A stretch of DNA of 64,000 nucleotides, from positions 124,001 through 188,000 of the forward strand of contig RFGC01000037.1 in the NCBI GenBank assembly GCA_003697135.1. The letters are read 5' to 3'. How positions within the stretch are numbered: position 1 is the stretch's first letter; each line of letters begins with the position of its first letter. Source of the DNA: Acidobacteriota bacterium. Lineage in GTDB: Bacteria; Acidobacteriota; Blastocatellia; Pyrinomonadales; Pyrinomonadaceae. This document shows, piece after piece, positions 1-64,000 of this stretch. The position numbers and the translations under genes were made by a program. The notes under the pieces were generated by a model that searched no databases, was not told the DNA's origin, and was given only the letters and a program-made list of their open reading frames with translations.

Positions 1-1
1 G

Positions 2-115
2 CGGGAACTGCGCCGGGCGCTCTACAAAGCCCTGATCGGGGTCGGCGTCCAAGAACAAGATGTGGTCCCCTGGGCCGACGAGATGCTCACTTTGCTACGA
101 AAGGCTGCCCTATGA
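2..115 (+). CDS. C-terminal fragment of an unidentified protein, possibly a type I restriction subunit R (HsdR)
   Basis: An open frame enters from the left edge and ends at a TGA at 113-115. About 37 residues are visible, ending in EMLTLLRKAAL. Its stop overlaps the start of the next gene as ATGA, so the two are translationally coupled. YgjP-like metallopeptidases often follow hsdR in type I restriction loci, and this is the main reason for the suggestion. The visible residues carry no diagnostic motif. The segment is visibly more GC-rich than the sequence after 1.1 kb. Confidence 0.4.
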   Translation, partial: RELRRALYKALIGVGVQEQDVVPWADEMLTLLRKAAL

Positions 116-435
116 CTATGACATCCCCATCGCCTTTTGATGAAGCCATCACCCGCGATTTGCTGATTGCCGAAACTCGTGCCTGGGCGCAGCGCCTGGG
201 AGTGGAGGAGCGCATTCGAGAGATTCGTGTGCGTTTTATGAAGCGCAAGTGGGCCAGTTGCTCCTCACAAGGTCGCCTCACCTTCAATACCGAATTGCTC
301 CAAATGCCGGCCGATTTCCGCGCTGCAGTGATCGTCCATGAGCTACTCCATTTGAAGGTTCCCAACCACGGACCACTCTTTCGTAACCTGCAAAAGGCCT
401 TCCTGCAGCGTTATGGCATTAACGTAGAAGTATAG
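112..435 (+). CDS. YgjP-like (M48-type) zinc metallopeptidase
   Basis: A short protein of 107 residues, predicted to be a cytoplasmic zinc-dependent peptidase of the YgjP/DUF45 family. The motif VIVHELLHLKVPNHG gives the HExxH zinc site followed by the conserved H-x-x-x-F stretch, and RVRFMKRKWASCSSQGRLTFN matches the RxxKxxWGSC-type block before it. It is shorter than typical full-length YgjP (about 170-240 residues), as expected for the compact version found beside type I restriction genes. Its start overlaps the upstream stop (ATGA). The substrate is unknown. GC content and codon use differ from genes beyond 1.1 kb, which suggests foreign origin. Confidence 0.75.
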   Translation: MTMTSPSPFDEAITRDLLIAETRAWAQRLGVEERIREIRVRFMKRKWASCSSQGRLTFNTELLQMPADFRAAVIVHELLHLKVPNHGPLFRNLQKAFLQRYGINVEV

Positions 436-450
436 GCTTTGCCATGGTAG

Positions 451-494
451 CTACCTACCCTCACCCTAACTCTCTCCCCACAGGGAGGGAGAAG
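451..494. repeat. Intergenic palindromic repeat (CCCTCACCCTAA... type)
   Basis: The stretch reads as a pyrimidine-rich CCCTCACCCTAACTCTC arm, then CCCC-ACA-GGGAGGGAGA. CTCTCCC pairs with GGGAGGG around a short loop. This resembles the widespread degenerate intergenic palindromes of many environmental bacteria. No other copy is seen in this window, which again sets the left edge apart from the rest. Confidence 0.5.
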
Positions 495-581
495 TGGATA
501 GGTGAAAGGAGTTTCTGGCCGAAAGTAGCAAAATCATGCGGGTTTTCTCCCCTCGAGAGCATTCGGTAATTAAGCGGGCAT

Positions 582-1001
582 ATGAAGAGCAATCACCTTC
601 GTTCTCGAATGAGCCAGCTCAGGACGCTGAAAACGGTGAGCGGTCAGCGCACACCCAGCATGGATGATTTCGTCTACCTTGACCCACCATACATTGGCAG
701 ACATACGGATTATTATCAGCGATGGTTAGAAGATGATGCCGCAGAGTTAGCAGAAGTTGCACGAACTCTCCCTTGTGGTTTTGCTCTGTCAATGTGGAAA
801 GAAAATCGATACCGTCAAAATCAGCATATTACTCGATACTGGAATGGATTAGTAGAACGGACTTTCGCTCATTTTTATCATGTTGGTTCAACGGAAAATT
901 TGCGGAACTCAATGGAAGAAGCTCTGTTGATAAAACCCGGCTTTGAGAGTTCACAAATCGAGAAAAGTGTTGAGTTTGAACAATTATCGCTTGCCTCATA
1001 G
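582..1001 (+). pseudogene. 5'-truncated Dam-type adenine-N6 DNA methyltransferase fragment
   Basis: The frame contains the catalytic motif IV of D12-class adenine methyltransferases, DFVYLDPPYIGRHTDYYQRW, followed by a typical Dam C-terminus (GFALSMWKENRYRQN ... HFYHVGSTENLRNSMEEALL). The N-terminal AdoMet-binding FxGxG motif and target-recognition region are missing. The roughly 25 residues before DDFVYLDPPY do not resemble the family, so the 5' part is lost or replaced. With about 139 residues against about 260-300 for complete members, it is unlikely to methylate DNA. It may be a relic of the restriction-modification island suggested by the two preceding genes. The shift to lower GC follows just after it. 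Confidence 0.7.
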
Positions 1002-1082
1002 TTTTGCGGTGATGTCATGATGCTTGGAGTGATTTTAGAACAGATAAAGCTCCGATTCTGAACTGAAAGTAGTAAGCATTTT

Positions 1083-3416
1083 TCAGGAATCTCTAGAAAA
1101 TTCCAACACTAGTTTATCTTCCTTTTCACTTACCTTAACGACACCGCCTTTAGTTAGTTTGCCGAAGAGAATTTCTTGTGCCAAAGGCTGTTTGATTTTC
1201 TCGTGGATCAAGCGTGCCATTGGGCGTGCGCCATATTTCTGATCGAAACCGTTTTTCGCAAGCCAAATACGTGCTTTTTCGTCGAGTTGAATAGTTACAT
1301 TTTTTTCTTGCAATTGCAGGTTCAGCTCTTTTATGAATTTGTCAACGATCATCTTGATTATATCCAGATCAAGAGGCTTGAATGGAATCCATGCGTCGAG
1401 GCGGTTTAGAAATTCGGGCGCGAATGTGCGTTCAATCGCACCTTTGGCATGTCCTTTGGTGTCAGGTGAATTGTGGAATCCGATGCCACCAGCAGAAAGA
1501 TCACGAGCGCCTGCATTGGTTGTCATTATCAAAATTACATTTCGGAAATCTGCTTTTTTGCCGTTGTTGTCTGTCAAGGTAGCAGAATCCATGACTTGCA
1601 AAAGCAGGTTAAAGAGATTCGGATGAGCTTTTTCGATTTCGTCAAGAAGCAAAACTGCGTGTGGATGACGCATGATTGCATCTGTAAGCAGTCCGCCCTG
1701 ATCGAATCCAACATACCCAGGCGGAGCACCTATAAGGCGCGAAACCGTGTGAGGTTCAGAATACTCACTCATGTCGAATCGAATAAACTCTATACCCAAA
1801 ATCTTTGCAAGCTGTTTTGAAAGCTCTGTTTTGCCTACACCTGTTGGACCTGAAAATAGAAACGAGCCAACGGGTTTGTTTTCATTGCCGAGACCTGCTC
1901 GTGAAATTTGAATAGCATCAACAACTTTGTCAATTGCTTCGTCCTGACCGAAGATAACAGCCTTGAGTTCTTGGCGCAGTGTTTTTAGCTTTTCCTTTTC
2001 ATCGGAAACAACAGTTTTGGGCGGAATTTTAGCCATTTTTGCAACAACCGTTTCCACCATTTCGACCGTGATGACTTTCGGACGGTTTTCCGCAGGCATC
2101 AACTTAACGAATGCTCCGACTTCGTCTATTACGTCAATCGCTTTATCCGGCAAATAACGCTCGTTGATGTATTTTCCTGCAAGCTCTGCCGCCGCTTTCA
2201 AGGATTCGTCTGAGTATTTGACCTGATGATGTTTTTCGTAAAACTTTTTCAGTCCTTTCAAAATCTGGTAGGTTTCTTCAATGCTCGGTTCGCTGATTTC
2301 GATTTTCTGAAAGCGCCTTGCTAAGGCTCTATCGCGCTCAAAAGATGCTTTGTAATCGGTGTAGGTCGTTGACCCTATGCATCGCAATTTACCTGAAGCT
2401 AAAGCAGGTTTCAAGATATTTGAAGCATCCAGAGTTCCGCCAGAAACAGCTCCAGCTCCGACGATTGTGTGGATTTCATCTATGAAGAGAATAACGTTTT
2501 TTTCTTTTTTCAAAGCGTTGATTACTGATTTTAAGCGTTGCTCGAAATCACCTCTGTATCTTGTTCCTGCGATTAACGCGCCCATGTCTAGGGAGTAAAT
2601 TTTGGCATCTTTCAAGCTTTCAGGAACATTGCCACTTGCGATTTTCAAAGCTAAACCTTCTGCTAAAGCGGTTTTACCTACACCGGGTTCACCTACGTAA
2701 AGCGGATTGTTTTTCTTTCTGCGGCACAAAACCTGAATAGTTCGCTCGATCTCAGCTTCTCTTCCGATTATCGGGTCAATCTTGCCTTCTCTTGCTTTTT
2801 GGACCAGCTCTTCGGTAAATGTTTCCAAAGGATTCTTAGTGTTTTCTCTTCTGGCTCTTTCTTCGGCAAAGTCTTCGTCTTCGTCTAACTCTTCAAAACC
2901 TCCATCGAAGAAGAAATCTTCTAGGGAGTTATCTTCGTCTTCTTCGAGTCGGCCGATTTCAATGCGATCCACTTTCGAGATACCATGGGAGATATAATTC
3001 AAAATGTCAAGCCTTGATATATCTTGTCCTTTTAGAAGTTGAACAGCGTAAGAGTGTTCAACTTGATACATTGCGGCGAGGATATTTCCTACGTCAACCG
3101 TATTTTTCTCACTGCTCTCGACCTGAAGAATTGCTTGTTGAATGGTTGATTGGAAAACCAGAGTTAATTCAGGCATCGCTTTGTAGCCTTTGGGAAGTTT
3201 CTCCAAAACCGTTTCTAAATAACTGTCTAAGGCGCTCCGAAGTTCTTCTAAGTTTGCTCCGCAATGGTAAAGAATATCGCGTCCCTTTTCGTCATCGAGC
3301 ATCGCATAGAGCAAATGTTCTAAGGTGACGTATTCATGCCTGCGATTTATGGCTTCATCAACCGCAGACCTTAAAACTTCTTCTAATTCTTTGCTTAATC
3401 TAGCTTGTTCTGACAT
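1083..3416 (-). CDS. clpA: ATP-dependent Clp protease ATP-binding subunit ClpA
   Basis: A AAA+ unfoldase of 777 residues that feeds substrates to ClpP in the cytoplasm. The N-terminal Clp_N double repeat (about 1-145) binds ClpS. Two AAA modules follow, with Walker A motifs GEPGVGKT and GPTGVGKT and the Walker B sequences LFIDEIHT and LLDEIEKA. An acidic linker (EEDEDNSLEDFFFDGGFEELDED) lies between the N-domain and the first AAA module. There is no ClpB-type long coiled-coil middle domain, so it is ClpA rather than ClpB/ClpC. It lies one base downstream of clpS, the usual adaptor-unfoldase operon. Confidence 0.95.
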   Translation of the reverse strand: MSEQARLSKELEEVLRSAVDEAINRRHEYVTLEHLLYAMLDDEKGRDILYHCGANLEELRSALDSYLETVLEKLPKGYKAMPELTLVFQSTIQQAILQVESSEKNTVDVGNILAAMYQVEHSYAVQLLKGQDISRLDILNYISHGISKVDRIEIGRLEEDEDNSLEDFFFDGGFEELDEDEDFAEERARRENTKNPLETFTEELVQKAREGKIDPIIGREAEIERTIQVLCRRKKNNPLYVGEPGVGKTALAEGLALKIASGNVPESLKDAKIYSLDMGALIAGTRYRGDFEQRLKSVINALKKEKNVILFIDEIHTIVGAGAVSGGTLDASNILKPALASGKLRCIGSTTYTDYKASFERDRALARRFQKIEISEPSIEETYQILKGLKKFYEKHHQVKYSDESLKAAAELAGKYINERYLPDKAIDVIDEVGAFVKLMPAENRPKVITVEMVETVVAKMAKIPPKTVVSDEKEKLKTLRQELKAVIFGQDEAIDKVVDAIQISRAGLGNENKPVGSFLFSGPTGVGKTELSKQLAKILGIEFIRFDMSEYSEPHTVSRLIGAPPGYVGFDQGGLLTDAIMRHPHAVLLLDEIEKAHPNLFNLLLQVMDSATLTDNNGKKADFRNVILIMTTNAGARDLSAGGIGFHNSPDTKGHAKGAIERTFAPEFLNRLDAWIPFKPLDLDIIKMIVDKFIKELNLQLQEKNVTIQLDEKARIWLAKNGFDQKYGARPMARLIHEKIKQPLAQEILFGKLTKGGVVKVSEKEDKLVLEFSRDS

Positions 3417-3417
3417 A

Positions 3418-3723
3418 TCACTCTGGTTCGACTGTGCAAAGTAGTGGAAATTCTCTTGATCTTGCCAAGCTCATGGTTTTTTCTGCTTTAGTCACCGCAA
3501 TTTCATAGGGATAAACTCCCGCTATTCCTTTTCCTTCTTGATGAACCTTTAACATAATCCTAACTGCATCAGTTCTTGAATGCAAGAAAATGCTTTCAAG
3601 AATGAAAACGACAAAATCCATCGTGGTATAGTCGTCATTGTGCAAAACTACTTTGAATAATTTCGGTTTTTGGAGTTTCGTCTTTTTTTTGGTTCTAGTT
3701 TTGACTTCAGGAACTTCTACCAT
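3418..3723 (-). CDS. clpS: ATP-dependent Clp protease adaptor ClpS
   Basis: The adaptor (101 residues) delivers N-degron proteins to ClpA. The N-terminal 20 residues are a lysine-rich flexible tail. The core holds KVVLHNDDYTTMDFVV, in which the NDD/TM residues form the N-end residue pocket, and VHQEGKGIAGVYPYEIA, matching the conserved VHxxGxGxxGxY. It is followed after one base by clpA on the same strand, so the two are surely co-transcribed. The start ATG at 3723 gives the normal family length. Confidence 0.95.
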   Translation of the reverse strand: MVEVPEVKTRTKKKTKLQKPKLFKVVLHNDDYTTMDFVVFILESIFLHSRTDAVRIMLKVHQEGKGIAGVYPYEIAVTKAEKTMSLARSREFPLLCTVEPE

Positions 3724-3892
3724 AACTTTCGGTAACCTATAGCCGAAATTCTAAGATCAGACGAAAATCTCAAAAACCTCATCAAATATCCGCAACTTTT
3801 AATATATCGCCTTATCCGCTACCATCTCAAGTTTTTCGGAAAATAATTTGAAGGCTTTGCGCTTTGGCAAAGTTATCTCAGCCATTCGGTTG

Positions 3893-3901
3893 ATGTTATA
3901 A
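3893..3901 (+). promoter_or_regulatory. Extended -10 promoter of the sugar-phosphate transferase gene
   Basis: TGTTATAAT is a perfect TGn-TATAAT extended -10 element. The -35 region is poor. The start codon follows 10 bases after the hexamer, so the mRNA leader would be only a few nucleotides long and no Shine-Dalgarno is visible. Confidence 0.55.
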
Positions 3902-3911
3902 TTTCTCATCA

Positions 3912-5465
3912 ATGGCGACAGTTGCTACTGAAAAAGAAGAAAAGGAAAAGAGTCAGGTCAGAAAAGCGGAAAACCGAATGCCCAAATGGGTTCTACCCTC
4001 TGTAAAGATTGCTATTGTGATGGCAGATGCAATCTTAGCTTTCTCATGTTTTGCATTGGCGTTTATTTTGCGTGAAGGTAAGCCGATATTTTCGCAAACG
4101 GCTTGGGCTTGGTCGAAGGAGTTTGTGCCTTATGCAGGTGTGATACTTTTTGCAGTTCCTGCAAGAGTAGCAACTTTAGCCTATAGTCGAGTTTATCGGT
4201 TTCAAGGAGCTTTTTCCTATATTGCAGAGGCTATAAAAGTATTCAAAGCGACTGTGATAGGCTCGCTTCTTCTAATTGCATTTACTTTTCTTTTTCGTGG
4301 GGGTTTTGCTTTCCGTGAGTTTTCATATTCGCGTGGTGTTTTTCTAATTGATTTTGCTCTGTCTCTGTTCGTTTTTACAGCTTTCCATCTTGCAATTCGT
4401 TATGTTCAAACGGTTTTTAGAAGACGGGGCATCAACCTGATACCGACGTTGATTGTGGGTGTTGGAAGAGATGCCAAAAACACAATAAGAGAGATAATTC
4501 AAAGGCCAGAACTTGGTTATAAAATCATCGGCATTGTATCGGTTCATCGAAATGAGAAGAGAAGTGAAGTGATGCAATTACCCATTGTGGGAAGTATAAA
4601 CGAATTACCAAGTCTCGTTCGTGAATTGGAAATTCAGGAAGTTATTATCACGGACGATAGAATTTCGACAGAGCGATTGTTTGAGATAATGATGCAGATT
4701 GGACGCAAACAAAGAGTAGAATTCAGATTTGCTCCGTCTCTTTTCAATCTGATGCCTCAAAAAACGAATATCGAGCAAATAGGCGTTTTGCCGATGGTTA
4801 GGCTTTTCTGCGAGCCTTTGTCTGAGACGGAAAGATTTATAAAGAGGAGTTTTGATATTTTGGTTTCGTCATTAGCCATTCTAATTACTTCGCCGATTTG
4901 GCTAGTAGTTGCGATTCTTATAAAGCTTGACTCACGCGGGCCTGTGTTTTTCAAGCAAGAACGCGTCGGAATGGACGGAAGAATTTTTCTCTGCTACAAA
5001 TTTCGCACAATGAAAGCCGATGCGGACGAGTCGCTACACAAAGAAATTTACAAAAAGAACATTGCCGGTTTGATTTCTGAGGCAAATGCAGGTGATCACG
5101 AAAAGCCTGTGTTTGGTAAGGTGAAAAACGATCCGAGAGTGACTAGAGTTGGGAAATACTTAAGACGCTTTAGCATAGATGAACTGCCTCAGTTTCTTAA
5201 CGTCTTGAAAGGTGAAATGAGCATCGTAGGCCCACGTCCGCCAATTCCTTATGAAGTCGAAGAATATGAGCCTTGGCATCGTAAAAGATTGGAAGTAAAG
5301 CCCGGAATTACAGGTTTATGGCAAGTTTCGGGAAGAAACCGTTTGCCTTTTGAAGAAATGGTGAAGATTGATCTTTACTATATCGAGAATTGGTCGCTTT
5401 GGCTTGATCTAAAGATAATTTTGCTCACCATACCAGCAATTTTGCGGGGTGATGGTGCTAGATGA
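3912..5465 (+). CDS. Polyprenyl-phosphate sugar-1-phosphate transferase (exopolysaccharide initiation, WcaJ/EpsE-like)
   Basis: A membrane enzyme of 517 residues, predicted to transfer a sugar-1-phosphate from a nucleotide sugar to undecaprenyl phosphate, the first step of exopolysaccharide or O-unit assembly. Four hydrophobic segments occupy about residues 25-160. A CoA-binding-like Rossmann domain follows (TLIVGVGRDAKNTIREI). A further membrane segment (SSLAILITSPIWLVVAILIKL) precedes the catalytic domain, which holds GPVFFKQERVGMDGR, FRTM, the IDELPQFLNVLKGEMSIVGPRPP block and the KPGITGLWQVSGRN motif. This is the standard domain order of large PHPT-family enzymes. The sugar specificity cannot be read. 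No other polysaccharide genes are next to it. Confidence 0.9.
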   Translation: MATVATEKEEKEKSQVRKAENRMPKWVLPSVKIAIVMADAILAFSCFALAFILREGKPIFSQTAWAWSKEFVPYAGVILFAVPARVATLAYSRVYRFQGAFSYIAEAIKVFKATVIGSLLLIAFTFLFRGGFAFREFSYSRGVFLIDFALSLFVFTAFHLAIRYVQTVFRRRGINLIPTLIVGVGRDAKNTIREIIQRPELGYKIIGIVSVHRNEKRSEVMQLPIVGSINELPSLVRELEIQEVIITDDRISTERLFEIMMQIGRKQRVEFRFAPSLFNLMPQKTNIEQIGVLPMVRLFCEPLSETERFIKRSFDILVSSLAILITSPIWLVVAILIKLDSRGPVFFKQERVGMDGRIFLCYKFRTMKADADESLHKEIYKKNIAGLISEANAGDHEKPVFGKVKNDPRVTRVGKYLRRFSIDELPQFLNVLKGEMSIVGPRPPIPYEVEEYEPWHRKRLEVKPGITGLWQVSGRNRLPFEEMVKIDLYYIENWSLWLDLKIILLTIPAILRGDGAR

Positions 5466-5512
5466 AAACGCACTGATTTTCAGCTAAAAAACTCTAGGTT
5501 TCAAAGGAGACT

Positions 5513-6280
5513 ATGAAATTTATCGTGCTTGGTTCTGGTTGTTCGGTCCCACATTCAAAAAGGACAAGTTCGGCATATTGGGTCGAGGCGCAAAAAACAA
5601 AAATTTTACTCGATTGCTCGGCTTCCAGCATTTCTCGAATGGCGCAGGAAAACCTTGATTGGCATGACTTGGATTCAATCTGGATTTCTCATTTTCATCT
5701 AGATCATTTCGGCGGCATCATGCCTTTTCTTTTCGGGACAAAATGGGCACCGCAAACGCAAGGTAGAAAAAAACAATTGCGAATTTTCGGTCCACAGGGA
5801 CTTGAAAAGAAACTTCGAGATTTTGATTCAGCAGGCGAATACGACCTTTTCAATCAGCCTTTTCCGCTCGAAATCATTGAAATTGAACCACTCAAGGAAT
5901 TTGAAATCTCCGAGCAGCTAAAGGCAGTAGCTTTCAAAACGCCACACACTCAAGAAAGTCTTGCGATAAGTTTGTGCGATTCTTCAGGGAAGAGAATAGT
6001 TTTTACGTCCGATACAGGCTTTGATAATGCGCTTGGAGATTTTGCTCATGGAGCTGATTTATTTGTTTTGGAATGTTCATTTTTGCAGAATAAGCCTGTT
6101 GAGTTACATCTGGAACTTCGGGAATCAATGTTTTTGATTCGCTATGCAAAACCGAAAAAGGCTTTGTTAACTCATTTTTATCCTGAGTGGGATTCAGTAG
6201 ATTTTGAAGGTGAGATAGACAAGTTTTCGCCGCCTTGCCAAGTCATCGAAGCAAAGGACAGTTTGAGGCTTGAAGTATAG
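5513..6280 (+). CDS. MBL-fold metallo-hydrolase, RNase Z-like
   Basis: A cytoplasmic metallo-beta-lactamase-fold protein of 255 residues. The zinc ligands are visible as SHFHLDHFGG (HxHxDH), a later His in KTPHTQESLAIS, the Asp of VFTSDTG and the His of LLTHFYP. The N-terminus (KFIVLGSGCSVPHSKRTSSAYWVE) is typical of RNase Z/AtsA-like members. The long exosite arm of true tRNA RNase Z is absent, so it is more likely a general phosphodiesterase or hydrolase. The ATG is preceded by AAAGGAG. The following kinase gene starts about 20 bases downstream and is probably co-transcribed. Confidence 0.85.
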   Translation: MKFIVLGSGCSVPHSKRTSSAYWVEAQKTKILLDCSASSISRMAQENLDWHDLDSIWISHFHLDHFGGIMPFLFGTKWAPQTQGRKKQLRIFGPQGLEKKLRDFDSAGEYDLFNQPFPLEIIEIEPLKEFEISEQLKAVAFKTPHTQESLAISLCDSSGKRIVFTSDTGFDNALGDFAHGADLFVLECSFLQNKPVELHLELRESMFLIRYAKPKKALLTHFYPEWDSVDFEGEIDKFSPPCQVIEAKDSLRLEV

Positions 6281-6299
6281 GAGAACGCAGATTTTCGTG

Positions 6300-7319
6300 A
6301 TGATTTCGTCGCTGCCGAACAATTCAACCACAGAGAGGCTGATAAAATTCCTTGAGGAAAGAAAGCTTTCCAACAAAATAATTCAGCTCACACCTGATGC
6401 TTCGATCAGAGAGTATTTCCGCATAACTTGGGAAGGGCAGTCGGCGATTGCTTGCGTTTATCCATTGGACGAGCAAGGAGCCACACAATTCAATGCGTGC
6501 CTTGATGTTACACAGGTTTTTCTTTCAGCGGGCTTACCTGTTGCAAAGATTTTTTTCTATGATGAGGAAAAGAAAATCATTATTCACGAAGATTTCGGCG
6601 ACACGCTTTTGCGTGAGGTTTTCTTGAAATCAACTCAAGCCGAGCGTCAACGATTGATGGACGAATCTATCGGTTTGATTGCGAGAATCCAAGCAGCGAC
6701 AAGCAGGGCTTTCCAGATGAATTCGATAGCTTCACGTCTGAAATTTGATAAAGCAAAACTACTTTGGGAGCTTCAGTTTTTCAAAACGCATTATTTCGAG
6801 AGTTTTCTTAAAAAGCCGCTTTCGGCTAATGAAGATGAAAAGCTGTTGTCGGAGTTCTGCGAAATATGCGAGGAGTTAGAAAAAAGAGCCAGATATTTGA
6901 CTCACAGAGATTTTCACGCGGCAAATTTGATGTATCACGAAGGCAAGATCAAAATTATTGATCATCAAGATGCCAGAATAGGCGCTGCAAGCTATGATCT
7001 GGTTTCACTGCTTCTTGATAGAATAACCGAAAAACCTTCTGCTGAGTTCTTGCGTGAGAAAAGAAGACTTTTTCTCACACAAAGAGAATCCATCGGGCTT
7101 GAAAAAATTGACGAAGAAGAATTTGCAAATGAATTTGAGCTTCAAACTATTCAAAGATGCTTGAAAGCGATTGGGACTTTTTCCTATCAATCAGTTTTCC
7201 GCAATAAAAAGGCATACACTCAGTTCATCAAACCAATGTTTTCTGCCGTTTTAGAGTCTTGTGAAACTCTAAACAGATTTCCAAACTTGCAGAAAATTAT
7301 AAGAAAACAAATAGCATAA
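6300..7319 (+). CDS. Aminoglycoside phosphotransferase-family sugar kinase (AmgK-like)
   Basis: A small-molecule kinase of the APH fold, about 339 residues. The catalytic loop THRDFHAANLM and the magnesium-binding IDHQDARIGAASYDLVSLL closely match AmgK, the anomeric kinase of N-acetylmuramate/N-acetylglucosamine in cell-wall recycling. The usual partner murU is not adjacent, so the exact substrate is an inference. The frame is open from a TTG at 6270, but AGGAGA at 6279-6284 favours the ATG at 6300 (or the GTG at 6297), outside the upstream gene. The protein is soluble. Confidence 0.75.
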   Translation: MISSLPNNSTTERLIKFLEERKLSNKIIQLTPDASIREYFRITWEGQSAIACVYPLDEQGATQFNACLDVTQVFLSAGLPVAKIFFYDEEKKIIIHEDFGDTLLREVFLKSTQAERQRLMDESIGLIARIQAATSRAFQMNSIASRLKFDKAKLLWELQFFKTHYFESFLKKPLSANEDEKLLSEFCEICEELEKRARYLTHRDFHAANLMYHEGKIKIIDHQDARIGAASYDLVSLLLDRITEKPSAEFLREKRRLFLTQRESIGLEKIDEEEFANEFELQTIQRCLKAIGTFSYQSVFRNKKAYTQFIKPMFSAVLESCETLNRFPNLQKIIRKQIA

Positions 7320-7374
7320 ACGCGTCTGATAACAAAAAGTTCTTAATGGCTTTCGTGATTAGGAATTCGTTGGG

Positions 7375-7947
7375 TTAAAACTCGAAAATTTTTTCTGGTG
7401 TGATGCAGAAGTCAAGTTTTACATCGTGTTCTTGAATGTCAGCGATTTTTTCGATGGGTTCAAAATAGCTCAAGCCAATTTTTCGAGTGTCTTGACGGCA
7501 TTTTTTCAGGAACCGGTCGTAAAATCCTTTACCGTAGCCTATGCGGAATCCGTTTAGATCGAAACATAGGAGCGGAACCAACGTCATGTCTATTTCTACG
7601 GGACTGATGCTTTCACCTTCTTGAGGTTCTTTGATGCTCCATTTATTTTCCTGAACGAGCGTTTCTTGGTTGAATTTTATGCTTTCGATTTCGTTTTCCT
7701 GAAAGTTGATCTTCGGAACGAAGGTTTCGATATTGGGAAATTCCTTCCATAATTTCTCAAAAATCAACATCGTGTCTATTTCGTTAAATTTTTCTATTGG
7801 TAAAAAGCAATGAAACACCTTGATTTTGGTTAGGTCAAAGTGGCTAAAAAAGTTTTCTGCTACTTTCCGACTTAAGTTCTGTCTTTCTTGTGGGGAAAGC
7901 GATTTTTGTTTTGTCAAGAAGTGTTTTCTAAGTTGAGACTTGGTCAT
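7375..7947 (-). CDS. 5-formyltetrahydrofolate cyclo-ligase
   Basis: An ATP-dependent enzyme (190 residues) that converts 5-formyl-THF to 5,10-methenyl-THF in folate one-carbon metabolism. The C-terminal signature VPLLCFDLNGFRIGYGKGFYDRFL is the MTHFS family motif with the P-loop-like GYGKGFYDR. The N-terminal KSQLRKHFLTKQKSLS basic helix also fits. An in-frame TTG lies one codon before the ATG at 7947, and the ATG is preferred. It lies downstream of the molybdo-flavoenzyme genes, in the place where their catalytic subunit gene would be expected. Confidence 0.9.
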   Translation of the reverse strand: MTKSQLRKHFLTKQKSLSPQERQNLSRKVAENFFSHFDLTKIKVFHCFLPIEKFNEIDTMLIFEKLWKEFPNIETFVPKINFQENEIESIKFNQETLVQENKWSIKEPQEGESISPVEIDMTLVPLLCFDLNGFRIGYGKGFYDRFLKKCRQDTRKIGLSYFEPIEKIADIQEHDVKLDFCITPEKIFEF

Positions 7948-8021
7948 CAAAGTTTATGAAGTTTTCCTTATTGCTTGAGTTTCAAAAGTGATTTTTTGGT
8001 GTTTAGATTGTTGATGATAGA

Positions 8022-9014
8022 TTAGACCTGTTTAGCATTTACGGCATTCAAAAGAGCGCGCACGATAGCGCGTTTTGCAAGCTCGATTTTGAATTTGTTG
8101 TGAGAAAGCGGTTTAGCTTTTTTCATTTCTTCTTCTGCGGCGCTTTTGAAGATGCTTTCAGAAGGCTCTTTTCCTATGAGAATTCTTTCTGCGTCGCTTG
8201 CTCGCCAAGGTTTGTGAGCAACTCCGCCAAGAGCAATTCTAATGTCTTTGATTTTTCCACCTTCTAATTCAATCGCTGTTGCAACAGATACCAATGCGAA
8301 TGTATAGCTGGCTCTATCTCGAATCTTCAAATAGTAAGAGCGGTTTGCAAAGTTGTTTTTGGGGATTTCTATCGAAGTTATAAGTTCTCCGTGGTTTAAG
8401 TTGTTATCTTTTTCAGGGTTATTTTCGGGCAAACGGAAGAAATCTGAGATTTTTAGAGTGCGTTCTGCTGTTTGATTTTGAATTTTAACAGAAGCATCGA
8501 GAGCCGTTAGTGCGACAGCCATGTCTCCGGGATAAACGGCGACGCATTTTTCAGACCAGCCTATTACCGCATGAGTTCTATTTAAGCCTTCAAGAGCGGC
8601 ACATCCGCTTCCGGGATTTCGTTTGTTACAAGGCATTGAAATATCGTAAAAATAAGGGCATCTTGTTCTTTGCATCAAGTTGCCACCATTCGTTGCCATG
8701 TTACGAATTTGCTGCGATGCTCCCGACAAGATTGCTTGAGCAAGAAGCGGGTATTTTTGTCTGATTATCTGATGATTTGCGGTTTCGGTATTTCGTGCCA
8801 ACGCACCAATCGAAAGATTGCCATTGGGAAGTGTGCGAATTTGAGCAAGCGGGAGTCTGGAAATATCAACAAGCTCTGTGGGAGACTCAACGCCTTCTTT
8901 CATCAAGTCTAAAATGTTAGTTCCACCAGCAATGAATTTAGCTTGCGGATTTTTAGCAAGCTCTTCAATAGCTTCGCTAACACTACTAGCTCTTTTGAAC
9001 TTAAACGGTTTCAT
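8022..9014 (-). CDS. FAD-binding subunit of a PaoABC/xanthine dehydrogenase-type molybdoenzyme (PaoB-like)
   Basis: The medium flavin subunit (330 residues) passes electrons between the iron-sulfur subunit and an acceptor. FAD-binding motifs are AGGTNILDLMK near the N-terminus and ATNGGNLMQRTRCPYF. The Cys cluster in RCPYFYDISMPCNKRNPGSGC is the [4Fe-4S] insertion known from PaoB (YagS) and related aldehyde dehydrogenases. The C-terminal CO-dehydrogenase-flavoprotein domain (IRDRASYTFALVSVA ... IALGGVAHKPWRA) is complete. It overlaps the 2Fe-2S subunit gene by 14 bases. The large molybdopterin subunit is not encoded downstream. Confidence 0.88.
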   Translation of the reverse strand: MKPFKFKRASSVSEAIEELAKNPQAKFIAGGTNILDLMKEGVESPTELVDISRLPLAQIRTLPNGNLSIGALARNTETANHQIIRQKYPLLAQAILSGASQQIRNMATNGGNLMQRTRCPYFYDISMPCNKRNPGSGCAALEGLNRTHAVIGWSEKCVAVYPGDMAVALTALDASVKIQNQTAERTLKISDFFRLPENNPEKDNNLNHGELITSIEIPKNNFANRSYYLKIRDRASYTFALVSVATAIELEGGKIKDIRIALGGVAHKPWRASDAERILIGKEPSESIFKSAAEEEMKKAKPLSHNKFKIELAKRAIVRALLNAVNAKQV

Positions 9015-9747
9015 CTTGGCTTTTTGAAATTGTCCAATCTTTTGCTTGTTCTTTTCCTGAATGAACTTCCTGAATTGCTTTTACTATGTTTGGATAAGCT
9101 CCACATCGGCATAAATTCCCGCTCATTCTTTCTCGAATTTCTTCATCTGAAAGCTTTATGTTTTTAGTTACGGTTTGTATGTTTTGGGTCACGTAGCTAG
9201 CTTGTCCGTTTTTGGCTTCTTCCAGAAGCGCTACGGCAGAGCATATTTGACCGGGCGTGCAGTAGCCACATTGAAACGCATCGTATTTCAAAAATGCTTC
9301 CTGCATCGGATGCAGTTTTTCTCCTTTTGCCAAGCCTTCTATCGTCGTTATATCGCATCCGTCACACATCGCCATTAGTGTCAAGCATGAGAGAATCCTT
9401 TTTCCGTCAACTATTACGGTGCAAGCTCCGCATTGTCCGTGATCGCATCCCTTTTTCGTGCCAGTTAGTCCTAATCTTTCACGTAGCGCATCAAGCAAGG
9501 TCATTCTCGAATCAACTGTTAGAGTTTGATCTTTACCGTTGATTTTTGCTTTGACGGTTACAGGATTCAGATCAGCGCCTAATCTATTACCAGAAGATTC
9601 CTCCAAAATTTCCTCCATTTTTCTAGCTTGTTCTGACGTAATCAATCCCGCTGACAAGAGGACAAAGGTTGTCGCAGAAACTTGCCCTAGAAATTTTCTC
9701 CTCGAAGTTCCAACTTCAGATAGATTCTCTTCGTTTTTTTGTTTCAT
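9001..9747 (-). CDS. Tat-exported [2Fe-2S] subunit of the same molybdoenzyme (PaoA-like)
   Basis: A small iron-sulfur subunit of about 248 residues. The N-terminus has a twin-arginine signal, TSRRKFLGQVSA followed by a hydrophobic stretch, so the enzyme is probably periplasmic. The plant-ferredoxin cluster is GCDHGQCGACTV...C and the second cluster is QCGYCTPGQIC...CRCGAYPN, both complete as in PaoA (YagT). In-frame ATGs exist at 9786 and 9747. A TTGACA-17-CATTAT promoter overlaps the first of these, so 9747 is chosen. It is co-transcribed with the FAD subunit, with which it overlaps. Confidence 0.88.
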   Translation of the reverse strand: MKQKNEENLSEVGTSRRKFLGQVSATTFVLLSAGLITSEQARKMEEILEESSGNRLGADLNPVTVKAKINGKDQTLTVDSRMTLLDALRERLGLTGTKKGCDHGQCGACTVIVDGKRILSCLTLMAMCDGCDITTIEGLAKGEKLHPMQEAFLKYDAFQCGYCTPGQICSAVALLEEAKNGQASYVTQNIQTVTKNIKLSDEEIRERMSGNLCRCGAYPNIVKAIQEVHSGKEQAKDWTISKSQDETV

Positions 9748-9784
9748 TTCACCCGACTTTTCTTCAACAAAACCCGATAGCTTC

Positions 9785-9813
9785 ATAATGAAAAATCGGA
9801 GAGAATTTGTCAA
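9785..9813 (-). promoter_or_regulatory. Sigma-70-type promoter of the paoAB-like operon
   Basis: On the minus strand TTGACA (9813-9808) is separated by 17 bases from CATTAT (9790-9785). Transcription would start near 9778, which makes the ATG at 9786 unusable in this transcript and supports the internal ATG at 9747. Confidence 0.6.
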
Positions 9814-9882
9814 TTTGCAAGTAGTGTTTTTTGGCTTTCAAAAATGAATTTAGACTTTGAGAGAATCTGAGTTTGTCAGTTT

Positions 9883-10326
9883 TTACTTTTGCCTGCTTAT
9901 CTTTATGAAATCCGAGATGTCTTCAAATTCGAGATAGACCGAAGCAAAGCGAACATAAGCTACTTTGTCAAGTTCTTTAAGTTTTTCTAGGATTATTCTT
10001 CCTATCTCACTAGACGGAAGTTCTCGCTCAGGTGATTCTTGAACAATCTTTTCGATTTCGTCAACTATTTGTTCGAGTTGGTTTGTTGAAACAGGACGTT
10101 TTTCGCAGGCTTTCAGTAAACCGTTCAAGACTTTGTTTCTGTCAAAGACTTCTCTTCTTCCATCTTTTTTTACTACCATGTAAGGAATTTCGTCAATTCT
10201 CTCGTAAGAAGTAAACCTTCTGCCGCAGGCTAAGCATTCTCGCCTTCTTCTGATGACATCACCTTCCTTTGATTCCCTTGAATCAACAACTTTGTCTCCT
10301 AAATGACCGCAGAAAGGGCATTTCAT
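9883..10326 (-). CDS. nrdR: Transcriptional repressor NrdR
   Basis: An ATP/dATP-sensing repressor of ribonucleotide reductase genes, 147 residues. It has the N-terminal zinc ribbon [42 protein letters not shown] with two CxxC pairs and the ATP-cone domain ([30 protein letters not shown]). Length and motif order are standard. It is five bases downstream of the flippase-like gene on the same strand. No nrd genes are in the window. Confidence 0.95.
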
Positions 10327-10331
10327 AACTT

Positions 10332-11441
10332 TTATTCTGAGGTTGAAAAGTCAAATTTCAAGTTTTTTTCTTGGTTTTCCAAGAATTGTTCAGTTTCTTT
10401 TGATAAATCTTGTTCTAAAGTCTTTTCCAATTCGCTTTCTGAATCAAAAAGCATTTCCTTGAATTTGCTGAGGCTCAGGTCGCCGTGCAAAAAGTAATAC
10501 AGGCCAAAAAACACGGCTGGAGAGAAATAAACAAGATGCATCACGATTGCGGTAGCAACTGATTCCTCGCGTCCGATTCCTAAAAAAATCAAGCTTCCTG
10601 CAGTAGCAGTATGAAAAGCTCCAGCTGCTCCTCCCGGAGTTGGAATAACCGAGCTAAAAGCGGCAAAGCCCATGATAAAGAGTGCATCTGTGATGCTCAA
10701 AGGCAAATTAAAGGCTTTCAGAACTAGCCAGGTAGGCAGTGCGATTGAAAACCAGAGAGCAATTGTCCAAAAAATGGCAGAGAAGCTTGCACGCGGGCTA
10801 CTTAGTATTTTCAAAGCGGCGGCAAGCTGTTTTAGTAGGCTCAGAGTGATTCTCCTGATTTTGCTAGGGAACTTCACAGTTATTTGTTCAGTCCATGTAA
10901 TGATTGACTGAGAAACTTTTGAATACAGGATGAGTAGTCCGATGCTACCAAAAATTACTGCGAAGATTATCCATCCGACGGTCTCGAAGTATTCAAAATC
11001 AGCTTCCTTGCCGGGTGGCGGAGTAAACCATATAAGGTTGAGTGAGAAGAAGCAAATCAGTGAGGCGAAATCAAGGATTCTTTCAACTCCGAGTGTAACC
11101 AGAGCGGCTGAAGGGCGAACGCGTCTGTCGCGCATGGGAAGCCACATCGGGCGGACTATCTCACCCATTCTGCCAACGAAAAAGATAGCCGCAAATCCAA
11201 CCGTAGTCGTGGCGAAAAGTTCTTTCATCGAAGATTCGGTTATTGGAGATAGCAACACCTGCCATCTTTTTGCTCTGAACCAATAACCGATGCAAGTTGA
11301 TAAAACTGCCAATGCTAGATAGAAAGCATTGGCTTTTTGCAAACTGTGCTTAACTTCGTTCCAATCTACGTTTCTACCAAAAAACCAAATTATGAGAATC
11401 GTCAATAAAAGCAGTAATACGAATTTCAAATACTTTCTCAA
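10332..11441 (-). CDS. Lysylphosphatidylglycerol synthase-like/YbhN-family integral membrane protein
   Basis: A polytopic inner-membrane protein of 369 residues with about eight hydrophobic segments. It matches the UPF0104/AglD/YbhN family, with conserved stretches RAKRWQVLL near residue 60, [19 protein letters not shown] and [14 protein letters not shown]. Only the membrane part of MprF-like proteins is present, with no aminoacyl-transferase domain, so lysinylation is not implied. A lipid flippase role is plausible but unproven. The C-terminal 50 residues are charged and probably cytoplasmic. nrdR follows after five bases. Confidence 0.8.
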
Positions 11442-11573
11442 AGGCTTTTCCCCTTGGTTGAATTTGCTGTTCAGATTTACTATTCAATTTTTTACAAAAA
11501 CCGAAGAAAGTTCAAGTAAAAACCACGATGGATACGGAGTCTAGCAGTTTTGCGCTTCGGGAAGTTTAGAATC

Positions 11574-11882
11574 TTAGTCCTCTGTGTTGTTGGCAATTTC
11601 GATTCCGAAATCCTCTTCAGGCAAAATGGCTTCTTGCAAAATCTCGTAGAGCTTTGAAGCATCTTTTTTGGATACGACTTGTTTTTTCGCTGGAACAAAA
11701 CTTACCTTTATCTTCAACAGTTTGTTTCCGCGCTTTATTTCGATTTCGTCGCCTTCTCGAATTTCTTTAGAAGGCTTTGCCTTCACACCGTTGACCTTGA
11801 CCAATCCGTTATCGCAGATTTGGTTAGCGACGGTTCTGCGCGGAACCAGGCGGCTTAGTTTTAGGAAAACGTCTAAACGCAT
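11574..11882 (-). CDS. S4-domain RNA-binding protein (HslR/RqcP-like)
   Basis: A small protein of 102 residues starting MRLDVFLKLSRLVPRRTVANQICDNGLVKVNG, the S4 RNA-binding fold. REGDEIEI follows, as in Hsp15 (HslR) and RqcP, which rescue stalled 50S subunits carrying peptidyl-tRNA. The C-terminal 35 residues are acidic and variable. It follows the protease gene by about 20 bases on the same strand and may share its transcript. Which of the two rescue roles applies cannot be told. Confidence 0.8.
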   Translation of the reverse strand: MRLDVFLKLSRLVPRRTVANQICDNGLVKVNGVKAKPSKEIREGDEIEIKRGNKLLKIKVSFVPAKKQVVSKKDASKLYEILQEAILPEEDFGIEIANNTED

Positions 11883-11904
11883 TAGCGGAAACTTAGAACT
11901 GCTT

Positions 11905-13356
11905 TTACGGATTTATCAGAGCCAGCAATCGGTCAGCCCAGTCTGATTTCATGCTTCGCAAGATTTCATATTGAAGATTTGCCGAGTCTCGATCTCCTGC
12001 TTTCAAGTAGCTTCTACCGAGATTGTATCTGGCTTTCTCGAAGTCAGGATTTAAGTTCAAAGCATTGTTGAAAGCTTCTATTGCTTCACTAATTTTTCCT
12101 GCTTCAAAATAGCTTTCTCCGAGATAGTTATAGACTTTCGCTTCGGGTTTGTAGTTTTTGAGTGTTTCAAATATCTGTATTGCGTCGTTAAAACGCTTTT
12201 GTTTGAAGTAAGCCAGCCCTAGTCTTTCTAAAGCCTTTGTATGGTCGGGTTTTTGTGCGATGGCGCGCTTATATGCGAGTATTTCTTCTTCTGAGCGGTT
12301 AAGTTTATTCAAAGCCAGTCCGAGTGCGTAGTATGCATCGGGATTTGAAGGATCGAGTTTCGTTGCTTGTTTGTAGGCTTCAGTGGCGTCTTTGTATTGT
12401 CCTAAGGCGAAATTAGAAGTTCCTATGTTAAGCCAGGGTTCTATCCAATCAGGACGCAAGGAAGCCGCTTTTTTAGAAGCTTTTAGTGCTTCCTGATGTT
12501 TTCCCAAAACACCATAACAAAATCCTGCTTGATACCATGCTTCTGCATAGTTTGGATCAACCTCAATTGCTCTTTCAAAAAAGCTTAGAGCCTTCGCATA
12601 ATCATCAACAGAAAGCCTTGCAAGACCTTGAGAGTAAAGATTCTGTGCAGTGACGCGTTTGCTTTTTTGCATCTCGGCATTGAAAGAAGCAAAACTTTGC
12701 GGAGAGCCTGTTTTCAGACTATTGGAGTTGAGTTGAAGGATTCTCTCGCTCGGAACGGCGAAATTGATATTTTGTCCTTCCGCCGCTTGGAGTGTAGCAA
12801 CTCCTATGACTTGACCGCGCATGTTTACAACTGGAGAACCTGAAGAACCAGGCGAGATGGCGGCGGTGATTTGTATTATCTTGCCGTAGCCCGGAATTTC
12901 TCTCACTGCTGAAACGATGCCGTTTGATACAGAACCTTCTAGCCCGAATGGATTTCCTATAACAACTACTGATTCGCCTTCCTGCGGAGCATTTCGTTCA
13001 ATTGGAAGTGGTGAAACTAGAGCTGGCGGGACTTCGACTTCTAAAATGGCTAAATCGCTTTCCGCATCAACTGCTAAAATTGATTTGACCTCGAATTTCC
13101 TACCGCTTAAAAGGTGAATCTCTGCTCTTGCTGATCTTTCGATTACGTGACGATTCGTAACAACCTTATCGTTAGCGATAAAAAAGCCGCTTCCACGGGA
13201 AACCAAAGCACCTTTTTCATCGAAAGTCTCAATCGCTACTGCAGAAGGCTTGATTCGCTTTACTAATTCAGGCAAATATTCTTGGGCAAAGCAAAGGCAC
13301 GCTGAAGAGATCAGCAGGAGTATTATCTTTAATGTGGCAAAGCCGAAGGTTTTCAT
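11905..13356 (-). CDS. Exported trypsin-like serine protease with C-terminal TPR repeats
   Basis: A 483-residue protein with a signal peptide (KIILLLISSACLCFAQ). The DegP/S1C-type protease domain spans about 25-215, with the catalytic triad visible as TNRHVI (His), ESDLAIL (Asp) and SPGSSGSPV (Ser). There is no PDZ domain. From about residue 240 to the end there are about seven tetratricopeptide repeats (e.g. AEAWYQAGFCYGVLGKHQEAL, PDAYYALGLALNKLNRSEEE). It is likely periplasmic, using TPRs to hold partners. Protease-TPR fusions of this kind are common in Acidobacteriota and Planctomycetes. Confidence 0.88.
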   Translation of the reverse strand: MKTFGFATLKIILLLISSACLCFAQEYLPELVKRIKPSAVAIETFDEKGALVSRGSGFFIANDKVVTNRHVIERSARAEIHLLSGRKFEVKSILAVDAESDLAILEVEVPPALVSPLPIERNAPQEGESVVVIGNPFGLEGSVSNGIVSAVREIPGYGKIIQITAAISPGSSGSPVVNMRGQVIGVATLQAAEGQNINFAVPSERILQLNSNSLKTGSPQSFASFNAEMQKSKRVTAQNLYSQGLARLSVDDYAKALSFFERAIEVDPNYAEAWYQAGFCYGVLGKHQEALKASKKAASLRPDWIEPWLNIGTSNFALGQYKDATEAYKQATKLDPSNPDAYYALGLALNKLNRSEEEILAYKRAIAQKPDHTKALERLGLAYFKQKRFNDAIQIFETLKNYKPEAKVYNYLGESYFEAGKISEAIEAFNNALNLNPDFEKARYNLGRSYLKAGDRDSANLQYEILRSMKSDWADRLLALINP

Positions 13357-13364
13357 TCAGAGAA

Positions 13365-13370
13365 ATTATA
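13365..13370 (-). promoter_or_regulatory. -10 box abutting the protease start codon
   Basis: A perfect TATAAT on the minus strand (13370-13365) ends only 8 bases before the ATG at 13356. A normal start site would fall at or next to the A of the ATG, giving a leaderless mRNA. No Shine-Dalgarno is present. Confidence 0.5.
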
Positions 13371-13421
13371 AGTAATCTTTGCTTGAAATGACAAAGTAAA
13401 TCTTCTGGTTTTAGATTTTTC

Positions 13422-14300
13422 TCAGCGTGCAGAGATTTTTTGAACGAATTTTGAAAGCTCGTTGAAACTCATCATGTAGTCATCAGCAGGGAATCTTTGT
13501 CTTACGCGTTCGTCCTCGAAGACTCTACCGCCCAGAATTATAGGAGTTTTGAGCTTTGCTATTTTCGAGCGAAAGTCGGCGTAGTCTCGCACTAGTCTTT
13601 CGTAGTCTTCTAGAATTGTTGCTGAGATGCAAATTACTTCAGGTGTGTGAAGAATAGCTTCTTCTGCAAGAGAATAAAGCGGTGTGTTTGCACCGAAATT
13701 CATTACTTCCCATCCATGCATCTCGAAGATCATTTGCGAAAGGTAGGTGGGGAGTTCGTGAAAATCTCCCTCGAAGGCACAGCAGAAAGCCAGTTCACCG
13801 CTTGGTTCTTTCGGAGGGATTGAGCTTCTTAGTCTATGAAGAGCGTTGTAAACAACTCTAGTTGCAAGATGTTCTTGAGCAACGTTTATTTGGCCTGAAA
13901 ACCACATCTCACCAATTTGGCACATTGCCGGGCTGACTATTTGATCAAAAATTTTTGGCAGTTCATCACCGTAGAGATAAGCCTTTATTAAGATGCTTGC
14001 TGCTTCTTCTTCGCACCCGACTAAGAGAGCGTGAAGAAATGAAGGAACGTTGTTTACAGAGCGTTTCTTTCGTTTTGTGCGTGCTAAGCGAAGAGGAGTT
14101 TCATCACCTTGAGTCTGTTTTATTCCTAACCCGTTTTGTGCTTGAAACTTCGCTACTTCTTCAACGCGAAAGCGTCTGTGACCGCCTTTTGTGCGTTCAG
14201 ATTTCAGAAGCCCAGCATCTGCCCAGCGCTTAACAGTTGCATCACTAACACAACACAATCTCGCAACTTCTTTTGTTGTGAGAGTCTTTTCGTTTTTCAT
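13422..14300 (-). CDS. CarH/LitR-like B12-dependent MerR-family regulator, putative light sensor
   Basis: A 292-residue regulator with an N-terminal MerR helix-turn-helix (TTKEVARLCCVSDATVKRWADAGLL, then the HRRF wing), a four-helix bundle and a C-terminal cobalamin-binding Rossmann domain. W133 followed by nine residues and E143-H144 (MWFSGQINVAQEHLATR) is the Wx9EH signature of the CarH adenosylcobalamin pocket. GDFHEL at 178-183 supplies the His that ligates cobalt from below. In CarH, dark AdoCbl-bound tetramers repress and light releases DNA. No carotenoid genes are nearby, so the targets are unknown. A cobalamin-dependent mutase is encoded 1.4 kb away. Confidence 0.82.
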   Translation of the reverse strand: MKNEKTLTTKEVARLCCVSDATVKRWADAGLLKSERTKGGHRRFRVEEVAKFQAQNGLGIKQTQGDETPLRLARTKRKKRSVNNVPSFLHALLVGCEEEAASILIKAYLYGDELPKIFDQIVSPAMCQIGEMWFSGQINVAQEHLATRVVYNALHRLRSSIPPKEPSGELAFCCAFEGDFHELPTYLSQMIFEMHGWEVMNFGANTPLYSLAEEAILHTPEVICISATILEDYERLVRDYADFRSKIAKLKTPIILGGRVFEDERVRQRFPADDYMMSFNELSKFVQKISAR

Positions 14301-14425
14301 CGGCTAAAATGTCAAAAAGTCTTTCCTGACAATTGTTATTCTACATAATCCGCACGAATCGAACAAGAAGAGAGATTAACGGCGGGAAAAATTGTAAATT
14401 TTCAAAAAAACTATTTGAGAAATTC

Positions 14426-14454
14426 TTGACATTAGCAAAATGAGTTGATAATAT
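14426..14454 (+). promoter_or_regulatory. Consensus promoter of the small-RNA unit
   Basis: TTGACA (14426-14431), 17 bases, TAATAT (14449-14454). Start of transcription is predicted near 14461. No ORF follows before a strong terminator about 90 bases downstream. Confidence 0.65.
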
Positions 14455-14460
14455 AAAAAT

Positions 14461-14551
14461 CGCACAAACCGCTCAAAAGTTTGTGCAATGAGAACGAGCA
14501 AGGGAAGGGAAATAAAAAAGAGTCGTTGTGTGAAGACAGCGACTCTTTTTT
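14461..14551 (+). ncRNA. Candidate small RNA, about 90 nt
   Basis: The unit lies between divergent-free flanks in a 309-base intergenic region. Right after the promoter, GCACAAAC (14462-14469) pairs perfectly with GTTTGTGC (14479-14486) around a 9-base loop. A single-stranded purine-rich linker with two GGGA motifs (AAGGGAAGGGAAAT) follows. The unit ends with a 14-bp hairpin and a T-run. No start codon with a sensible frame is present. No known RNA family is recognised. The hairpin could also serve as a terminator for the convergent sterol-desaturase-like gene, but the matching promoter and first hairpin favour an independent transcript. Confidence 0.55.
14516..14551 (+). terminator. Rho-independent terminator of the small-RNA unit, likely bidirectional
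   Basis: AAAAGAGTCG at 14516-14525 pairs with CGACTCTTTT at 14540-14549, extended inward by a G-U and three further pairs around a short loop. A T-run follows on the plus strand, and an A-run precedes it, so it could also end transcripts from the minus-strand gene at 14610-15449. Confidence 0.7.
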
Positions 14552-14609
14552 GTTTAGAGTGACTGGACTCGGAAATGCCTGTTACTGGGGTTTTCGGATA
14601 GAAGTATGA

Positions 14610-15449
14610 CTAGCCGATCTGAGGCTGGATCATTTCGTCGAAGTCCATTGCAGGGCGTCCAAATATGCATCTTAGCTTGCCTTTTAGAGTTTTTCGTTCC
14701 TTCATAGCCTCGAGCATTTCAAACCACGCATGAGTATTTATCCAGAGCCAGTTGTAGCTGTAAATGGGCTTCAAAATGCCATATCTTGGTTCTTCAGATT
14801 CTTCGGTGAAAGTCCCAAAAATTCTGTCCCAGATAATAAAGATGCCGCCGTAGTTTTTGTCAAGATAAATTTCGTTGACGGCATGATGGACTCTGTGATG
14901 GGATGGAGTGTTGAAAACGAATTCAAACCAAGCAGGAAGTTTCTTGATGTATTTTGTGTGTATCCAGAATTGATAAATCAAATTCAAGCCGTGCATTGTA
15001 GTAAAAGCCCACAGCGGAAATCCCATCAGCGCGATTGGAATATAGAAAATCCAATTTGCGATATTGCCAAACCAGCTTTGGCGAACTGCGACGCTTAAGT
15101 TGAAGTAGTTTGAAGAGTGATGAACAACGTGGAAATTCCAGAGGAAGCGAACCTCATGACTAAAGCGATGAAACCAGTAGTAGCAGAAATCGTCTGTAAG
15201 CATCAAGGCTATCCAAGCACCGACAGTATTCATCGAGATTTTGTAGGGTGCAAATTGATAAAGGAATTCGTAGGAGACTACAAGAATCGAACCGAGAACA
15301 GAGCCAAAAAGAACACTTCCGAGTCCTAGAGCTATATTCGTCCATGTGTCTTTTCTGTCATAATTTTCTTCTTTGCGAAGTGCTAGGAAAACCTCTAACG
15401 CTATCAGCATCGCAAAGAAGGGAATTGCTATTGTTACCGGACTTGTCAT
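14610..15449 (-). CDS. Sterol desaturase/fatty acid hydroxylase family membrane di-iron protein
   Basis: An integral membrane oxygenase of 279 residues with four or five hydrophobic segments. It has the three histidine boxes of the ERG3/ERG25/FA-hydroxylase superfamily: HRFSHE, HVVHHSS and HHRVHHAVN, which bind two irons. The substrate may be a fatty acid, alkylglycerol or sterol-like lipid, and the sequence alone does not decide. NKNYGGIFIIWDRIFGTF near the C-terminus is the conserved tail motif. It ends near the bidirectional hairpin at 14516-14551. Confidence 0.85.
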   Translation of the reverse strand: MTSPVTIAIPFFAMLIALEVFLALRKEENYDRKDTWTNIALGLGSVLFGSVLGSILVVSYEFLYQFAPYKISMNTVGAWIALMLTDDFCYYWFHRFSHEVRFLWNFHVVHHSSNYFNLSVAVRQSWFGNIANWIFYIPIALMGFPLWAFTTMHGLNLIYQFWIHTKYIKKLPAWFEFVFNTPSHHRVHHAVNEIYLDKNYGGIFIIWDRIFGTFTEESEEPRYGILKPIYSYNWLWINTHAWFEMLEAMKERKTLKGKLRCIFGRPAMDFDEMIQPQIG

Positions 15450-15668
15450 TTTCTCTCACCCCGCTTTCGGGAGAGTTTTGTCAGGGATATAGACGCTTTT
15501 GACACCAAAGAGTTGCTTGCCGAATATAAATGCAAGGTTTTCTAGTTGCTCACTTTTCTACAGCAGATTTTCAATAAAAGCCAGCCCGCAGTTTACTTCA
15601 GCAAGCTTTGCTTTTGTAAATTGCCAAGATTAAGATTTCGGCATTTCAACACAAGCGTCCATTTCAAA

Positions 15669-17339
15669 TTATATCACTGGCTCTTCATAAACTCCATAAA
15701 CATCTCGCAGTGCCGAGCAGATTTCTTCTACAGTTGCGTAGGCTTTTACGGCTTCAATTGTCAAAGGCATTAAGTTCTCGTCACGCTTTGCGGCCATTTT
15801 GAGTTTATCCAGGCATATAGCAACAGCACCGTTGTCTCTTCTTGCTTTTACTTGATGGAGTCTTTCTATTTGCCGATCTCGCACGGATTCATCAATTTGC
15901 AGAATCTCGACTTTTTGCGGTTCCTCTTCCATAACGTATTTGTTAACGCCAACTATGACTTGCTCACCGCGTTCGAGGGCTTTCTGATATTGATAAGCTG
16001 ATTCTTGAATTTCTTTTTGCGGAAAACCTGCTTCGATTGCTTCTATCATTCCGCCGAAACTATCAATTTTATCGAAGTATTCAAAGCATCTTTCAATCAT
16101 TTGTTCGGTTAGTGCTTCAACGTAGTAGGAACCGCCGAGAGGATCAACCGTATTTGCAACGCCTGTTTCTTCAGCAATTATTTGTTGTGTTCGCAAGGCA
16201 ATTAGTGCGGCAAGGTCTGTTGGTAGTGCCAATGCTTCGTCGTATGCGTCTGTGTGCAGGCTTTGTGTCCCGCCCAACACGGCCGCTAAGGCTTGAATAG
16301 CTACTCTTGCGATATTGTTCAAAGGTTGCTGAACAGTTAACGAAACGCCTGCCGTTTGGGTGTGGAATCTGAGCTGCATCGAACGCGGATTCTGCGCTCC
16401 GAAACGCTCTTTCATTGTCTTTGCCCAAACGACGCGTGCCGCGCGATATTTCGCAATTTCTTCAAAGAAATCGTTATGCGCATTGAAGAAAAACGAAATT
16501 CTCGGAGCAAATTCGTCAACTTTCAAACCACGTTTGATGCCGTATTCGACATACTCAATTCCATCTCTCAAGGTGAATGCAAGTTCCTGAAGTGCCGTAG
16601 AACCTGCTTCGCGAATATGATAGCCGGAAACCGAGATCGGATTGTATTTTGGCAGATGCTTCGAGCAGAACTCGAAAGTATCTATAACCAATTTTACTGC
16701 TGGTTTTATCGGATAAATCCATTCTTTCTGGGCGATGTATTCTTTCAGAATATCGTTTTGCAACGTGCCAGAGATTTTCTTGAAGTCTGCTTTTTGTTTT
16801 TCGGCTAGTGCAACATAAAAGGCAAGAAAAATCCATGCGGGCGCGTTTATGGTTTGCGAGACTGTCACGTCTTCAAGGTGTATTCCATCGAAAAGAATCT
16901 CGAAATCTGCGAATGAAGAAACTGAAACGCCGCATTTGCCAACTTCGCCTTCTGCCAATGGTGAATCTGCATCAAGCCCCATCAAGGTTGGCAAATCATA
17001 AGCTACTGAAAGCCCTGTTTGACCTTGCGAGAGAAGATATTTGAATCGCTGGTTGGTTTCTTCCGGTGTTGAGAAACCTGCGAATTGGCGCATTGTCCAG
17101 AGTTTGCCTCTGTAGCCAGTCGGATGAATCCCGCGCCGATAGGGATATTCGCCCGGAAAACCGATTTCGCTGACATTTTCGAGATCGGCTTCCGTGTAAA
17201 GTCTCTTAACAGGTTCGAGACTGACGCCCATGAATTTCTCTTTTCTTTCGGGCATTTTCTCCAATGCAGGCTTTAGCGTTTCTTCTTCCCAACGCATCAA
17301 TTCTTTCTGAGCCTTACTCAGTTGTTGTTTCATTCTCAT
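15669..17339 (-). CDS. Coenzyme B12-dependent acyl-CoA mutase, large (catalytic) subunit, isobutyryl-CoA mutase-like
   Basis: A TIM-barrel catalytic subunit of 556 residues without the C-terminal B12-binding domain, which must come from a separate small subunit not in this window. Sequence blocks such as [30 protein letters not shown] and [18 protein letters not shown] are clearly of the methylmalonyl-CoA mutase family. Two specificity positions differ from that enzyme: Phe86 in RQFAGFS (Tyr89 in Propionibacterium MCM) and Gln204 in YIAQKEW (Arg207 in MCM). Phe and Gln are the residues of isobutyryl-CoA mutase IcmA, so the 'methylmalonyl' label is probably wrong. It would interconvert isobutyryl- and n-butyryl-CoA or a similar non-carboxylated pair. 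Confidence 0.85.
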
Positions 17340-17421
17340 AAGCGAAACCTTAAAAGATGATTAACTGCTGTTATGATAATATTCTATCGCAGAAGAAATC
17401 TCAATTTTAGAAGATTCAAAA

Positions 17422-18246
17422 TCAATACTGAACGAGGCTACCTTCACGTTTGGCTTTGCGGATTGCGCGTCCGAAAATCCAAACCGAAAAGGGCAGTAGA
17501 AAAATCAAGAAGGTCAACAAAATAAAAAGTTGGTTTTCCACTTCTTTGAAGTTTTTTCCCTGAATCAGAATGCCGCGAATCGCATCTAATCCGTGAGTTG
17601 AAGGGTTTATGTAAGAGATAGCCTTTCCGCCGAATTCTCCGAGCGTTTCCTGAAGCATTTCTTTTGGATAGAAGACGCCAGAAAAGAGAGCGGTTCCTGC
17701 GCCCAAGACAATTGCAAAGGGATCGCCTCTTTTGAAAACCATCGTGAAACTCGCCGACAGAATCCCGAAGCAGGCCAAAACCATTGTCGTCAAGGTCATG
17801 AACATCATCGCCAAAAGGAAACTTCCTTTGTATTCCACGTTGAAGAAGAACCACCCGAAGAAAAGATAAAGCGAAGAGTAAAAGGTTGCTTCGACATAAG
17901 CCCATGCGGAGCTTGATAAAATAACAGTTGGAACGTTTATGGGCGTTACTAAAATGCTTTCAAGTGTTCCCTGCATTTGCTCTTGCCTTATCGCATTTGC
18001 CAAGCTGGAAAATCCTACGAGAAAGTAATTCAGCATTGCCATTCCCGTAAGCCACGCAGTCAAAGGATTTCGCCATTGCTCATATTGGGCAAGCGGAAAT
18101 CCTGCGAAAATCCTTGATATGAAATAAAAGGTCGTTGTAACGCCGAGAATCCAAACGACACGAATGAAAAATTCTGCCCTATAGGAAAGTGCCAATTGAA
18201 AATCTCTTATCACAAATGCTCTTATTCGGCGAAGTAAGGTAATCAT
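17422..18246 (-). CDS. ABC-2 type transporter permease
   Basis: An inner-membrane permease of 274 residues with six hydrophobic segments and the ABC-2 export family layout: an N-terminal amphipathic region (RRIRAFVIRDFQLALSYRAEFFIR), GTLESILVTPI after the second segment, and FSGVFYPKEMLQETL before the last extracellular loop. It is similar to DrrB/NodJ-like exporters of lipids, polysaccharides or drugs. The matching ATPase gene is not adjacent, which is unusual for the family. It must be encoded elsewhere. The substrate is unknown. Confidence 0.85.
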   Translation of the reverse strand: MITLLRRIRAFVIRDFQLALSYRAEFFIRVVWILGVTTTFYFISRIFAGFPLAQYEQWRNPLTAWLTGMAMLNYFLVGFSSLANAIRQEQMQGTLESILVTPINVPTVILSSSAWAYVEATFYSSLYLFFGWFFFNVEYKGSFLLAMMFMTLTTMVLACFGILSASFTMVFKRGDPFAIVLGAGTALFSGVFYPKEMLQETLGEFGGKAISYINPSTHGLDAIRGILIQGKNFKEVENQLFILLTFLIFLLPFSVWIFGRAIRKAKREGSLVQY

Positions 18247-18358
18247 GGCGTTAGTTTCTTTGCAGAAAGTAACTCAAACTAGATTAAAGCACGAAAAAGT
18301 AACAAAAATCTATGAGTGCAAACGGGGCTAATGGAAATTTCGTTTGCTGAACAAAGGT

Positions 18359-20323
18359 TTAGAAATTGCTTTTCTTTCCGTTGTATTTTCTCGAAAGACG
18401 CATTATTTCTGCAACGCTCCATGCTTGGGCAAGGCATCCGCGCGGACTATAGGGCGGTTCAGCATCGAAAATCTCGGAGATTTGCCCAAGTCCGGCTTGC
18501 TCAATGTGGTTTCTGAAGGCTGATAAGAGTTCTGCGATTTTTTCTTCTCTTTCTGGGAAAACTTTCATGTAGGCATCGGCGAAAGCGCCTAAGAGCCATG
18601 GCCAAACAGTTCCCTGATGATATGCGCTATCGCGCTCGTTTGGTGAGCCGACGTAGCGCGGATGGTAATTTTTATCTCTCGGCGAAAGCGTTCTCAAACC
18701 GAATGGAGTTAGAAGCTCACGTTCAACCTTTTCGACTACTTTTCTTGAGCGTTCCATGTCCAGCATCGAGAAATGGAGACTTGCGGCGAATATCTGGTTA
18801 GGTCTGATGGTAGCGTCGCGTTCACCGTTAGAGACCACGTCGAAGAGGCAATCTTCTTCTTTGTTCCAGAAAAGTTGGTTGAAACTGTATCGTGCCGCTT
18901 CTGCCATCGAATCGTAAAGCATTTTTTCAGAGTAACTGCCGAATTTTTCAGCGAACGCCGACATTGTTTTTAGCGCGTTAAACCAAAGAGCTTGTATTTC
19001 GACGGGTTTACCGACTCTGGGCGTGACAGCGACGCCGTCAACTTTTGCATCCATCCAGGTAAGCTGAGAATTTTCCTCTCCAACGAAAAGAAGTCCGTCG
19101 GTATCAACATGAATTTGAAAACGAGTGCCTCGCAGATGCCATGCGATTATATCAGCGAGTTTTTCATAGAGGCGGTTGCGGACAAGATCGTAATCGCCCG
19201 TAGTTTCGGCGTAGGCTCTTATTGCTTCAAAATACCAGAGTGTTGCATCGGCTGTGTTATATTCTGGTTCTTCGCCCTGATCGGGGAAGCGGTTCGGAAT
19301 CATTCCTTGTGAGATGTATTTTGAAAACTCCAGAATTATGCTTCGTGCAATATCGAAACGGTTTGTTTCAAGTGTTAATCCCTTGAGCGAGATCATCGTA
19401 TCTCTCCCCCAATCAGCAAACCACGGATAACCGGCAATTACGCTGTATCCTTGATTGCGAGAGACAATGAATTTATCGGCGGCTAAAACAAGCTCCTTTT
19501 CAAATTCGTCCTTGGGTTTTGCATTTTCGATCAAATTCTCCCGTCTTTTGATTTCTTCTTTTTCGAGTTTTTCAATTTCCGAAAGCTTCTCTATTGAAGT
19601 GCCACAGGCAACTATCGCAGGGGCTTTGCTTAGATCGAATCTCAACAAAAACGGCTGGAATAAATCTTCGTGAAAATCAAATCCTCGCTCTTTTTCGATT
19701 TGATATTCAAAATTTCTATACCAGTAGCCCGTTTTCTCGACGCTTTCGGCGTTGTGTGTAAAGAAAATTTCTTGTTTTTCTGGATAAGGTTTGTAGCAAA
19801 TCGAATCACCGTCGCATTCAAAGTCCGAGTTTATAGCCGAATTTTCTCGCTGAAGGACGTGATAATCAACCGTGCAAACTAAAGGTTTTAGCTCAAGAAA
19901 AATTTCTGGTTTTGGTTTGCTGATTAGGCGATAACGGCAAAACACAGTATTTTTGCCTTGAACCATGAAGACAGTTTTTTCTATCTCAACGTCGTTTATG
20001 CGGAAAGTCCATGTAGGGAAAGGATTGAGACAGAAAGATTTTATATGTTTGTAGCCTTGCGGAAAGATCACGTTGGGCTGATACTGATTTGCAGAAAGGT
20101 GATAAACTTCATCGCCTATGAAGAGAGTTTCCTCGAATTTCGACAAAAGGCGAATTCTGCCGACCGGTGGACAAAGCGAAGCTGTCAAAAGCGAGTGGTA
20201 ACGTCTGGTGTTTATGCCTGAGATGCTTCCGCAGGCGAATCCACCTATCCCGTTAGTCTCTAGCCATTCTCTCGATGTTGATTCTTCAATGTCGGTGCAG
20301 ATTTTTTCATCAAAAGTTATCAT
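18359..20323 (-). CDS. Glycogen debranching enzyme, amylo-alpha-1,6-glucosidase (GH133-like)
   Basis: A cytoplasmic glycosidase of about 654 residues that removes alpha-1,6 branch stubs from glycogen. The N-terminal GDE_N domain starts REWLETNGIGGFACGSISGINTRRYHSLL. The catalytic (alpha/alpha)6 barrel contains AGYPWFADWGRDTMISLKGL, NRFPDQGEEPEYNTADATLW and NERDSAYHQGTVWPWLLGAF, which include the acidic residues of the archaeal/bacterial AGL family. The frame is open to 20500, but the extra 59 residues are cysteine-rich and unlike the family. The ATG at 20323 (MITFDEKI) gives the expected N-terminus. Other glycogen genes are not in the window. Confidence 0.9.
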   Translation of the reverse strand: MITFDEKICTDIEESTSREWLETNGIGGFACGSISGINTRRYHSLLTASLCPPVGRIRLLSKFEETLFIGDEVYHLSANQYQPNVIFPQGYKHIKSFCLNPFPTWTFRINDVEIEKTVFMVQGKNTVFCRYRLISKPKPEIFLELKPLVCTVDYHVLQRENSAINSDFECDGDSICYKPYPEKQEIFFTHNAESVEKTGYWYRNFEYQIEKERGFDFHEDLFQPFLLRFDLSKAPAIVACGTSIEKLSEIEKLEKEEIKRRENLIENAKPKDEFEKELVLAADKFIVSRNQGYSVIAGYPWFADWGRDTMISLKGLTLETNRFDIARSIILEFSKYISQGMIPNRFPDQGEEPEYNTADATLWYFEAIRAYAETTGDYDLVRNRLYEKLADIIAWHLRGTRFQIHVDTDGLLFVGEENSQLTWMDAKVDGVAVTPRVGKPVEIQALWFNALKTMSAFAEKFGSYSEKMLYDSMAEAARYSFNQLFWNKEEDCLFDVVSNGERDATIRPNQIFAASLHFSMLDMERSRKVVEKVERELLTPFGLRTLSPRDKNYHPRYVGSPNERDSAYHQGTVWPWLLGAFADAYMKVFPEREEKIAELLSAFRNHIEQAGLGQISEIFDAEPPYSPRGCLAQAWSVAEIMRLSRKYNGKKSNF

Positions 20324-20380
20324 TTTCAAAAGTTGCGACAAACGAAAATAGTGTAGCAGATTTTTCACATCGAATCGAAA

Positions 20381-20545
20381 GCCATGAAAGCCACCACAGA
20401 CACAGAGGAAGACAGAGAACAAATGAGAATAGCAAGGAAGGCGGGCATGTTGACGAGCATCTTTGCAAACGGCTTCACAGAGGATAACTGCAAATAACAA
20501 GGGAATTTTGTGTTTTCTTTGTGTTTGCGGTGGTGCTTTGGAATT
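20381..20545. repeat. Degenerate intergenic inverted repeat (CACAGACACAGAGG type)
   Basis: The left arm GCCACCACAGACACAGAGG near 20388 has a degenerate inverse partner, TTTGTGTTTGCGGTGGTGC, near 20520. A third fragment, CACAGAGGATAA, lies at about 20477. Arrays of CACAGAGACACAGAG palindromes are common intergenic repeats in several phyla. The region between the debranching enzyme and yceD contains nothing else apart from the promoter at its right end. Confidence 0.45.
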
Positions 20546-20567
20546 TTATCTCAGGTTGTCCGTTGGT

Positions 20568-20595
20568 TTGACAGAGGATTATCAAAAGTTATAAT
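20568..20595 (+). promoter_or_regulatory. Consensus sigma-70 promoter of the yceD-rpmF-fab cluster
   Basis: TTGACA (20568-20573), 16 bases, TATAAT (20590-20595): both hexamers are perfect. Transcription would start near 20602, leaving about 15 bases before the ATG at 20617 with no clear Shine-Dalgarno. This fits a strong constitutive promoter for ribosomal protein L32 and fatty-acid synthesis. Confidence 0.8.
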
Positions 20596-20616
20596 AAAGT
20601 CTTTTGTTACCGTGAA

Positions 20617-21129
20617 ATGATTGTTCAACTGACTCAACTTGAACAGCCTGAAATATCTGTATGCGAGGCAATTGAAGTATCGGAAATCGAATGGGACGAA
20701 GAAGACGTTACGATAGCCGAAGCAATACAGATAAAAGTAAACATTACCAAAGGCGATGTTCAGGTTAGAGTCGAAGGTCTAATAGACGCGAAACTTAATG
20801 CGAATTGTTCCAGGTGCTTTGAAGAAGTCAAGATTGAAAAAGAGATTATTTTCAAGGCTGATTACGTTACAAGAGAGAATTTCTCGAAAGAGCTTGAGTT
20901 AGAACTCAAGAAAGAAGACTTGGATGTTTCGATCTTTGATGGTGAAAATCTTGACTTGGCAGAGGTTGTCAGAGAACAAATACTGCTTAGCTTGCCTACG
21001 CAGATTCTCTGCCGCGACGATTGCAAAGGGCTATGCGGTATTTGCTGGGCGAATCTGAATAAGCAATCTTGCAATTGCCATCAAAGCGAACTTCAAATGC
21101 GTTGGATTCAGTTGAAAAGTTTGAATTGA
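20617..21129 (+). CDS. YceD/DUF177 family protein (23S rRNA accumulation)
   Basis: A 170-residue soluble protein of the YceD family, which supports 23S rRNA accumulation and is nearly always encoded before rpmF. Two Cys pairs are visible: NCSRCFEEV in the middle and CRDDCKGLCGICWANLNKQSCNC near the end, the typical C-terminal CxxxCxGLCxxCG-like zinc motif with one substitution (W for P-x-C-G). It is followed by rpmF after about 60 bases. Confidence 0.88.
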   Translation: MIVQLTQLEQPEISVCEAIEVSEIEWDEEDVTIAEAIQIKVNITKGDVQVRVEGLIDAKLNANCSRCFEEVKIEKEIIFKADYVTRENFSKELELELKKEDLDVSIFDGENLDLAEVVREQILLSLPTQILCRDDCKGLCGICWANLNKQSCNCHQSELQMRWIQLKSLN

Positions 21130-21186
21130 TTTGCTTTTGATTAAACTTCGAGTGTTTGTAAATAACAGAAACGGAGAAGATAAAAG

Positions 21187-21372
21187 ATGCCAAATCCGAA
21201 GAGAAGACATTCAAAATCCAGAACGCGTAAAAGACGCTCTCATGATGCGCTCAAAGTTCCGCAGTTTTACTATGACAAAGATAGCGGTGAGCCTGTGCAA
21301 CCGCATCGCATAAACTTGAAGACTGGAACCTACAGAGGGCGGAAGATCATTGAAGTCAAGAAGGAAAAATGA
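21187..21372 (+). CDS. rpmF: 50S ribosomal protein L32
   Basis: A 61-residue protein starting MPNPKRRHSKSRTRKRRSHDAL, the basic N-terminal extension of bL32. The C-terminal half (GEPVQPHRINLKTGTYRGRKII) lacks the four zinc-binding cysteines seen in many Gram-positive L32 proteins and resembles the zinc-free type of E. coli. The ATG follows GAGAAGATAAAAG. The stop overlaps the fabH start as ATGA, which couples ribosome and lipid synthesis genes, a common arrangement. Confidence 0.95.
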   Translation: MPNPKRRHSKSRTRKRRSHDALKVPQFYYDKDSGEPVQPHRINLKTGTYRGRKIIEVKKEK

Positions 21373-22355
21373 GTAAGGTCAACGCAGGAATTCTTGGGAT
21401 GGGACATGCTTATCCAAGCGGTATTTTGACTAATGCCGACTTGGAGAAGATGGTTGATACTTCTGATGAGTGGATAACGACGCGCACTGGGATAAAACAG
21501 CGTCACAAGGCTGATGCGGATGAATACACTTCGCAGTTTGCTGTAAAGGCGGGAAAGAAGGCTCTTCAGTGTGCGCAGATTTCGCCAAAGGATATTGATA
21601 TAATAGTTTGCGCAACAACGACGCCCGATCAAATCCTGCCTTCGACCGGCTGCATCATTCAAAGGGAGTTGGGTTGCGAAAATGCAGCAGGAATGGATTT
21701 GTTCGCCGCTTGCTCCGGTTTTATTTATGGGATAACGATGGTCGAGTCCATGATCCGAACCGGGCAAATCCGCTATGCGCTCGTTATAGGAGCAGAGGTT
21801 TTAACGAAGTATGTTGACTACACTGATCGCTCAACATGCGTTTTGTTTGGGGACGGAGCCGGAGCGGCAGTTTTAGGACCTGTCCCGCCAGATAAAGGTA
21901 TTTTGGCAACAAAGATTCGCTCTGACGGGCGTTACGAAGAGCAACTTTATGCTCCCGGCGGTGGCACGCGCTACGGAACAACTCATGAAACTATAGAAAA
22001 GCGAATGCATTACTTCAAGATGAAGGGCAACGAGCTTTTCAAAATCGCAGTGCGTTCGATGGCGGACATTTCGGCAGAAATTCTCGAAAAGGCTGGTGTG
22101 ACGATTGATGACGTTGACCTTGTGATTCCGCATCAAGCAAACCAAAGAATCACTGATGCTGTCGCCCAAAGGCTCGGAGTTCCGCCTGAGAAAGTTTATT
22201 CAAACATTGCATATCACGGTAACACTTCTTCAGCTTCGATTCCGATTGCAATGGATGAATGTATTGAAATGGGGAAAATCAAAGATGGCACTCTGGTTCT
22301 GATAACAGCTTTCGGTGGTGGAGTTACCTGGGGCGCTTCTTTGATAAGATTCTAG
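21369..22355 (+). CDS. fabH: 3-oxoacyl-[acyl-carrier-protein] synthase III
   Basis: This enzyme starts fatty-acid synthesis by condensing acetyl- (or branched acyl-) CoA with malonyl-ACP. It has 328 residues. The catalytic triad is visible as Cys in LFAACSGFIYG, His in VIPHQANQRI and Asn in AYHGNTSSASIP. The C-terminal TAFGGGVTWGASLIRF is typical. In most bacteria plsX lies between rpmF and fabH, and here it is missing. fabD follows after about 65 bases. Confidence 0.95.
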   Translation: MSKVNAGILGMGHAYPSGILTNADLEKMVDTSDEWITTRTGIKQRHKADADEYTSQFAVKAGKKALQCAQISPKDIDIIVCATTTPDQILPSTGCIIQRELGCENAAGMDLFAACSGFIYGITMVESMIRTGQIRYALVIGAEVLTKYVDYTDRSTCVLFGDGAGAAVLGPVPPDKGILATKIRSDGRYEEQLYAPGGGTRYGTTHETIEKRMHYFKMKGNELFKIAVRSMADISAEILEKAGVTIDDVDLVIPHQANQRITDAVAQRLGVPPEKVYSNIAYHGNTSSASIPIAMDECIEMGKIKDGTLVLITAFGGGVTWGASLIRF

Positions 22356-22421
22356 AAACTTCGATTGCGAATTTGATGGTGAATCAATTGGCAGATTTTA
22401 AGCCCGTTTGAGGAAGCGATT

Positions 22422-23357
22422 ATGCCTAAAATAGCGTTCGTTTTTCCGGGTCAGGGAAGCCAAGTAGTAGGAATGGGCAAAGATTTTTACGATAACTTTG
22501 CGCCTGCCCGTGAGTGTTTTCAAAAAGCTGATGAAGCGTTAGGCTTTTCGATAAGCAAGCTTTGCTTTGATGGCCCGATGGAAGAACTGACGCTAACTCG
22601 CAACACACAACCTGCTATTTTGACAACATCAATAGCAATTTACGAAGTCATGAAAGCCGAAGGCTTTCCTCAGCCTGATGCGGTTGCAGGCCACAGTTTG
22701 GGAGAATACAGTGCATTAGTTGCCGCAGAAGCCTTGAGTTTTACGGATGCTGTTAAGATAGTTCACAATCGCGGTCGTTACATGCAAGAAGCTGTCCCGG
22801 TCGGTGTCGGAGCTATGGCGGCGATTCTGGGTTTGGACGTCGAAATCATAGAGCAAACCTGCGCCGAGATAGCAAAAGATGGAAAGGTTTGTTCGCCTGC
22901 CAACATAAATTCGCCATCCCAAGTAGTCATTGCAGGACATGCGGAAGTAATTGACGAAGCCATTGAAGCGCTTAAACAGAAGGGCGCAAAAAGAGCGATT
23001 AAGCTGAATGTTTCTGCACCTTTTCATTGCAAATTGATGATGCCTGCACAAGAGAAATTGGCTCTGGATTTAGAGAAAATAAGCTTTTGTGATTTGAAGT
23101 TTCCCATAGTTGAAAATGTTTCTGCCGAACTGAACAAAAGCGGTGAAAGAGCGCGAAAGGCTTTGGTTGAACAGGTTTCATCGCCGGTTCGTTGGGCAGA
23201 GTCCGTAAGCAGGCTTATTCAAGAAGGTGTCGAAACCTTTGTTGAAATTGGGCCGGGCAAGGTTTTATCAGGTTTAATAAAACAAATCAATCGTGATGTT
23301 CGCTGTTTGAACATCGAAAATGTTCAAAATCTAGAAGAAGTAAGGAGAAATTTATAG
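22422..23357 (+). CDS. fabD: [Acyl-carrier-protein] S-malonyltransferase
   Basis: The enzyme transfers malonyl from CoA to ACP. The 311-residue protein opens with [19 protein letters not shown], has the nucleophile elbow [14 protein letters not shown] (Ser) and the catalytic His in SAPFHCKLM. The C-terminal [18 protein letters not shown] is standard. acpP starts two bases after its stop, so the pair is tightly coupled. Confidence 0.95.
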
Positions 23358-23359
23358 CT

Positions 23360-23614
23360 ATGGCAGAGAATGTTCTTGAGATTCAAGAGAAAATCAAAAG
23401 CATCATCGCCGATGAATTAGGCGTTGATGAAGAACAGGTTACGGAAAATGCGCGCTTTATCGAGGATTTGGGAGCCGATTCTCTCGATATAGTCGAGCTT
23501 ATAATGCGCTTTGAAGAGGAATTCGGCATCGAAATCCCCGATGAAGATGCTGAAAAGATGCAATCCGTTCGTGACGCTTTTGAATACGTCAAGCAAAAGA
23601 TAAAAGCGGAATAA
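23360..23614 (+). CDS. acpP: Acyl carrier protein
   Basis: An acidic 84-residue carrier. The phosphopantetheine attachment site is the Ser of [14 protein letters not shown]. Helix II and III residues ([15 protein letters not shown]) are conserved. It follows fabD by two bases. A hairpin at 23621-23649 lies just downstream, before fabF. The usual fabG is not between fabD and acpP. Confidence 0.96.
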
Positions 23615-23620
23615 ACAGAC

Positions 23621-23649
23621 GGGCGATCGAAGTTTTTGACGGATCGCCC
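23621..23649 (+). other. Hairpin between acpP and fabF, possible partial terminator or processing site
   Basis: GGGCGATC (23621-23628) pairs perfectly with GATCGCCC (23642-23649) around a 13-base loop. Only a weak T-rich stretch follows, so read-through to fabF is likely. It could set a higher mRNA level for acpP than for fabF. Confidence 0.5.
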
Positions 23650-23749
23650 ATAATTTCAATTGCTATTTTGAAAAGTTTTGGAAACTAACTAGAAGATTTG
23701 ATTTTTGGCTGTTCAAAACCAAACAGCTTTAGCAGATATTCGAGGATTT

Positions 23750-24994
23750 ATGGCAAAAAGACGCGTCGTTGTTACGGGGTTAGGTTTAATCACGCCTTGC
23801 GGTAACGATGTTCCTTCGACGTGGGCGGCGTTGATGGAAGGGAAAAGCGGGGCTGATTATATCAAGAAATTCGACACCGAAGGCTTTGACGTCAAGATCG
23901 CTTGTGAGGTGAAAAACTTCAACCCGGAAGACTATCTTGACAAAAAGGAAGCTCGGCGCATGGGTGCATTTTCGCATTTTGCGATTGCGGCGTCTGATGA
24001 AGCCATCAAAGATAGCGGCTTGAAAATAGACGAATCAAATGCTGACATGGTCGGAACTTACATAAGTTCTGGCATAGGCGATTTCTGGGCTATTGAAAGA
24101 GAGCATGAGAAACTTCTCAAGTATGGACCTAACAGAATTTCGCCGTTTTTCATTGTTTCAGCGATAGTCAATCTGGCAGCAGGTAACGTTTCGATTCGCT
24201 ATGGTGCTAAAGGTCCTAATTCTGCAACTGCTACCGCTTGCTCAGCAGGCGCTCACGCCATCGGAGACAGCTTTAGAATAATCGAAAGAGGCGACGCTGA
24301 TGCGATGATCTGCGGTGGCACGGAAAGCGCAATTACTCCTATGGCGGTTGCTGGATTTGACTCGATGCGTGCGCTTTCACGCAGAAACGACGATCCCAAG
24401 AAGGCTTCGCGTCCTTTTGATGCCACGCGTGATGGTTTCGTAATCGGAGAAGGCGCCGGAATAATGATTTTGGAAGAGTTAGAATTTGCCAAAGCCAGAG
24501 GTGCAAAAATTTATGCCGAGATAGTCGGATACGGAATGACGGGTGATGCGTATCACGTCACACAGCCCGATGAAACCGCATCAGGAGCGGTTAGAGCCAT
24601 GCAGAAAGCAATCAAAGATGCTGGAATTCGCCCAGAGCAGGTCGGCTATATCAATGCTCATGGGACTTCTACTCCATATAACGACAAATTCGAGACTTTG
24701 GCAATCAAGAAGGTCTTTGGTGAACATGCCTACAAACTGGCGGTTAGCTCGACAAAATCAATGACAGGACATGCTTTGGGTGCGGCTGGCGGAATCGAAG
24801 CTGTCATAACAGTTTTAGCTTTGGCAAATCAGATGCTACCGCCAACGATAAACTACGAAAATCCTGATCCGGATTGCGATCTTGATTACGTGCCGAACAA
24901 GGCGCGACCAGCTCAAATAGAATACGCTTTATCAAACAGCTTTGGCTTCGGCGGAACTAACGCCTGCCTTCTTTTCAAACGATACGACGGTTGA
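23750..24994 (+). CDS. fabF: 3-oxoacyl-[acyl-carrier-protein] synthase II
   Basis: The elongating condensing enzyme of fatty-acid synthesis, about 414 residues. The active site shows Cys in TATACSAGAHAIG and two His in INAHGTSTPYND and KSMTGHALGAAG. NSFGFGGTNACLLFKRY closes the protein. The open frame begins at a TTG at 23705, but MAKRRVVVTGLGLITPCG at 23750 is the true family N-terminus and has GAGG just upstream. Confidence 0.95.
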   Translation: MAKRRVVVTGLGLITPCGNDVPSTWAALMEGKSGADYIKKFDTEGFDVKIACEVKNFNPEDYLDKKEARRMGAFSHFAIAASDEAIKDSGLKIDESNADMVGTYISSGIGDFWAIEREHEKLLKYGPNRISPFFIVSAIVNLAAGNVSIRYGAKGPNSATATACSAGAHAIGDSFRIIERGDADAMICGGTESAITPMAVAGFDSMRALSRRNDDPKKASRPFDATRDGFVIGEGAGIMILEELEFAKARGAKIYAEIVGYGMTGDAYHVTQPDETASGAVRAMQKAIKDAGIRPEQVGYINAHGTSTPYNDKFETLAIKKVFGEHAYKLAVSSTKSMTGHALGAAGGIEAVITVLALANQMLPPTINYENPDPDCDLDYVPNKARPAQIEYALSNSFGFGGTNACLLFKRYDG

Positions 24995-25041
24995 ATCTTT
25001 CCGCCTAAGAACCTGTGAAAATTTCCTGCTTATTGAGATTG

Positions 25042-25059
25042 TGAATGAATAATCATTCA
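25042..25059 (+). promoter_or_regulatory. FadR (TetR-type) operator in front of etfBA
   Basis: TGAATGAATAATCATTCA is an exact match to the palindromic consensus TGAATGAMTANTCATTCA of the Bacillus FadR repressor of fatty-acid beta-oxidation, which in Bacillus also controls etfB-etfA. It ends one base before the -35 box of the etfBA promoter, so a bound repressor would hinder RNA polymerase. The match to the consensus is seen directly. The identity of the regulator here is inferred. Confidence 0.7.
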
Positions 25060-25060
25060 T

Positions 25061-25089
25061 TTGATTTGAGTCGAACGAAAAATTATAAT
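25061..25089 (+). promoter_or_regulatory. Promoter of etfBA
   Basis: TTGATT (25061-25066), 17 bases, TATAAT (25084-25089). It adjoins the FadR-type palindrome. A short leader with AAAGG precedes the ATG at 25104. Confidence 0.65.
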
Positions 25090-25103
25090 CGGAAACAAAG
25101 GCT

Positions 25104-25880
25104 ATGAAAATCGTTGTATTGATGAAGCAAGTTGCAAACAAGGATGCAGTTTTACGCATTCGTAGCGATGGCAAATGGATAGAAGAAGCAGATGTAGCCA
25201 TGCAGACGAATGAATCCGATGGCTACGCCTTGGAAGAGGCTCTCAGATTAAAGGAAGCAAAAGGCGAAGGTGAAGTTGTTGTTTGCTCTCTTGGTGGTGC
25301 ATCAGCGAAAGCGGTTATCAAAGATGCTTTAGCACGCGGAGCCGATAGAGCCATTCATATTTTGGTGGAAGAATCTTACAAACTTTCTCCTTATCAAACC
25401 GCAAAGATAATAGCCGAGGCAATCAAGGACGAGCAAGCAGATTTGATTTTCACGGGACTTCAATCTGATGATGTCGGATACGGACAAACCGGCGTTATCC
25501 TTGCAGAACTCCTAGGCATTCCGCATGCAACGATTGTTATAGAAGTTGACCGAAGCAGTCTCAATGGCACTTTGCGCGTTAAACGTGAGCTTGAAAGCGG
25601 ATGGTATCAGTGGTTCAAATATCGTTTGCCTGCGCTTTTTACGATCCAGTCAGGAATCTCGCAAATTCGCTATGCAACTTTGCAAGGCATCATGAAGGCA
25701 AAATCTAAGCCTGTTAAAGAGATACAGGCGACGATACCTGAATTTCCATCAGCGCAAAAGATAGAAAAAATTTATCTGCCTTTGAAAACAAAGCAAACTC
25801 AGCTTCTCGGCAACGGCGATGCCAAGCGAGGTGCAATTGAGCTTGTAGAAAAGCTGAGAACAGAGGTTCGGGTTTTATAG
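25104..25880 (+). CDS. etfB: Electron transfer flavoprotein, beta subunit
   Basis: A 258-residue subunit that, with EtfA, carries electrons from acyl-CoA dehydrogenases to the respiratory chain. It starts MKIVVLMKQVANKDAVLRI and has the AMP-binding region DLIFTGLQSDDVGYGQTGVILAELLGIPHATIV and the C-terminal KSKPVKEI loop. etfA follows after 74 bases. An acyl-CoA dehydrogenase at 41.6 kb is a plausible partner. Regulation is probably through the FadR-type operator upstream. Confidence 0.93.
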   Translation: MKIVVLMKQVANKDAVLRIRSDGKWIEEADVAMQTNESDGYALEEALRLKEAKGEGEVVVCSLGGASAKAVIKDALARGADRAIHILVEESYKLSPYQTAKIIAEAIKDEQADLIFTGLQSDDVGYGQTGVILAELLGIPHATIVIEVDRSSLNGTLRVKRELESGWYQWFKYRLPALFTIQSGISQIRYATLQGIMKAKSKPVKEIQATIPEFPSAQKIEKIYLPLKTKQTQLLGNGDAKRGAIELVEKLRTEVRVL

Positions 25881-25954
25881 TTTTTGCAAAGGCGAAAATT
25901 AAAAATCTCTGAAGTTTCAATCCAATTTCTAGGACTTAACGGAAAAGAGGCGTT

Positions 25955-26926
25955 ATGATACTTGCATTTATCGAGCATAAGAACGGGATTCTGAACAAGA
26001 CTTCTTTAGAAGCCATCACTGCGGCGCAGACACTCGCAAAGGATTTGGGATTGCGGGCTTCTGCCGTAATTCCTTGCGATGAAGACAGAGGATTGGCAAG
26101 GGAAATTGCACAATACGATTTGGAAAAAGTAATAGTTGCGAGGAATCCAAAACTGAATGTTTACACTCCTGATGCTTGGGCAGATGCCTGGACCGAGGTC
26201 ATAAAGAAAGAAAATCCGCAGTATGTTGTGATGGCTCATACCTATCAGGTCAGGGATTTTGCGCCGAAGGTTGCGGCACGTTTTGAAAGAGAAGTTCTAG
26301 CGGACGTCATACGCTACCGCAAAGAGAACGGTCACCTAGTTTTCACGAGAAGAATTTTCTTAGGCAAGCTCGATGCCGATGTTGTGCTTCAAGGTGATGC
26401 TCCGCATTTTGTAACATTTCAATCAGGTGCGTTTCGAGCCGACAAAGCGGAGAAAGGAAATGCTGATGAGGAGATAATTGATGTTGAAGTCGGTGAAGTG
26501 CGTATGACGCCTGAAGAACCATTCCAAGAGGCTAAAGCCTCGGTTGATTTGACGAAGTCGGAGATAATAGTTGCAGTTGGTCGCGGGATAAAATCACAAG
26601 AGAACATAGCTTTGGCGCAACAATTGGCTGATGTTCTAGGTGGAGACCTTGCGGCCTCGCGCCCGATATGCGATGCCGAATGGCTTCCGATTGACCGACA
26701 AATAGGCTCAAGCGGGCAAACAGTGGCACCGAAACTCTACATCGCATTAGGTATAAGCGGCGCCATTCAGCACGTTGTCGGAATGAAAAATTCGCAAACA
26801 ATAGTCGCTATAAACAAAGACCCTGAAGCGCCTATCTTCGACATAGCTGATTACGGCATTGTAGGCGATCTTTTTGAAGCCGTTCCCGTTATGATCGAAG
26901 AAATCAAAAAGGTCAAAGGAAATTAG
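25955..26926 (+). CDS. etfA: Electron transfer flavoprotein, alpha subunit
   Basis: A 323-residue FAD-binding subunit of ETF. The C-terminal domain carries the classical FAD motif: IDRQIGSSGQTVAPKLYIALGISGAIQH, then GMKNSQTIVAINKDPEAPIFDIADYGIVGDLFEAVP. The N-terminal half (ILAFIEHKNGILNKTSLEAI) is normal. AAAAGAGG precedes the ATG. It forms an operon with etfB. Confidence 0.94.
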   Translation: MILAFIEHKNGILNKTSLEAITAAQTLAKDLGLRASAVIPCDEDRGLAREIAQYDLEKVIVARNPKLNVYTPDAWADAWTEVIKKENPQYVVMAHTYQVRDFAPKVAARFEREVLADVIRYRKENGHLVFTRRIFLGKLDADVVLQGDAPHFVTFQSGAFRADKAEKGNADEEIIDVEVGEVRMTPEEPFQEAKASVDLTKSEIIVAVGRGIKSQENIALAQQLADVLGGDLAASRPICDAEWLPIDRQIGSSGQTVAPKLYIALGISGAIQHVVGMKNSQTIVAINKDPEAPIFDIADYGIVGDLFEAVPVMIEEIKKVKGN

Positions 26927-26950
26927 TTTCTGTAAATCTAAGCAACTCCG

Positions 26951-27904
26951 ATGACACTGTTTTCTAACTCACAAACTTTCTTGTCTGCAATCTCTGCTTT
27001 GAGAGCGGCATTTTCATTCATTTTTGCCGTTTCTTTGGTGTTCTTCGTCGGGTGCGATAGAAATAAAAATCTCACTAACACCACTTCAGAAGCAAAGCGC
27101 TATGAACTGCGCGGAAAAGTAATTTCTGTTGACAAAGCGAACAAGAAGGCAGAGATAGAACACGAAGAGATCCCCGGCTTCATGCCCAAAATGACAATGA
27201 CTTTTCCGATTCATGACGATTGGGTTTGGGAGGATTTGGTGCCGGGAGTCGAAATCAAGGCAACTTTGGTGGTTGATGAGAAAGCGAAAGACCCATATTG
27301 GCTGGAAAATTTGGTGATAATAGCCACGAGATTAGGAAACTTGCCACCGCCACCTGTCAATGAAAACTTTGCACAAATCGGGAAAGAAGTTCCCAATTTT
27401 CAACTCACGAATCAGGACGGAAGGAAGATTTCATTCAAAGATTTCAGAGGCAAAGCACTTGCAGTTACGTTTATCTACACACGATGTCCTCTTGCAGATT
27501 ATTGCATTAAGATGTCCACGAATTTCAGCGACCTGAACGCACGGCTTTTGAATTCTGAATATCGAGACAAAATCAGGCTTTTGACTATTTCGTTTGATCC
27601 AGAACATGACACACCTGAAAAGCTTAGACAATACGGGCTTGGCTACATGGGCAAGGATGCAAAGCCCGATTTTACAGTTTGGCAGTTGGCAGTCGGACCT
27701 GATAAACAAATGCGCGAGATAGCAGATTTCTTCGGCCTTAGATATGAAGTTGACCAGCAAGACAAAACCCAGATAAACCACTCTCTTGTTACCGCAGTTA
27801 TTGCACCGGACGGAAGAGTGAGAAAAATCTTCACCGGGAATTCATGGACAGTTAGTCAGCTCGAAAAAGAACTAATCGAGTCCTTAGACCAAGCCCAGAA
27901 TTGA
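26951..27904 (+). CDS. CusF-like copper-binding domain fused to SCO1/SenC domain, lipoprotein
   Basis: A 317-residue exported protein with a signal sequence ending at Cys35 (FFVGC), a slightly atypical lipobox. Residues 50-125 resemble the CusF/PF11604 Cu(I) domain, with His71 and Met78, Met81 and Met83 in EHEEIPGFMPKMTM. Residues 140-315 are an SCO/thioredoxin fold. The metal/redox cysteines are spaced C-x5-C (RCPLADYC, 179 and 185) rather than the usual CxxxC, and the distal His is in INHSLVTAVI. It probably delivers copper to cytochrome c oxidase in the periplasm. It ends before a strong bidirectional terminator shared with the CRISPR array. Confidence 0.85.
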   Translation: MTLFSNSQTFLSAISALRAAFSFIFAVSLVFFVGCDRNKNLTNTTSEAKRYELRGKVISVDKANKKAEIEHEEIPGFMPKMTMTFPIHDDWVWEDLVPGVEIKATLVVDEKAKDPYWLENLVIIATRLGNLPPPPVNENFAQIGKEVPNFQLTNQDGRKISFKDFRGKALAVTFIYTRCPLADYCIKMSTNFSDLNARLLNSEYRDKIRLLTISFDPEHDTPEKLRQYGLGYMGKDAKPDFTVWQLAVGPDKQMREIADFFGLRYEVDQQDKTQINHSLVTAVIAPDGRVRKIFTGNSWTVSQLEKELIESLDQAQN

Positions 27905-27942
27905 CACTTTCAACAATATCCACCAAAAACAAACATCAAGCA

Positions 27943-27973
27943 AAAAGGCTAGGATTGCTAATCCTAGCCTTTT
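27943..27973. terminator. Bidirectional terminator between the SCO gene and the CRISPR array
   Basis: A perfect 14-bp stem, AAAAGGCTAGGATT / AATCCTAGCCTTTT, closes a 3-base loop, with T-runs on both strands. It would stop transcripts from the SCO gene (plus) and the pre-crRNA (minus). Confidence 0.8.
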
Positions 27974-27984
27974 CTATTTTGCCT

Positions 27985-30004
27985 GTTTCAATCCCACGTC
28001 GGTTCAATTAAAACTTGTCTGTTTTACTGCTGTTTCATTACCGAAAAACCACGTTTCAATCCCACGTCGGTTCAATTAAAACGAATCTCTTAATGGCGTC
28101 TGCACAAGTAACACTATCGTTTCAATCCCACGTCGGTTCAATTAAAACTTTCGTTCGCTTTTTGTTCACTAAAGAAAAAGCCCGCGTTTCAATCCCACGT
28201 CGGTTCAATTAAAACCCTGTGGCGGGTCGGGTTTGCTTGTTAGATCGAAGATGTTTCAATCCCACGTCGGTTCAATTAAAACAAAAACAGCTTGGGAGAA
28301 AGCTACACGCCCAGCGGCGTTTCAATCCCACGTCGGTTCAATTAAAACTTGACTTGTGACGCTCAAAAAGTTGACTTATGAGTTCGTTTCAATCCCACGT
28401 CGGTTCAATTAAAACAAGTTTTGTTAAAATCTGTTTAGAGGTAAACTACTAGTTTCAATCCCACGTCGGTTCAATTAAAACCCATGATGATCCCACCAGC
28501 TCCCATGTCCCCGCCAGGTTTCAATCCCACGTCGGTTCAATTAAAACATGAATGCGTGTATGTGTGCAGTGACGAGACGATGATAGTTTCAATCCCACGT
28601 CGGTTCAATTAAAACATATGCTCGCCTACCACTTTATCTAGCCCGATTCTGGTTTCAATCCCACGTCGGTTCAATTAAAACGCTTTCTATCGTGTCTGCT
28701 TGACACTAGTGACATAGGTTTCAATCCCACGTCGGTTCAATTAAAACCGGGTGTACCGTGATGGTAGGTGGAGCTGGCTGTGTTTCAATCCCACGTCGGT
28801 TCAATTAAAACTTTCAACTCAGCAGATCTTCTCTCACGTAAGCGTTCAGTTTCAATCCCACGTCGGTTCAATTAAAACTATTAGCTTCTCTAATTTTGTC
28901 TAACAGTGACAAGTGTTTCAATCCCACGTCGGTTCAATTAAAACTTTTCTTATCGGCTTGCTAGCTCGTGACAGTCAGAAGTTTCAATCCCACGTCGGTT
29001 CAATTAAAACCCGTTTTTCCGGCCACGACCACCCTGCTCTCTTTTTGGTTTCAATCCCACGTCGGTTCAATTAAAACAATGCTCGTAATAAGCTTCGACA
29101 TTCACCGAGTTTAGTTTCAATCCCACGTCGGTTCAATTAAAACACCACATGACGACATGATCTATTGTGCAATTGTCAAGTTTCAATCCCACGTCGGTTC
29201 AATTAAAACTGTTGCGTGTCAAGCGTATTTGAAGTAACGCGTATCGTTTCAATCCCACGTCGGTTCAATTAAAACCATACAACGTCCTCATTATCTCACT
29301 AGCCGCAACCGTGTTTCAATCCCACGTCGGTTCAATTAAAACTATGCTCGCCTACCACTTTATCTAGCCCGATTCTGGTTTCAATCCCACGTCGGTTCAA
29401 TTAAAACCAGGCGAATAGGGACTATCAGGCAGGGCGAATCAGTCGTTTCAATCCCACGTCGGTTCAATTAAAACCCAGAATGCAATAGTCGTGCTAGCGA
29501 TTTTTCTTATGTTTCAATCCCACGTCGGTTCAATTAAAACCAGGAGCAGACGCAGAAAACACCGAAGAGCATGATGGTTTCAATCCCACGTCGGTTCAAT
29601 TAAAACGGTAAACTACTATGGAAAAAACACTTCTACCCTTCAGTTTCAATCCCACGTCGGTTCAATTAAAACGAGGGCGCACAAGTGACGATGAGATTGC
29701 CCAAAGTGTTTCAATCCCACGTCGGTTCAATTAAAACCTATCTGGTACGATTTCATCGACTCTTACGGCTACGTGTTTCAATCCCACGTCGGTTCAATTA
29801 AAACGCGACCCCATCGACGAATCCCAAATCGTCGACCCACGGTTTCAATCCCACGTCGGTTCAATTAAAACCTGAGAATTTTGACAGCATCGATTCAATA
29901 AATACTGAGTTTCAATCCCACGTCGGTTCAATTAAAACGCCGTATGATCGAACGAGATCATACCAGATCACTGAGTTTCAATCCCACGTCGGTTCAATTA
30001 AAAC
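27985..30004 (-). CRISPR. CRISPR array, 31 repeats of 30 bp and 30 spacers, transcribed leftward
   Basis: On the plus strand each repeat runs from GTTTCAATCC to TTCAATTAAAAC. Every copy I compared from first (27985) to last (29975) is identical, with no degenerate terminal repeat. Spacers are 34-38 bp. On the minus strand the repeat ends ATTGAAAC, the usual 8-nt 5' crRNA handle of type I-B systems, and a TTGACA-18-CATAAT promoter lies at the right end. Transcription is therefore leftward, and the newest spacers are near 30000. Spacers 10 (28616-28651) and 21 (29343-29377) are the same sequence apart from one base of length. Spacers 7 (28416-28451) and 25 (29607-29642) overlap by 12 nt. Confidence 0.98.
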
Positions 30005-30046
30005 CCCCCCTTGTTTTGGTAGTAAACATAGGGAACTTTGAGATAT

Positions 30047-30076
30047 ATTATGCAGTCGAACGTCGGTAATTGTCAA
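30047..30076 (-). promoter_or_regulatory. CRISPR leader promoter
   Basis: On the minus strand TTGACA (30076-30071), 18 bases, CATAAT (30052-30047). Transcription would begin near 30040 and enter the first repeat at 30004. The leader spans about 30005-30130. It also contains repeat-like blocks AATTGA and ACCGACGT (minus strand, 30078-30060). Confidence 0.65.
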
Positions 30077-30131
30077 TTCTTAGGGGATCGACGGCAGAAA
30101 AACAAATTCTGACTTGAGGAGCAAAAATTAC

Positions 30132-30160
30132 TTGACAGAATTTTGTCATTTTGTTACTTT
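30132..30160 (+). promoter_or_regulatory. Putative promoter of the cas operon
   Basis: TTGACA (30132-30137), 17 bases, TACTTT (30155-30160). A near-palindrome, GACAGAATTTTGTC, overlaps the -35. It diverges from the array promoter within about 60 bases. Confidence 0.45.
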
Positions 30161-30181
30161 ACAGGTAAATTTTGTGGGTTT

Positions 30182-30940
30182 ATGCGTTTGGTTACTGATT
30201 ACAGGTTAAAAAGTAATACCTTGCCGATTGACTACCGTAGAGGTTTTGCTTCTTTGATTAAGGAAGCGCTTAGGAGAGAGAATAAGCCACTTTACGAGCT
30301 TTACTATTCACGTCCTACACCGAAGCCCTTTACCTTTTCGGTATTCTTTCCTGAACTAAGCGGTTTGATAGAGATAAACGGGAGAAGATATTTCAATGTA
30401 GGCTCGAAAGCAAGGTTAAATTTCTCGACCTGCTCAAAAGACTTTTATGTAAGTGTTTACAATGGGTTTTTGAATATTGAAAAGTATCAACTTTTTGAAA
30501 ACGAATTGGCTTTTGAAAATCTTTTCATAGGTTTTGAAGCTAGAATTGCTGAAGAAAAAGCTGTTTTTAAGACGATGTCGCCAGTTGTTATCAATAAAAA
30601 AGGAGAATCTCATCGTTATCTTTTACCTGAAGATTCAGAATTTGCAGAAAATTTAGGTTTTCATATCAAGGAGATTAGCTCGGCTTTTGGCGGTATCGAG
30701 AATCCCTGTGTTGAGTTCAAAGCAATAGAATGGCGTCGTAGGGCGGTTAAGCATTATGACAGTGATATTTACGGTTTCACAGGCATTTTTGAGCTATATG
30801 GCCAACCGAAAGTTTTGAATTTAATTTACCAAGTTGGCCTTGGAGTGCGCCGTAGCCAAGGATTTGGCATGTTGGAGCTTGCGCACACGAGCGGCCAACA
30901 GAGCCAATCATCATCTCAAGAGGAGACCGCCCATGGGTAG
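30182..30940 (+). CDS. cas6: CRISPR-associated endoribonuclease Cas6
   Basis: The endonuclease that cuts pre-crRNA within each repeat and leaves the AUUGAAAC handle. The protein has about 252 residues in two ferredoxin-like folds, with the C-terminal glycine-rich loop GLGVRRSQGFGMLEL typical of Cas6. The frame is open from a TTG at 30143, but MRLVTDYRLKSNTLPIDYRRGF at 30182 matches the usual Cas6 N-terminus. It is the first gene of the operon, and its stop overlaps the cas8 start by 8 bases. Confidence 0.9.
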   Translation: MRLVTDYRLKSNTLPIDYRRGFASLIKEALRRENKPLYELYYSRPTPKPFTFSVFFPELSGLIEINGRRYFNVGSKARLNFSTCSKDFYVSVYNGFLNIEKYQLFENELAFENLFIGFEARIAEEKAVFKTMSPVVINKKGESHRYLLPEDSEFAENLGFHIKEISSAFGGIENPCVEFKAIEWRRRAVKHYDSDIYGFTGIFELYGQPKVLNLIYQVGLGVRRSQGFGMLELAHTSGQQSQSSSQEETAHG

Positions 30941-32133
30941 CATTACGCTCTATCCATCGAACTGGTTGTATAATGCTGGGGTGATTGGACTCCTCTTAGT
31001 TCAAGATCATGTTGGCGAGCATGCTGAAGAAAACTTAAAAGACGATGGTTCGTATTCGCTTTCTGATAGCTACTTTGCTCCCATAGGAGTAGAATCAAAG
31101 CAAATTCCCAAAGCTATCGTCAACCTCGTAAATGCTGTAGTAGCAGATAACGAACTACGAGAATGGCTCACAGAGCAAAATCGGAAGAAATACGAACAAT
31201 TTGAAAAAGATTTGGGAGAGTTTGGATTTAGGTTTGTTCGAGCCGGCAATAAGCTTTTTGCTTCAAAGACGCCTTATCAAAATCTCGTGCAACTTTCGGA
31301 ATGGCAATCTTACGAATACCCTGATTTGGTTAGGAGGATTCCTGAGCTTTTTAAGCAAAATGAGCAAAGAGACAGTAATCTGTGTCAGCTATGTGGCTAT
31401 AATTCTGTTCTGCTTTTTAATCCAAACAGCAAGTTGCAACAAAGACTGACGAAGCTTCAGGCTACTCACTTGAAGAACCTTGGTCCTTCCCTCGGAGAAT
31501 TTCCTAACGGATTCTGGTGTCTGAATCAAAGCATGGGGATATGTTTCTTATGCTCTTTTCTCATCATCCACCATCACCTTGCTTTCATCCGGCTCTCCGA
31601 TGGCTCTGAAATCTTCATCAATGCGCCTTCATTCAAGGTGATGTATTACCTGAATAGGTTTGCCAGAGAGGTGTTTGGTGCGTCTTCACGGGAAGAAGCG
31701 CTTGAGAAAAGAGAGATTCTGGCGATGTCGGTGATCGAATATGCCACGAAAATCAAAACGACTCTCGGAATATGGACGGGAATGAACATTGAGGTTGTCA
31801 GCCGCTATGGAAGTCAAATCGAATACTTTAGCTTGCCCTACGAGGTCACTGAGCTTATCTCAGATCGGCGGATTGCCGCTCTTTTGAGCCAGATCGGCGA
31901 GTTTGCCATCCTGAATCTTGTGCTCGCTCAGGATTTCTCCCGTCTGATGGAATTGGGCTATCGCCTTCTGCGGGTCGGACTGAAGTCCTATGGCGAGCGT
32001 GGTAAGTCTGAAAAAGATTTCATCAGACAAACTCTTCGGTCAGATAAAAACCGACAGAATCCTACTCGTGTGGCTGAGCGGATTTTTCAGCTTTGTGCTT
32101 TTGTTGAAGAAAAACGTAAAAGGAGGTTGTATT

Positions 32134-32156
<23 letters not shown>
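30933..32156 (+). CDS. cas8b1: Type I-B Cascade large subunit Cas8b1/Cst1 (CXXC-CXXC family)
   Basis: The large subunit of the crRNA-guided Cascade complex, responsible for PAM recognition. It opens MGSITLYPSNWLYNAGVIGLLLV, the Cst1 N-terminal signature, and has paired zinc-type motifs CQLC (151-154) and CFLC (204-207), which define the CXXC-CXXC family. The ATG at 30933 has AGGAGA six bases upstream. The frame extends further back to 30834 but within cas6. It has 407 residues and ends just after the start of a separate helical gene, which seems to provide the C-terminal small-subunit part. Confidence 0.88.
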
Positions 32157-33689
<1,533 letters not shown>

Positions 33690-33890
33690 CAATGAAGGAG
33701 GGCGGCAGACTGACATAGACCGACAGCAGGAGCAGGTAGAAGAAAGTGCCAGTGAGCAAGTTGATGATGGCGAAAAGTCTTAGTATCGACAGTAAGCCTG
33801 TGCTTCCTGGCGCAGAAGCCGTGTGTGAGAATCTCAAGAGCGAGGATATAAAGCTTCGCAATGAGTGAACTGACTGCTATGAGGAGTGCA

Positions 33891-34712
33891 ATGCACATCT
33901 TGCGAATCCGAATCTACCAACCACAGGCGCACTACCGTGTCCCGTTTACTTACCGGAGACGCCACACTTACCCGATTTCTCCGTATTCGACCGTGATCGG
34001 TTTTTTGTGCAATGTCTTGGGCATTGATGACCAGTCGAAGCCTGAGTATCAGCAGCTCAAAAAAATCAAAATCTCGATCGCCGGGCGATTCGGAAGCAAA
34101 ACAACAGAATACATTTGGTTTCGCAATCTATCGGAATCCGCGCATGTCGGGCGTTTCGGTTCTGTGGAGAATCGTAGCGTGGGTGGGCACATCGAGCACA
34201 TTGGAGGACAATCACCGACTCGAATTGATATTCTTGATGATGTTCATCTGGTGATTCATTTAGCTCACGAGTCGGAAGATTTTTTAGGGTTGATAAAAAA
34301 TTCCCTTGAAAATCCCGATAAGCGGCTGGAAATCTTGCATCTGGGGCGTGCCGAAGATTGGATCGTGCTTGAAGAAGTGTCTGAGGTGATGAAGGTCTCG
34401 AAGTTTTGCGTGAAAATAATGGATAAAAACTTTAGGTACTTTTTCTGGATTCCTGAAAAAATCTGGGTGCCCGATGGTGCAAGCGATAATTACGGCGCGT
34501 TTGAGGGGCTTCTCTATCGTTTGCCTTCCTTTTGGACGGTCGCTGACTACGAGCAGACCCGCAACCGTCATGGACAAAGGATTTTCGAGTATGTGTCGGC
34601 AAAACTCAATGATGGCCTCTTTGGTGGGATGCTTTTTCTTTGCGACGAGGTCAAACGATCTTTTCTTTACGACGAGGATGTAAAACTCCCTGTCTTCTTG
34701 GCTAATTTTTGA
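33891..34712 (+). CDS. cas5: Type I-B Cascade protein Cas5b
   Basis: It binds the 5' handle of the crRNA and caps the Cas7 filament. The chosen start at 33891 (MHILRIRIYQPQAHYRVPFTY) gives the normal Cas5 N-terminal beta strand and has GAGGAG upstream at short spacing. An ATG at 33861 would add ten residues. YPISPYSTVIGFLCNVLGI is the typical Cas5 second segment. It has about 273 residues. cas3 starts nine bases after its stop. Confidence 0.87.
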   Translation: MHILRIRIYQPQAHYRVPFTYRRRHTYPISPYSTVIGFLCNVLGIDDQSKPEYQQLKKIKISIAGRFGSKTTEYIWFRNLSESAHVGRFGSVENRSVGGHIEHIGGQSPTRIDILDDVHLVIHLAHESEDFLGLIKNSLENPDKRLEILHLGRAEDWIVLEEVSEVMKVSKFCVKIMDKNFRYFFWIPEKIWVPDGASDNYGAFEGLLYRLPSFWTVADYEQTRNRHGQRIFEYVSAKLNDGLFGGMLFLCDEVKRSFLYDEDVKLPVFLANF

Positions 34713-34721
34713 GGTGAGTCT

Positions 34722-37415
34722 ATGAGCGAGAATAGCCACATTTGGGCGAAGAGCAGCGAGAAAGGAGGAGGTGAATCCGTTCGCCTTTCCAAGCACATAA
34801 AGGATGTGCTCGAAGCGTTTCAAAGATTGATCGAAGCGTCTCAAAGATTGAAGGATAAAGTCAGCGACGAACTTCATGAAGCAATCAAGCTTGCTATCAT
34901 TTGCCACGACTGGGGCAAAGTCCTACCAGCGTTTCAGATACGGACGTTGAAGAATACCAGCTATTCTCCACCTTATGCTCTCTACAACGTTCCTCACTCG
35001 CTTTTTTCAGTTCTCTGGATTGACCGACAGAAGCTTTGTGAGAAAGTAGGTGATAAAACGCTTGTTCCTTTCGTTGTTTCTGCTGTAGCCTATCACCACT
35101 GGAGAGAAAGTTTCTTTGATCTGATCAGCTCCAGAAGCAGTGAGTTAGGCGCTCTCTGTGATGAACTGGAACGCAAAGGTTACATCGAACAACTCAAGAA
35201 GAACCTGGAAGAAGAGATCAAAGAATTAGGCGATGATTGGTGTAATCTTATCAACTTCAATTCCAGGATGGCTCAGGGCTTACGAAATGGCGTCCCCTTC
35301 ACCGAGTACGCTCTTCCGCCTTATCAACTCTACTGGTTGCCGAAGCGAGCTGGAATGGATGAGCAAACCCTAAAGAAATGGATTCTCATTGCCGGTTTTC
35401 TCCAGCGTGCAGATCACTTTGCTTCATATTGTGAGTCAGAAGGTGAGACTTTGGTCGAGTTGCCGGCCCCGAGCTTCGATGAGGCTAAAGAAAAAGTTAA
35501 GAATAAAATTCAGAATAAAATTCAGGGAAAGGTCCCTTCTTCAGAGGAAGAATCTATCTGGCAGTTTCAGAAAATCGAAGAACTGAAGGACAAAAACGTC
35601 ATTCTCATTGCGCCGACAGGCTACGGGAAGACGGAGTTTGCTTTCCTCTGGTCGGGTGGGGAGAAATTCTTCTACACGTTGCCGCTGCGGGCAGCGGTAA
35701 ACCAGATATACGAGCGAGCAAAAAGCATCTTCGGCGATGATAAGACGGGCTTGCTTCATTCGGATGCTGATGTGTTTCTCTTGGGAGATGGAGGCGAAGA
35801 ACAAACAAGCATGAAAGCCTACGATCTTGCCCGCCAATTGAGCTTTCCGACGATCATATCCACAGGCGATCAGTTCTTCCCGTATGCTCTGCGACCGCCC
35901 GGATACGAAAAAATCTACGCCACGTTCTCGTATTCTCGCCTTGTCATTGATGAAGTGCAGGCTTACGACCCCCGAGCTGCCGCCATCGTTGTGAAATTCA
36001 TCGAAGACGTCGTGCGAATGGGCGGAAAGTTCTTGCTCATGACAGCTACGCTTCCTCGGTTTGTGAAGGAAGAGATCGATGCTTCTGTCGGCTGTTCACA
36101 AAAGATAGAAGTTAAAACACCAGCCGCGTTCGTGAAGGACGAGATCAATGCTTCTGTCGGGGCTTACTGTATTCTGAACCTTTACGAGGAAGAAAAGTCA
36201 TGTTTTGAGCAGATCAAAAAAGAGGAAGAAAAGTCACGTTTTGAGCAGATCAAAAAACATAAGGTAAAAGTCGAGCTTATCGAAAACAACGCAAGCGACA
36301 ACAAGATCGATTTCTCTGTTCCTGACGGGAAGCTCCAGGAAGTTCTAGACACTGCAAATAGCGGAAAGCGTGTTCTCGTCATCGCCAATACGGTCAAGCA
36401 GGCGCAGGATATATTTTCACGGCTAGAAAGCAAGATTGATAACCAAAGCAACCAATACTCTGCCCTTAAAGACAAACTGTGGCTTTTGCACTCGCGATTT
36501 ACTTTAGCAGACCGCAAGCAGAAAGAGGAAAAACTCCAGCAAGAGTTTAGCAATCCCAAACCAGATAACGAATCAATTGGCAAAATTCTCGTGGCAACGC
36601 AAGTTGTTGAAGCCTCGCTCGATATTGATGCGGATGTTCTGTTCACCGAGGTTGCTCCTCTGGACGCACTGGTTCAAAGGATGGGAAGAGTGCTTAGAAG
36701 ATACGGTCCGACAAGCCAGAGTGTTCCGAAACCGAAAAAGCCGAATGTTACAATTTGGGTTTTCCAGCAAGAGCTTCAGTCAGGACAGCACCACGTGTAC
36801 GACACGGACGTTGTCCTTCTGACACTCAAGCTGTTGAAAGATAAAAGCGACAATCAACTTGCAAACAACTACAAGGACTGGCTGGCAACTAAAAGACGCG
36901 AAAAAGCCAAGAACACAGATCGAATTGCGGCAGTCCTTGAAGAGATATTCGCTACCGGATCGCTTGAGTTTGAATGCACTCTTTCCGAATATGACAAGTT
37001 TGGCTTGGTCGAAAAACTTTATGATCTGCCAGATGACCACGACTACATGGTGAAGTTTCGCCGAACGAAGGATATTCTTGATGCAGGGTATATCTCCGAT
37101 AAGAAAAGCGAGGCTCAAGAGATGTTTCGCGATATTCATGACCTGAGCGTTATTCCATCAAATTGCATTGATAATTTTTTGAACGAGGCGAAGACTAAGG
37201 CAAACTACGTTGGCTTCAAAAAAATACTATCCGAATATGTTGTATCAGTTAGTGAAGGAGCACTGAAAGGTGAGAAGTATGACAGGGTAGAATCTTACAT
37301 TGAAAGCTCAACGGCTCTCACAGACGAACAAAAAAAGAAGTTAAGGCGTTGGTGCAAGGATATTTATTCGGCGAAAATAGAATACGATAAAAAAATTGGC
37401 ATAAAAAATCTTTGA
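34722..37415 (+). CDS. cas3: CRISPR-associated helicase-nuclease Cas3 (HD domain fused)
   Basis: The effector that degrades target DNA after Cascade binding, 897 residues. The N-terminal HD nuclease domain shows His25 (LSKHIKDV), His62-Asp63 (CHDWGK) and VAYHHW. The superfamily 2 helicase follows with Walker A APTGYGKTEF (about 298-305), Walker B VIDEVQAYDP (about 410) and MTATLP (about 440), plus QVVEASLDIDADVLFTE and QRMGRVLRR. Several short in-frame tandem duplications are seen: NKIQNKIQ, FVKEEIDASVG/FVKDEINASVG and a 36-bp pair at 36186-36257. The 36-bp pair lies in the inter-RecA region. AGGTGA precedes the ATG. Confidence 0.93.
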   Translation: MSENSHIWAKSSEKGGGESVRLSKHIKDVLEAFQRLIEASQRLKDKVSDELHEAIKLAIICHDWGKVLPAFQIRTLKNTSYSPPYALYNVPHSLFSVLWIDRQKLCEKVGDKTLVPFVVSAVAYHHWRESFFDLISSRSSELGALCDELERKGYIEQLKKNLEEEIKELGDDWCNLINFNSRMAQGLRNGVPFTEYALPPYQLYWLPKRAGMDEQTLKKWILIAGFLQRADHFASYCESEGETLVELPAPSFDEAKEKVKNKIQNKIQGKVPSSEEESIWQFQKIEELKDKNVILIAPTGYGKTEFAFLWSGGEKFFYTLPLRAAVNQIYERAKSIFGDDKTGLLHSDADVFLLGDGGEEQTSMKAYDLARQLSFPTIISTGDQFFPYALRPPGYEKIYATFSYSRLVIDEVQAYDPRAAAIVVKFIEDVVRMGGKFLLMTATLPRFVKEEIDASVGCSQKIEVKTPAAFVKDEINASVGAYCILNLYEEEKSCFEQIKKEEEKSRFEQIKKHKVKVELIENNASDNKIDFSVPDGKLQEVLDTANSGKRVLVIANTVKQAQDIFSRLESKIDNQSNQYSALKDKLWLLHSRFTLADRKQKEEKLQQEFSNPKPDNESIGKILVATQVVEASLDIDADVLFTEVAPLDALVQRMGRVLRRYGPTSQSVPKPKKPNVTIWVFQQELQSGQHHVYDTDVVLLTLKLLKDKSDNQLANNYKDWLATKRREKAKNTDRIAAVLEEIFATGSLEFECTLSEYDKFGLVEKLYDLPDDHDYMVKFRRTKDILDAGYISDKKSEAQEMFRDIHDLSVIPSNCIDNFLNEAKTKANYVGFKKILSEYVVSVSEGALKGEKYDRVESYIESSTALTDEQKKKLRRWCKDIYSAKIEYDKKIGIKNL

Positions 37416-37498
37416 AATCGTGGCCTTGAGATCAAGCTTTTCTAGCGATACGTTTCACGTAGCGATTTGGCAAGCTTTGAATTTGATTCTATCGGTTT

Positions 37499-38071
37499 TC
37501 AGGGGTTTTTCTTGACGCTGTTTTGAAGTTCTCTTGTTATTTGGGACCAGCCGCTGCTGCCTTGTTGTCCGCTTGAAGTTGTGTCTATTTCGTTTCTCAA
37601 GAAAAACAAAAGCGTTCCGCCAGTTTGAGAATCTGGAGATATTACTATCGCCAAGCCTGCTTTCTTTTTTCCATCTGATTTTATAAATCCGCAAAGGAAA
37701 TTGCCGTTGCCGAGTTCCTTGTAGTTTCCGCCTTGTGCAGGTGCCCAGCCGTAAGACGACATGCGTTGAGAATTATAAAATGCCAAAGCTTCTGCCGGTT
37801 TGCTTTTCGGAACGGAGAATACCAGTGTGTCCCAGTTGCCTGTATCTTCTCTGCTACTGGCTATCTCGCCCATCATTCCTTTCATGTAGGGGTAAATCAG
37901 AAGTCTCAAAGGACCAGGTAGCGTTGCTTGCGATCTTTCCATGCCCATCATTTTCGGAACATCACTCCAAAGACTAGCGGCTGAGCCACTGCTTCCAGAG
38001 TCCTTCAAAGTTTCTATCAGAGCGCATCCGCTCAACAAAATCAAACAAGTAAAAAGAACTATTCGTTTCAT
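37499..38071 (-). CDS. Predicted lipoprotein of unknown function
   Basis: The start MKRIVLFTCLILLSGCALIETL gives a short basic N-region, a hydrophobic core and a perfect lipobox LSGC, so the protein is membrane-anchored. The mature part (about 175 residues) has a globular domain with GNWDTLVFSVPKSKPAEALAFYNSQRMSSYGW, a stretch seen in small exported proteins with no assigned role, and a Ser/Gly-rich C-terminus. An earlier ATG at 38101 would add ten polar residues before the signal peptide. ATGs and a GGAGAGAC-type ribosome site favour 38071. No functional neighbour is seen. It closes the far side of the cas operon. Confidence 0.7.
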   Translation of the reverse strand: MKRIVLFTCLILLSGCALIETLKDSGSSGSAASLWSDVPKMMGMERSQATLPGPLRLLIYPYMKGMMGEIASSREDTGNWDTLVFSVPKSKPAEALAFYNSQRMSSYGWAPAQGGNYKELGNGNFLCGFIKSDGKKKAGLAIVISPDSQTGGTLLFFLRNEIDTTSSGQQGSSGWSQITRELQNSVKKNP

Positions 38072-38166
38072 CTTGTCTCTCCTTCCTTGAAACTTCAACA
38101 AAGTTTATATTTCATCAGCAGGCAAAAAACAAAGTAGGTTTTGGATTTTTTCAAAATTTTTTGTGG

Positions 38167-38195
38167 TTGACATGCGCAAGAAGTAGGCCTAATTT
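38167..38195 (+). promoter_or_regulatory. Promoter of the SDR-serC transcript
   Basis: TTGACA (38167-38172), 17 bases, TAATTT (38190-38195). It lies about 85 bases upstream of the SDR start, with direct repeats between. Confidence 0.55.
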
Positions 38196-38196
38196 A

Positions 38197-38238
38197 CAAA
38201 AACTGTGTGGAGACTTAATCTGCAAAAACTATGTGAAG
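38197..38238 (+). repeat. Direct repeat pair downstream of the SDR promoter
   Basis: CAAAAACTGTGTGGAG (38197-38212) and CAAAAACTATGTGAAG (38223-38238) agree at 14 of 16 positions, with starts 26 bases apart. They lie in the predicted 5' leader right after the -10. They could be binding sites of a regulator or merely a local duplication. Confidence 0.45.
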
Positions 38239-38280
38239 TGCGGTTTTGTCGAGAAGAATTATTTGATAGTCTTAAGACTT

Positions 38281-39096
38281 ATGAAAGCAACGTTGATCAC
38301 AGGAGCATCTAGTGGAATCGGAGAAGCATTTGCTCGCAGGCTTGCAAAAGAAAAGCACAATCTCGTGTTGGTTGCTCGTTCAGAGGAGAAGCTGAAAGAA
38401 CTTTGTATCGAGCTTGCATCCAAAAATGACATTGTTGCCGAGCCTATAGCATTGGATTTATCAGAAGAAGGCGCTGATGAAAAAGTTTTTGGAATAACCG
38501 AACACAAAGGCTTTGAAATAAATTGGCTGATAAACAATGCCGGTTTCGGTTCGATGGGATATTTTGCAGAGCTTGATTTAGAAAGAGAGATTCAGATGAT
38601 CAATCTGAACATTAAGGCATTGGTTGCTTTGACCCATAGATATTTGGGGAAAATGAAAGAAAGAGGAGAAGGGGTTGTGATAAACGTTTCTTCAGCGGCA
38701 AGTTTTCAGCCACTTCCGTTCATGGCAACTTATGCGGCAACAAAAGCTTTTGTTACGTCTTTCACTGAAGCAATCGCCGAAGAATATCGTCCCTTCGGAA
38801 TAACGATTCAGGCCTTATGTCCCGGTCCCACAAAAACAAATTTCTTCAAAGCGGCAAACACCGAAAGAATTATGACGATAAAAAAGATGCAGACACCCGA
38901 AGAAGTCGTAGAAACCGCATTGAGAGCAGTAAGAAAGAAGAAAATGCTAGTGATTTCGGGACTATCGAATAAAATAGGTGCGTTTTTTGGTCAAATCACG
39001 CCTGATTGGATTGTTACCAGAGCCGTAGCAAGCGTTCTCAGGGCAAGAATGGATAAAAAGCTCGAAAAGGCTGAGCAAAACGGACAAGAAAGTTAA
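38281..39096 (+). CDS. Short-chain dehydrogenase/reductase
   Basis: A 271-residue NAD(P)-dependent oxidoreductase of the SDR family. TGASSGIGEAFARRLA is the cofactor-binding motif, NNAG follows, and the catalytic residues are Ser in NVSSAAS and Tyr/Lys in YAATKAF. The sequence is closest to the DltE/YqjQ-like subgroup (ARSEEKLKELCIELA). The substrate is unknown. The frame is open from 38161, but the ATG at 38281 puts the Rossmann fold at the N-terminus. serC follows after 13 bases. Confidence 0.88.
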   Translation: MKATLITGASSGIGEAFARRLAKEKHNLVLVARSEEKLKELCIELASKNDIVAEPIALDLSEEGADEKVFGITEHKGFEINWLINNAGFGSMGYFAELDLEREIQMINLNIKALVALTHRYLGKMKERGEGVVINVSSAASFQPLPFMATYAATKAFVTSFTEAIAEEYRPFGITIQALCPGPTKTNFFKAANTERIMTIKKMQTPEEVVETALRAVRKKKMLVISGLSNKIGAFFGQITPDWIVTRAVASVLRARMDKKLEKAEQNGQES

Positions 39097-39109
39097 AAGG
39101 AAATGGCAA

Positions 39110-40249
39110 ATGACGCAAAAGAACAAAGCAATGCAAAATATGGAAAGGATTCTCAATTTCAGCGCAGGACCTTCAGCTTTGCCTTTGGAAGTGCTTGAGA
39201 GAGCAAAAGAAGAGATGTTGTCTTTTAACGGCATCGGTGCTTCTGTAATGGAAATAAGCCACCGCTCAAAAACATTTCTACAAGTTTTGGAAAAGGCAAA
39301 AGGCGGAATAAGGGAAATCATGAATGTTCCCGATGATTATGAAGTTTTGTTTTTGTCGGGCGGCGCTAGTTTGCAGTTTGCGATGGTTCCGATGAATTTT
39401 CTCAGGAAAAAAGCCTATTACGTAGTAACTGGAGCTTGGAGTTTGAAGGCAATGAAAGAAGCTGAAAAGATCAAGGAATCTCATTGTGGAAACTCCAAGC
39501 CTGAAGTTCTAAAGGCTTATTCTTCTGAACCTGATTTTTCAGTGATTCCACTACCGACTGAAATCCAGTTTGATGAAGGCTGCGACTATGTGCATTACTG
39601 CTCTAACGAAACGATTGATGGAGTTGAATTCGACTATGATCTGAACGCAGATAAAACACCCGTTGTTTGTGATGCGTCTTCGTGCATCATGTCGAAGCGG
39701 ATTGATGTCAGCAAGTATTCGATGATTTATGCAGGTGCGCAGAAAAACTTGGGACCTTCTGGCATAACGGTTGTGATTGTGAAGAAGGAGTTTTTAGAGC
39801 TTTGCAACCCGAAGCTACCAACGCTTTTAAGCTACAGAAGTTTTGCTGAAAACAATTCCATGCCAAACACTCCGAATACGTGGGGAATTTATTTGATTGG
39901 TTTAGTGTGCGATTGGATAAGAGAAAAAGGCGGGCTTGAAGTGATCGGAAGGATCAATGCTGAGAAAGCCAGACTGATCTATGAAGAAATTGACCGTAGC
40001 GATGGGTTTTATCGAGGGCGTGCAAAACCAGAAGCAAGATCGAGAATGAACGTGACTTTCACGCTCCCGTCGAAAGAATTGGAAGAAAAGTTTTGCACCG
40101 AGGCGAAGAAGCTAGGAATGGACGGATTGAAAGGGCATCGTTCTGTAGGTGGGATTAGGGTTTCGCTCTACAATGCCATTACATTGGAAGCGGTAGCGAG
40201 GCTGGTCGAATTCATGCGGGATTTTCGAGTGAAGAATCACAAGCCTTGA
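39110..40249 (+). CDS. serC: Phosphoserine aminotransferase
   Basis: A PLP enzyme of serine (and pyridoxine) biosynthesis converting 3-phosphohydroxypyruvate to phosphoserine. The 379-residue protein has LNFSAGPSALPLEVLERA, the substrate loop EISHRSKTF and the PLP lysine in YAGAQKNLGPSG. KGHRSVGGIRVSLYNAI is the conserved C-terminal motif. AAAAGGAAA lies before the chosen ATG, while internal ATGs at 39131 and 39140 are alternatives closer to the family N-terminus. It is probably co-transcribed with the SDR gene. Confidence 0.94.
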   Translation: MTQKNKAMQNMERILNFSAGPSALPLEVLERAKEEMLSFNGIGASVMEISHRSKTFLQVLEKAKGGIREIMNVPDDYEVLFLSGGASLQFAMVPMNFLRKKAYYVVTGAWSLKAMKEAEKIKESHCGNSKPEVLKAYSSEPDFSVIPLPTEIQFDEGCDYVHYCSNETIDGVEFDYDLNADKTPVVCDASSCIMSKRIDVSKYSMIYAGAQKNLGPSGITVVIVKKEFLELCNPKLPTLLSYRSFAENNSMPNTPNTWGIYLIGLVCDWIREKGGLEVIGRINAEKARLIYEEIDRSDGFYRGRAKPEARSRMNVTFTLPSKELEEKFCTEAKKLGMDGLKGHRSVGGIRVSLYNAITLEAVARLVEFMRDFRVKNHKP

Positions 40250-40308
40250 TTGATTTATCAGATGTTAGAGTCTTCAAAGCGGGGTGGGATTTCTGAGAAT
40301 GTAGAACT

Positions 40309-41526
40309 TCAGCGCAAAAACCAAATTTTCGCCGTTTCGCCTTCGTGCAGATCCTTGCCTTTCGGGACATAAACAAGCGAGTTGGCACGGGCAAATTCGA
40401 TGAAATTCGATGAGCCTGCAAATCTTAAGGATTCTATCTTCATTTGCCCTTTTTCATCAGTTGAAACGAATGCCGGAAGCACAGAATCACGCTCTTTTGT
40501 GCTTTTTATTTTTTTCGTGACTATGGCGAATCCGTCTTCGAGATCACAACGATTCGCTCCTTGCATTCTCAAAATTGCTCTTCGAGCGAAAAGATAAAAT
40601 GTTACTGCGGCAGAGACGGGATTTCCCGGAAGCCCAAACACGAAACAATCTTTGAGTTTGGCAAAAACCGTTGGCTTGCCTGGTTTGATAGAAACTTTCT
40701 CGAAGAAAATCTCTGCTCCTAAACTTCTCAAAGCCGATTTCGTGAAATCATATTCTCCGACGGACACGCCGCCTGTTGTAATTAGAACCTTTCCTTCGGA
40801 ATCTTCTGAGATTACCTCCTGATGAATTGTCTCTGCGAGAAGTTTTTCATCATCAGCTATATTTCGCAAAATAGTGGCGTTTAAGGCTATGTTTTTCAGA
40901 AAGACTTTAAGCATTATTGAATTAGAGTTTCTTATCTGGTCTTTGTTTGGTTTTTCGTGGATTTCAACGAGTTCCGTGCCTGTGGAAAGAATCCATATTT
41001 TGGGCTGGCGAAATACCTTGACATGCGCGTAGCCAAAAGCCGCCAGCGTGGGAATCATGTGTTCAGTAATCAACTCTCCAGCAGAAAAAATCTTTGTTCC
41101 TTCTTTGATTTCTTCTCCCATTGCAACTATGTTTTGCCTTGGCGATGCAGGTTCGAGTATTTCCACAAAGCCGTTTATTTCTCTTGCCAGTTCCAATTTT
41201 TGAACTGCATCGGCGCCTTTTGGGACTCTTGCTCCGGTCATTATCTTGACTGCTTCGCCCGGTTTGACTTCTCCGTCAAATCCTTTCCCTGCAATTGATT
41301 GTCCTATCAACTTCAATCGTGCAGGCGCCATCTTTGTGTCATCTGCTCTTATAGCGAAACCGTCCATTTGCGAGCGGTCAAATGGCGGTAGATCAGAATC
41401 AGCCTTAATGTCTTCTGCCAAGACTCTGTGAAGTGAATCTTCCAACGATACAAACTCAGTTGAAAGTTTCGGCATTTTTTCATCTATGACTTGGAAGGCT
41501 TCATGGATCGGGATCATGTTTCGCAT
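40309..41526 (-). CDS. moeA: Molybdopterin molybdenumtransferase MoeA
   Basis: It inserts molybdate into adenylylated molybdopterin, the last step of Moco synthesis. The 405-residue protein has PPFDRSQMDGFAIRA, MTGARVPKGADAV, STGTELVE, TTGGVSVGEYDF and KPGKPTVFAKLKDCFVFGLPGNPVSA, all typical of MoeA domains I-IV. It is consistent with use of molybdoenzymes such as the PaoAB-like proteins at 8.0-9.7 kb. It converges with serC. Confidence 0.94.
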   Translation of the reverse strand: MRNMIPIHEAFQVIDEKMPKLSTEFVSLEDSLHRVLAEDIKADSDLPPFDRSQMDGFAIRADDTKMAPARLKLIGQSIAGKGFDGEVKPGEAVKIMTGARVPKGADAVQKLELAREINGFVEILEPASPRQNIVAMGEEIKEGTKIFSAGELITEHMIPTLAAFGYAHVKVFRQPKIWILSTGTELVEIHEKPNKDQIRNSNSIMLKVFLKNIALNATILRNIADDEKLLAETIHQEVISEDSEGKVLITTGGVSVGEYDFTKSALRSLGAEIFFEKVSIKPGKPTVFAKLKDCFVFGLPGNPVSAAVTFYLFARRAILRMQGANRCDLEDGFAIVTKKIKSTKERDSVLPAFVSTDEKGQMKIESLRFAGSSNFIEFARANSLVYVPKGKDLHEGETAKIWFLR

Positions 41527-41592
41527 CTTGCTTGGTGAAATGCTAAACTAAAGACTTAAATTCTATCATTCTTCGAGAAAGGAAAAACAGCC

Positions 41593-42804
41593 GTGATTGA
41601 CTTTGAATTCACAGAAGAACATCTTGCTTTACAAAAGACGGTGCGTGAGTTTGTTCAGCGTGAGGTTGCACCTTACATCAAGGAATGGGACGAAAAAGAA
41701 CATTTCGAGCGTTCTGTATTCGATAAAATGGGCGAACTCGGACTTTTGGGAGTTTGCATACCTGAAAAGTATGGTGGCGCAGGCTTCGATTACATATCGC
41801 TCGGTATTGTTTGCGAAGAGTTAGAGGCTTGCGATACTTTCATGCGCGTTGCAATGAGCGTGCATGTTGCCCTGAATTCTCTCACTTTGCTCACTTGGGG
41901 AACAGAAGAGCAAAAGCAAAAATATCTCGTCCCTCAGGCGAAGGGCGAGAAACTTGCTACATTTGGTTTGACCGAGCCGAATGCAGGAAGCGACGTTGTG
42001 GGTATTCGTTCATACGCACGCCGCGACGGCGACGACTGGATACTCAACGGCGAAAAAATGTGGATTTCGCTTGCCGATGTTGCCGATCATTTTCTCTTCT
42101 TCTGCTGGACTGACGAAGAAAAACGCAAAAGAAGAGACCATTCGGGAATGAGCTGTTTCATTGTCGAACGTGGAATGAAAGGTTTCTCTTCGGGAACTAT
42201 TCACGGCAAGATGGGCATCAAGGCGGGAAACACCGGTTACTTCTCGCTCCAAGACGTTCGCGTTCCGAAAGAAAACATGCTTGGGCTTGAAGGTGAAGGC
42301 TTCAAAATTGCGATGTTTGCACTGGAGAACGGAAGATACACAGTTGCGGCTGGTGCAACAGGCGTTATACGTGCTTGCAGAGATGCTTCAATCGCATACG
42401 CCAATACCAGAGAAGCTCAAGGACAGAAAATAGCAAACTTCCAGCTAGTAAAACAAAAAATTGCTGAGATGGAAGCTGATTATCAGATGTGTCATCTTCT
42501 CTGGCTCAAATGTGGTTGGCTGAAAAATGTTGGAAAACCTTCTGCTAGAGCCGCATCTTTAGCAAAATGGCAAGCGACAATTCGTTCCGAAAAGGCGGCA
42601 TCAATGGCAATAGAAATCCACGGCGCAAACGGCTACACAAATGATTATCCCGTCGAGCGTTATTACAGAAATTGCAAAGCGGCAATCATTTACGAAGGCA
42701 CACGCGATATTCATACCTTGATGCAAGCCGATTGGGCATTGGGTTTGAAGAAAGAACCGAAAGCAAGAGTTACGCTTCCTGCCTATCGAGCGGCGAAGGC
42801 TTGA
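41593..42804 (+). CDS. Acyl-CoA dehydrogenase
   Basis: A FAD-dependent dehydrogenase of 403 residues that forms trans-2-enoyl-CoA and hands electrons to ETF (etfBA at 25 kb). Visible signatures are FGLTEPNAGSDVVGIRSYA, WILNGEKMWISLADVADHF and the C-terminal YRNCKAAIIYEGTRDIHTLMQADW, in which the Glu of YEGT is the catalytic base. It starts with GTG preceded by AAAGGAAAA. Chain length or branched/glutaryl specificity cannot be told. No FadR-type palindrome is seen upstream. Confidence 0.92.
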   Translation: MIDFEFTEEHLALQKTVREFVQREVAPYIKEWDEKEHFERSVFDKMGELGLLGVCIPEKYGGAGFDYISLGIVCEELEACDTFMRVAMSVHVALNSLTLLTWGTEEQKQKYLVPQAKGEKLATFGLTEPNAGSDVVGIRSYARRDGDDWILNGEKMWISLADVADHFLFFCWTDEEKRKRRDHSGMSCFIVERGMKGFSSGTIHGKMGIKAGNTGYFSLQDVRVPKENMLGLEGEGFKIAMFALENGRYTVAAGATGVIRACRDASIAYANTREAQGQKIANFQLVKQKIAEMEADYQMCHLLWLKCGWLKNVGKPSARAASLAKWQATIRSEKAASMAIEIHGANGYTNDYPVERYYRNCKAAIIYEGTRDIHTLMQADWALGLKKEPKARVTLPAYRAAKA

Positions 42805-42810
42805 AAAATC

Positions 42811-42856
42811 AAAGGGCAGAAATTTTGGACTGTATCCGGATTTCTGCCCTTTTATA
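42811..42856. terminator. Bidirectional terminator after the acyl-CoA dehydrogenase
   Basis: AAAGGGCAGAAAT (42811-42823) pairs with ATTTCTGCCCTTT (42840-42852), a perfect 13-bp stem with T-runs on both strands. It serves the convergent gene pair. Confidence 0.8.
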
Positions 42857-42882
42857 AAATTTAGAAACTGAGCTTCGAGCAT

Positions 42883-44331
42883 TCATTGCGCAAAGTAAGT
42901 TGCCGAAGCCGGAATGTCTCCGCTAGTGCCGAAATTTACCGCTGAAAAGCCGTTCGTTGTCATCAGAAGATACCAAGTACCGTTGCGAAAGACCGCAATA
43001 TCGGTTTTCCCATCACCATCGAAATCAGCAGGTGCTGCTCTATCGGTTGGACTTCCGAATTGAACTGCTGTGAAACCTGCGGTTGAGCGTAAGAAATACC
43101 ATGTTCCATTAGAAGGACGAAAAACAGCTAAATCAGCTTTTCCGTCATCGTCATAGTCTGCCGGAACAGGCTGATCGCCATTAGTGCCGAATTGTATTGC
43201 GGTAAATTGATTATTTGAGCTTTGCAAGATATACCAAACTCCATTTGAAGGTCTGAAAACGGCAATGTCGGTTTTCCCATCACCATCAAAATCTGCACCG
43301 GAAGGTTTGTCACCATTTGCTCCGAACTGGGTGGCACTAAATCCGCCGTCTGAACTTCGCAAGATATACCACACTCCGTTTGACGGGCGAAAAACAACGA
43401 CGTCGGTTTTTCCGTCACCATCGAAGTCGCCTGAAACTGGAATGTCGCCATTTAGACCGAAGTTAACTCCCGTGAAGCCAGCGGAACTGCGAAGCAAATA
43501 CCATGCTCCATCGGAAGGACGGAAAACAGCGAAATCCGCAGTTCCATCGCCATCGAAATCACCAACGATTGGTTTATCTCCATTTGTGCCGAATTGCACG
43601 GCTTGAAAGCTGTTGTCGGAGCTTCGTAAGACATACCAAGTACCATTGGAAGGGCGAAAAACTGCTATATCGGATTTCGTATCGGCATCAAAGTTTGTGG
43701 TCAAAGTGCCTGAAAACGTAGGACGACTGTTTGTGTAGATCGAATCTCCGCCTGCCGAACCGTTACCGTCTGCCGCATTGCCCGCAAAGAAAAATCTTAC
43801 TCGTCCAATCTGGCTACTTGGAGAATTCCAAATAAAGGTCCATGATTTCGTGTCGAATTGTGTTGGTATTGTTCCAGCGGATGTGTGTTGGACATAAAAT
43901 CTTTGATTACCGCCAACGGAGCCTTGAACTATTTGGGTTTGTTGCGGTGGTTGTGGTATGAGCGAAAAACTGCCTGCTTGCCTGCCTTGATTGTCAATCG
44001 CAGTTAGTTGGAAGCCGAAGAGAACTGCTCCTTGCTGACTCAAGGTTACGGTTATTTGATATTGCTTGTTCGGAACGTAGTTAGACGGCACGCCGGAAAT
44101 AGTCAACACGCCGGGACCAGAATTAACCTCGCCGCTGTGGCACTCTGTGCAATTGAATTCACCCGGTGCACCTGTATAAGAAGGTGGCGGTCCTGACGAA
44201 AACGCCGAAATCTTATGCGGCGAAAACTGCTTCGAGAAAATACCAAATAATGCCACTACTCCCGCAGCGGCAACACAAAATAGCTTCAAGCCTAATTTTA
44301 GCTTTTTGGAATCTTCGAGAAACGATGACAT
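42883..44331 (-). CDS. Exported reeler-like/FG-GAP (VCBS) repeat protein
   Basis: A secreted or surface protein of about 482 residues. The ATG at 44331 follows AAAGGAGGTTAAA and is preferred over the open frame to 44433. After a signal segment (LFCVAAAGVVALFGIF) a reeler-like domain carries FNCTECHSG, a CxxCH that could attach c-type heme. From about residue 215 there are about six FG-GAP/VCBS blades of about 45 residues, each with DFDGDGKTDIAVFRPSNG and WYxLRSS. This blade type is very common in Acidobacteriota (Blastocatellia). The Asp/Gly loops should bind calcium. Function is probably adhesion or extracellular binding. Confidence 0.85.
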   Translation of the reverse strand: MSSFLEDSKKLKLGLKLFCVAAAGVVALFGIFSKQFSPHKISAFSSGPPPSYTGAPGEFNCTECHSGEVNSGPGVLTISGVPSNYVPNKQYQITVTLSQQGAVLFGFQLTAIDNQGRQAGSFSLIPQPPQQTQIVQGSVGGNQRFYVQHTSAGTIPTQFDTKSWTFIWNSPSSQIGRVRFFFAGNAADGNGSAGGDSIYTNSRPTFSGTLTTNFDADTKSDIAVFRPSNGTWYVLRSSDNSFQAVQFGTNGDKPIVGDFDGDGTADFAVFRPSDGAWYLLRSSAGFTGVNFGLNGDIPVSGDFDGDGKTDVVVFRPSNGVWYILRSSDGGFSATQFGANGDKPSGADFDGDGKTDIAVFRPSNGVWYILQSSNNQFTAIQFGTNGDQPVPADYDDDGKADLAVFRPSNGTWYFLRSTAGFTAVQFGSPTDRAAPADFDGDGKTDIAVFRNGTWYLLMTTNGFSAVNFGTSGDIPASATYFAQ

Positions 44332-44463
44332 TTTAACCTCCTTTGTGTAACCGATTATATCAAAAAAAGAAATTTCACAAGTTTGGAGACTTTCACGAAG
44401 CATTGAAAGTCTAGAAAATTTTTCTTCACGCATTTCTTCAGAATCTCATTACTGAAATTTTCG

Positions 44464-44469
44464 TATAAT
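44464..44469 (+). promoter_or_regulatory. -10 box of a probably leaderless SAM hydrolase mRNA
   Basis: TATAAT ends 7 bases before the ATG at 44477, so transcription would begin at or just before the start codon. No Shine-Dalgarno and only a weak -35 are present. Confidence 0.5.
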
Positions 44470-44476
44470 TTGCCTT

Positions 44477-45250
44477 ATGAGTGTGATAACGCTTTTGACG
44501 GATTTTGGGACGAAAGATTATTTCGTTGGAGCAATGAAAGGCGTGATTTTGTCAATAAATCCGAATGCGGTGATTGTTGACATAAGCCATGAAATCGAGC
44601 CTCAAAAAGTTGCTTCGGCTTCGTTCGTTTTGAGTAATGCTTATCATTATTTTCCACCAAAGACTATTCATGTTGTCGTGGTGGATCCGGGCGTTGGTTC
44701 AGAAAGGCGCGCAATTTTAGTAGAAACTCCCAGATATTTCTTCGTAGCTCCCGATAACGGCTTGCTCAGTTTCGTTTTTGAAAGCCAAGACGAAATGCTC
44801 AAAGTTTATGAGTTGACAAATCGAGAGTTTTTTCTTCCAGAAGTGAGCCGCACGTTTCACGGAAGAGATATATTTGCACCTGTAGCCGCTCATCTTTCAA
44901 TCGGAGCTTTGCCTGAAGAGATGGGAAAAAGGATTCACGATCCCGTCCGACTCAAAGCAGCTGTCCCGCAGAAAATATCAGAAAGGAGATTTGTCGGAGA
45001 AGTCATACACATTGACAGATTCGGAAACCTCGTGACAAATTTTCGCAATGAACTTCCTAAAAACTTCGTTCTAAAAATGGGCGATCAACTCATAGGAAAG
45101 CACTACAAGTTTTATTCTGAAGCTAAGGGCGAAGAATTGTTCTCAATCATCGGTAGCTCAGGATTTTTAGAGATTTCGATCTTTCAAGATTCGGCTGCTT
45201 CGAGACTCAAAGCTTTCATAGGACAGAAGGTGGAAATGCTGATTCCCTGA
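44477..45250 (+). CDS. S-adenosylmethionine hydrolase (SAM hydroxide adenosyltransferase, DUF62 family)
   Basis: A 257-residue enzyme of the fluorinase/chlorinase fold that uses hydroxide instead of halide to split SAM into adenosine and methionine. LLTDFGTKDYFVGAMKGVI, VDISHEI, VVDPGVGSERRAI and APDNGLLSFV are the family motifs that hold the SAM and the Asp-Arg-His triad that activates water. The C-terminal beta-barrel starts IHIDRFGNLVTN. The physiological role is unclear across bacteria. It stands alone, with citrate synthase 80 bases downstream. Confidence 0.9.
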   Translation: MSVITLLTDFGTKDYFVGAMKGVILSINPNAVIVDISHEIEPQKVASASFVLSNAYHYFPPKTIHVVVVDPGVGSERRAILVETPRYFFVAPDNGLLSFVFESQDEMLKVYELTNREFFLPEVSRTFHGRDIFAPVAAHLSIGALPEEMGKRIHDPVRLKAAVPQKISERRFVGEVIHIDRFGNLVTNFRNELPKNFVLKMGDQLIGKHYKFYSEAKGEELFSIIGSSGFLEISIFQDSAASRLKAFIGQKVEMLIP

Positions 45251-45332
45251 GTAAAATATAGGTTTGAATTAGCAATCATCGGATTATTTTGCTATTTTAG
45301 AAGTAAAGAAAATTTATTGTAGGGAAAAAGAT

Positions 45333-46484
45333 ATGGAGACAGGAAAAGAACAGCAGAAGCAAGCATCAACCTTTGCCGCGGGACTCAGAGGCGTAGTTGC
45401 GGCTCAAAGCTCAATCGGAGATGTTGATGGCGAAAGAGGCGTTCTAATTTATCAAGGTTACAACATTCACGATTTAGCCGAGCACTCAACATTTGAAGAA
45501 GTTGTTTTCCTTCTTTGGAACGGACGCCTGCCGAAACGGCAAGAACTTGAAGAACTGAAAGAAAATCTGCGTGCGAATTACGATTTGCCTGCGGAAGTTA
45601 TCCAGATGATGAAAAACTTTCCTAAAGACGCAGACCCGATGGATGTTCTTCGGACATCAGTCTCGGCAATGGCTTTCTATGACAAAGAAGGCAAAGCAAC
45701 AGACAAAGAAACCGCACTCAAAACAGCAACGAAGCTAACTGCTAAACTCGGCCCGATTGTTGCCGCTTGGGAAAGAATACGTAACGGCAAAGAAGTCGTT
45801 GAACCTGATAAGTCTTTAAGCATAGCCGAAAACTTTCTTTACATGATGCGTGGTGAGAGAGCCGATGCAGACGAGGAAAGAATTTTCGACGTGGCTTTGA
45901 TTTTACACGCCGATCATGAGCTTAACGCTTCAACCTTCACGGCACGCGTAGTTGCGGGAACTTTAGCCGATATGTATGGAGCAGTAACAGCCGCAATTGC
46001 CGCACTTTCAGGCCCGCTTCATGGCGGCGCAAACACTGCGGTTATGAAAATGCTCATTGAAATCGGAAGCCTTGACCGTGTTGAATCTTGGCTTGAAGAA
46101 ACTTTAGCCGCCAAGCGGAAAGTCATGGGCATTGGCCATGCGGTTTATAAAACTGAAGACCCACGCGCAACTTGGCTTAGAAAATTCTCAAAGCAAATGG
46201 CAGAGAAAAAAGGCGAGACGAAGTGGTTTGAAATGTCTCAAAAGATAGAAAAGCTCATGCTTGAAAAGAAAGGCATGTATCCGAACGTAGATTTCTACTC
46301 GGCATCAACTTACTATCTGATGGGCATTCCGCTTGATCTATTCACGCCGATTTTTGCTGTATCGCGTATTTCGGGTTGGACAGGACACATTTTAGAGCAA
46401 TATGCAAATAACAAGTTGATTCGCCCGCGTGCCGAATACATAGGCCCGCGCGGATTGGCTTATGTGCCTATTGACGAAAGATGA
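45333..46484 (+). CDS. Citrate synthase (type II-like/methylcitrate synthase family)
   Basis: The TCA-cycle entry enzyme of about 383 residues. Catalytic residues are seen as the His of GPLHGGANTAV, the His of MGIGHAVYKTEDPRA and the Asp of YPNVDFYSASTYYLMG. The short N-terminus and GLRGVVAAQSSIGDVDGERGVLIYQGYNIHDLA fit the dimeric, Gram-positive/archaeal-type enzyme, which can also act on propionyl-CoA, so citrate and 2-methylcitrate synthesis are both possible. AGGGAAAA precedes the ATG. A terminator follows. Confidence 0.92.
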   Translation: METGKEQQKQASTFAAGLRGVVAAQSSIGDVDGERGVLIYQGYNIHDLAEHSTFEEVVFLLWNGRLPKRQELEELKENLRANYDLPAEVIQMMKNFPKDADPMDVLRTSVSAMAFYDKEGKATDKETALKTATKLTAKLGPIVAAWERIRNGKEVVEPDKSLSIAENFLYMMRGERADADEERIFDVALILHADHELNASTFTARVVAGTLADMYGAVTAAIAALSGPLHGGANTAVMKMLIEIGSLDRVESWLEETLAAKRKVMGIGHAVYKTEDPRATWLRKFSKQMAEKKGETKWFEMSQKIEKLMLEKKGMYPNVDFYSASTYYLMGIPLDLFTPIFAVSRISGWTGHILEQYANNKLIRPRAEYIGPRGLAYVPIDER

Positions 46485-46512
46485 AAACCCATTTAAGAAA
46501 AGAATCGTAAAG

Positions 46513-46546
46513 TTTAAGGGAGAAAGCAATTTCTCCCTTAAATTTT
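46513..46546 (+). terminator. Terminator after citrate synthase
   Basis: TTTAAGGGAGAAA (46513-46525) pairs perfectly with TTTCTCCCTTAAA (46530-46542) around a GCAA tetraloop, followed by a short T-run. Confidence 0.75.
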
Positions 46547-46569
46547 GAGTGAGACCGAGGAGGGCAGAA

Positions 46570-48684
46570 ATGAGAATCTTCAGAATTTTGACTGTAGTTG
46601 GGTTGGCTATGAGTTTAACTTTTGCGCAAAACAACTTGAAACCGCCTGTGGCAAAAAAAGAGCCGAAAGTGCTGAAAATTCACGGCTACGAACTAATTGA
46701 TAACTACGCATGGCTTCGAGATAGAAACGAGAAGAAAAACCCTGAAATAATCGAGTATCTCGAAGCGGAAAACGCATACACGGAAGCCTACATGAAGCCT
46801 TATGAAGGCTTGGTTGAAACCATTTACAAAGAAATTCTTGGACGAATTAAGCAAACCGATATAAGCGTGCCTTACAAACTCGGCAAATACTGGTATTTCA
46901 CAAAGACCGAAGAAGGCAAGCAGTATCCGATTTACATGCGCAGTCTCGATCAAAAAGGCAAAAAGAATCCAGAGGTTTTGCTTGACCAAAACGAAATGGC
47001 AAAAGGCTACAAGTATTTTGCTATCGGTGAGTTTGAAGTTAGCGACGATGGAAATCTTTTGGCTTTCTCCACCGACACAACGGGCTATAGGCAATACACA
47101 TTGCAGATAAAGAACCTGAAAACCGGGGAAATTCTTCCGAACAAGATTGAAAGGGTAACTTCTGTTGTGTGGTCTAACGATGGAAAGTATCTTTTCTACT
47201 CGCAAGAAGACCCTGTTTCAAAGCGGTCTGATAAAGTTTTCCGACACGAGCTTGCAACAAACAAAAATGAGTTGATTTACGAAGAGAAGGACGTTCTTTT
47301 TAACGTTGCCGTTGGACGTTCACGTGACAAAAAGATGCTTTTCATAGCCTCATACGCAAAAACGATGCGGGAATACAGGTATCTTCCTGCGGATAATCCT
47401 CTTGGAGAATGGAAAATAATTACTCCGCGCCGTGAAGGACACGAGTACTCGGCAGATTTCTACAACGGCGAATTCTACATACTTACGAACAAGCAGGCAG
47501 AAAACTTCAAGGTCGTTCGTGCTCCTGCTAACGATCCGAGAGAAGAAAATTGGACAGATTTTATACCGCACAATCCAGCGATAAAGATCGAGAGAGTGGA
47601 GTTTTTTAGAGATTATGCAGTAGTCTATGAAAGAGAAAACGGGCTGGAGTATTTGAAAGTGCTGGATTTGAAAACAAAGCGAGCACCTCGCAGAATTCCA
47701 ACGCCCGAAGAAGTTTATACAATGCAACCTGCCTACAATCCTGAGTTTGATACAGAAGTTATTCGCTACAATTATTCTTCAATGATAACTCCGCTCTCGA
47801 CCTATGAATATAATTTCAGAACCGGTAGAACCAAACTACTAAAGCAACAGGAAATACCTTCAGGCTATGACAAAAGTCAATATGAAACAAAAAGAGTTTG
47901 GGCAACTGCGAGAGACGGAACGAAAGTGCCGATTTCAATGGTTTGGAAAAAGGGCGTGAAATTCGATGGAAGCGCGCCGATGCTTCTTTATGCTTATGGA
48001 AGTTACGGAATTTCAATGACGCCGAACTTTTCGGTTGCGCGCTTAAGTCTTCTCGATAGAGGCATGATCTACGCAATCGCTCATATTCGCGGTGGCTCGG
48101 AACTAGGCGAAAGATGGCGTCAAGAAGGCAGGATGTTCAAAAAACTCAACACTTTTTATGATTTTATAGACTGCGCAAAGTGGTTGATTGAAAACAAATA
48201 CACATCAAGCGATAGGCTTGTCATTCAAGGTGGAAGTGCTGGTGGAATGCTCATGGGCGGAGTCGTAAACATGGCACCGGAGCTTTTCAAAGCCGCAATC
48301 ATTCAAGTTCCTTTCGTTGATGTGATAAACACAATGCTTGATGAAACATTACCACTAACAACAGAAGAATGGATCGAATGGGGCAATCCTCATGAGAAAG
48401 AGGCTTTTGAATACATGATTAAGTATTCGCCTTACGATAACATCAAACAGCAAAACTATCCGAACATGCTTGTAGAAATTGCTCTTTACGATAGCCAAGT
48501 GCCTTACTGGGAAGGTGCAAAATTTGTTGCAAAAGTGCGTGAGATGAAGACTAACGATAGCATCGTGCTTTTGAAAACGAACATGGGAGCAGGGCATGGC
48601 GGTTCGTCAGGCAGATACGATCGCCTGAAAGAAATTGCCTTCGATTACGCTTACGCTCTGGTTCAAGTAGGGATTTTCAAATAG
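46570..48684 (+). CDS. Exported S9 prolyl oligopeptidase-family serine peptidase (oligopeptidase B-like)
   Basis: A 704-residue peptidase with a signal peptide (RIFRILTVVGLAMSLTFAQ), so it is likely periplasmic, unlike the cytoplasmic E. coli enzyme. The seven-bladed propeller spans about 80-420 and the alpha/beta hydrolase domain about 430-704. The nucleophile Ser is in VIQGGSAGGMLMGGV, the Asp in EIALYDSQVPYWE and the His in MGAGHGGSSGRYD, all as in oligopeptidase B (cleavage after basic residues). GAGGAGGG precedes the ATG at 46570, preferred to the non-ATG start at 46549. Confidence 0.9.
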   Translation: MRIFRILTVVGLAMSLTFAQNNLKPPVAKKEPKVLKIHGYELIDNYAWLRDRNEKKNPEIIEYLEAENAYTEAYMKPYEGLVETIYKEILGRIKQTDISVPYKLGKYWYFTKTEEGKQYPIYMRSLDQKGKKNPEVLLDQNEMAKGYKYFAIGEFEVSDDGNLLAFSTDTTGYRQYTLQIKNLKTGEILPNKIERVTSVVWSNDGKYLFYSQEDPVSKRSDKVFRHELATNKNELIYEEKDVLFNVAVGRSRDKKMLFIASYAKTMREYRYLPADNPLGEWKIITPRREGHEYSADFYNGEFYILTNKQAENFKVVRAPANDPREENWTDFIPHNPAIKIERVEFFRDYAVVYERENGLEYLKVLDLKTKRAPRRIPTPEEVYTMQPAYNPEFDTEVIRYNYSSMITPLSTYEYNFRTGRTKLLKQQEIPSGYDKSQYETKRVWATARDGTKVPISMVWKKGVKFDGSAPMLLYAYGSYGISMTPNFSVARLSLLDRGMIYAIAHIRGGSELGERWRQEGRMFKKLNTFYDFIDCAKWLIENKYTSSDRLVIQGGSAGGMLMGGVVNMAPELFKAAIIQVPFVDVINTMLDETLPLTTEEWIEWGNPHEKEAFEYMIKYSPYDNIKQQNYPNMLVEIALYDSQVPYWEGAKFVAKVREMKTNDSIVLLKTNMGAGHGGSSGRYDRLKEIAFDYAYALVQVGIFK

Positions 48685-48736
48685 TTTAGCTATTTCACAG
48701 AGTTTCTGGGTTTTGTTTTTTGAAAACTCTCGGTTG

Positions 48737-48781
48737 GGCAGAATTCAAGGTAAACGAGCTTGAGTTCTGCCTATTATTTTT
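48737..48781 (+). terminator. Terminator after the S9 peptidase
   Basis: GGCAGAATTCAAG (48737-48749) pairs with CTTGAGTTCTGCC (48759-48771) with one G-T pair, followed by a T-rich tail to 48781. Confidence 0.7.
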
Positions 48782-48836
48782 AGGGAATTGCAGGTTTTTG
48801 TGCTTTGTTTTCTAGTTTGTTTTTGTTCTGAAGCGA

Positions 48837-49838
48837 TTAGATTTTCAGCCGGTAAACCTTATCACTTGTTGCAACTATCATTTCAGAGTCTTTGTTAAAG
48901 CAAAGTCCGACTATATTCATTCCGGCAACGAACAATTCAGCTTCTTGATCTTCAGCAGAGATTTTGACAATCCCGCGCCTTCCCTTTAAGCAAGCGGCTA
49001 CGTAAAGATTTCCTTCGTCGTCAAAGGCGAGTCCTTGTGGACGTCCAAGTCCGCGATAAAAAACATCAACCAATCCTCTACGGTCAATTTTCCAGATATT
49101 GTCGAAGCTGGAAAGCCCCGGTGCTGTCACGAAGAGGTTATCTTCTTTATCGAATGCCAGATGATATGCTGCAACTGAAGGTTCTAGTGTTGCAAAAATT
49201 TCAGCATTACCTGAATCTGAAATTTTGTAGATTGTTCCGCTTCTGTCGCCAACAAAAAGCTCGCCTTTGCTATTGAAAGCTACTCCAGTCGCAATTCCCA
49301 AGTTACTGCTGAATGTGAAGTAACCTCCATCTCTTCCTATTTTGACTAGATCTCCTGATGCGCGATTCGTAACGAAAAGCTCTCCTTTGCTATTGAAGGC
49401 TAGTCCTGTGGGATTCATTATGTCAATTGGCATTTCTAGCAGTTCACCTTCGGGCGTTAGTTTAAAGAGAGTGACAGGAAGTTTTTGCCCGCGCGAACCT
49501 GAGCGTGTTAGAATTATCGAGCCATCAATTGGGTCAACTGCTGGATTTGCAACTATATGTAGATCGTCAGCTAACATCTCGCCAACTTCTATGCTGAGTG
49601 AATTACTTTGTGAAGACCCGCTTTCAAGGTAAACTTCCGTTTCGCCTGTAAAGACTTCAGGCACGACTGCAACCACACGCTTTCTAGAAACGCCAACTAG
49701 CCTTGCTTTCAAGCCTCCAAAATAAGCTCCGTATTCGCTTCCGTATTCAAACTCGAAGTTCTTGCATTCAATAATAACTTCACCACCCGGTATTGCGTAA
49801 CGTGGACTTATAGAGATTATCTCTCCAGCTTGATTCAT
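48837..49838 (-). CDS. IPT/TIG domain plus NHL/SMP-30-like beta-propeller protein
   Basis: A 333-residue protein without a signal peptide. Residues 1-90 look like an IPT/TIG immunoglobulin-like fold (SISPRYAIPGGEVIIECKNF). Residues 95-333 form about five to six propeller blades with the repeated motif GLAFNSKGELFV, VAFNSKGELFVGD, LAFDKEDNLFV, LAFDDEGNLYVA and LCFNKDSEMIVA. Such proteins bind ligands or act as lactonases/hydrolases, but no catalytic residues can be claimed. It is transcribed towards the S9 peptidase, and its 5' end lies 50 bases from the hflX promoter region, back to back with hflX. Confidence 0.75.
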   Translation of the reverse strand: MNQAGEIISISPRYAIPGGEVIIECKNFEFEYGSEYGAYFGGLKARLVGVSRKRVVAVVPEVFTGETEVYLESGSSQSNSLSIEVGEMLADDLHIVANPAVDPIDGSIILTRSGSRGQKLPVTLFKLTPEGELLEMPIDIMNPTGLAFNSKGELFVTNRASGDLVKIGRDGGYFTFSSNLGIATGVAFNSKGELFVGDRSGTIYKISDSGNAEIFATLEPSVAAYHLAFDKEDNLFVTAPGLSSFDNIWKIDRRGLVDVFYRGLGRPQGLAFDDEGNLYVAACLKGRRGIVKISAEDQEAELFVAGMNIVGLCFNKDSEMIVATSDKVYRLKI

Positions 49839-49885
49839 AAAATCTTATTTTACGTTTTTTGAACAAATGAGCAATTCTAAAAGTT

Positions 49886-49914
49886 TTGAATCTCTAAGTA
49901 TAAACTTCTATAAT
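49886..49914 (+). promoter_or_regulatory. Promoter of hflX-pgpH
   Basis: TTGAAT (49886-49891), 17 bases, TATAAT (49909-49914). The transcript would start near 49921 and carry AAGGAGGTGA at 49932-49941, a near-perfect Shine-Dalgarno. The start codon it serves must therefore lie close to 49945-49955, well upstream of the first in-frame ATG of hflX at 50069. Confidence 0.75.
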
Positions 49915-49948
49915 TGCCGTTGTGGGGAATTAAGGAGGTGATGAGGAG

Positions 49949-51673
49949 ATAGGCTCTGTTAAGGGAAACATTAAAGGACTTAAGCCGAATCAAATACGCA
50001 GAATCGAGAAACTAGCAACTCGCAAAGTCCAACCTGAGCAAATAGTCTCACCTGAGCTTGCGCGTCAAATGTCGGAAATTTCGCACGAAACCGGAAGGCA
50101 AATAGGAGTCTTAATAAACCGAAAGGGGCAAGTTGAATACGTAATGGTCGGAGATGCAAAGAAAATAGAGATGCCCGACTTCGGTAGAATCAGAACTTCT
50201 CATGAAAGATTTCGCGGACTTAGATGTGTTCATACCCATCTTAACGGTGAAGGACTCACTCAAGATGACCTAACTGACCTGGCGCTTCTTAGACTCGACT
50301 TGATGGCAATTATTCAGGTTAACCAAAGAACAGGCTTACCTGATTTAGTTCATGCGGCGCATCTGATACCGACAACGGCAGAGAGAATCAATGATGAGCG
50401 TTTGCCTTATGAATTTCTCCCGCCCAAACCTCCGTCACAATTGGATGTTGATTTCTTAAAGCTAATAAATTCGCTCGAAGAAGAGATGGCGAGAAACCGC
50501 AAGGTGCTGAAGAATGAACTGGCAAATCGCGATAGAGCCATTTTGGTTGGAGTTACAACTGGTCCTCTTTACGAAGCTGAAGAGTCGCTTAAAGAGCTGG
50601 AGGAACTTGCAATTTCGGCAGATGTGCTGGTTCTCGATAAAATTATTCAGCGCCGCCCTCAGATAGACCCGCGAACCGTGCTAGGAAAAGGTAAGCTTGA
50701 AGAGCTTTTGATAAGAGCTATGCGTTTGGGCGCTGATCTGATTATTTTTGATACCGAGCTTTCTCCTGCTCAGGTTCGCTCAATCTCGGAGGCAACAGAT
50801 TTGAAAATTATAGATCGTCAGCAGTTGATACTTGATATTTTTGCTCAACGTGCTCAATCACGCGAAGGAAAATTGCAAGTTGAGCTGGCGCAACTAAAAT
50901 ACATTTTGCCGCGTCTTGTAGTGGGGCAGAATTCAGCTTTTTCACGTCTAGCAGGTGGAATCGGCGGAAGAGGTCCTGGTGAAACGAAGTTGGAAACTGA
51001 CCGTCGGAGAGTTCGTGACCGAATCAATCGGCTTGAAAAAGAAATCGAAAAGCTTAGCTACCAAAGAGAAGAAAGACGCAAGAGCAGACTTCGTCATCAG
51101 ATTCCTTTGATTTCGCTTGTTGGATACACGAATGCAGGTAAATCTACTCTCTTGAACGCTTTGACAAAGAGCCAAGTTTACGCGGAATCGAAAATGTTTG
51201 CGACGCTCGATCCAACAGCAAGAAGATTGCGCCTTCCACACGAGCAAGAAGTTATAATTAACGATACTGTCGGATTCATCAGAAACTTGCCAGAAACTTT
51301 GGTCACAGCGTTTCGAGCAACTCTAAGAGAAATTGCCGACTCTAGTTTGATTCTGCATGTTGTTGATGCTTCTAATCCAAATTGTCTGGCGCAAATAGAA
51401 TCAGTAGAGAAAATACTTTCTCAACTCGATCTAATCAAAATCCCGCGTCTCATAGTGCTCAACAAGACGGATTTGCTAAACGAATCTGAGATAGAAGCCT
51501 TGGAGAGACATTTGAGCTACAATAGGCAAATAGAAAGTATTGCAGTTTCAGCTCTCAAACCTGCGACTCTAATACCTTTGGTAGAAAGAGTTAGCGAACT
51601 TCTTGCGAAGAATTTGTATAATGGTTTTACCTATGAAAATCTGAGTTGTGACCACTCGACCATTCATGTTTAG
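49949..51673 (+). CDS. hflX: Ribosome-associated GTPase HflX (long form, unusual start)
   Basis: A GTPase that splits stalled or stressed 70S ribosomes. The GTPase motifs are VGYTNAGKSTLLNAL (G1), NDTVGFIRNLP (G3) and VLNKTDLL (G4), and the glycine-rich linker GRGPGETKLETDRR is diagnostic. The first in-frame ATG is at 50069, but the frame is open back to 49934 and the extra residues (VKGNIKGLKPNQIRRIEKLATRK, then SPELARQMSE) are the conserved N-terminus of long HflX proteins. No ATG, GTG or TTG exists there in frame. An ATA at 49949 sits at the right distance from the Shine-Dalgarno. An out-of-frame ATG AGG AGA TAG overlaps it. Confidence 0.88.
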   Translation: MGSVKGNIKGLKPNQIRRIEKLATRKVQPEQIVSPELARQMSEISHETGRQIGVLINRKGQVEYVMVGDAKKIEMPDFGRIRTSHERFRGLRCVHTHLNGEGLTQDDLTDLALLRLDLMAIIQVNQRTGLPDLVHAAHLIPTTAERINDERLPYEFLPPKPPSQLDVDFLKLINSLEEEMARNRKVLKNELANRDRAILVGVTTGPLYEAEESLKELEELAISADVLVLDKIIQRRPQIDPRTVLGKGKLEELLIRAMRLGADLIIFDTELSPAQVRSISEATDLKIIDRQQLILDIFAQRAQSREGKLQVELAQLKYILPRLVVGQNSAFSRLAGGIGGRGPGETKLETDRRRVRDRINRLEKEIEKLSYQREERRKSRLRHQIPLISLVGYTNAGKSTLLNALTKSQVYAESKMFATLDPTARRLRLPHEQEVIINDTVGFIRNLPETLVTAFRATLREIADSSLILHVVDASNPNCLAQIESVEKILSQLDLIKIPRLIVLNKTDLLNESEIEALERHLSYNRQIESIAVSALKPATLIPLVERVSELLAKNLYNGFTYENLSCDHSTIHV

Positions 51674-51676
51674 TAT

Positions 51677-54139
51677 ATGAAGAAAATCAAAGAAAAATCC
51701 CGTTTCATTTCCGAGCAAATTCGGCTCTTTCTGAAGAAAGCGTCTCAATCTTTAACCGAAAGACAGATTTTTTGGACGGGATTTTTCTTTGCTGTTTTGA
51801 TTACAGCTCTTTTGATTCAAAACCCATTTTGGAGGTCTCAAAGATCGGAGTATAAGGAAGGCGATATTCTGCGTGAAAGCATTATTGCTCCTTCCGATAT
51901 AACTTTTATTGATGAAAAAGAGACGGAAACAAGACGCAACGAAGCACGCGAAAAAGTGCGACCGATATTTGTTTTCGAGGCTAATAGAGCTGAAATGGCG
52001 GTTCAGAATTTCAAGCTTACTTTGGAAAACCTGTTTGAGAAAGTCTCGAAACTAGCAACCACCGCTGAAAATTCAAATACTAGCAATAACTCAAACAACA
52101 GAAACAGCAGTAGCACCGAGAACATAGATGCCAACATTGCCATTAAGCTGAAAGAAAAGACCATTTTCTCTTCCATTTCAGAAACCGAGAAAGTCTTGAT
52201 CTCAAGAAAATTCAAGAATGCAGAAATCGAAATGGTCTTGCGAGCTTTGCGTGAGAGTGCTGATGGCTATATTTACAACGACTCCGATCGTCAATATCTA
52301 AAAAATGAAGTCGTCGTTCTGGATAGACAAAAGCCCTCTCAACAGTCGGTTCAGAGTTTGCCGGAAACTAACTGGATTTCGCTTTCGCAGGCAAGAGAAA
52401 ATTTCAAAACTAGACTCGACGGTATCAAAAGCTTAAGTGATAAAGAGAAACAAGCATTTTACGAGATTGCAGAACAGTTTATTCAACCGAGTGTTTTTTA
52501 CGATAGTGACGCAACTAGCAAAGCCCTAGAATCTGCCGCGCAAAGCGTTGCTCCAGTTGTAGTTTCTCTGAAACGACAGCAGAAGGTGGCGAGTGAAGGT
52601 GATTATGTAAATTCCGAGATTTTATCGAAGATCAAAGCAATAGAGAACTATACAACTTCAACACGCAGATGGAATCACTTTTTCGGACTTCTTGCGCTTC
52701 TAACGGCACTTTACTGGATTGCATGGAAATACATTGAACACAGAAGCCCCATTCTACAGCCTTTGCTCTCTGCAAAAAGGACGTTTACGCTTTTCTGCTC
52801 TGTAGTAATTGTTCAAGTTTTGATCAACACAGTTTCATTTCGCATAGCTGAGTTCACGGCGTTGCAAAATGTTAAAGCACCATTCAACGATGCAACCGTG
52901 TGGGCTTTTGCGTGTCCTTTTGCATTCACGAGTCTTTCGCTTGCTCTTCTTGTTGATCGTAGAATCGCCTTGTTTTCTGGAATTTTTGCATCGCTTTTGA
53001 CGGGTTTCATTGCTCTGCGCCCGCTGGAATTTGTGTTTTATTCGGTTATATCTTCTTCGATAGGCGTTTATGGCATTAAGCATTATCGTTCTCGCTCGTC
53101 CTTGACTACTTCAGGAATGTTTATAGGCTTGGCGAATTCTGCAACGGCTATAGCTTTGATTGCATATCTGCAGCAACCTTTTGTTTTTGATTCGGTGGTA
53201 TTATCGGTTGCTTGCGCATTTATGGGTGGTGTGATGGCTTCAGCCGCAACAGCGGTTTTTCTTCCTTTGCTCGAATCTGCTTTTGGAATTTTGACAGATG
53301 TAAAGTTGCTTGAGCTTTCAAATGCTGAATTGCCACTTCTGAAACAATTGGCTATGCGTGCTCCCGGCACAAATCAGCATTCGCATGTTGTCGGGCAACT
53401 TGCAGAAGAGGCCTGTAGAGCAATCGGAGCGAACGGACTTTTGGCAAAGATAGGGGCGCTTTACCACGACATCGGAAAAACAGCCGCACCAGAGCATTTT
53501 ATCGAGAATCAACACGGCAAAAATCCGCACGATAAACTAAAGCCATCACAAAGCGCTAAGATCATAGTGAGCCATGTTACCTACGGTATGAAGCTTGCGA
53601 AAGAGCATAAACTGCCACAAGTTATAGCCGATTTCATTCCGCAACATCACGGCACGCGAACGCTACATTACTTCCTGCAAAAAGCCAAATCGCAAGCTTC
53701 ATCACTAGATGAAATAGATGAGAACGACTTTCGCTATCCCGGTCCTAAACCGCAGACGAAGGAAGCAGCAATTTTGATGATAGCCGATAGTTGCGAAGCC
53801 GCCGCTCGCTCTCTTGGTGAGCCTACACCAGAAAACCTGCGGTTCATCGTTACGAAAATAATTGATGCAATTTTAGCAGACAATCAACTTGACGAATGCG
53901 ATTTAACCTTGCGTGAATTGAGCATAGTTCGTGAAACAATGATCAAAGCGCTTTCAGCAATTTACCATCCCAGAATTGAATATCCTGGCTACGTTCCTCC
54001 GCCTAAAGAAGTAAGTAAGCCTGCTGCTTATGAAGACTTGCCCAAATACTCAACTCCTGAGGAAATTCCCATCAGTAAAGGCGGTGAAATTGAAGAAGAG
54101 GCTTTTGAACATTCAAAACCTGCGAAACGAGGAAAGTAA
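51677..54139 (+). CDS. 7TM-HD family phosphohydrolase, PgpH-like (cyclic-di-AMP phosphodiesterase)
   Basis: An 820-residue membrane protein. After one N-terminal membrane segment comes the extracytoplasmic 7TMR-HDED domain (GDILRESIIAPSDITFIDEKETE...REKVRPIFVFE) with an Asn/Ser-rich low-complexity stretch near residues 130-150. Seven membrane helices span about 335-535, followed by the cytoplasmic HD domain: HSHVVGQLAEEA, YHDIGKTAAPEHF and QHHGTRT provide the metal-binding His/Asp residues. In Listeria PgpH this domain breaks down c-di-AMP. It starts three bases after hflX, as in related genomes where further genes (ybeY, era) may follow; here they do not. Confidence 0.88.
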   Translation: MKKIKEKSRFISEQIRLFLKKASQSLTERQIFWTGFFFAVLITALLIQNPFWRSQRSEYKEGDILRESIIAPSDITFIDEKETETRRNEAREKVRPIFVFEANRAEMAVQNFKLTLENLFEKVSKLATTAENSNTSNNSNNRNSSSTENIDANIAIKLKEKTIFSSISETEKVLISRKFKNAEIEMVLRALRESADGYIYNDSDRQYLKNEVVVLDRQKPSQQSVQSLPETNWISLSQARENFKTRLDGIKSLSDKEKQAFYEIAEQFIQPSVFYDSDATSKALESAAQSVAPVVVSLKRQQKVASEGDYVNSEILSKIKAIENYTTSTRRWNHFFGLLALLTALYWIAWKYIEHRSPILQPLLSAKRTFTLFCSVVIVQVLINTVSFRIAEFTALQNVKAPFNDATVWAFACPFAFTSLSLALLVDRRIALFSGIFASLLTGFIALRPLEFVFYSVISSSIGVYGIKHYRSRSSLTTSGMFIGLANSATAIALIAYLQQPFVFDSVVLSVACAFMGGVMASAATAVFLPLLESAFGILTDVKLLELSNAELPLLKQLAMRAPGTNQHSHVVGQLAEEACRAIGANGLLAKIGALYHDIGKTAAPEHFIENQHGKNPHDKLKPSQSAKIIVSHVTYGMKLAKEHKLPQVIADFIPQHHGTRTLHYFLQKAKSQASSLDEIDENDFRYPGPKPQTKEAAILMIADSCEAAARSLGEPTPENLRFIVTKIIDAILADNQLDECDLTLRELSIVRETMIKALSAIYHPRIEYPGYVPPPKEVSKPAAYEDLPKYSTPEEIPISKGGEIEEEAFEHSKPAKRGK

Positions 54140-54273
54140 AGAAGCGCAAAGTTGACTGAGCTATTCTCGCAAGGATTGCCGAAAAAAATGAGTTGGCTTT
54201 TCTTGACTTGTTGGGTTTTATGATATATTTTCAGAATTGTTATAAAATTATTACAAATTCAGAGGTGAAAGTT

Positions 54274-54726
54274 ATGAGTGATGCTATCAAAGCAAAGCTA
54301 GAAGAATTTCCGGTATTTGCTCGACACATGGGAGTTTGGGAAGGAACCTACACTCGGATGGACGCAAGGACGGGTGAGATTCTCGATAGACATAGAAGTC
54401 GCCTTACCTGCAAAATCTTAGAGGATGGCAGTTATTGGCAGCAGAACGAATACTTTTGGGATGATGGTAAAACGGAAGTCAAAGTTTTTCCTGGCGAGTT
54501 CAAAGATGGTGCTTTGCGATTTGATAACGAAAGGCTCAAAGGTGATGCTTTTGAGGTTGATCAGAATACAATCGTTCTAACTTGGGTAAACAAGCATGAA
54601 CCTAACGTTAGGTATGCAGAAATCATAACCTTAGAATCTGATACTCACCGCTCTAGAGTATGGCAACACTTTGAAAGTGGCGAATTCGCTAAGATAACGG
54701 TTATTGACGAGAGAAGGGTTAGCTAA
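54274..54726 (+). CDS. DUF3598-like/calycin-type protein of unknown function
   Basis: A 150-residue soluble protein. The ATG at 54274 is preceded by AGAGGTGAAA and is preferred to an upstream frame opening at 54193, which would add hydrophobic residues translated from the promoter region. The sequence FARHMGVWEGTYTRMDARTGEILDRHRSRLTCKI is reminiscent of lipocalin-like DUF3598 proteins: a beta-barrel with a conserved WEGTY motif near the N-terminus. No catalytic residues are apparent. Its neighbours do not indicate a function. Confidence 0.6.
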   Translation: MSDAIKAKLEEFPVFARHMGVWEGTYTRMDARTGEILDRHRSRLTCKILEDGSYWQQNEYFWDDGKTEVKVFPGEFKDGALRFDNERLKGDAFEVDQNTIVLTWVNKHEPNVRYAEIITLESDTHRSRVWQHFESGEFAKITVIDERRVS

Positions 54727-54905
54727 GCGATTAAACAAACTTAAGTCCTGAGGGATCGGCCGAAAGTTGGGGATTTGATTGGAGGTCTCAAGACTGACTT
54801 GGTGTCTCTTCTCAGCAGTTTTCTGGGGCTTTGATTGAGTGCTTTAGTTTCCAAGTTTGCTAAGAAAGAGCTAGGGAAGAAACTAGGACTTGAAAATAAA
54901 AGGTA

Positions 54906-55436
54906 TTACGTGTTTTTTTCAGATTCTTTGTTATTAGACTCATCCTTGTTATTAGACTCATCCTTGTCCACAAATTTAATAACAAGATCAAGCATAACTT
55001 GATCAGGACGGGCAACTTCATAGTTATAATAGGTGACGAAGTTTATTTTCTTCGTTTCATGAGGGTTAATGAAAACAATAGAATCCTTGACTCTAGTTTG
55101 CTCTGTGTATTTGTTGAAATGCTGGTCTATTTCTTCTGTTTCTAGATAAACACCCTTACCTTTTGTTTCATGTATAGTTTGCTTTTCAAAATTTACTTCT
55201 CTAACAATTGACTCTGGAAAATCAATCTTTATCGGGGTCTTATGTCTATTTTCAATAACAAAAGTAAAGACACATGTGTAAGGAGTTATACTTGCAGTTG
55301 CTTTAATAGAAAACATCTCATTTTCGAAAATTTCAGGGCATATTTGGCTTTTCCATCTGCAAGAAAAATGTGTAAACGCCAGACTTAAGACTAAGTAAAC
55401 AGTAGAAAATCTTGCCATTTTACGATGATTTTTCAT
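54906..55436 (-). CDS. Hypothetical exported protein with C-terminal tandem repeat
   Basis: The 176-residue protein has a signal sequence (ARFSTVYLVLSLAFTHFSC) that could end in a lipoprotein Cys. The mature part reads like an immunoglobulin-type beta sandwich (YTCVFTFVIENRHKTPIKIDFPESIV). The C-terminus is made of DKDESNN/KDESNNKES, encoded by two adjacent 18-bp repeats near 54930-54970. Its start overlaps the stop of the upstream gene (55433-55436, ATGA), so the two are translationally coupled and probably work together. The function is unknown. Confidence 0.6.
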   Translation of the reverse strand: MKNHRKMARFSTVYLVLSLAFTHFSCRWKSQICPEIFENEMFSIKATASITPYTCVFTFVIENRHKTPIKIDFPESIVREVNFEKQTIHETKGKGVYLETEEIDQHFNKYTEQTRVKDSIVFINPHETKKINFVTYYNYEVARPDQVMLDLVIKFVDKDESNNKDESNNKESEKNT

Positions 55437-56140
55437 AAGCCCTCCGTTAGTTCTTCCCAGTTATCTGGATAGCCCCAGTTAACATCTTGTTTGAGTCTGA
55501 ATCGAATTTTGATTGTTTTTTCTTCCCTTTTTGTTTCTTTAGTCTTAAGACTTTCTTCGGATATGATAGTTATCGGTAAGGTTATACTTATCTTACCGTC
55601 AAAAAAGTGGAAATTACCATAAAAGGCTTTGGTTTCTGAGCTAGGAACTATAAAAATGTTATCGCCGAGTTTGTATTTGCTTATTACTTCTTCGTTTCTC
55701 TCAACATTGAAAGGAAAACATAGTAGCATTTTTTCTTGATTAGGCTTTGGGGGTTCAGTGACGGCTTTGTATATGGGTAAATCATCATCTTTTGATCTCT
55801 TCTTTAGAAGAGAGAAATTAACGTTAAAGTTATAACGTAAGTCATAATCATTTATAAAGTTAGGAATACTTCTGAAATTTTCTTCCCACACATTTATTTT
55901 GTTAAAGTCTAATAATATTGCCTTATCTTTAGTTTTGTTTTTTACCTTAACGATAAAATTATTACTACCCCAGTGTGCTGCGACCAAGACAGAAATATCC
56001 CGGTCATCGTAACGGTCACTACCTTCTTCTGTTGGAAGGTAGTATCCCTCATTTGGTGGCGGGCAAGCGATTTGCAGCAAACTAAGTATCAACAAAACTA
56101 ATAAGAAACTAAAAGTCTTAAGACTAACTCTTGATTTCAT
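55433..56140 (-). CDS. Hypothetical lipoprotein, coupled to the downstream gene
   Basis: A 235-residue protein with the signal SFLLVLLILSLLQIACPPPNEGYY; the Cys after IA is the probable lipidation site. Like its partner, it has an extracellular beta-rich domain (ISVLVAAHWGSNNFIVKVKNKTKDKAILLDFNKINVWEE) and lies in an AT-rich pair of genes with no recognised relatives. KNKTKDKAILLDFNKI here and ENRHKTPIKIDFPESI in the partner look like distant copies of the same domain, which suggests an old duplication. Confidence 0.6.
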   Translation of the reverse strand: MKSRVSLKTFSFLLVLLILSLLQIACPPPNEGYYLPTEEGSDRYDDRDISVLVAAHWGSNNFIVKVKNKTKDKAILLDFNKINVWEENFRSIPNFINDYDLRYNFNVNFSLLKKRSKDDDLPIYKAVTEPPKPNQEKMLLCFPFNVERNEEVISKYKLGDNIFIVPSSETKAFYGNFHFFDGKISITLPITIISEESLKTKETKREEKTIKIRFRLKQDVNWGYPDNWEELTEGL

Positions 56141-56156
56141 AAAAACAACCTCTCTT

Positions 56157-56500
56157 TTACCTGCCTTTCAACTTGGAGAATGTCTCCGGATCTGCTTCTT
56201 CATTAACTTTAAGGCCGTTTTTTCTTTTGAAATCCATCAATGCGTCACTTGTTTGCTTGCCATAGATTCCATCAGTTATCAATCTGTAACCACGCTTATT
56301 CAGCAATCTCTGAAGTTCAAGGATTGGAGTATCGTCAGCGTTTAGATTCTTAGTGCGTATTACTTTCTCAATGTAAATTACCGTGAATCTTGATCTTACT
56401 CCACTCTTGTTTCCACGAAAACGAATTATGTGCCCAATAACCTACCATGAATCCCTCTCCTAATGGGGGTTTCTTGTAAAGAACATACCAAAAACATTTT
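56157..56500 (-). pseudogene. Decayed peptidoglycan-binding-domain (PG_binding_1) gene
   Basis: On the minus strand, the frame ending at the TAA 56159-56157 encodes ILELQRLLNKRGYRLITDG, then YGKQTSDALMDFKRKNGL, the classic peptidoglycan-binding domain. It has no start codon and is closed upstream by a stop near 56444. A second frame upstream (about 56500-56380) encodes FWYVLYKKPPLGEGFMVGYW, then AHNSFSWKQEWSKIKIH, and ends in a stop just where the first takes over. The two pieces look like one gene broken by a frameshift. Nothing else is seen between 56140 and 56570. Confidence 0.55.
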
Positions 56501-56597
56501 TTCTTTTTCAACTTTCTGAAAAAATGTAGCTTGACTGAAGTTTTCTGGTAGAATCAGTTGGTGTAAAGCTATGCTCATTTTCATAAAGGCGGTTTAT

Positions 56598-57356
56598 ATG
56601 CAGAATTTGGACAGAAGGTTTTCATTTAGCTTTTTGCTTCTCCTGGTTCTTGTTTTCGTTTCTTTTTCCAAAGCCCAGACTGCTTTAGAGATTGCGAGAA
56701 AAACGATTAAGGCTTCTGGTGGTGAGGTTTGGCGTAGCCCGTCGAGTTTACAATTGGAAGGAACAGCAGTTGTTTACTGGTTCGATCAGCCTCGGCGGCT
56801 TGTTAAATACAAAATGTGGCGAGTTTTTCCGAGAGAGAATAATTCGGCACATACTGCAAACGGTAAAGTTAGGTTCGACGCTTTCGAGGCAGGCGATAGG
56901 TTGTTTTTCCAGATTTCTTTCGACGGTGAGAAAACTTATCAAAACTTGAGTCCTTCAGCACGAGAAAAGCAAGAATTCTTACGCTGGGGAAACAACTTTG
57001 GTTTTTCAATTTTTCGCTTCATCGAGAATGAAGGTTTTAAGTTAGAACTTCTACCAGAAGACAAAGTTGATGGGCATCCTTGCTATTTCGTAAAGGTTAT
57101 TGATCCGAGTAAAACAGAAACGATCTTCGGTATTGACAAAAAGAGTTTTTTCATAAGGTATGCGGGTTTTAGAACGCCTATAGGTTTCCACGAGCGAATC
57201 TATGACAATTTCGTAAGAGATGAGAAAACAGGGTTTATTCAACCGCTTCATTTAAGAATCTTCAACGATGGTATAAAGACGACTGAAGTTTTTTGGAAAA
57301 CCTTCAAGGTCAACGAACCAATTTCAGATGAAGTTTTCATAATAGAAACTCCATAG
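56598..57356 (+). CDS. Exported protein with LolA/outer-membrane lipoprotein-sorting-like fold, function unknown
   Basis: A 252-residue protein with a signal peptide (FSFSFLLLLVLVFVSFSKAQ) and a predicted periplasmic half-barrel. The mature part begins TALEIARKTIKASGGEVWRS, as in many acidobacterial periplasmic proteins of about 250 residues, with LEGTAVVYWFD, DGHPCYFVKVIDP and ETIFGIDKKSFFIRY. This pattern (small molecule or lipid carrier, LolA/LppX-like) is an inference. The ATG at 56598 has AAAGGCGG upstream and is preferred to the open frame from 56571. Confidence 0.65.
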   Translation: MQNLDRRFSFSFLLLLVLVFVSFSKAQTALEIARKTIKASGGEVWRSPSSLQLEGTAVVYWFDQPRRLVKYKMWRVFPRENNSAHTANGKVRFDAFEAGDRLFFQISFDGEKTYQNLSPSAREKQEFLRWGNNFGFSIFRFIENEGFKLELLPEDKVDGHPCYFVKVIDPSKTETIFGIDKKSFFIRYAGFRTPIGFHERIYDNFVRDEKTGFIQPLHLRIFNDGIKTTEVFWKTFKVNEPISDEVFIIETP

Positions 57357-57442
57357 CACATGTTTTTTAGTCCTGAAGGTGAATTGAGTTATGGAATTGT
57401 GTTTTTATATTCTCACATTTTAACTGAATGTTAAAGATGCAC

Positions 57443-57472
57443 TTGATTCAGGTTTGGGGAATGTAATAGAAT
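57443..57472 (+). promoter_or_regulatory. Promoter of the YdcH-like gene
   Basis: TTGATT (57443-57448), 18 bases, TAGAAT (57467-57472). The ATG at 57510 is preceded by AGAGAGGTGATG. Confidence 0.5.
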
Positions 57473-57509
57473 CATACCGCAGTAAATCACAAAAGAGAGG
57501 TGATGAGAT

Positions 57510-57749
57510 ATGGACAATACAACGATGGAGGCGCTACGAGAGCAATTGATGAGGGAAGACCCGCATTTTCGTGAGCTTGTTTTGAAACACCAAAGTTTTG
57601 AAAAAAGATTAAACGAACTTGCTAGTCTGCATTTTCCTACTGAGGAAGAACAGCTAGAAGAGGTGGTTTTGAAAAAGAAGAAGTTAGCTGTGAAGGATGA
57701 GATATATTCAAGACTTTTGGAATACTCAAAAAAAGTTAAGTTGTGCTGA
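57510..57749 (+). CDS. YdcH/DUF465 family small coiled-coil protein
   Basis: A 79-residue, highly charged helical hairpin: EDPHFRELVLKHQSFEKRLNELAS followed by EEEQLEEVVLKKKKLAVKDEIYSRL. This is the DUF465 pattern (HxxLxxxIxxLE then LKKxKLxLKDEI). The role is unknown. It has its own promoter and a good ribosome-binding site. The next gene is convergent. Confidence 0.8.
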   Translation: MDNTTMEALREQLMREDPHFRELVLKHQSFEKRLNELASLHFPTEEEQLEEVVLKKKKLAVKDEIYSRLLEYSKKVKLC

Positions 57750-57812
57750 AAAACTAAAAAGCCAAGGGTTTCGTGAAACTTTAATCTTAGAGTTCGAGAT
57801 TTTCCCAAAATT

Positions 57813-58949
57813 TTAGCTGCATGAATTTGCGAAGGCTTTAAGGCCTTTTGCTGTCGGAATCAGCAGGAAGTTCGGTGTTACCACGGGAGAAACTATCGGT
57901 GTAGAATCTAGCTCTATTTGGTTTTTGATCTCTCCCGTTTCTAAGGATAGTATGTAAATTTTGTTTTCATCTAGAGTTTCGATAATTACGAATTTTTCGT
58001 AAACGAGCAGATCGTTGATAGGTTTGGTTGGAAAGCGTCTTTTCCACACCTTATCTCCGTTTTGTGCGGACAAAAGATAAACGAAGTTGTCGTTTGAAGA
58101 TACTAACACCTTCCTTTCAAATGCCTTAATACTTACAGCACTTGCACCTGTTATTGCTTTCCAAAGCATCTTCCTTTTCCTGGTATCATAAGCGAAAATT
58201 TTTCCGGCCTCATCACCAAAATAGATAGTGCCGTTTAGAAAATTCATTTTACCGACTATGGAGTTATCGTGCTGTATTTGGCTAAGTACTGTTCCTGTTT
58301 GCGTGGATATTGCTGAAAGTTTATTGCCGGAAGCGACAAATATGGAGTCTTCGGCGAAAAGAAAAGATGAAAAACTAGAAGAGAAGTTTCTTGTCCATAA
58401 AACGGAGAAGTTATTTTTGTCTAGAGCGGTTATGGACTTGTCGGAAATGAGAATTATAGAAGATGAGTTAGATGCAGAATTTCCAAAAAATACAAAAAAC
58501 CGAGATAAGTTGGGATCGAAATTAAGGGATTTTTGCCACAGGGTCAAGCCGGTGGTTGGGCTTAGAAGTCTCAAAAAGATTTCTTGGGAGTCATTTTCTT
58601 TGTTTCCCGGCTTGTCTCCAGAAGTTTTGTGAGCAACCAGAAGTTTACCATTAACCAGCGTTGGCGGAATTATAAGAGCGCCTCCGTATTGACTACGCCA
58701 GATCATTTTACCTGTTGTGGTGTCTAGTGCTTCGATTGTCCCGTCGGAAAGCGAGAAGAAAGCGGTTGAATCTAAAATTTGGAGAGGTGATGCTATTTCT
58801 TCAGAATATTGCCAGCAAGGTTTCAAAGGGTGATTCAATTGAACTCGGTTAAACTGTGCTAAGACTGGAGGCTGTAAAAAGAAGTAGCAAGTAGAGAGCA
58901 AAAAAAGATTAAAAGCCACAAAAAAACTCAAAGGAAAAAGAGCCTTCAT
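57813..58949 (-). CDS. Exported PQQ-like beta-propeller repeat protein
   Basis: A 378-residue protein with a signal peptide (LFPLSFFVAFNLFLLSTCYF) and seven to eight PQQ-type blades: ALDTTTGKMIWRSQYGG, LSPTTGLTLWQKSL, ALDKNNFSVLWTRNF, AISTQTGTVLSQIQ, AYDTRKRKMLWKAITG, LLSAQNGDKVWKRRFP, ILSLETGEIKNQI. Similar folds occur in BamB and quinoprotein dehydrogenases, but the catalytic residues of dehydrogenases are not evident, so a scaffold role is more likely. The ATG at 58949 places the signal peptide properly. Confidence 0.8.
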   Translation of the reverse strand: MKALFPLSFFVAFNLFLLSTCYFFLQPPVLAQFNRVQLNHPLKPCWQYSEEIASPLQILDSTAFFSLSDGTIEALDTTTGKMIWRSQYGGALIIPPTLVNGKLLVAHKTSGDKPGNKENDSQEIFLRLLSPTTGLTLWQKSLNFDPNLSRFFVFFGNSASNSSSIILISDKSITALDKNNFSVLWTRNFSSSFSSFLFAEDSIFVASGNKLSAISTQTGTVLSQIQHDNSIVGKMNFLNGTIYFGDEAGKIFAYDTRKRKMLWKAITGASAVSIKAFERKVLVSSNDNFVYLLSAQNGDKVWKRRFPTKPINDLLVYEKFVIIETLDENKIYILSLETGEIKNQIELDSTPIVSPVVTPNFLLIPTAKGLKAFANSCS

Positions 58950-59075
58950 AATTTTCAGATTATACAGCATTTATCACTGTTTGCTTAGTGAATTTTTGTT
59001 AGCATGATTTGACTAAAAAGCTCGATGAGATTATCCTTATTCTCGTTGCAAATTATTTTGGGAGAAAGAAACAAA

Positions 59076-59513
59076 ATGTCTTTTAACAAAGTGATAATTG
59101 TCGGGAATGTAGGTAAAGAAGCCGTTGTGCGCTATACAGAGCAAGGAACACCAGTTTGTGAGTTTACTGTAGCAACTAACGAAAGAAGAAAAGATGCAAT
59201 CGGTGAAACTGAAGCTATTACAACATGGTTTCGAGTTGCTCTCTGGGGAAAACAAGCAGAAAATATAGCGAGGTATCTGACTAGGGGGAAGCTGGTTTTT
59301 GTAGAGGGCAGATTAAGAGTTGAAGAATGGACTGATAGGGAGGGAAAAGATCGTTATACTCTAAAGGTTACCGCAACAGATGTTCGCTTGCTTGGAACCA
59401 AAGTAGAAAAAACTGTTGGAGAAGATGAAGAGATAGAAGTCTCCGAAGAAACATCGATAAGGGATACTGATTTTGAGGATGAGAAAGAAGGTGAGGACGA
59501 GATTCCTTTCTGA
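59076..59513 (+). CDS. ssb: Single-stranded DNA-binding protein
   Basis: A 145-residue SSB. The OB fold starts SFNKVIIVGNVGKEAVVRYTEQGTPVCEFTVATNE and continues TTWFRVALWGKQAENIARYLTRGKLVFVEGRL. The acidic C-terminal tail ends DEIPF, the partner-binding tip. The ATG at 59076 has GGGAGAAAG upstream; the open frame from 59025 adds unrelated residues. No rpsF/rpsR are adjacent, so this may be an extra or unlinked copy. Confidence 0.94.
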   Translation: MSFNKVIIVGNVGKEAVVRYTEQGTPVCEFTVATNERRKDAIGETEAITTWFRVALWGKQAENIARYLTRGKLVFVEGRLRVEEWTDREGKDRYTLKVTATDVRLLGTKVEKTVGEDEEIEVSEETSIRDTDFEDEKEGEDEIPF

Positions 59514-59584
59514 CGGTTTGGGCTATAGATGTTTAGCGATCCAGGGTGGGGTGGTAGCTAGATTCCTGATCGATTGGGTAATGG

Positions 59585-60118
59585 TTAAAGGATGTTTTTC
59601 ACCTTTCCTGTTTTGACATAGGATATAGCTAAATCTGTTAGAGTATGGCTCGTAGCGCCGAGCCACGTTCCAAAGAAGAAAGCAGGTAAGGCATTCTCAC
59701 CGAGGTTGGTTTTGATAAAATCAATTAGCACGTTCCAAGATGCTATAAATTCAGCTAGACGCGGCAAATCTTGTTCTCTGTAAATAGCAAAAATATAAGC
59801 CAAGAAGAAGGAAAGAAGCGTTAGTGCGCCTGCAAAGTAAATCACCCTGAGAAGAGTTCCAAACAAAAGTCCATGAGACCAGCGAGAGCGATGCTTAAAA
59901 AAAGCCTGATAGGGATACCAGAGAAATCTAAAGAATCCCCAACGATAATATTGCTTACTCGCAACGTCTAAATCAGGACCGAAGAGAAGCCCGCCAAATA
60001 AAAATCCGACAAGTGTTGTCACTGCGGTCGGAAGATCACTGCTGATTCTCCATGCAAAGGCGAATACAGGAATAGAAGTCAAAAATGTAATCACATCATG
60101 AGTTCTTCCTGAAGGCAT
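59585..60118 (-). CDS. DUF2227-family membrane metal-binding protein
   Basis: A 177-residue membrane protein with four hydrophobic segments. GRTHDVITF at the start, LLFGPDLDVASKQYYRWG and HRSRWSHGLLFGTLLR place conserved His/Asp residues at the membrane surface, a pattern of putative metal-dependent hydrolases related to YdjM/DUF457. It was annotated as 'metal-binding protein' in the family literature; the substrate is unknown. Downstream neighbours give no clue. Confidence 0.78.
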   Translation of the reverse strand: MPSGRTHDVITFLTSIPVFAFAWRISSDLPTAVTTLVGFLFGGLLFGPDLDVASKQYYRWGFFRFLWYPYQAFFKHRSRWSHGLLFGTLLRVIYFAGALTLLSFFLAYIFAIYREQDLPRLAEFIASWNVLIDFIKTNLGENALPAFFFGTWLGATSHTLTDLAISYVKTGKVKNIL

Positions 60119-60239
60119 CGCTTGCTTGATTATAGCATTCGTCTAGAAAGTTGTAGAAAAATCCGTCAATCAGATTTGAGCAAACAAAGGTTAATTTAGG
60201 TTGTTGGAGATTTTAGAGTGGGTTAAGCCAGATATTCCA

Positions 60240-61058
60240 TTATGAGATAACAAGCTTTGCAATCGTATCATTTATCTTGTTGAGTTTCTTGAGTCCTGGT
60301 AGCATTCGGACCTTTTGGGTGATCATTCTATCAATCCATTCCAGACCTTCTTCATCGCCGAAAAGAGTTTTGATAACGTAATGAGTTTGCTGGTAAGGTT
60401 TTGCGCCTTGTCCTACTGGTGCCCAAAAGCAGTCTATTACGAATTTTGTAAGTTTTTGCGCAAATTCGCTTCGTTTTAGTTCAATACGTGCGATGCTAAA
60501 GTAAAATTTTGCATGAACGGATTCCTCACGTAAGATGCCTTTGATGATATAAGTCAAAACCGGATGGTTTGCAAGTTCCATCAATCGGCGGTAACCTTGC
60601 GAAGTTGAAAGCTCGTTGATTGCTCCAAAGCTCATGTGGGTTGCTGTAAATTTCCGTCCGACAAGGTTTGTCAGCATTGTTAATACCTGCGTTGGAATTG
60701 TATATGACTTAGGCACTTCTTTTCTTACATTTTCTTTCCATTTTTCCGGAGTCGGAATCCCGGCTTCGTTCAAAAAACGATTTATAAGCTCTCCGTGAGT
60801 TATCTCTTCTTCTCCCCAACGGTCCATGAATTTTCGGATAATCGGATCTTTGCCAGTGGGTGTTCGGAGAAGTTCCTCGTAATACATTTCAGTTAAAACC
60901 TCAACGTCGCGCATGTAAAACAGCACAGGAATAAAACGTTTGTCAAGAGGGTAATTTTTAACCTCATTCCATCGAATTCCGTCAATGTATTCTTTTGTCA
61001 AGGCACGTGGTTGTTTTTCATACCAGTCTAAAACGTCTTTATTTGTCTCGAATAACAT
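60240..61058 (-). CDS. Ferritin-like di-iron protein, acyl-ACP desaturase-type
   Basis: A 272-residue helical protein. WGEEEITHGELIN and LREESVHAKFYFS are the two ExxH iron-binding pairs of the ferritin-like superfamily, and the first Glu is in RDVEVLTEMYYEELL. The overall pattern fits soluble acyl-ACP desaturases (fatty acid desaturase type 2), which insert a double bond into acyl-ACP using O2 and ferredoxin. It is shorter than plant-type enzymes (about 330-360). AGGAGGAG precedes the ATG. A role in making unsaturated fatty acids is an inference supported by the aerobic, lipid-rich gene set. Confidence 0.78.
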   Translation of the reverse strand: MLFETNKDVLDWYEKQPRALTKEYIDGIRWNEVKNYPLDKRFIPVLFYMRDVEVLTEMYYEELLRTPTGKDPIIRKFMDRWGEEEITHGELINRFLNEAGIPTPEKWKENVRKEVPKSYTIPTQVLTMLTNLVGRKFTATHMSFGAINELSTSQGYRRLMELANHPVLTYIIKGILREESVHAKFYFSIARIELKRSEFAQKLTKFVIDCFWAPVGQGAKPYQQTHYVIKTLFGDEEGLEWIDRMITQKVRMLPGLKKLNKINDTIAKLVIS

Positions 61059-61141
61059 TGGGGTTTCGCTCCTCCTTTTACTTCAATTTTCCTATTCGGT
61101 AATCTGGTATTGAGTAGATGCACATCATTGAGGAAAAGGTT

Positions 61142-62257
61142 ATGAAAGGTTTTTTATATGTTTTAGCCACTTTGTTCTTTCTTGTGAATGACTCATTTTC
61201 ATGCAGTTTGCATGAACACCACATTTGGCAAAGTTTGTTAGAATTCAGTCTAAGACGAATTACTGCTCAAGATGAAAAACTTGTTTTCCCTGGCGAAAAA
61301 AGGCTAAAAAATGTCAAACAGTTAACCTTTGGTGGCGAGAATGCTGAAGCCTACTTTTCTTTTGACGGAAAAAAGCTAATTTTTCAATCCAAGCGTGACG
61401 GAAGAGGTTGCGATCAAATCTACGTGATGAACATTGATGGTTCAGATGTCAAGATGGTTTCGACCGGTCTGGGAAGAACGACTTGTTCGTATTTTCTGAA
61501 AGGTGATAAAAAGATCATTTACAGTTCGACGCATCTTGGCGGAAAAGAGTGTCCGTCTGCTCCTGATTATTCTAGAGGCTATGTCTGGGCAATCTATCCA
61601 AGTTATGACATTTTCATAGCAAATGCAGACGGCTCTGATGTAAGGCAGCTTACAAACACACCCGGATATGACGCCGAAGCTACGGTTTCTCCCGATGGAA
61701 AAAAGATAGTTTTTACCTCAATGCGTGATGGCGATCTTGACATATACGTTATGGACATTGACGGCAAGAACGTCAAGCGTTTAACGAACGAATTAGGATA
61801 CGATGGTGGAGCTTTTTTCTCACCTGACGGCAAACAAATCGTCTATAGAGCCTATCACCCTAAAACACCTGAACAGATAGAAAGATACAAAAAGCGTTTG
61901 AGCGAGAATTTAATTGAGCCGAACGTTTTTGAGATTTGGATAATGAACGCCGACGGGACAAACAAACGTCAAGTCACGAATTTGGGTGTAGCGTCTTTTG
62001 CGCCGTTTTTCACACCTGATGGAAAAAGAATTATTTTCTCGACCAATTACTTCGCTACCGATCCGAAAAAAAGAAATTTCGAGCTGGCTCTGATAAACGT
62101 TGATGGAACTGGATTGGAAAGAGTAACTTTCAACGAGACTTTCGATGGTTTCCCGATGTTCTCGCCAGACGGTAAGAAATTAGTGTTTGCATCTAACAGA
62201 AACGCTTCTGTTCCTGGAGAAACTAACATTTTTATTGCTGATTGGATTGAGTTTTGA
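61142..62257 (+). CDS. Exported TolB-like (WD40-like PD40) beta-propeller protein
   Basis: A 371-residue protein with a signal peptide (KGFLYVLATLFFLVNDSFSC; a lipidation Cys is possible). It has about six PD40 blades with the motif SPDGKKIVFTSMRDGDLDIYVMDIDG and variants SPDGKQIVY, TPDGKRIIF and SPDGKKLVF. TolB-like propellers bind proteins or ligands in the periplasm; no Tol genes are nearby. The ATG at 61142 follows GAGGAAAAGG and is better than the frame opening at 61118. Confidence 0.82.
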   Translation: MKGFLYVLATLFFLVNDSFSCSLHEHHIWQSLLEFSLRRITAQDEKLVFPGEKRLKNVKQLTFGGENAEAYFSFDGKKLIFQSKRDGRGCDQIYVMNIDGSDVKMVSTGLGRTTCSYFLKGDKKIIYSSTHLGGKECPSAPDYSRGYVWAIYPSYDIFIANADGSDVRQLTNTPGYDAEATVSPDGKKIVFTSMRDGDLDIYVMDIDGKNVKRLTNELGYDGGAFFSPDGKQIVYRAYHPKTPEQIERYKKRLSENLIEPNVFEIWIMNADGTNKRQVTNLGVASFAPFFTPDGKRIIFSTNYFATDPKKRNFELALINVDGTGLERVTFNETFDGFPMFSPDGKKLVFASNRNASVPGETNIFIADWIEF

Positions 62258-62343
62258 GAAATGAGTTATTCAACTTTCAGTGTATCTGAAAAATTGCGAG
62301 TGTATTTGAGGTTAAATTGATGGTAATATGGATTTAGTTTTTT

Positions 62344-63648
62344 ATGAGAGTAACCTTGCGAGTAGTTGAAGGACCTCATGCAGGACGAAGTTTTACTTTC
62401 GATAGGCCTGATACTTTTCTAATAGGCAGGGCTGAAACTGCTCATTTTTGCCTTCCCGATGATAAGTATTTTTCGCGTCATCACTGCTTGCTTGAAATCT
62501 CCCCTCCAAGAGTCTTTCTAAGAGACTTAAATTCAACCAACGGGACTTATGTAAACGGAGTTAAAGTTGAAACCGCACATCTAAAGAACGGAGATAGGAT
62601 TCAGGGCGGAAGGACGGTCATAGAAGTTGAGGTTTCTGTTGTAGTGGAAGGGCAAGAGGCGGAATATGAAGTGACGGTGCCTTCTCTTGTGACTGTTAGC
62701 TGTCTAAATTGCGGAAAAACGACGAAAATAGAAGCATCAAGCCCTGATACGAAGTTTTGTTTTATATGCGAAGACTGTCGCCAGAAGTTGAAAGATAATC
62801 CTCAAACTATTCCGGGGTATCGGATGATAAAGGTTTTAGGACAAGGTGGGATGGGAAGTGTTATTCTTGCAGAGTCAATAAAAGATGGCCATCTAGTTGC
62901 AATAAAGACTCTGCTTCCTGAAGTTGCAGTAAATGAGCAGGCTGTAAAGCGGTTCATGAGGGAAATTCAAGTTTTGGCGAATCTAAAGCACCCAAACATA
63001 GTTAGCTATCTCGATCATGGAACTTACAACGGAATAATCTATCTAATCAGCGAGTTTGTCAATGGAATGGATGCATCAAAGCTAGCTAAAAGTCATGGCG
63101 GTAAGCTTGATTATCAAACGGCTGTTAGCATAATAGAACAGGTTTTATCAGCGCTTGATTATGCACATGGCTTGGGTTATGTTCATCGAGATATAAAGGA
63201 GCAAAATATCTTAGTGCAAGAGGTTGCTCCGCGAAGATATGTAGCCAAGATTACGGATTTTGGATTGGCAAAGAGTTTCAAAGATGCAGGAATGAGCGGC
63301 GTAACGATGGTTGGCGATGTTGCGGGAACTGTGATTTATATGCCGCCAGAACAGATAAGAGATTTCAAGGAAGTAAAACCGCCAACTGATATTTACGCAG
63401 TGGGAATGACTTTATATGTTTTACTTACGGGAACTCATGCGCTGGACGTAAGCCCATCAGCTAGTATAGGGGATATAGTGAAGGCTATTTTTGATAAGCC
63501 GATAGTTCCGGTTAGCATAAGAAACAAAAACATTCCTCACTCGATAGCATCAATTGTTGAAAAGGCTCTTGCTAAGAATCCGAAAGACCGCTGGAAAACA
63601 GCTGGTGACATGCGTCGAGCGCTTCTGGAAGCTGTAAAAATGACTTAG
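62344..63648 (+). CDS. FHA domain-zinc ribbon-Ser/Thr protein kinase
   Basis: A 434-residue cytoplasmic signalling protein. Residues 1-100 are an FHA phosphothreonine-binding domain (IGRAETAHFCLPDD, Ser44-Arg45-His46, NSTNGTYVNG). Residues 118-148 carry CLNC and CFICEDC, a short zinc-ribbon-like linker. Residues 157-434 are a Hanks-type kinase with GQGGMGSVILAE, Lys188 in VAIKTL, HRDIKEQNILV and DFGLAKSF. There is no transmembrane helix, unlike PknB. No phosphatase is adjacent. The TAATAT at 62324-62329 lies 14 bases before the ATG and no Shine-Dalgarno is seen, so the leader would be very short. Confidence 0.9.
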   Translation: MRVTLRVVEGPHAGRSFTFDRPDTFLIGRAETAHFCLPDDKYFSRHHCLLEISPPRVFLRDLNSTNGTYVNGVKVETAHLKNGDRIQGGRTVIEVEVSVVVEGQEAEYEVTVPSLVTVSCLNCGKTTKIEASSPDTKFCFICEDCRQKLKDNPQTIPGYRMIKVLGQGGMGSVILAESIKDGHLVAIKTLLPEVAVNEQAVKRFMREIQVLANLKHPNIVSYLDHGTYNGIIYLISEFVNGMDASKLAKSHGGKLDYQTAVSIIEQVLSALDYAHGLGYVHRDIKEQNILVQEVAPRRYVAKITDFGLAKSFKDAGMSGVTMVGDVAGTVIYMPPEQIRDFKEVKPPTDIYAVGMTLYVLLTGTHALDVSPSASIGDIVKAIFDKPIVPVSIRNKNIPHSIASIVEKALAKNPKDRWKTAGDMRRALLEAVKMT

Positions 63649-63678
63649 CTATCTGCTTAGAGACTCTCGTTTTTTCAT

Positions 63679-63999
63679 TCAGCTTTTTTCTATGCCAGAT
63701 AGAACAGGCAGTCCGACTTCTGGTCGGATAGGCTCGAAGATTTCGTCTAGTTCTTTCTGGACTGAGCCGTGTCCTGGAGGAATTTTCTTTATCAAAGGCT
63801 CAAAATTTCTGAAGTCATAAAGTTTCGTATCAAGCAAGTGCGAACTTATGACGTTGGAAAGAGCTGTCATAATCGAAGAACGGATAAAGGGAATTTCTTT
63901 TTCCAACTCGTTTATCAACCTTTTAACCCGTGCACGCTTCAAGTTAGGTTGTGAGCCACAAAGATTGCATGGAATTATCGGAAATTGTCTAAACTCAGC
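63679..63999 (-). CDS. ttcA: tRNA 2-thiocytidine(32) biosynthesis protein TtcA, C-terminal part
   Basis: The frame is open to the right edge, so the N-terminal part (with the PP-loop) lies outside. The visible 106 residues begin AEFRQFPIIPCNLCGSQPNL, the TtcA motif in which the Cys pair CxxC binds the iron-sulfur cluster, followed by the helix with ALSNVISSHLLDTKLYDF and a conserved C-terminus. TtcA thiolates C32 of some tRNAs. A start within the visible part (TTG at 63942) is only an artefact of the edge. The motif is distinct enough for a firm call. Confidence 0.85.
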   Translation of the reverse strand, partial: AEFRQFPIIPCNLCGSQPNLKRARVKRLINELEKEIPFIRSSIMTALSNVISSHLLDTKLYDFRNFEPLIKKIPPGHGSVQKELDEIFEPIRPEVGLPVLSGIEKS

Positions 64000-64000
64000 G

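What the first reader, a model, noticed from the sequence alone, without database searches (positions are those of the whole stretch)
28416..29642. Two spacers overlap end to end, rebuild 60 nt of one target and reveal a CCA PAM
Spacer 7 (28416-28451) ends in GGTAAACTACTA and spacer 25 (29607-29642) begins with the same 12 bases. Such an end-to-end match between any two of 30 spacers is very unlikely by chance (870 ordered pairs against 4^12). Joined, they give 60 nt containing AGAGGT, a short gap and ATGGAA..., which looks like a ribosome-binding site and start codon of a phage or plasmid gene. In crRNA orientation (minus strand) the bases just 5' of the spacer 7 protospacer, read from spacer 25, are CCA. 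This matches PAMs known for type I-B systems (CCN/CCW).
Basis: partly seen in the sequence, partly recalled or inferred. Interest (0 to 1): 0.75.

Follow-up and report, generated by a model that had tools for sequence, protein, structure and literature searches.

The report
Overlapping CRISPR spacers reveal CCN PAM
Several stored fragments in this bacterium's CRISPR arrays overlap one another, so they rebuild short stretches of unseen invaders and show that the immune system picks fragments right after the letters CC; this is a neat but otherwise ordinary feature of a type I-B CRISPR system.

Summary
Spacer 7 (28416-28451) ends, and spacer 25 (29607-29642) begins, with GGTAAACTACTA; simulated sets of 30 spacers give about 0.0003 end-to-end overlaps of 12 nt or more. 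The crRNA strand is minus: the leader lies to the right, the repeat ends in ATTGAAAC, and a type I-B effector operon (cas6-8b-11b-7-5-3) follows. The triplet 5' of the spacer 7 protospacer is therefore CCA. The genome holds two more arrays with near-identical repeats (105 spacers in all) and one I-B-type cas4-cas1-cas2 set on another contig. Exact overlaps among these spacers give four readable 5' flanks: CCA, CCA, CCA, CCG. All carry CC (p about 3e-6); six 3' flanks carry none. Two diverged overlaps add CCG and CCT. Four protospacers were stored twice, with identical PAM-side ends and a one-base difference at the other end. So the PAM is CCN, as known for I-B2 systems (Pyrococcus furiosus, Clostridioides difficile). 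No protospacer was found outside the arrays (phages, plasmids, IMG/VR patterns, related genomes), so the target is unidentified and the gene-start reading is only plausible. Reading CCN from overlapping spacers has a direct precedent in Sulfolobus (PMC3468723).

The parts
27985..30004 (-). CRISPR array, 31 identical repeats, 30 spacers; crRNA strand is minus
28416..28451 (-). spacer 7 (24th from the leader); inferred PAM CCA, read from spacer 25
29607..29642 (-). spacer 25 (6th from the leader); shares 12 nt end to end with spacer 7
28437..28442 (+). AGAGGT in spacer 7, possible ribosome-binding site of the target gene
   Evidence: sequence; interpretation is inference
29618..29620 (+). ATG in spacer 25, 8 nt after GAGGT in the joined sequence; possible start codon of the target gene
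   Evidence: sequence; interpretation is inference
29475..29510 (-). spacer 23; inferred PAM CCG, read from spacer 15; also overlapped by 28 nt on the opposite strand by a C12 spacer
28945..28980 (-). spacer 15; 9-nt end-to-end overlap with spacer 23; diverged same-register copy in the C12 array (32 of 36 identical)
28616..28651 (-). spacer 10; same protospacer as spacer 21, one base longer at the crRNA 3' end
29343..29377 (-). spacer 21; same protospacer as spacer 10
29210..29245 (-). spacer 19; same protospacer as a spacer of the C42/C12 array, which is one base longer at the crRNA 3' end
28748..28781 (-). spacer 12; same protospacer as a spacer of the C12 array, which is one base longer at the crRNA 3' end
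30005..30142 (-). leader region; shares blocks and a terminal G-run with the leaders of the other arrays of this genome
30143..30940 (+). cas6
30897..32156 (+). cas8b (Cst1-like large subunit)
32122..32643 (+). cas11b (small subunit)
32661..33689 (+). cas7 (Cst2/DevR)
33861..34712 (+). cas5 (Cas5t)
34722..37415 (+). cas3 (helicase with HD nuclease)

Best explanation
Spacers 7 and 25 are two protospacers from the same strand of one mobile element, starting 24 nt apart and overlapping by 12 nt. They were stored by a type I-B adaptation machine that cuts just 3' of a CCN motif on the crRNA-sense strand and measures about 36 nt with a loose far end. The machine is most likely the I-B-type Cas4-Cas1-Cas2 set on contig C12 acting in trans, because the window operon has none. 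The genome's three arrays with this repeat sample the same small group of related elements, so spacers overlap, repeat or form diverged pairs across arrays. Shown: the overlaps, CC at -3/-2 in every exact overlap that can be read, fixed 5' and loose 3' ends of repeated protospacers, the I-B effectors, and where cas1/2/4 lie. Inferred: that Cas4-Cas1-Cas2 works in trans, that CCN is also the interference PAM, and that the elements are phages.
For: Overlap beyond chance. Four of four 5' flanks from exact overlaps carry CC (CCA, CCA, CCA, CCG) and none of six 3' flanks do; background CC 0.040, p = 2.6e-6. Diverged overlaps add CCG and CCT. Four protospacers stored twice share the crRNA 5' end and differ by one base at the 3' end. 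Type I-B operon; cas4-cas1-cas2 on C12 beside an array with the same repeat bar one base. Known CCN in I-B2 and the same end behaviour in Sulfolobus.
Against: No protospacer was seen in any real target. Only four exact flanks are readable. Two weak, chance-level alignments would give non-CCN flanks (TCC for spacer 12 from a glycine-rich repeat; AAT for spacer 30) and were not counted. That the contigs belong to one cell rests on binning.
Confidence: 0.9

Rival explanations
1. The 12-nt identity is a chance match between spacers from unrelated elements, and the CCA is accidental.
For: Among all 105 spacers about 0.75 ungapped local matches scoring 12 (+1/-2, anywhere in the spacers) are expected, and no target was found to prove contiguity.
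Against: The match is exactly end to end, which is expected only about 3e-4 times in this array, and the same CC flank recurs in independent overlaps.
Confidence: 0.03
2. The overlaps and repeats reflect primed adaptation: an older, partly matching spacer directs new acquisition from nearby sites, so spacer 25 was acquired because spacer 7 was already there.
For: Spacer 25 is closer to the leader (newer) than spacer 7 and lies on the same strand. Repeated protospacers are somewhat more frequent than uniform sampling predicts (four seen, about 1.1 expected for a 60-kb pool).
Against: If the pool is only about 60 kb (25-183 kb), unprimed sampling gives this many overlaps by itself. Overlaps occur on both strands and between arrays, with no clear polarity.
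Confidence: 0.25
3. The repeated protospacers arose by copying within or between arrays and later one-base changes, not by separate acquisition.
For: Four pairs are identical over 34-36 nt, and array rearrangement is known in general.
Against: All four differ only in length, by one base, and always at the crRNA 3' end; neighbouring spacers are not shared. Copying does not explain the partial and opposite-strand overlaps.
Confidence: 0.1

Closest known systems
Overlapping new spacers with CCN PAM in Sulfolobus solfataricus (Erdmann and Garrett 2012, PMC3468723)
   Same: Overlapping spacers on both strands assembled into contigs; invariant CCN; homogeneous PAM-side ends and heterogeneous far ends
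   Different: There the spacers were newly acquired in culture from a known element; here they are standing spacers of a binned genome with no known target
Type I-B2 systems of Pyrococcus furiosus (CCN) and Clostridioides difficile (YCN interference, CCN adaptation)
   Same: I-B effectors with the same PAM (PMC13199841; PMC8406132); Cst-type cas7/cas5 in the window
   Different: Host lineage, repeat, and a window operon that lacks its own cas1, cas2 and cas4
Multi-effector compatible arrays (PMC8482600)
   Same: Spacers stored with one PAM and a shared or near-identical repeat can serve more than one effector
   Different: Here both effectors are I-B variants (Cst-type and Csh-type) that would share one Cas4-Cas1-Cas2 set; that survey's shared-repeat, shared-acquisition class pairs a DNA-targeting with an RNA-targeting system

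Membership tests
Type I-B CRISPR-Cas (Cst / I-B2 variant), window locus | Cas8b, Cas7 (Cst2), Cas5t, Cas6 and Cas3 in one operon | tested here: met
Type I-B CRISPR-Cas (Cst / I-B2 variant), window locus | Own cas4-cas1-cas2 beside the effector genes | tested here: not met
   none among the window ORFs around the operon; cas1 found on C12 and C40 only. Not essential for subtype assignment
Type I-B CRISPR-Cas (Cst / I-B2 variant), window locus | Repeat ending in ATTGAAAC on the crRNA strand | tested here: met
CCN-selecting adaptation (5' PAM, fixed PAM-side end) | CC at -3/-2 of protospacers | tested here: met
   4 of 4 exact internal overlaps, p = 2.6e-6
CCN-selecting adaptation (5' PAM, fixed PAM-side end) | PAM-side end constant and far end variable in repeated acquisitions | tested here: met
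   4 of 4 repeated protospacers
CCN-selecting adaptation (5' PAM, fixed PAM-side end) | Protospacers mapped in a real target with CCN | tested here: inconclusive
   no target found
CCN-selecting adaptation (5' PAM, fixed PAM-side end) | CCN licenses interference by the window effector | not testable with these tools
   needs a plasmid-interference assay

The most novel reading that the evidence does not exclude
Two different I-B effector complexes (Cst-type in the window, Csh-type on C12) share one Cas4-Cas1-Cas2 set and one CCN rule, and store the same, overlapping or homologous protospacers in separate arrays. The same few viruses (a pool of roughly 25-180 kb) are then covered by two distinct machines, with repeat acquisition at preferred sites even in diverged viruses.
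Probability: 0.35. Interest if true: 0.45.

Novelty: new member of a known kind. Interest (0 to 1): 0.33.

Why it matters
It gives the PAM and crRNA strand of an apparently uncultured bacterium's CRISPR system without any known target, from the arrays alone. Target searches become stricter, and overlaps inside standing natural arrays prove usable for this. The recurrence of the same protospacers across arrays suggests a small, recurring set of viruses and preferred acquisition sites, which can be tested in the source metagenome.

Tried and rejected
Searches for the targets: the joined 60 nt against phage records and the own genome; whole arrays against phages and the window array against plasmids; eight IMG/VR pattern scans, mostly codon-degenerate; a joined peptide against phages; joined DNA and peptides in 145 relatives and the joined 60 nt in 396 genomes of the phylum. 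None matched outside the arrays. The repeat was not found in the GTDB contig collection; the one same-genus genome has a short array with a one-base-different repeat and no shared spacers. An array on C40 with a different repeat has three spacers without convincing overlap. Open frames across the joined sequences were considered but not used as evidence, because most random stretches of that length are open in at least one of six frames (own estimate). From protein sizes I briefly suspected a Craspase-like locus on C40; family searches showed a DruE-like helicase, a purL-like gene and a HemN-like gene instead. Weak overlaps at chance level (TCC and AAT readings) were not counted.

Full report
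Observation. The array at 27985-30004 has 31 identical 30-nt repeats and 30 spacers. Spacer 7 (28416-28451) and spacer 25 (29607-29642) are as described and share GGTAAACTACTA end to end. In simulated sets of 30 spacers with the same dinucleotide make-up, both orientations counted, overlaps of 12 nt or more occur about 0.0003 times and of 9 nt or more about 0.011 times; two are observed. The second is spacer 23 / spacer 15 (TTTTCTTAT). Spacers 10 and 21 are one protospacer stored twice.

Orientation. The repeat reads GTTTTAATTGAACCGACGTGGGATTGAAAC on the minus strand and ends in the ATTGAAAC handle common in type I and III repeats (PMC8482600). The sequence to the right of the array shares blocks and a terminal G-run with the sequence before the first repeat of the other arrays of this genome. 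So the leader is on the right and the crRNA strand is minus. The cas operon runs to the right on the plus strand: cas6, cas8b, cas11b, cas7 (Cst2/DevR), cas5 (Cas5t), cas3. No cas1, cas2 or cas4 is beside it.

Wider genome. The window is part of a 2.79-Mb genome in 47 contigs. The same repeat occurs in two further arrays, with one base different in one of them. The first lies across the end of C42 and the start of C12, which share a spacer. The second is C12:66166-69783, beside a complete Csh-type I-B locus with cas6, cas8b, cas7, cas5, cas3, cas4, cas1 and cas2. In all, 105 spacers were compared.

PAM from the arrays themselves. Exact end-to-end overlaps of 9 nt or more give four 5' flanks: CCA for spacer 7 (from spacer 25), CCG for spacer 23 (from spacer 15), and CCA and CCA for the two partners of a 20-nt opposite-strand overlap between the C42/C12 array and the C12 array. 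Six 3' flanks read TTT, TGT, ATA, ATC, TCT and ACT. CC makes up 4.0% of dinucleotides in the spacers, so four of four has p = 2.6e-6. Two diverged overlaps give CCG (C12 spacer 36) and CCT (C12 spacer 30). Four protospacers stored twice keep the crRNA 5' end and differ by one base at the 3' end. This is the pattern expected when the PAM fixes one cut and a ruler sets the other. In Sulfolobus, overlapping new spacers were assembled and CCN was read off in the same manner, with homogeneous PAM-side ends (PMC3468723).

Target. The joined plus strand has GAGGT, 8 nt, then ATG GAA AAA ACA. This fits a gene start, but it is post hoc, with odds of roughly 1% by my own estimate. Other joined stretches translate to plausible peptides. 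Diverged same-register spacers (spacer 15 against C12 spacer 33) differ at two synonymous and two conservative codons in one frame, which suggests related viruses. No target was found outside the arrays. From five overlapping pairs, a uniform-sampling estimate gives a pool of about 60 kb (25-183 kb). The four repeated protospacers are then somewhat more than the 1.1 expected, which hints at preferred sites or priming without proving either.

Mechanism. Most likely the I-B-type Cas4-Cas1-Cas2 set on C12 feeds all three arrays, because their repeats and leaders are nearly the same and all show CC flanks. A second cas4-cas1 fusion with cas2 exists on C40 beside an array with a different repeat, so it is the less likely source. 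The two I-B effector complexes would then guard against the same elements. The flanks are shown; adaptation in trans and sharing of targets are inferred.

Known or new. CCN is listed for the I-B2 system of P. furiosus and YCN for C. difficile (PMC13199841); CCN is reported for adaptation in C. difficile (PMC8406132) and for several I-B repeat clusters (PMC8482600). The system is a new example of a known kind. What is mildly unusual is the density of overlaps and repeated protospacers in standing arrays; the Sulfolobus authors call overlapping spacers rare in natural strains. Two I-B variants that appear to share one adaptation set are also noteworthy.

Noticed in passing
L016:33-69 and L017:12914-12950; L017:11660-11695 and L017:12451-12485: Diverged spacer pairs in exactly the same register: QDRRKIAEITGL against QDRKRIYEITGL, and two glycine-rich-coding spacers, suggesting the same site was sampled from related viruses. 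Each pair alone is near chance level.
   Followed up: partly
29939-29974 and 29738-29774: Spacers 30 and 27 (opposite strands) may encode the homologous peptides IWYDLVRSYG and IWYDFIDSYGY, hinting at another diverged pair; the match is near chance level for the number of comparisons.
   Followed up: partly
L017:9342-10673 (contig C12): The I-B Cas1 carries an insert of roughly 100 residues rich in Ser, Glu and Asp before the Cas1 core, not matched by the Cas1 models.
   Followed up: no
L019:2474-10148 (contig C40): A Cas4-Cas1 fusion and Cas2 of I-G kind with a 4-repeat array of a different repeat lie next to a DruE-like helicase and housekeeping genes, with no I-G effector genes seen in 16 kb.
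   Followed up: partly
L024:386-1476 (same-genus genome): The only same-genus genome searched has a short array with a one-base-different repeat and decayed repeats about 500 bases downstream; it shares no spacer with this genome.
   Followed up: partly
L017:14447-14485 and L017:14516-14554: Two neighbouring spacers of the C12 array overlap by 16 nt on opposite strands at their 3' ends, as if both were taken from one short fragment.
   Followed up: no
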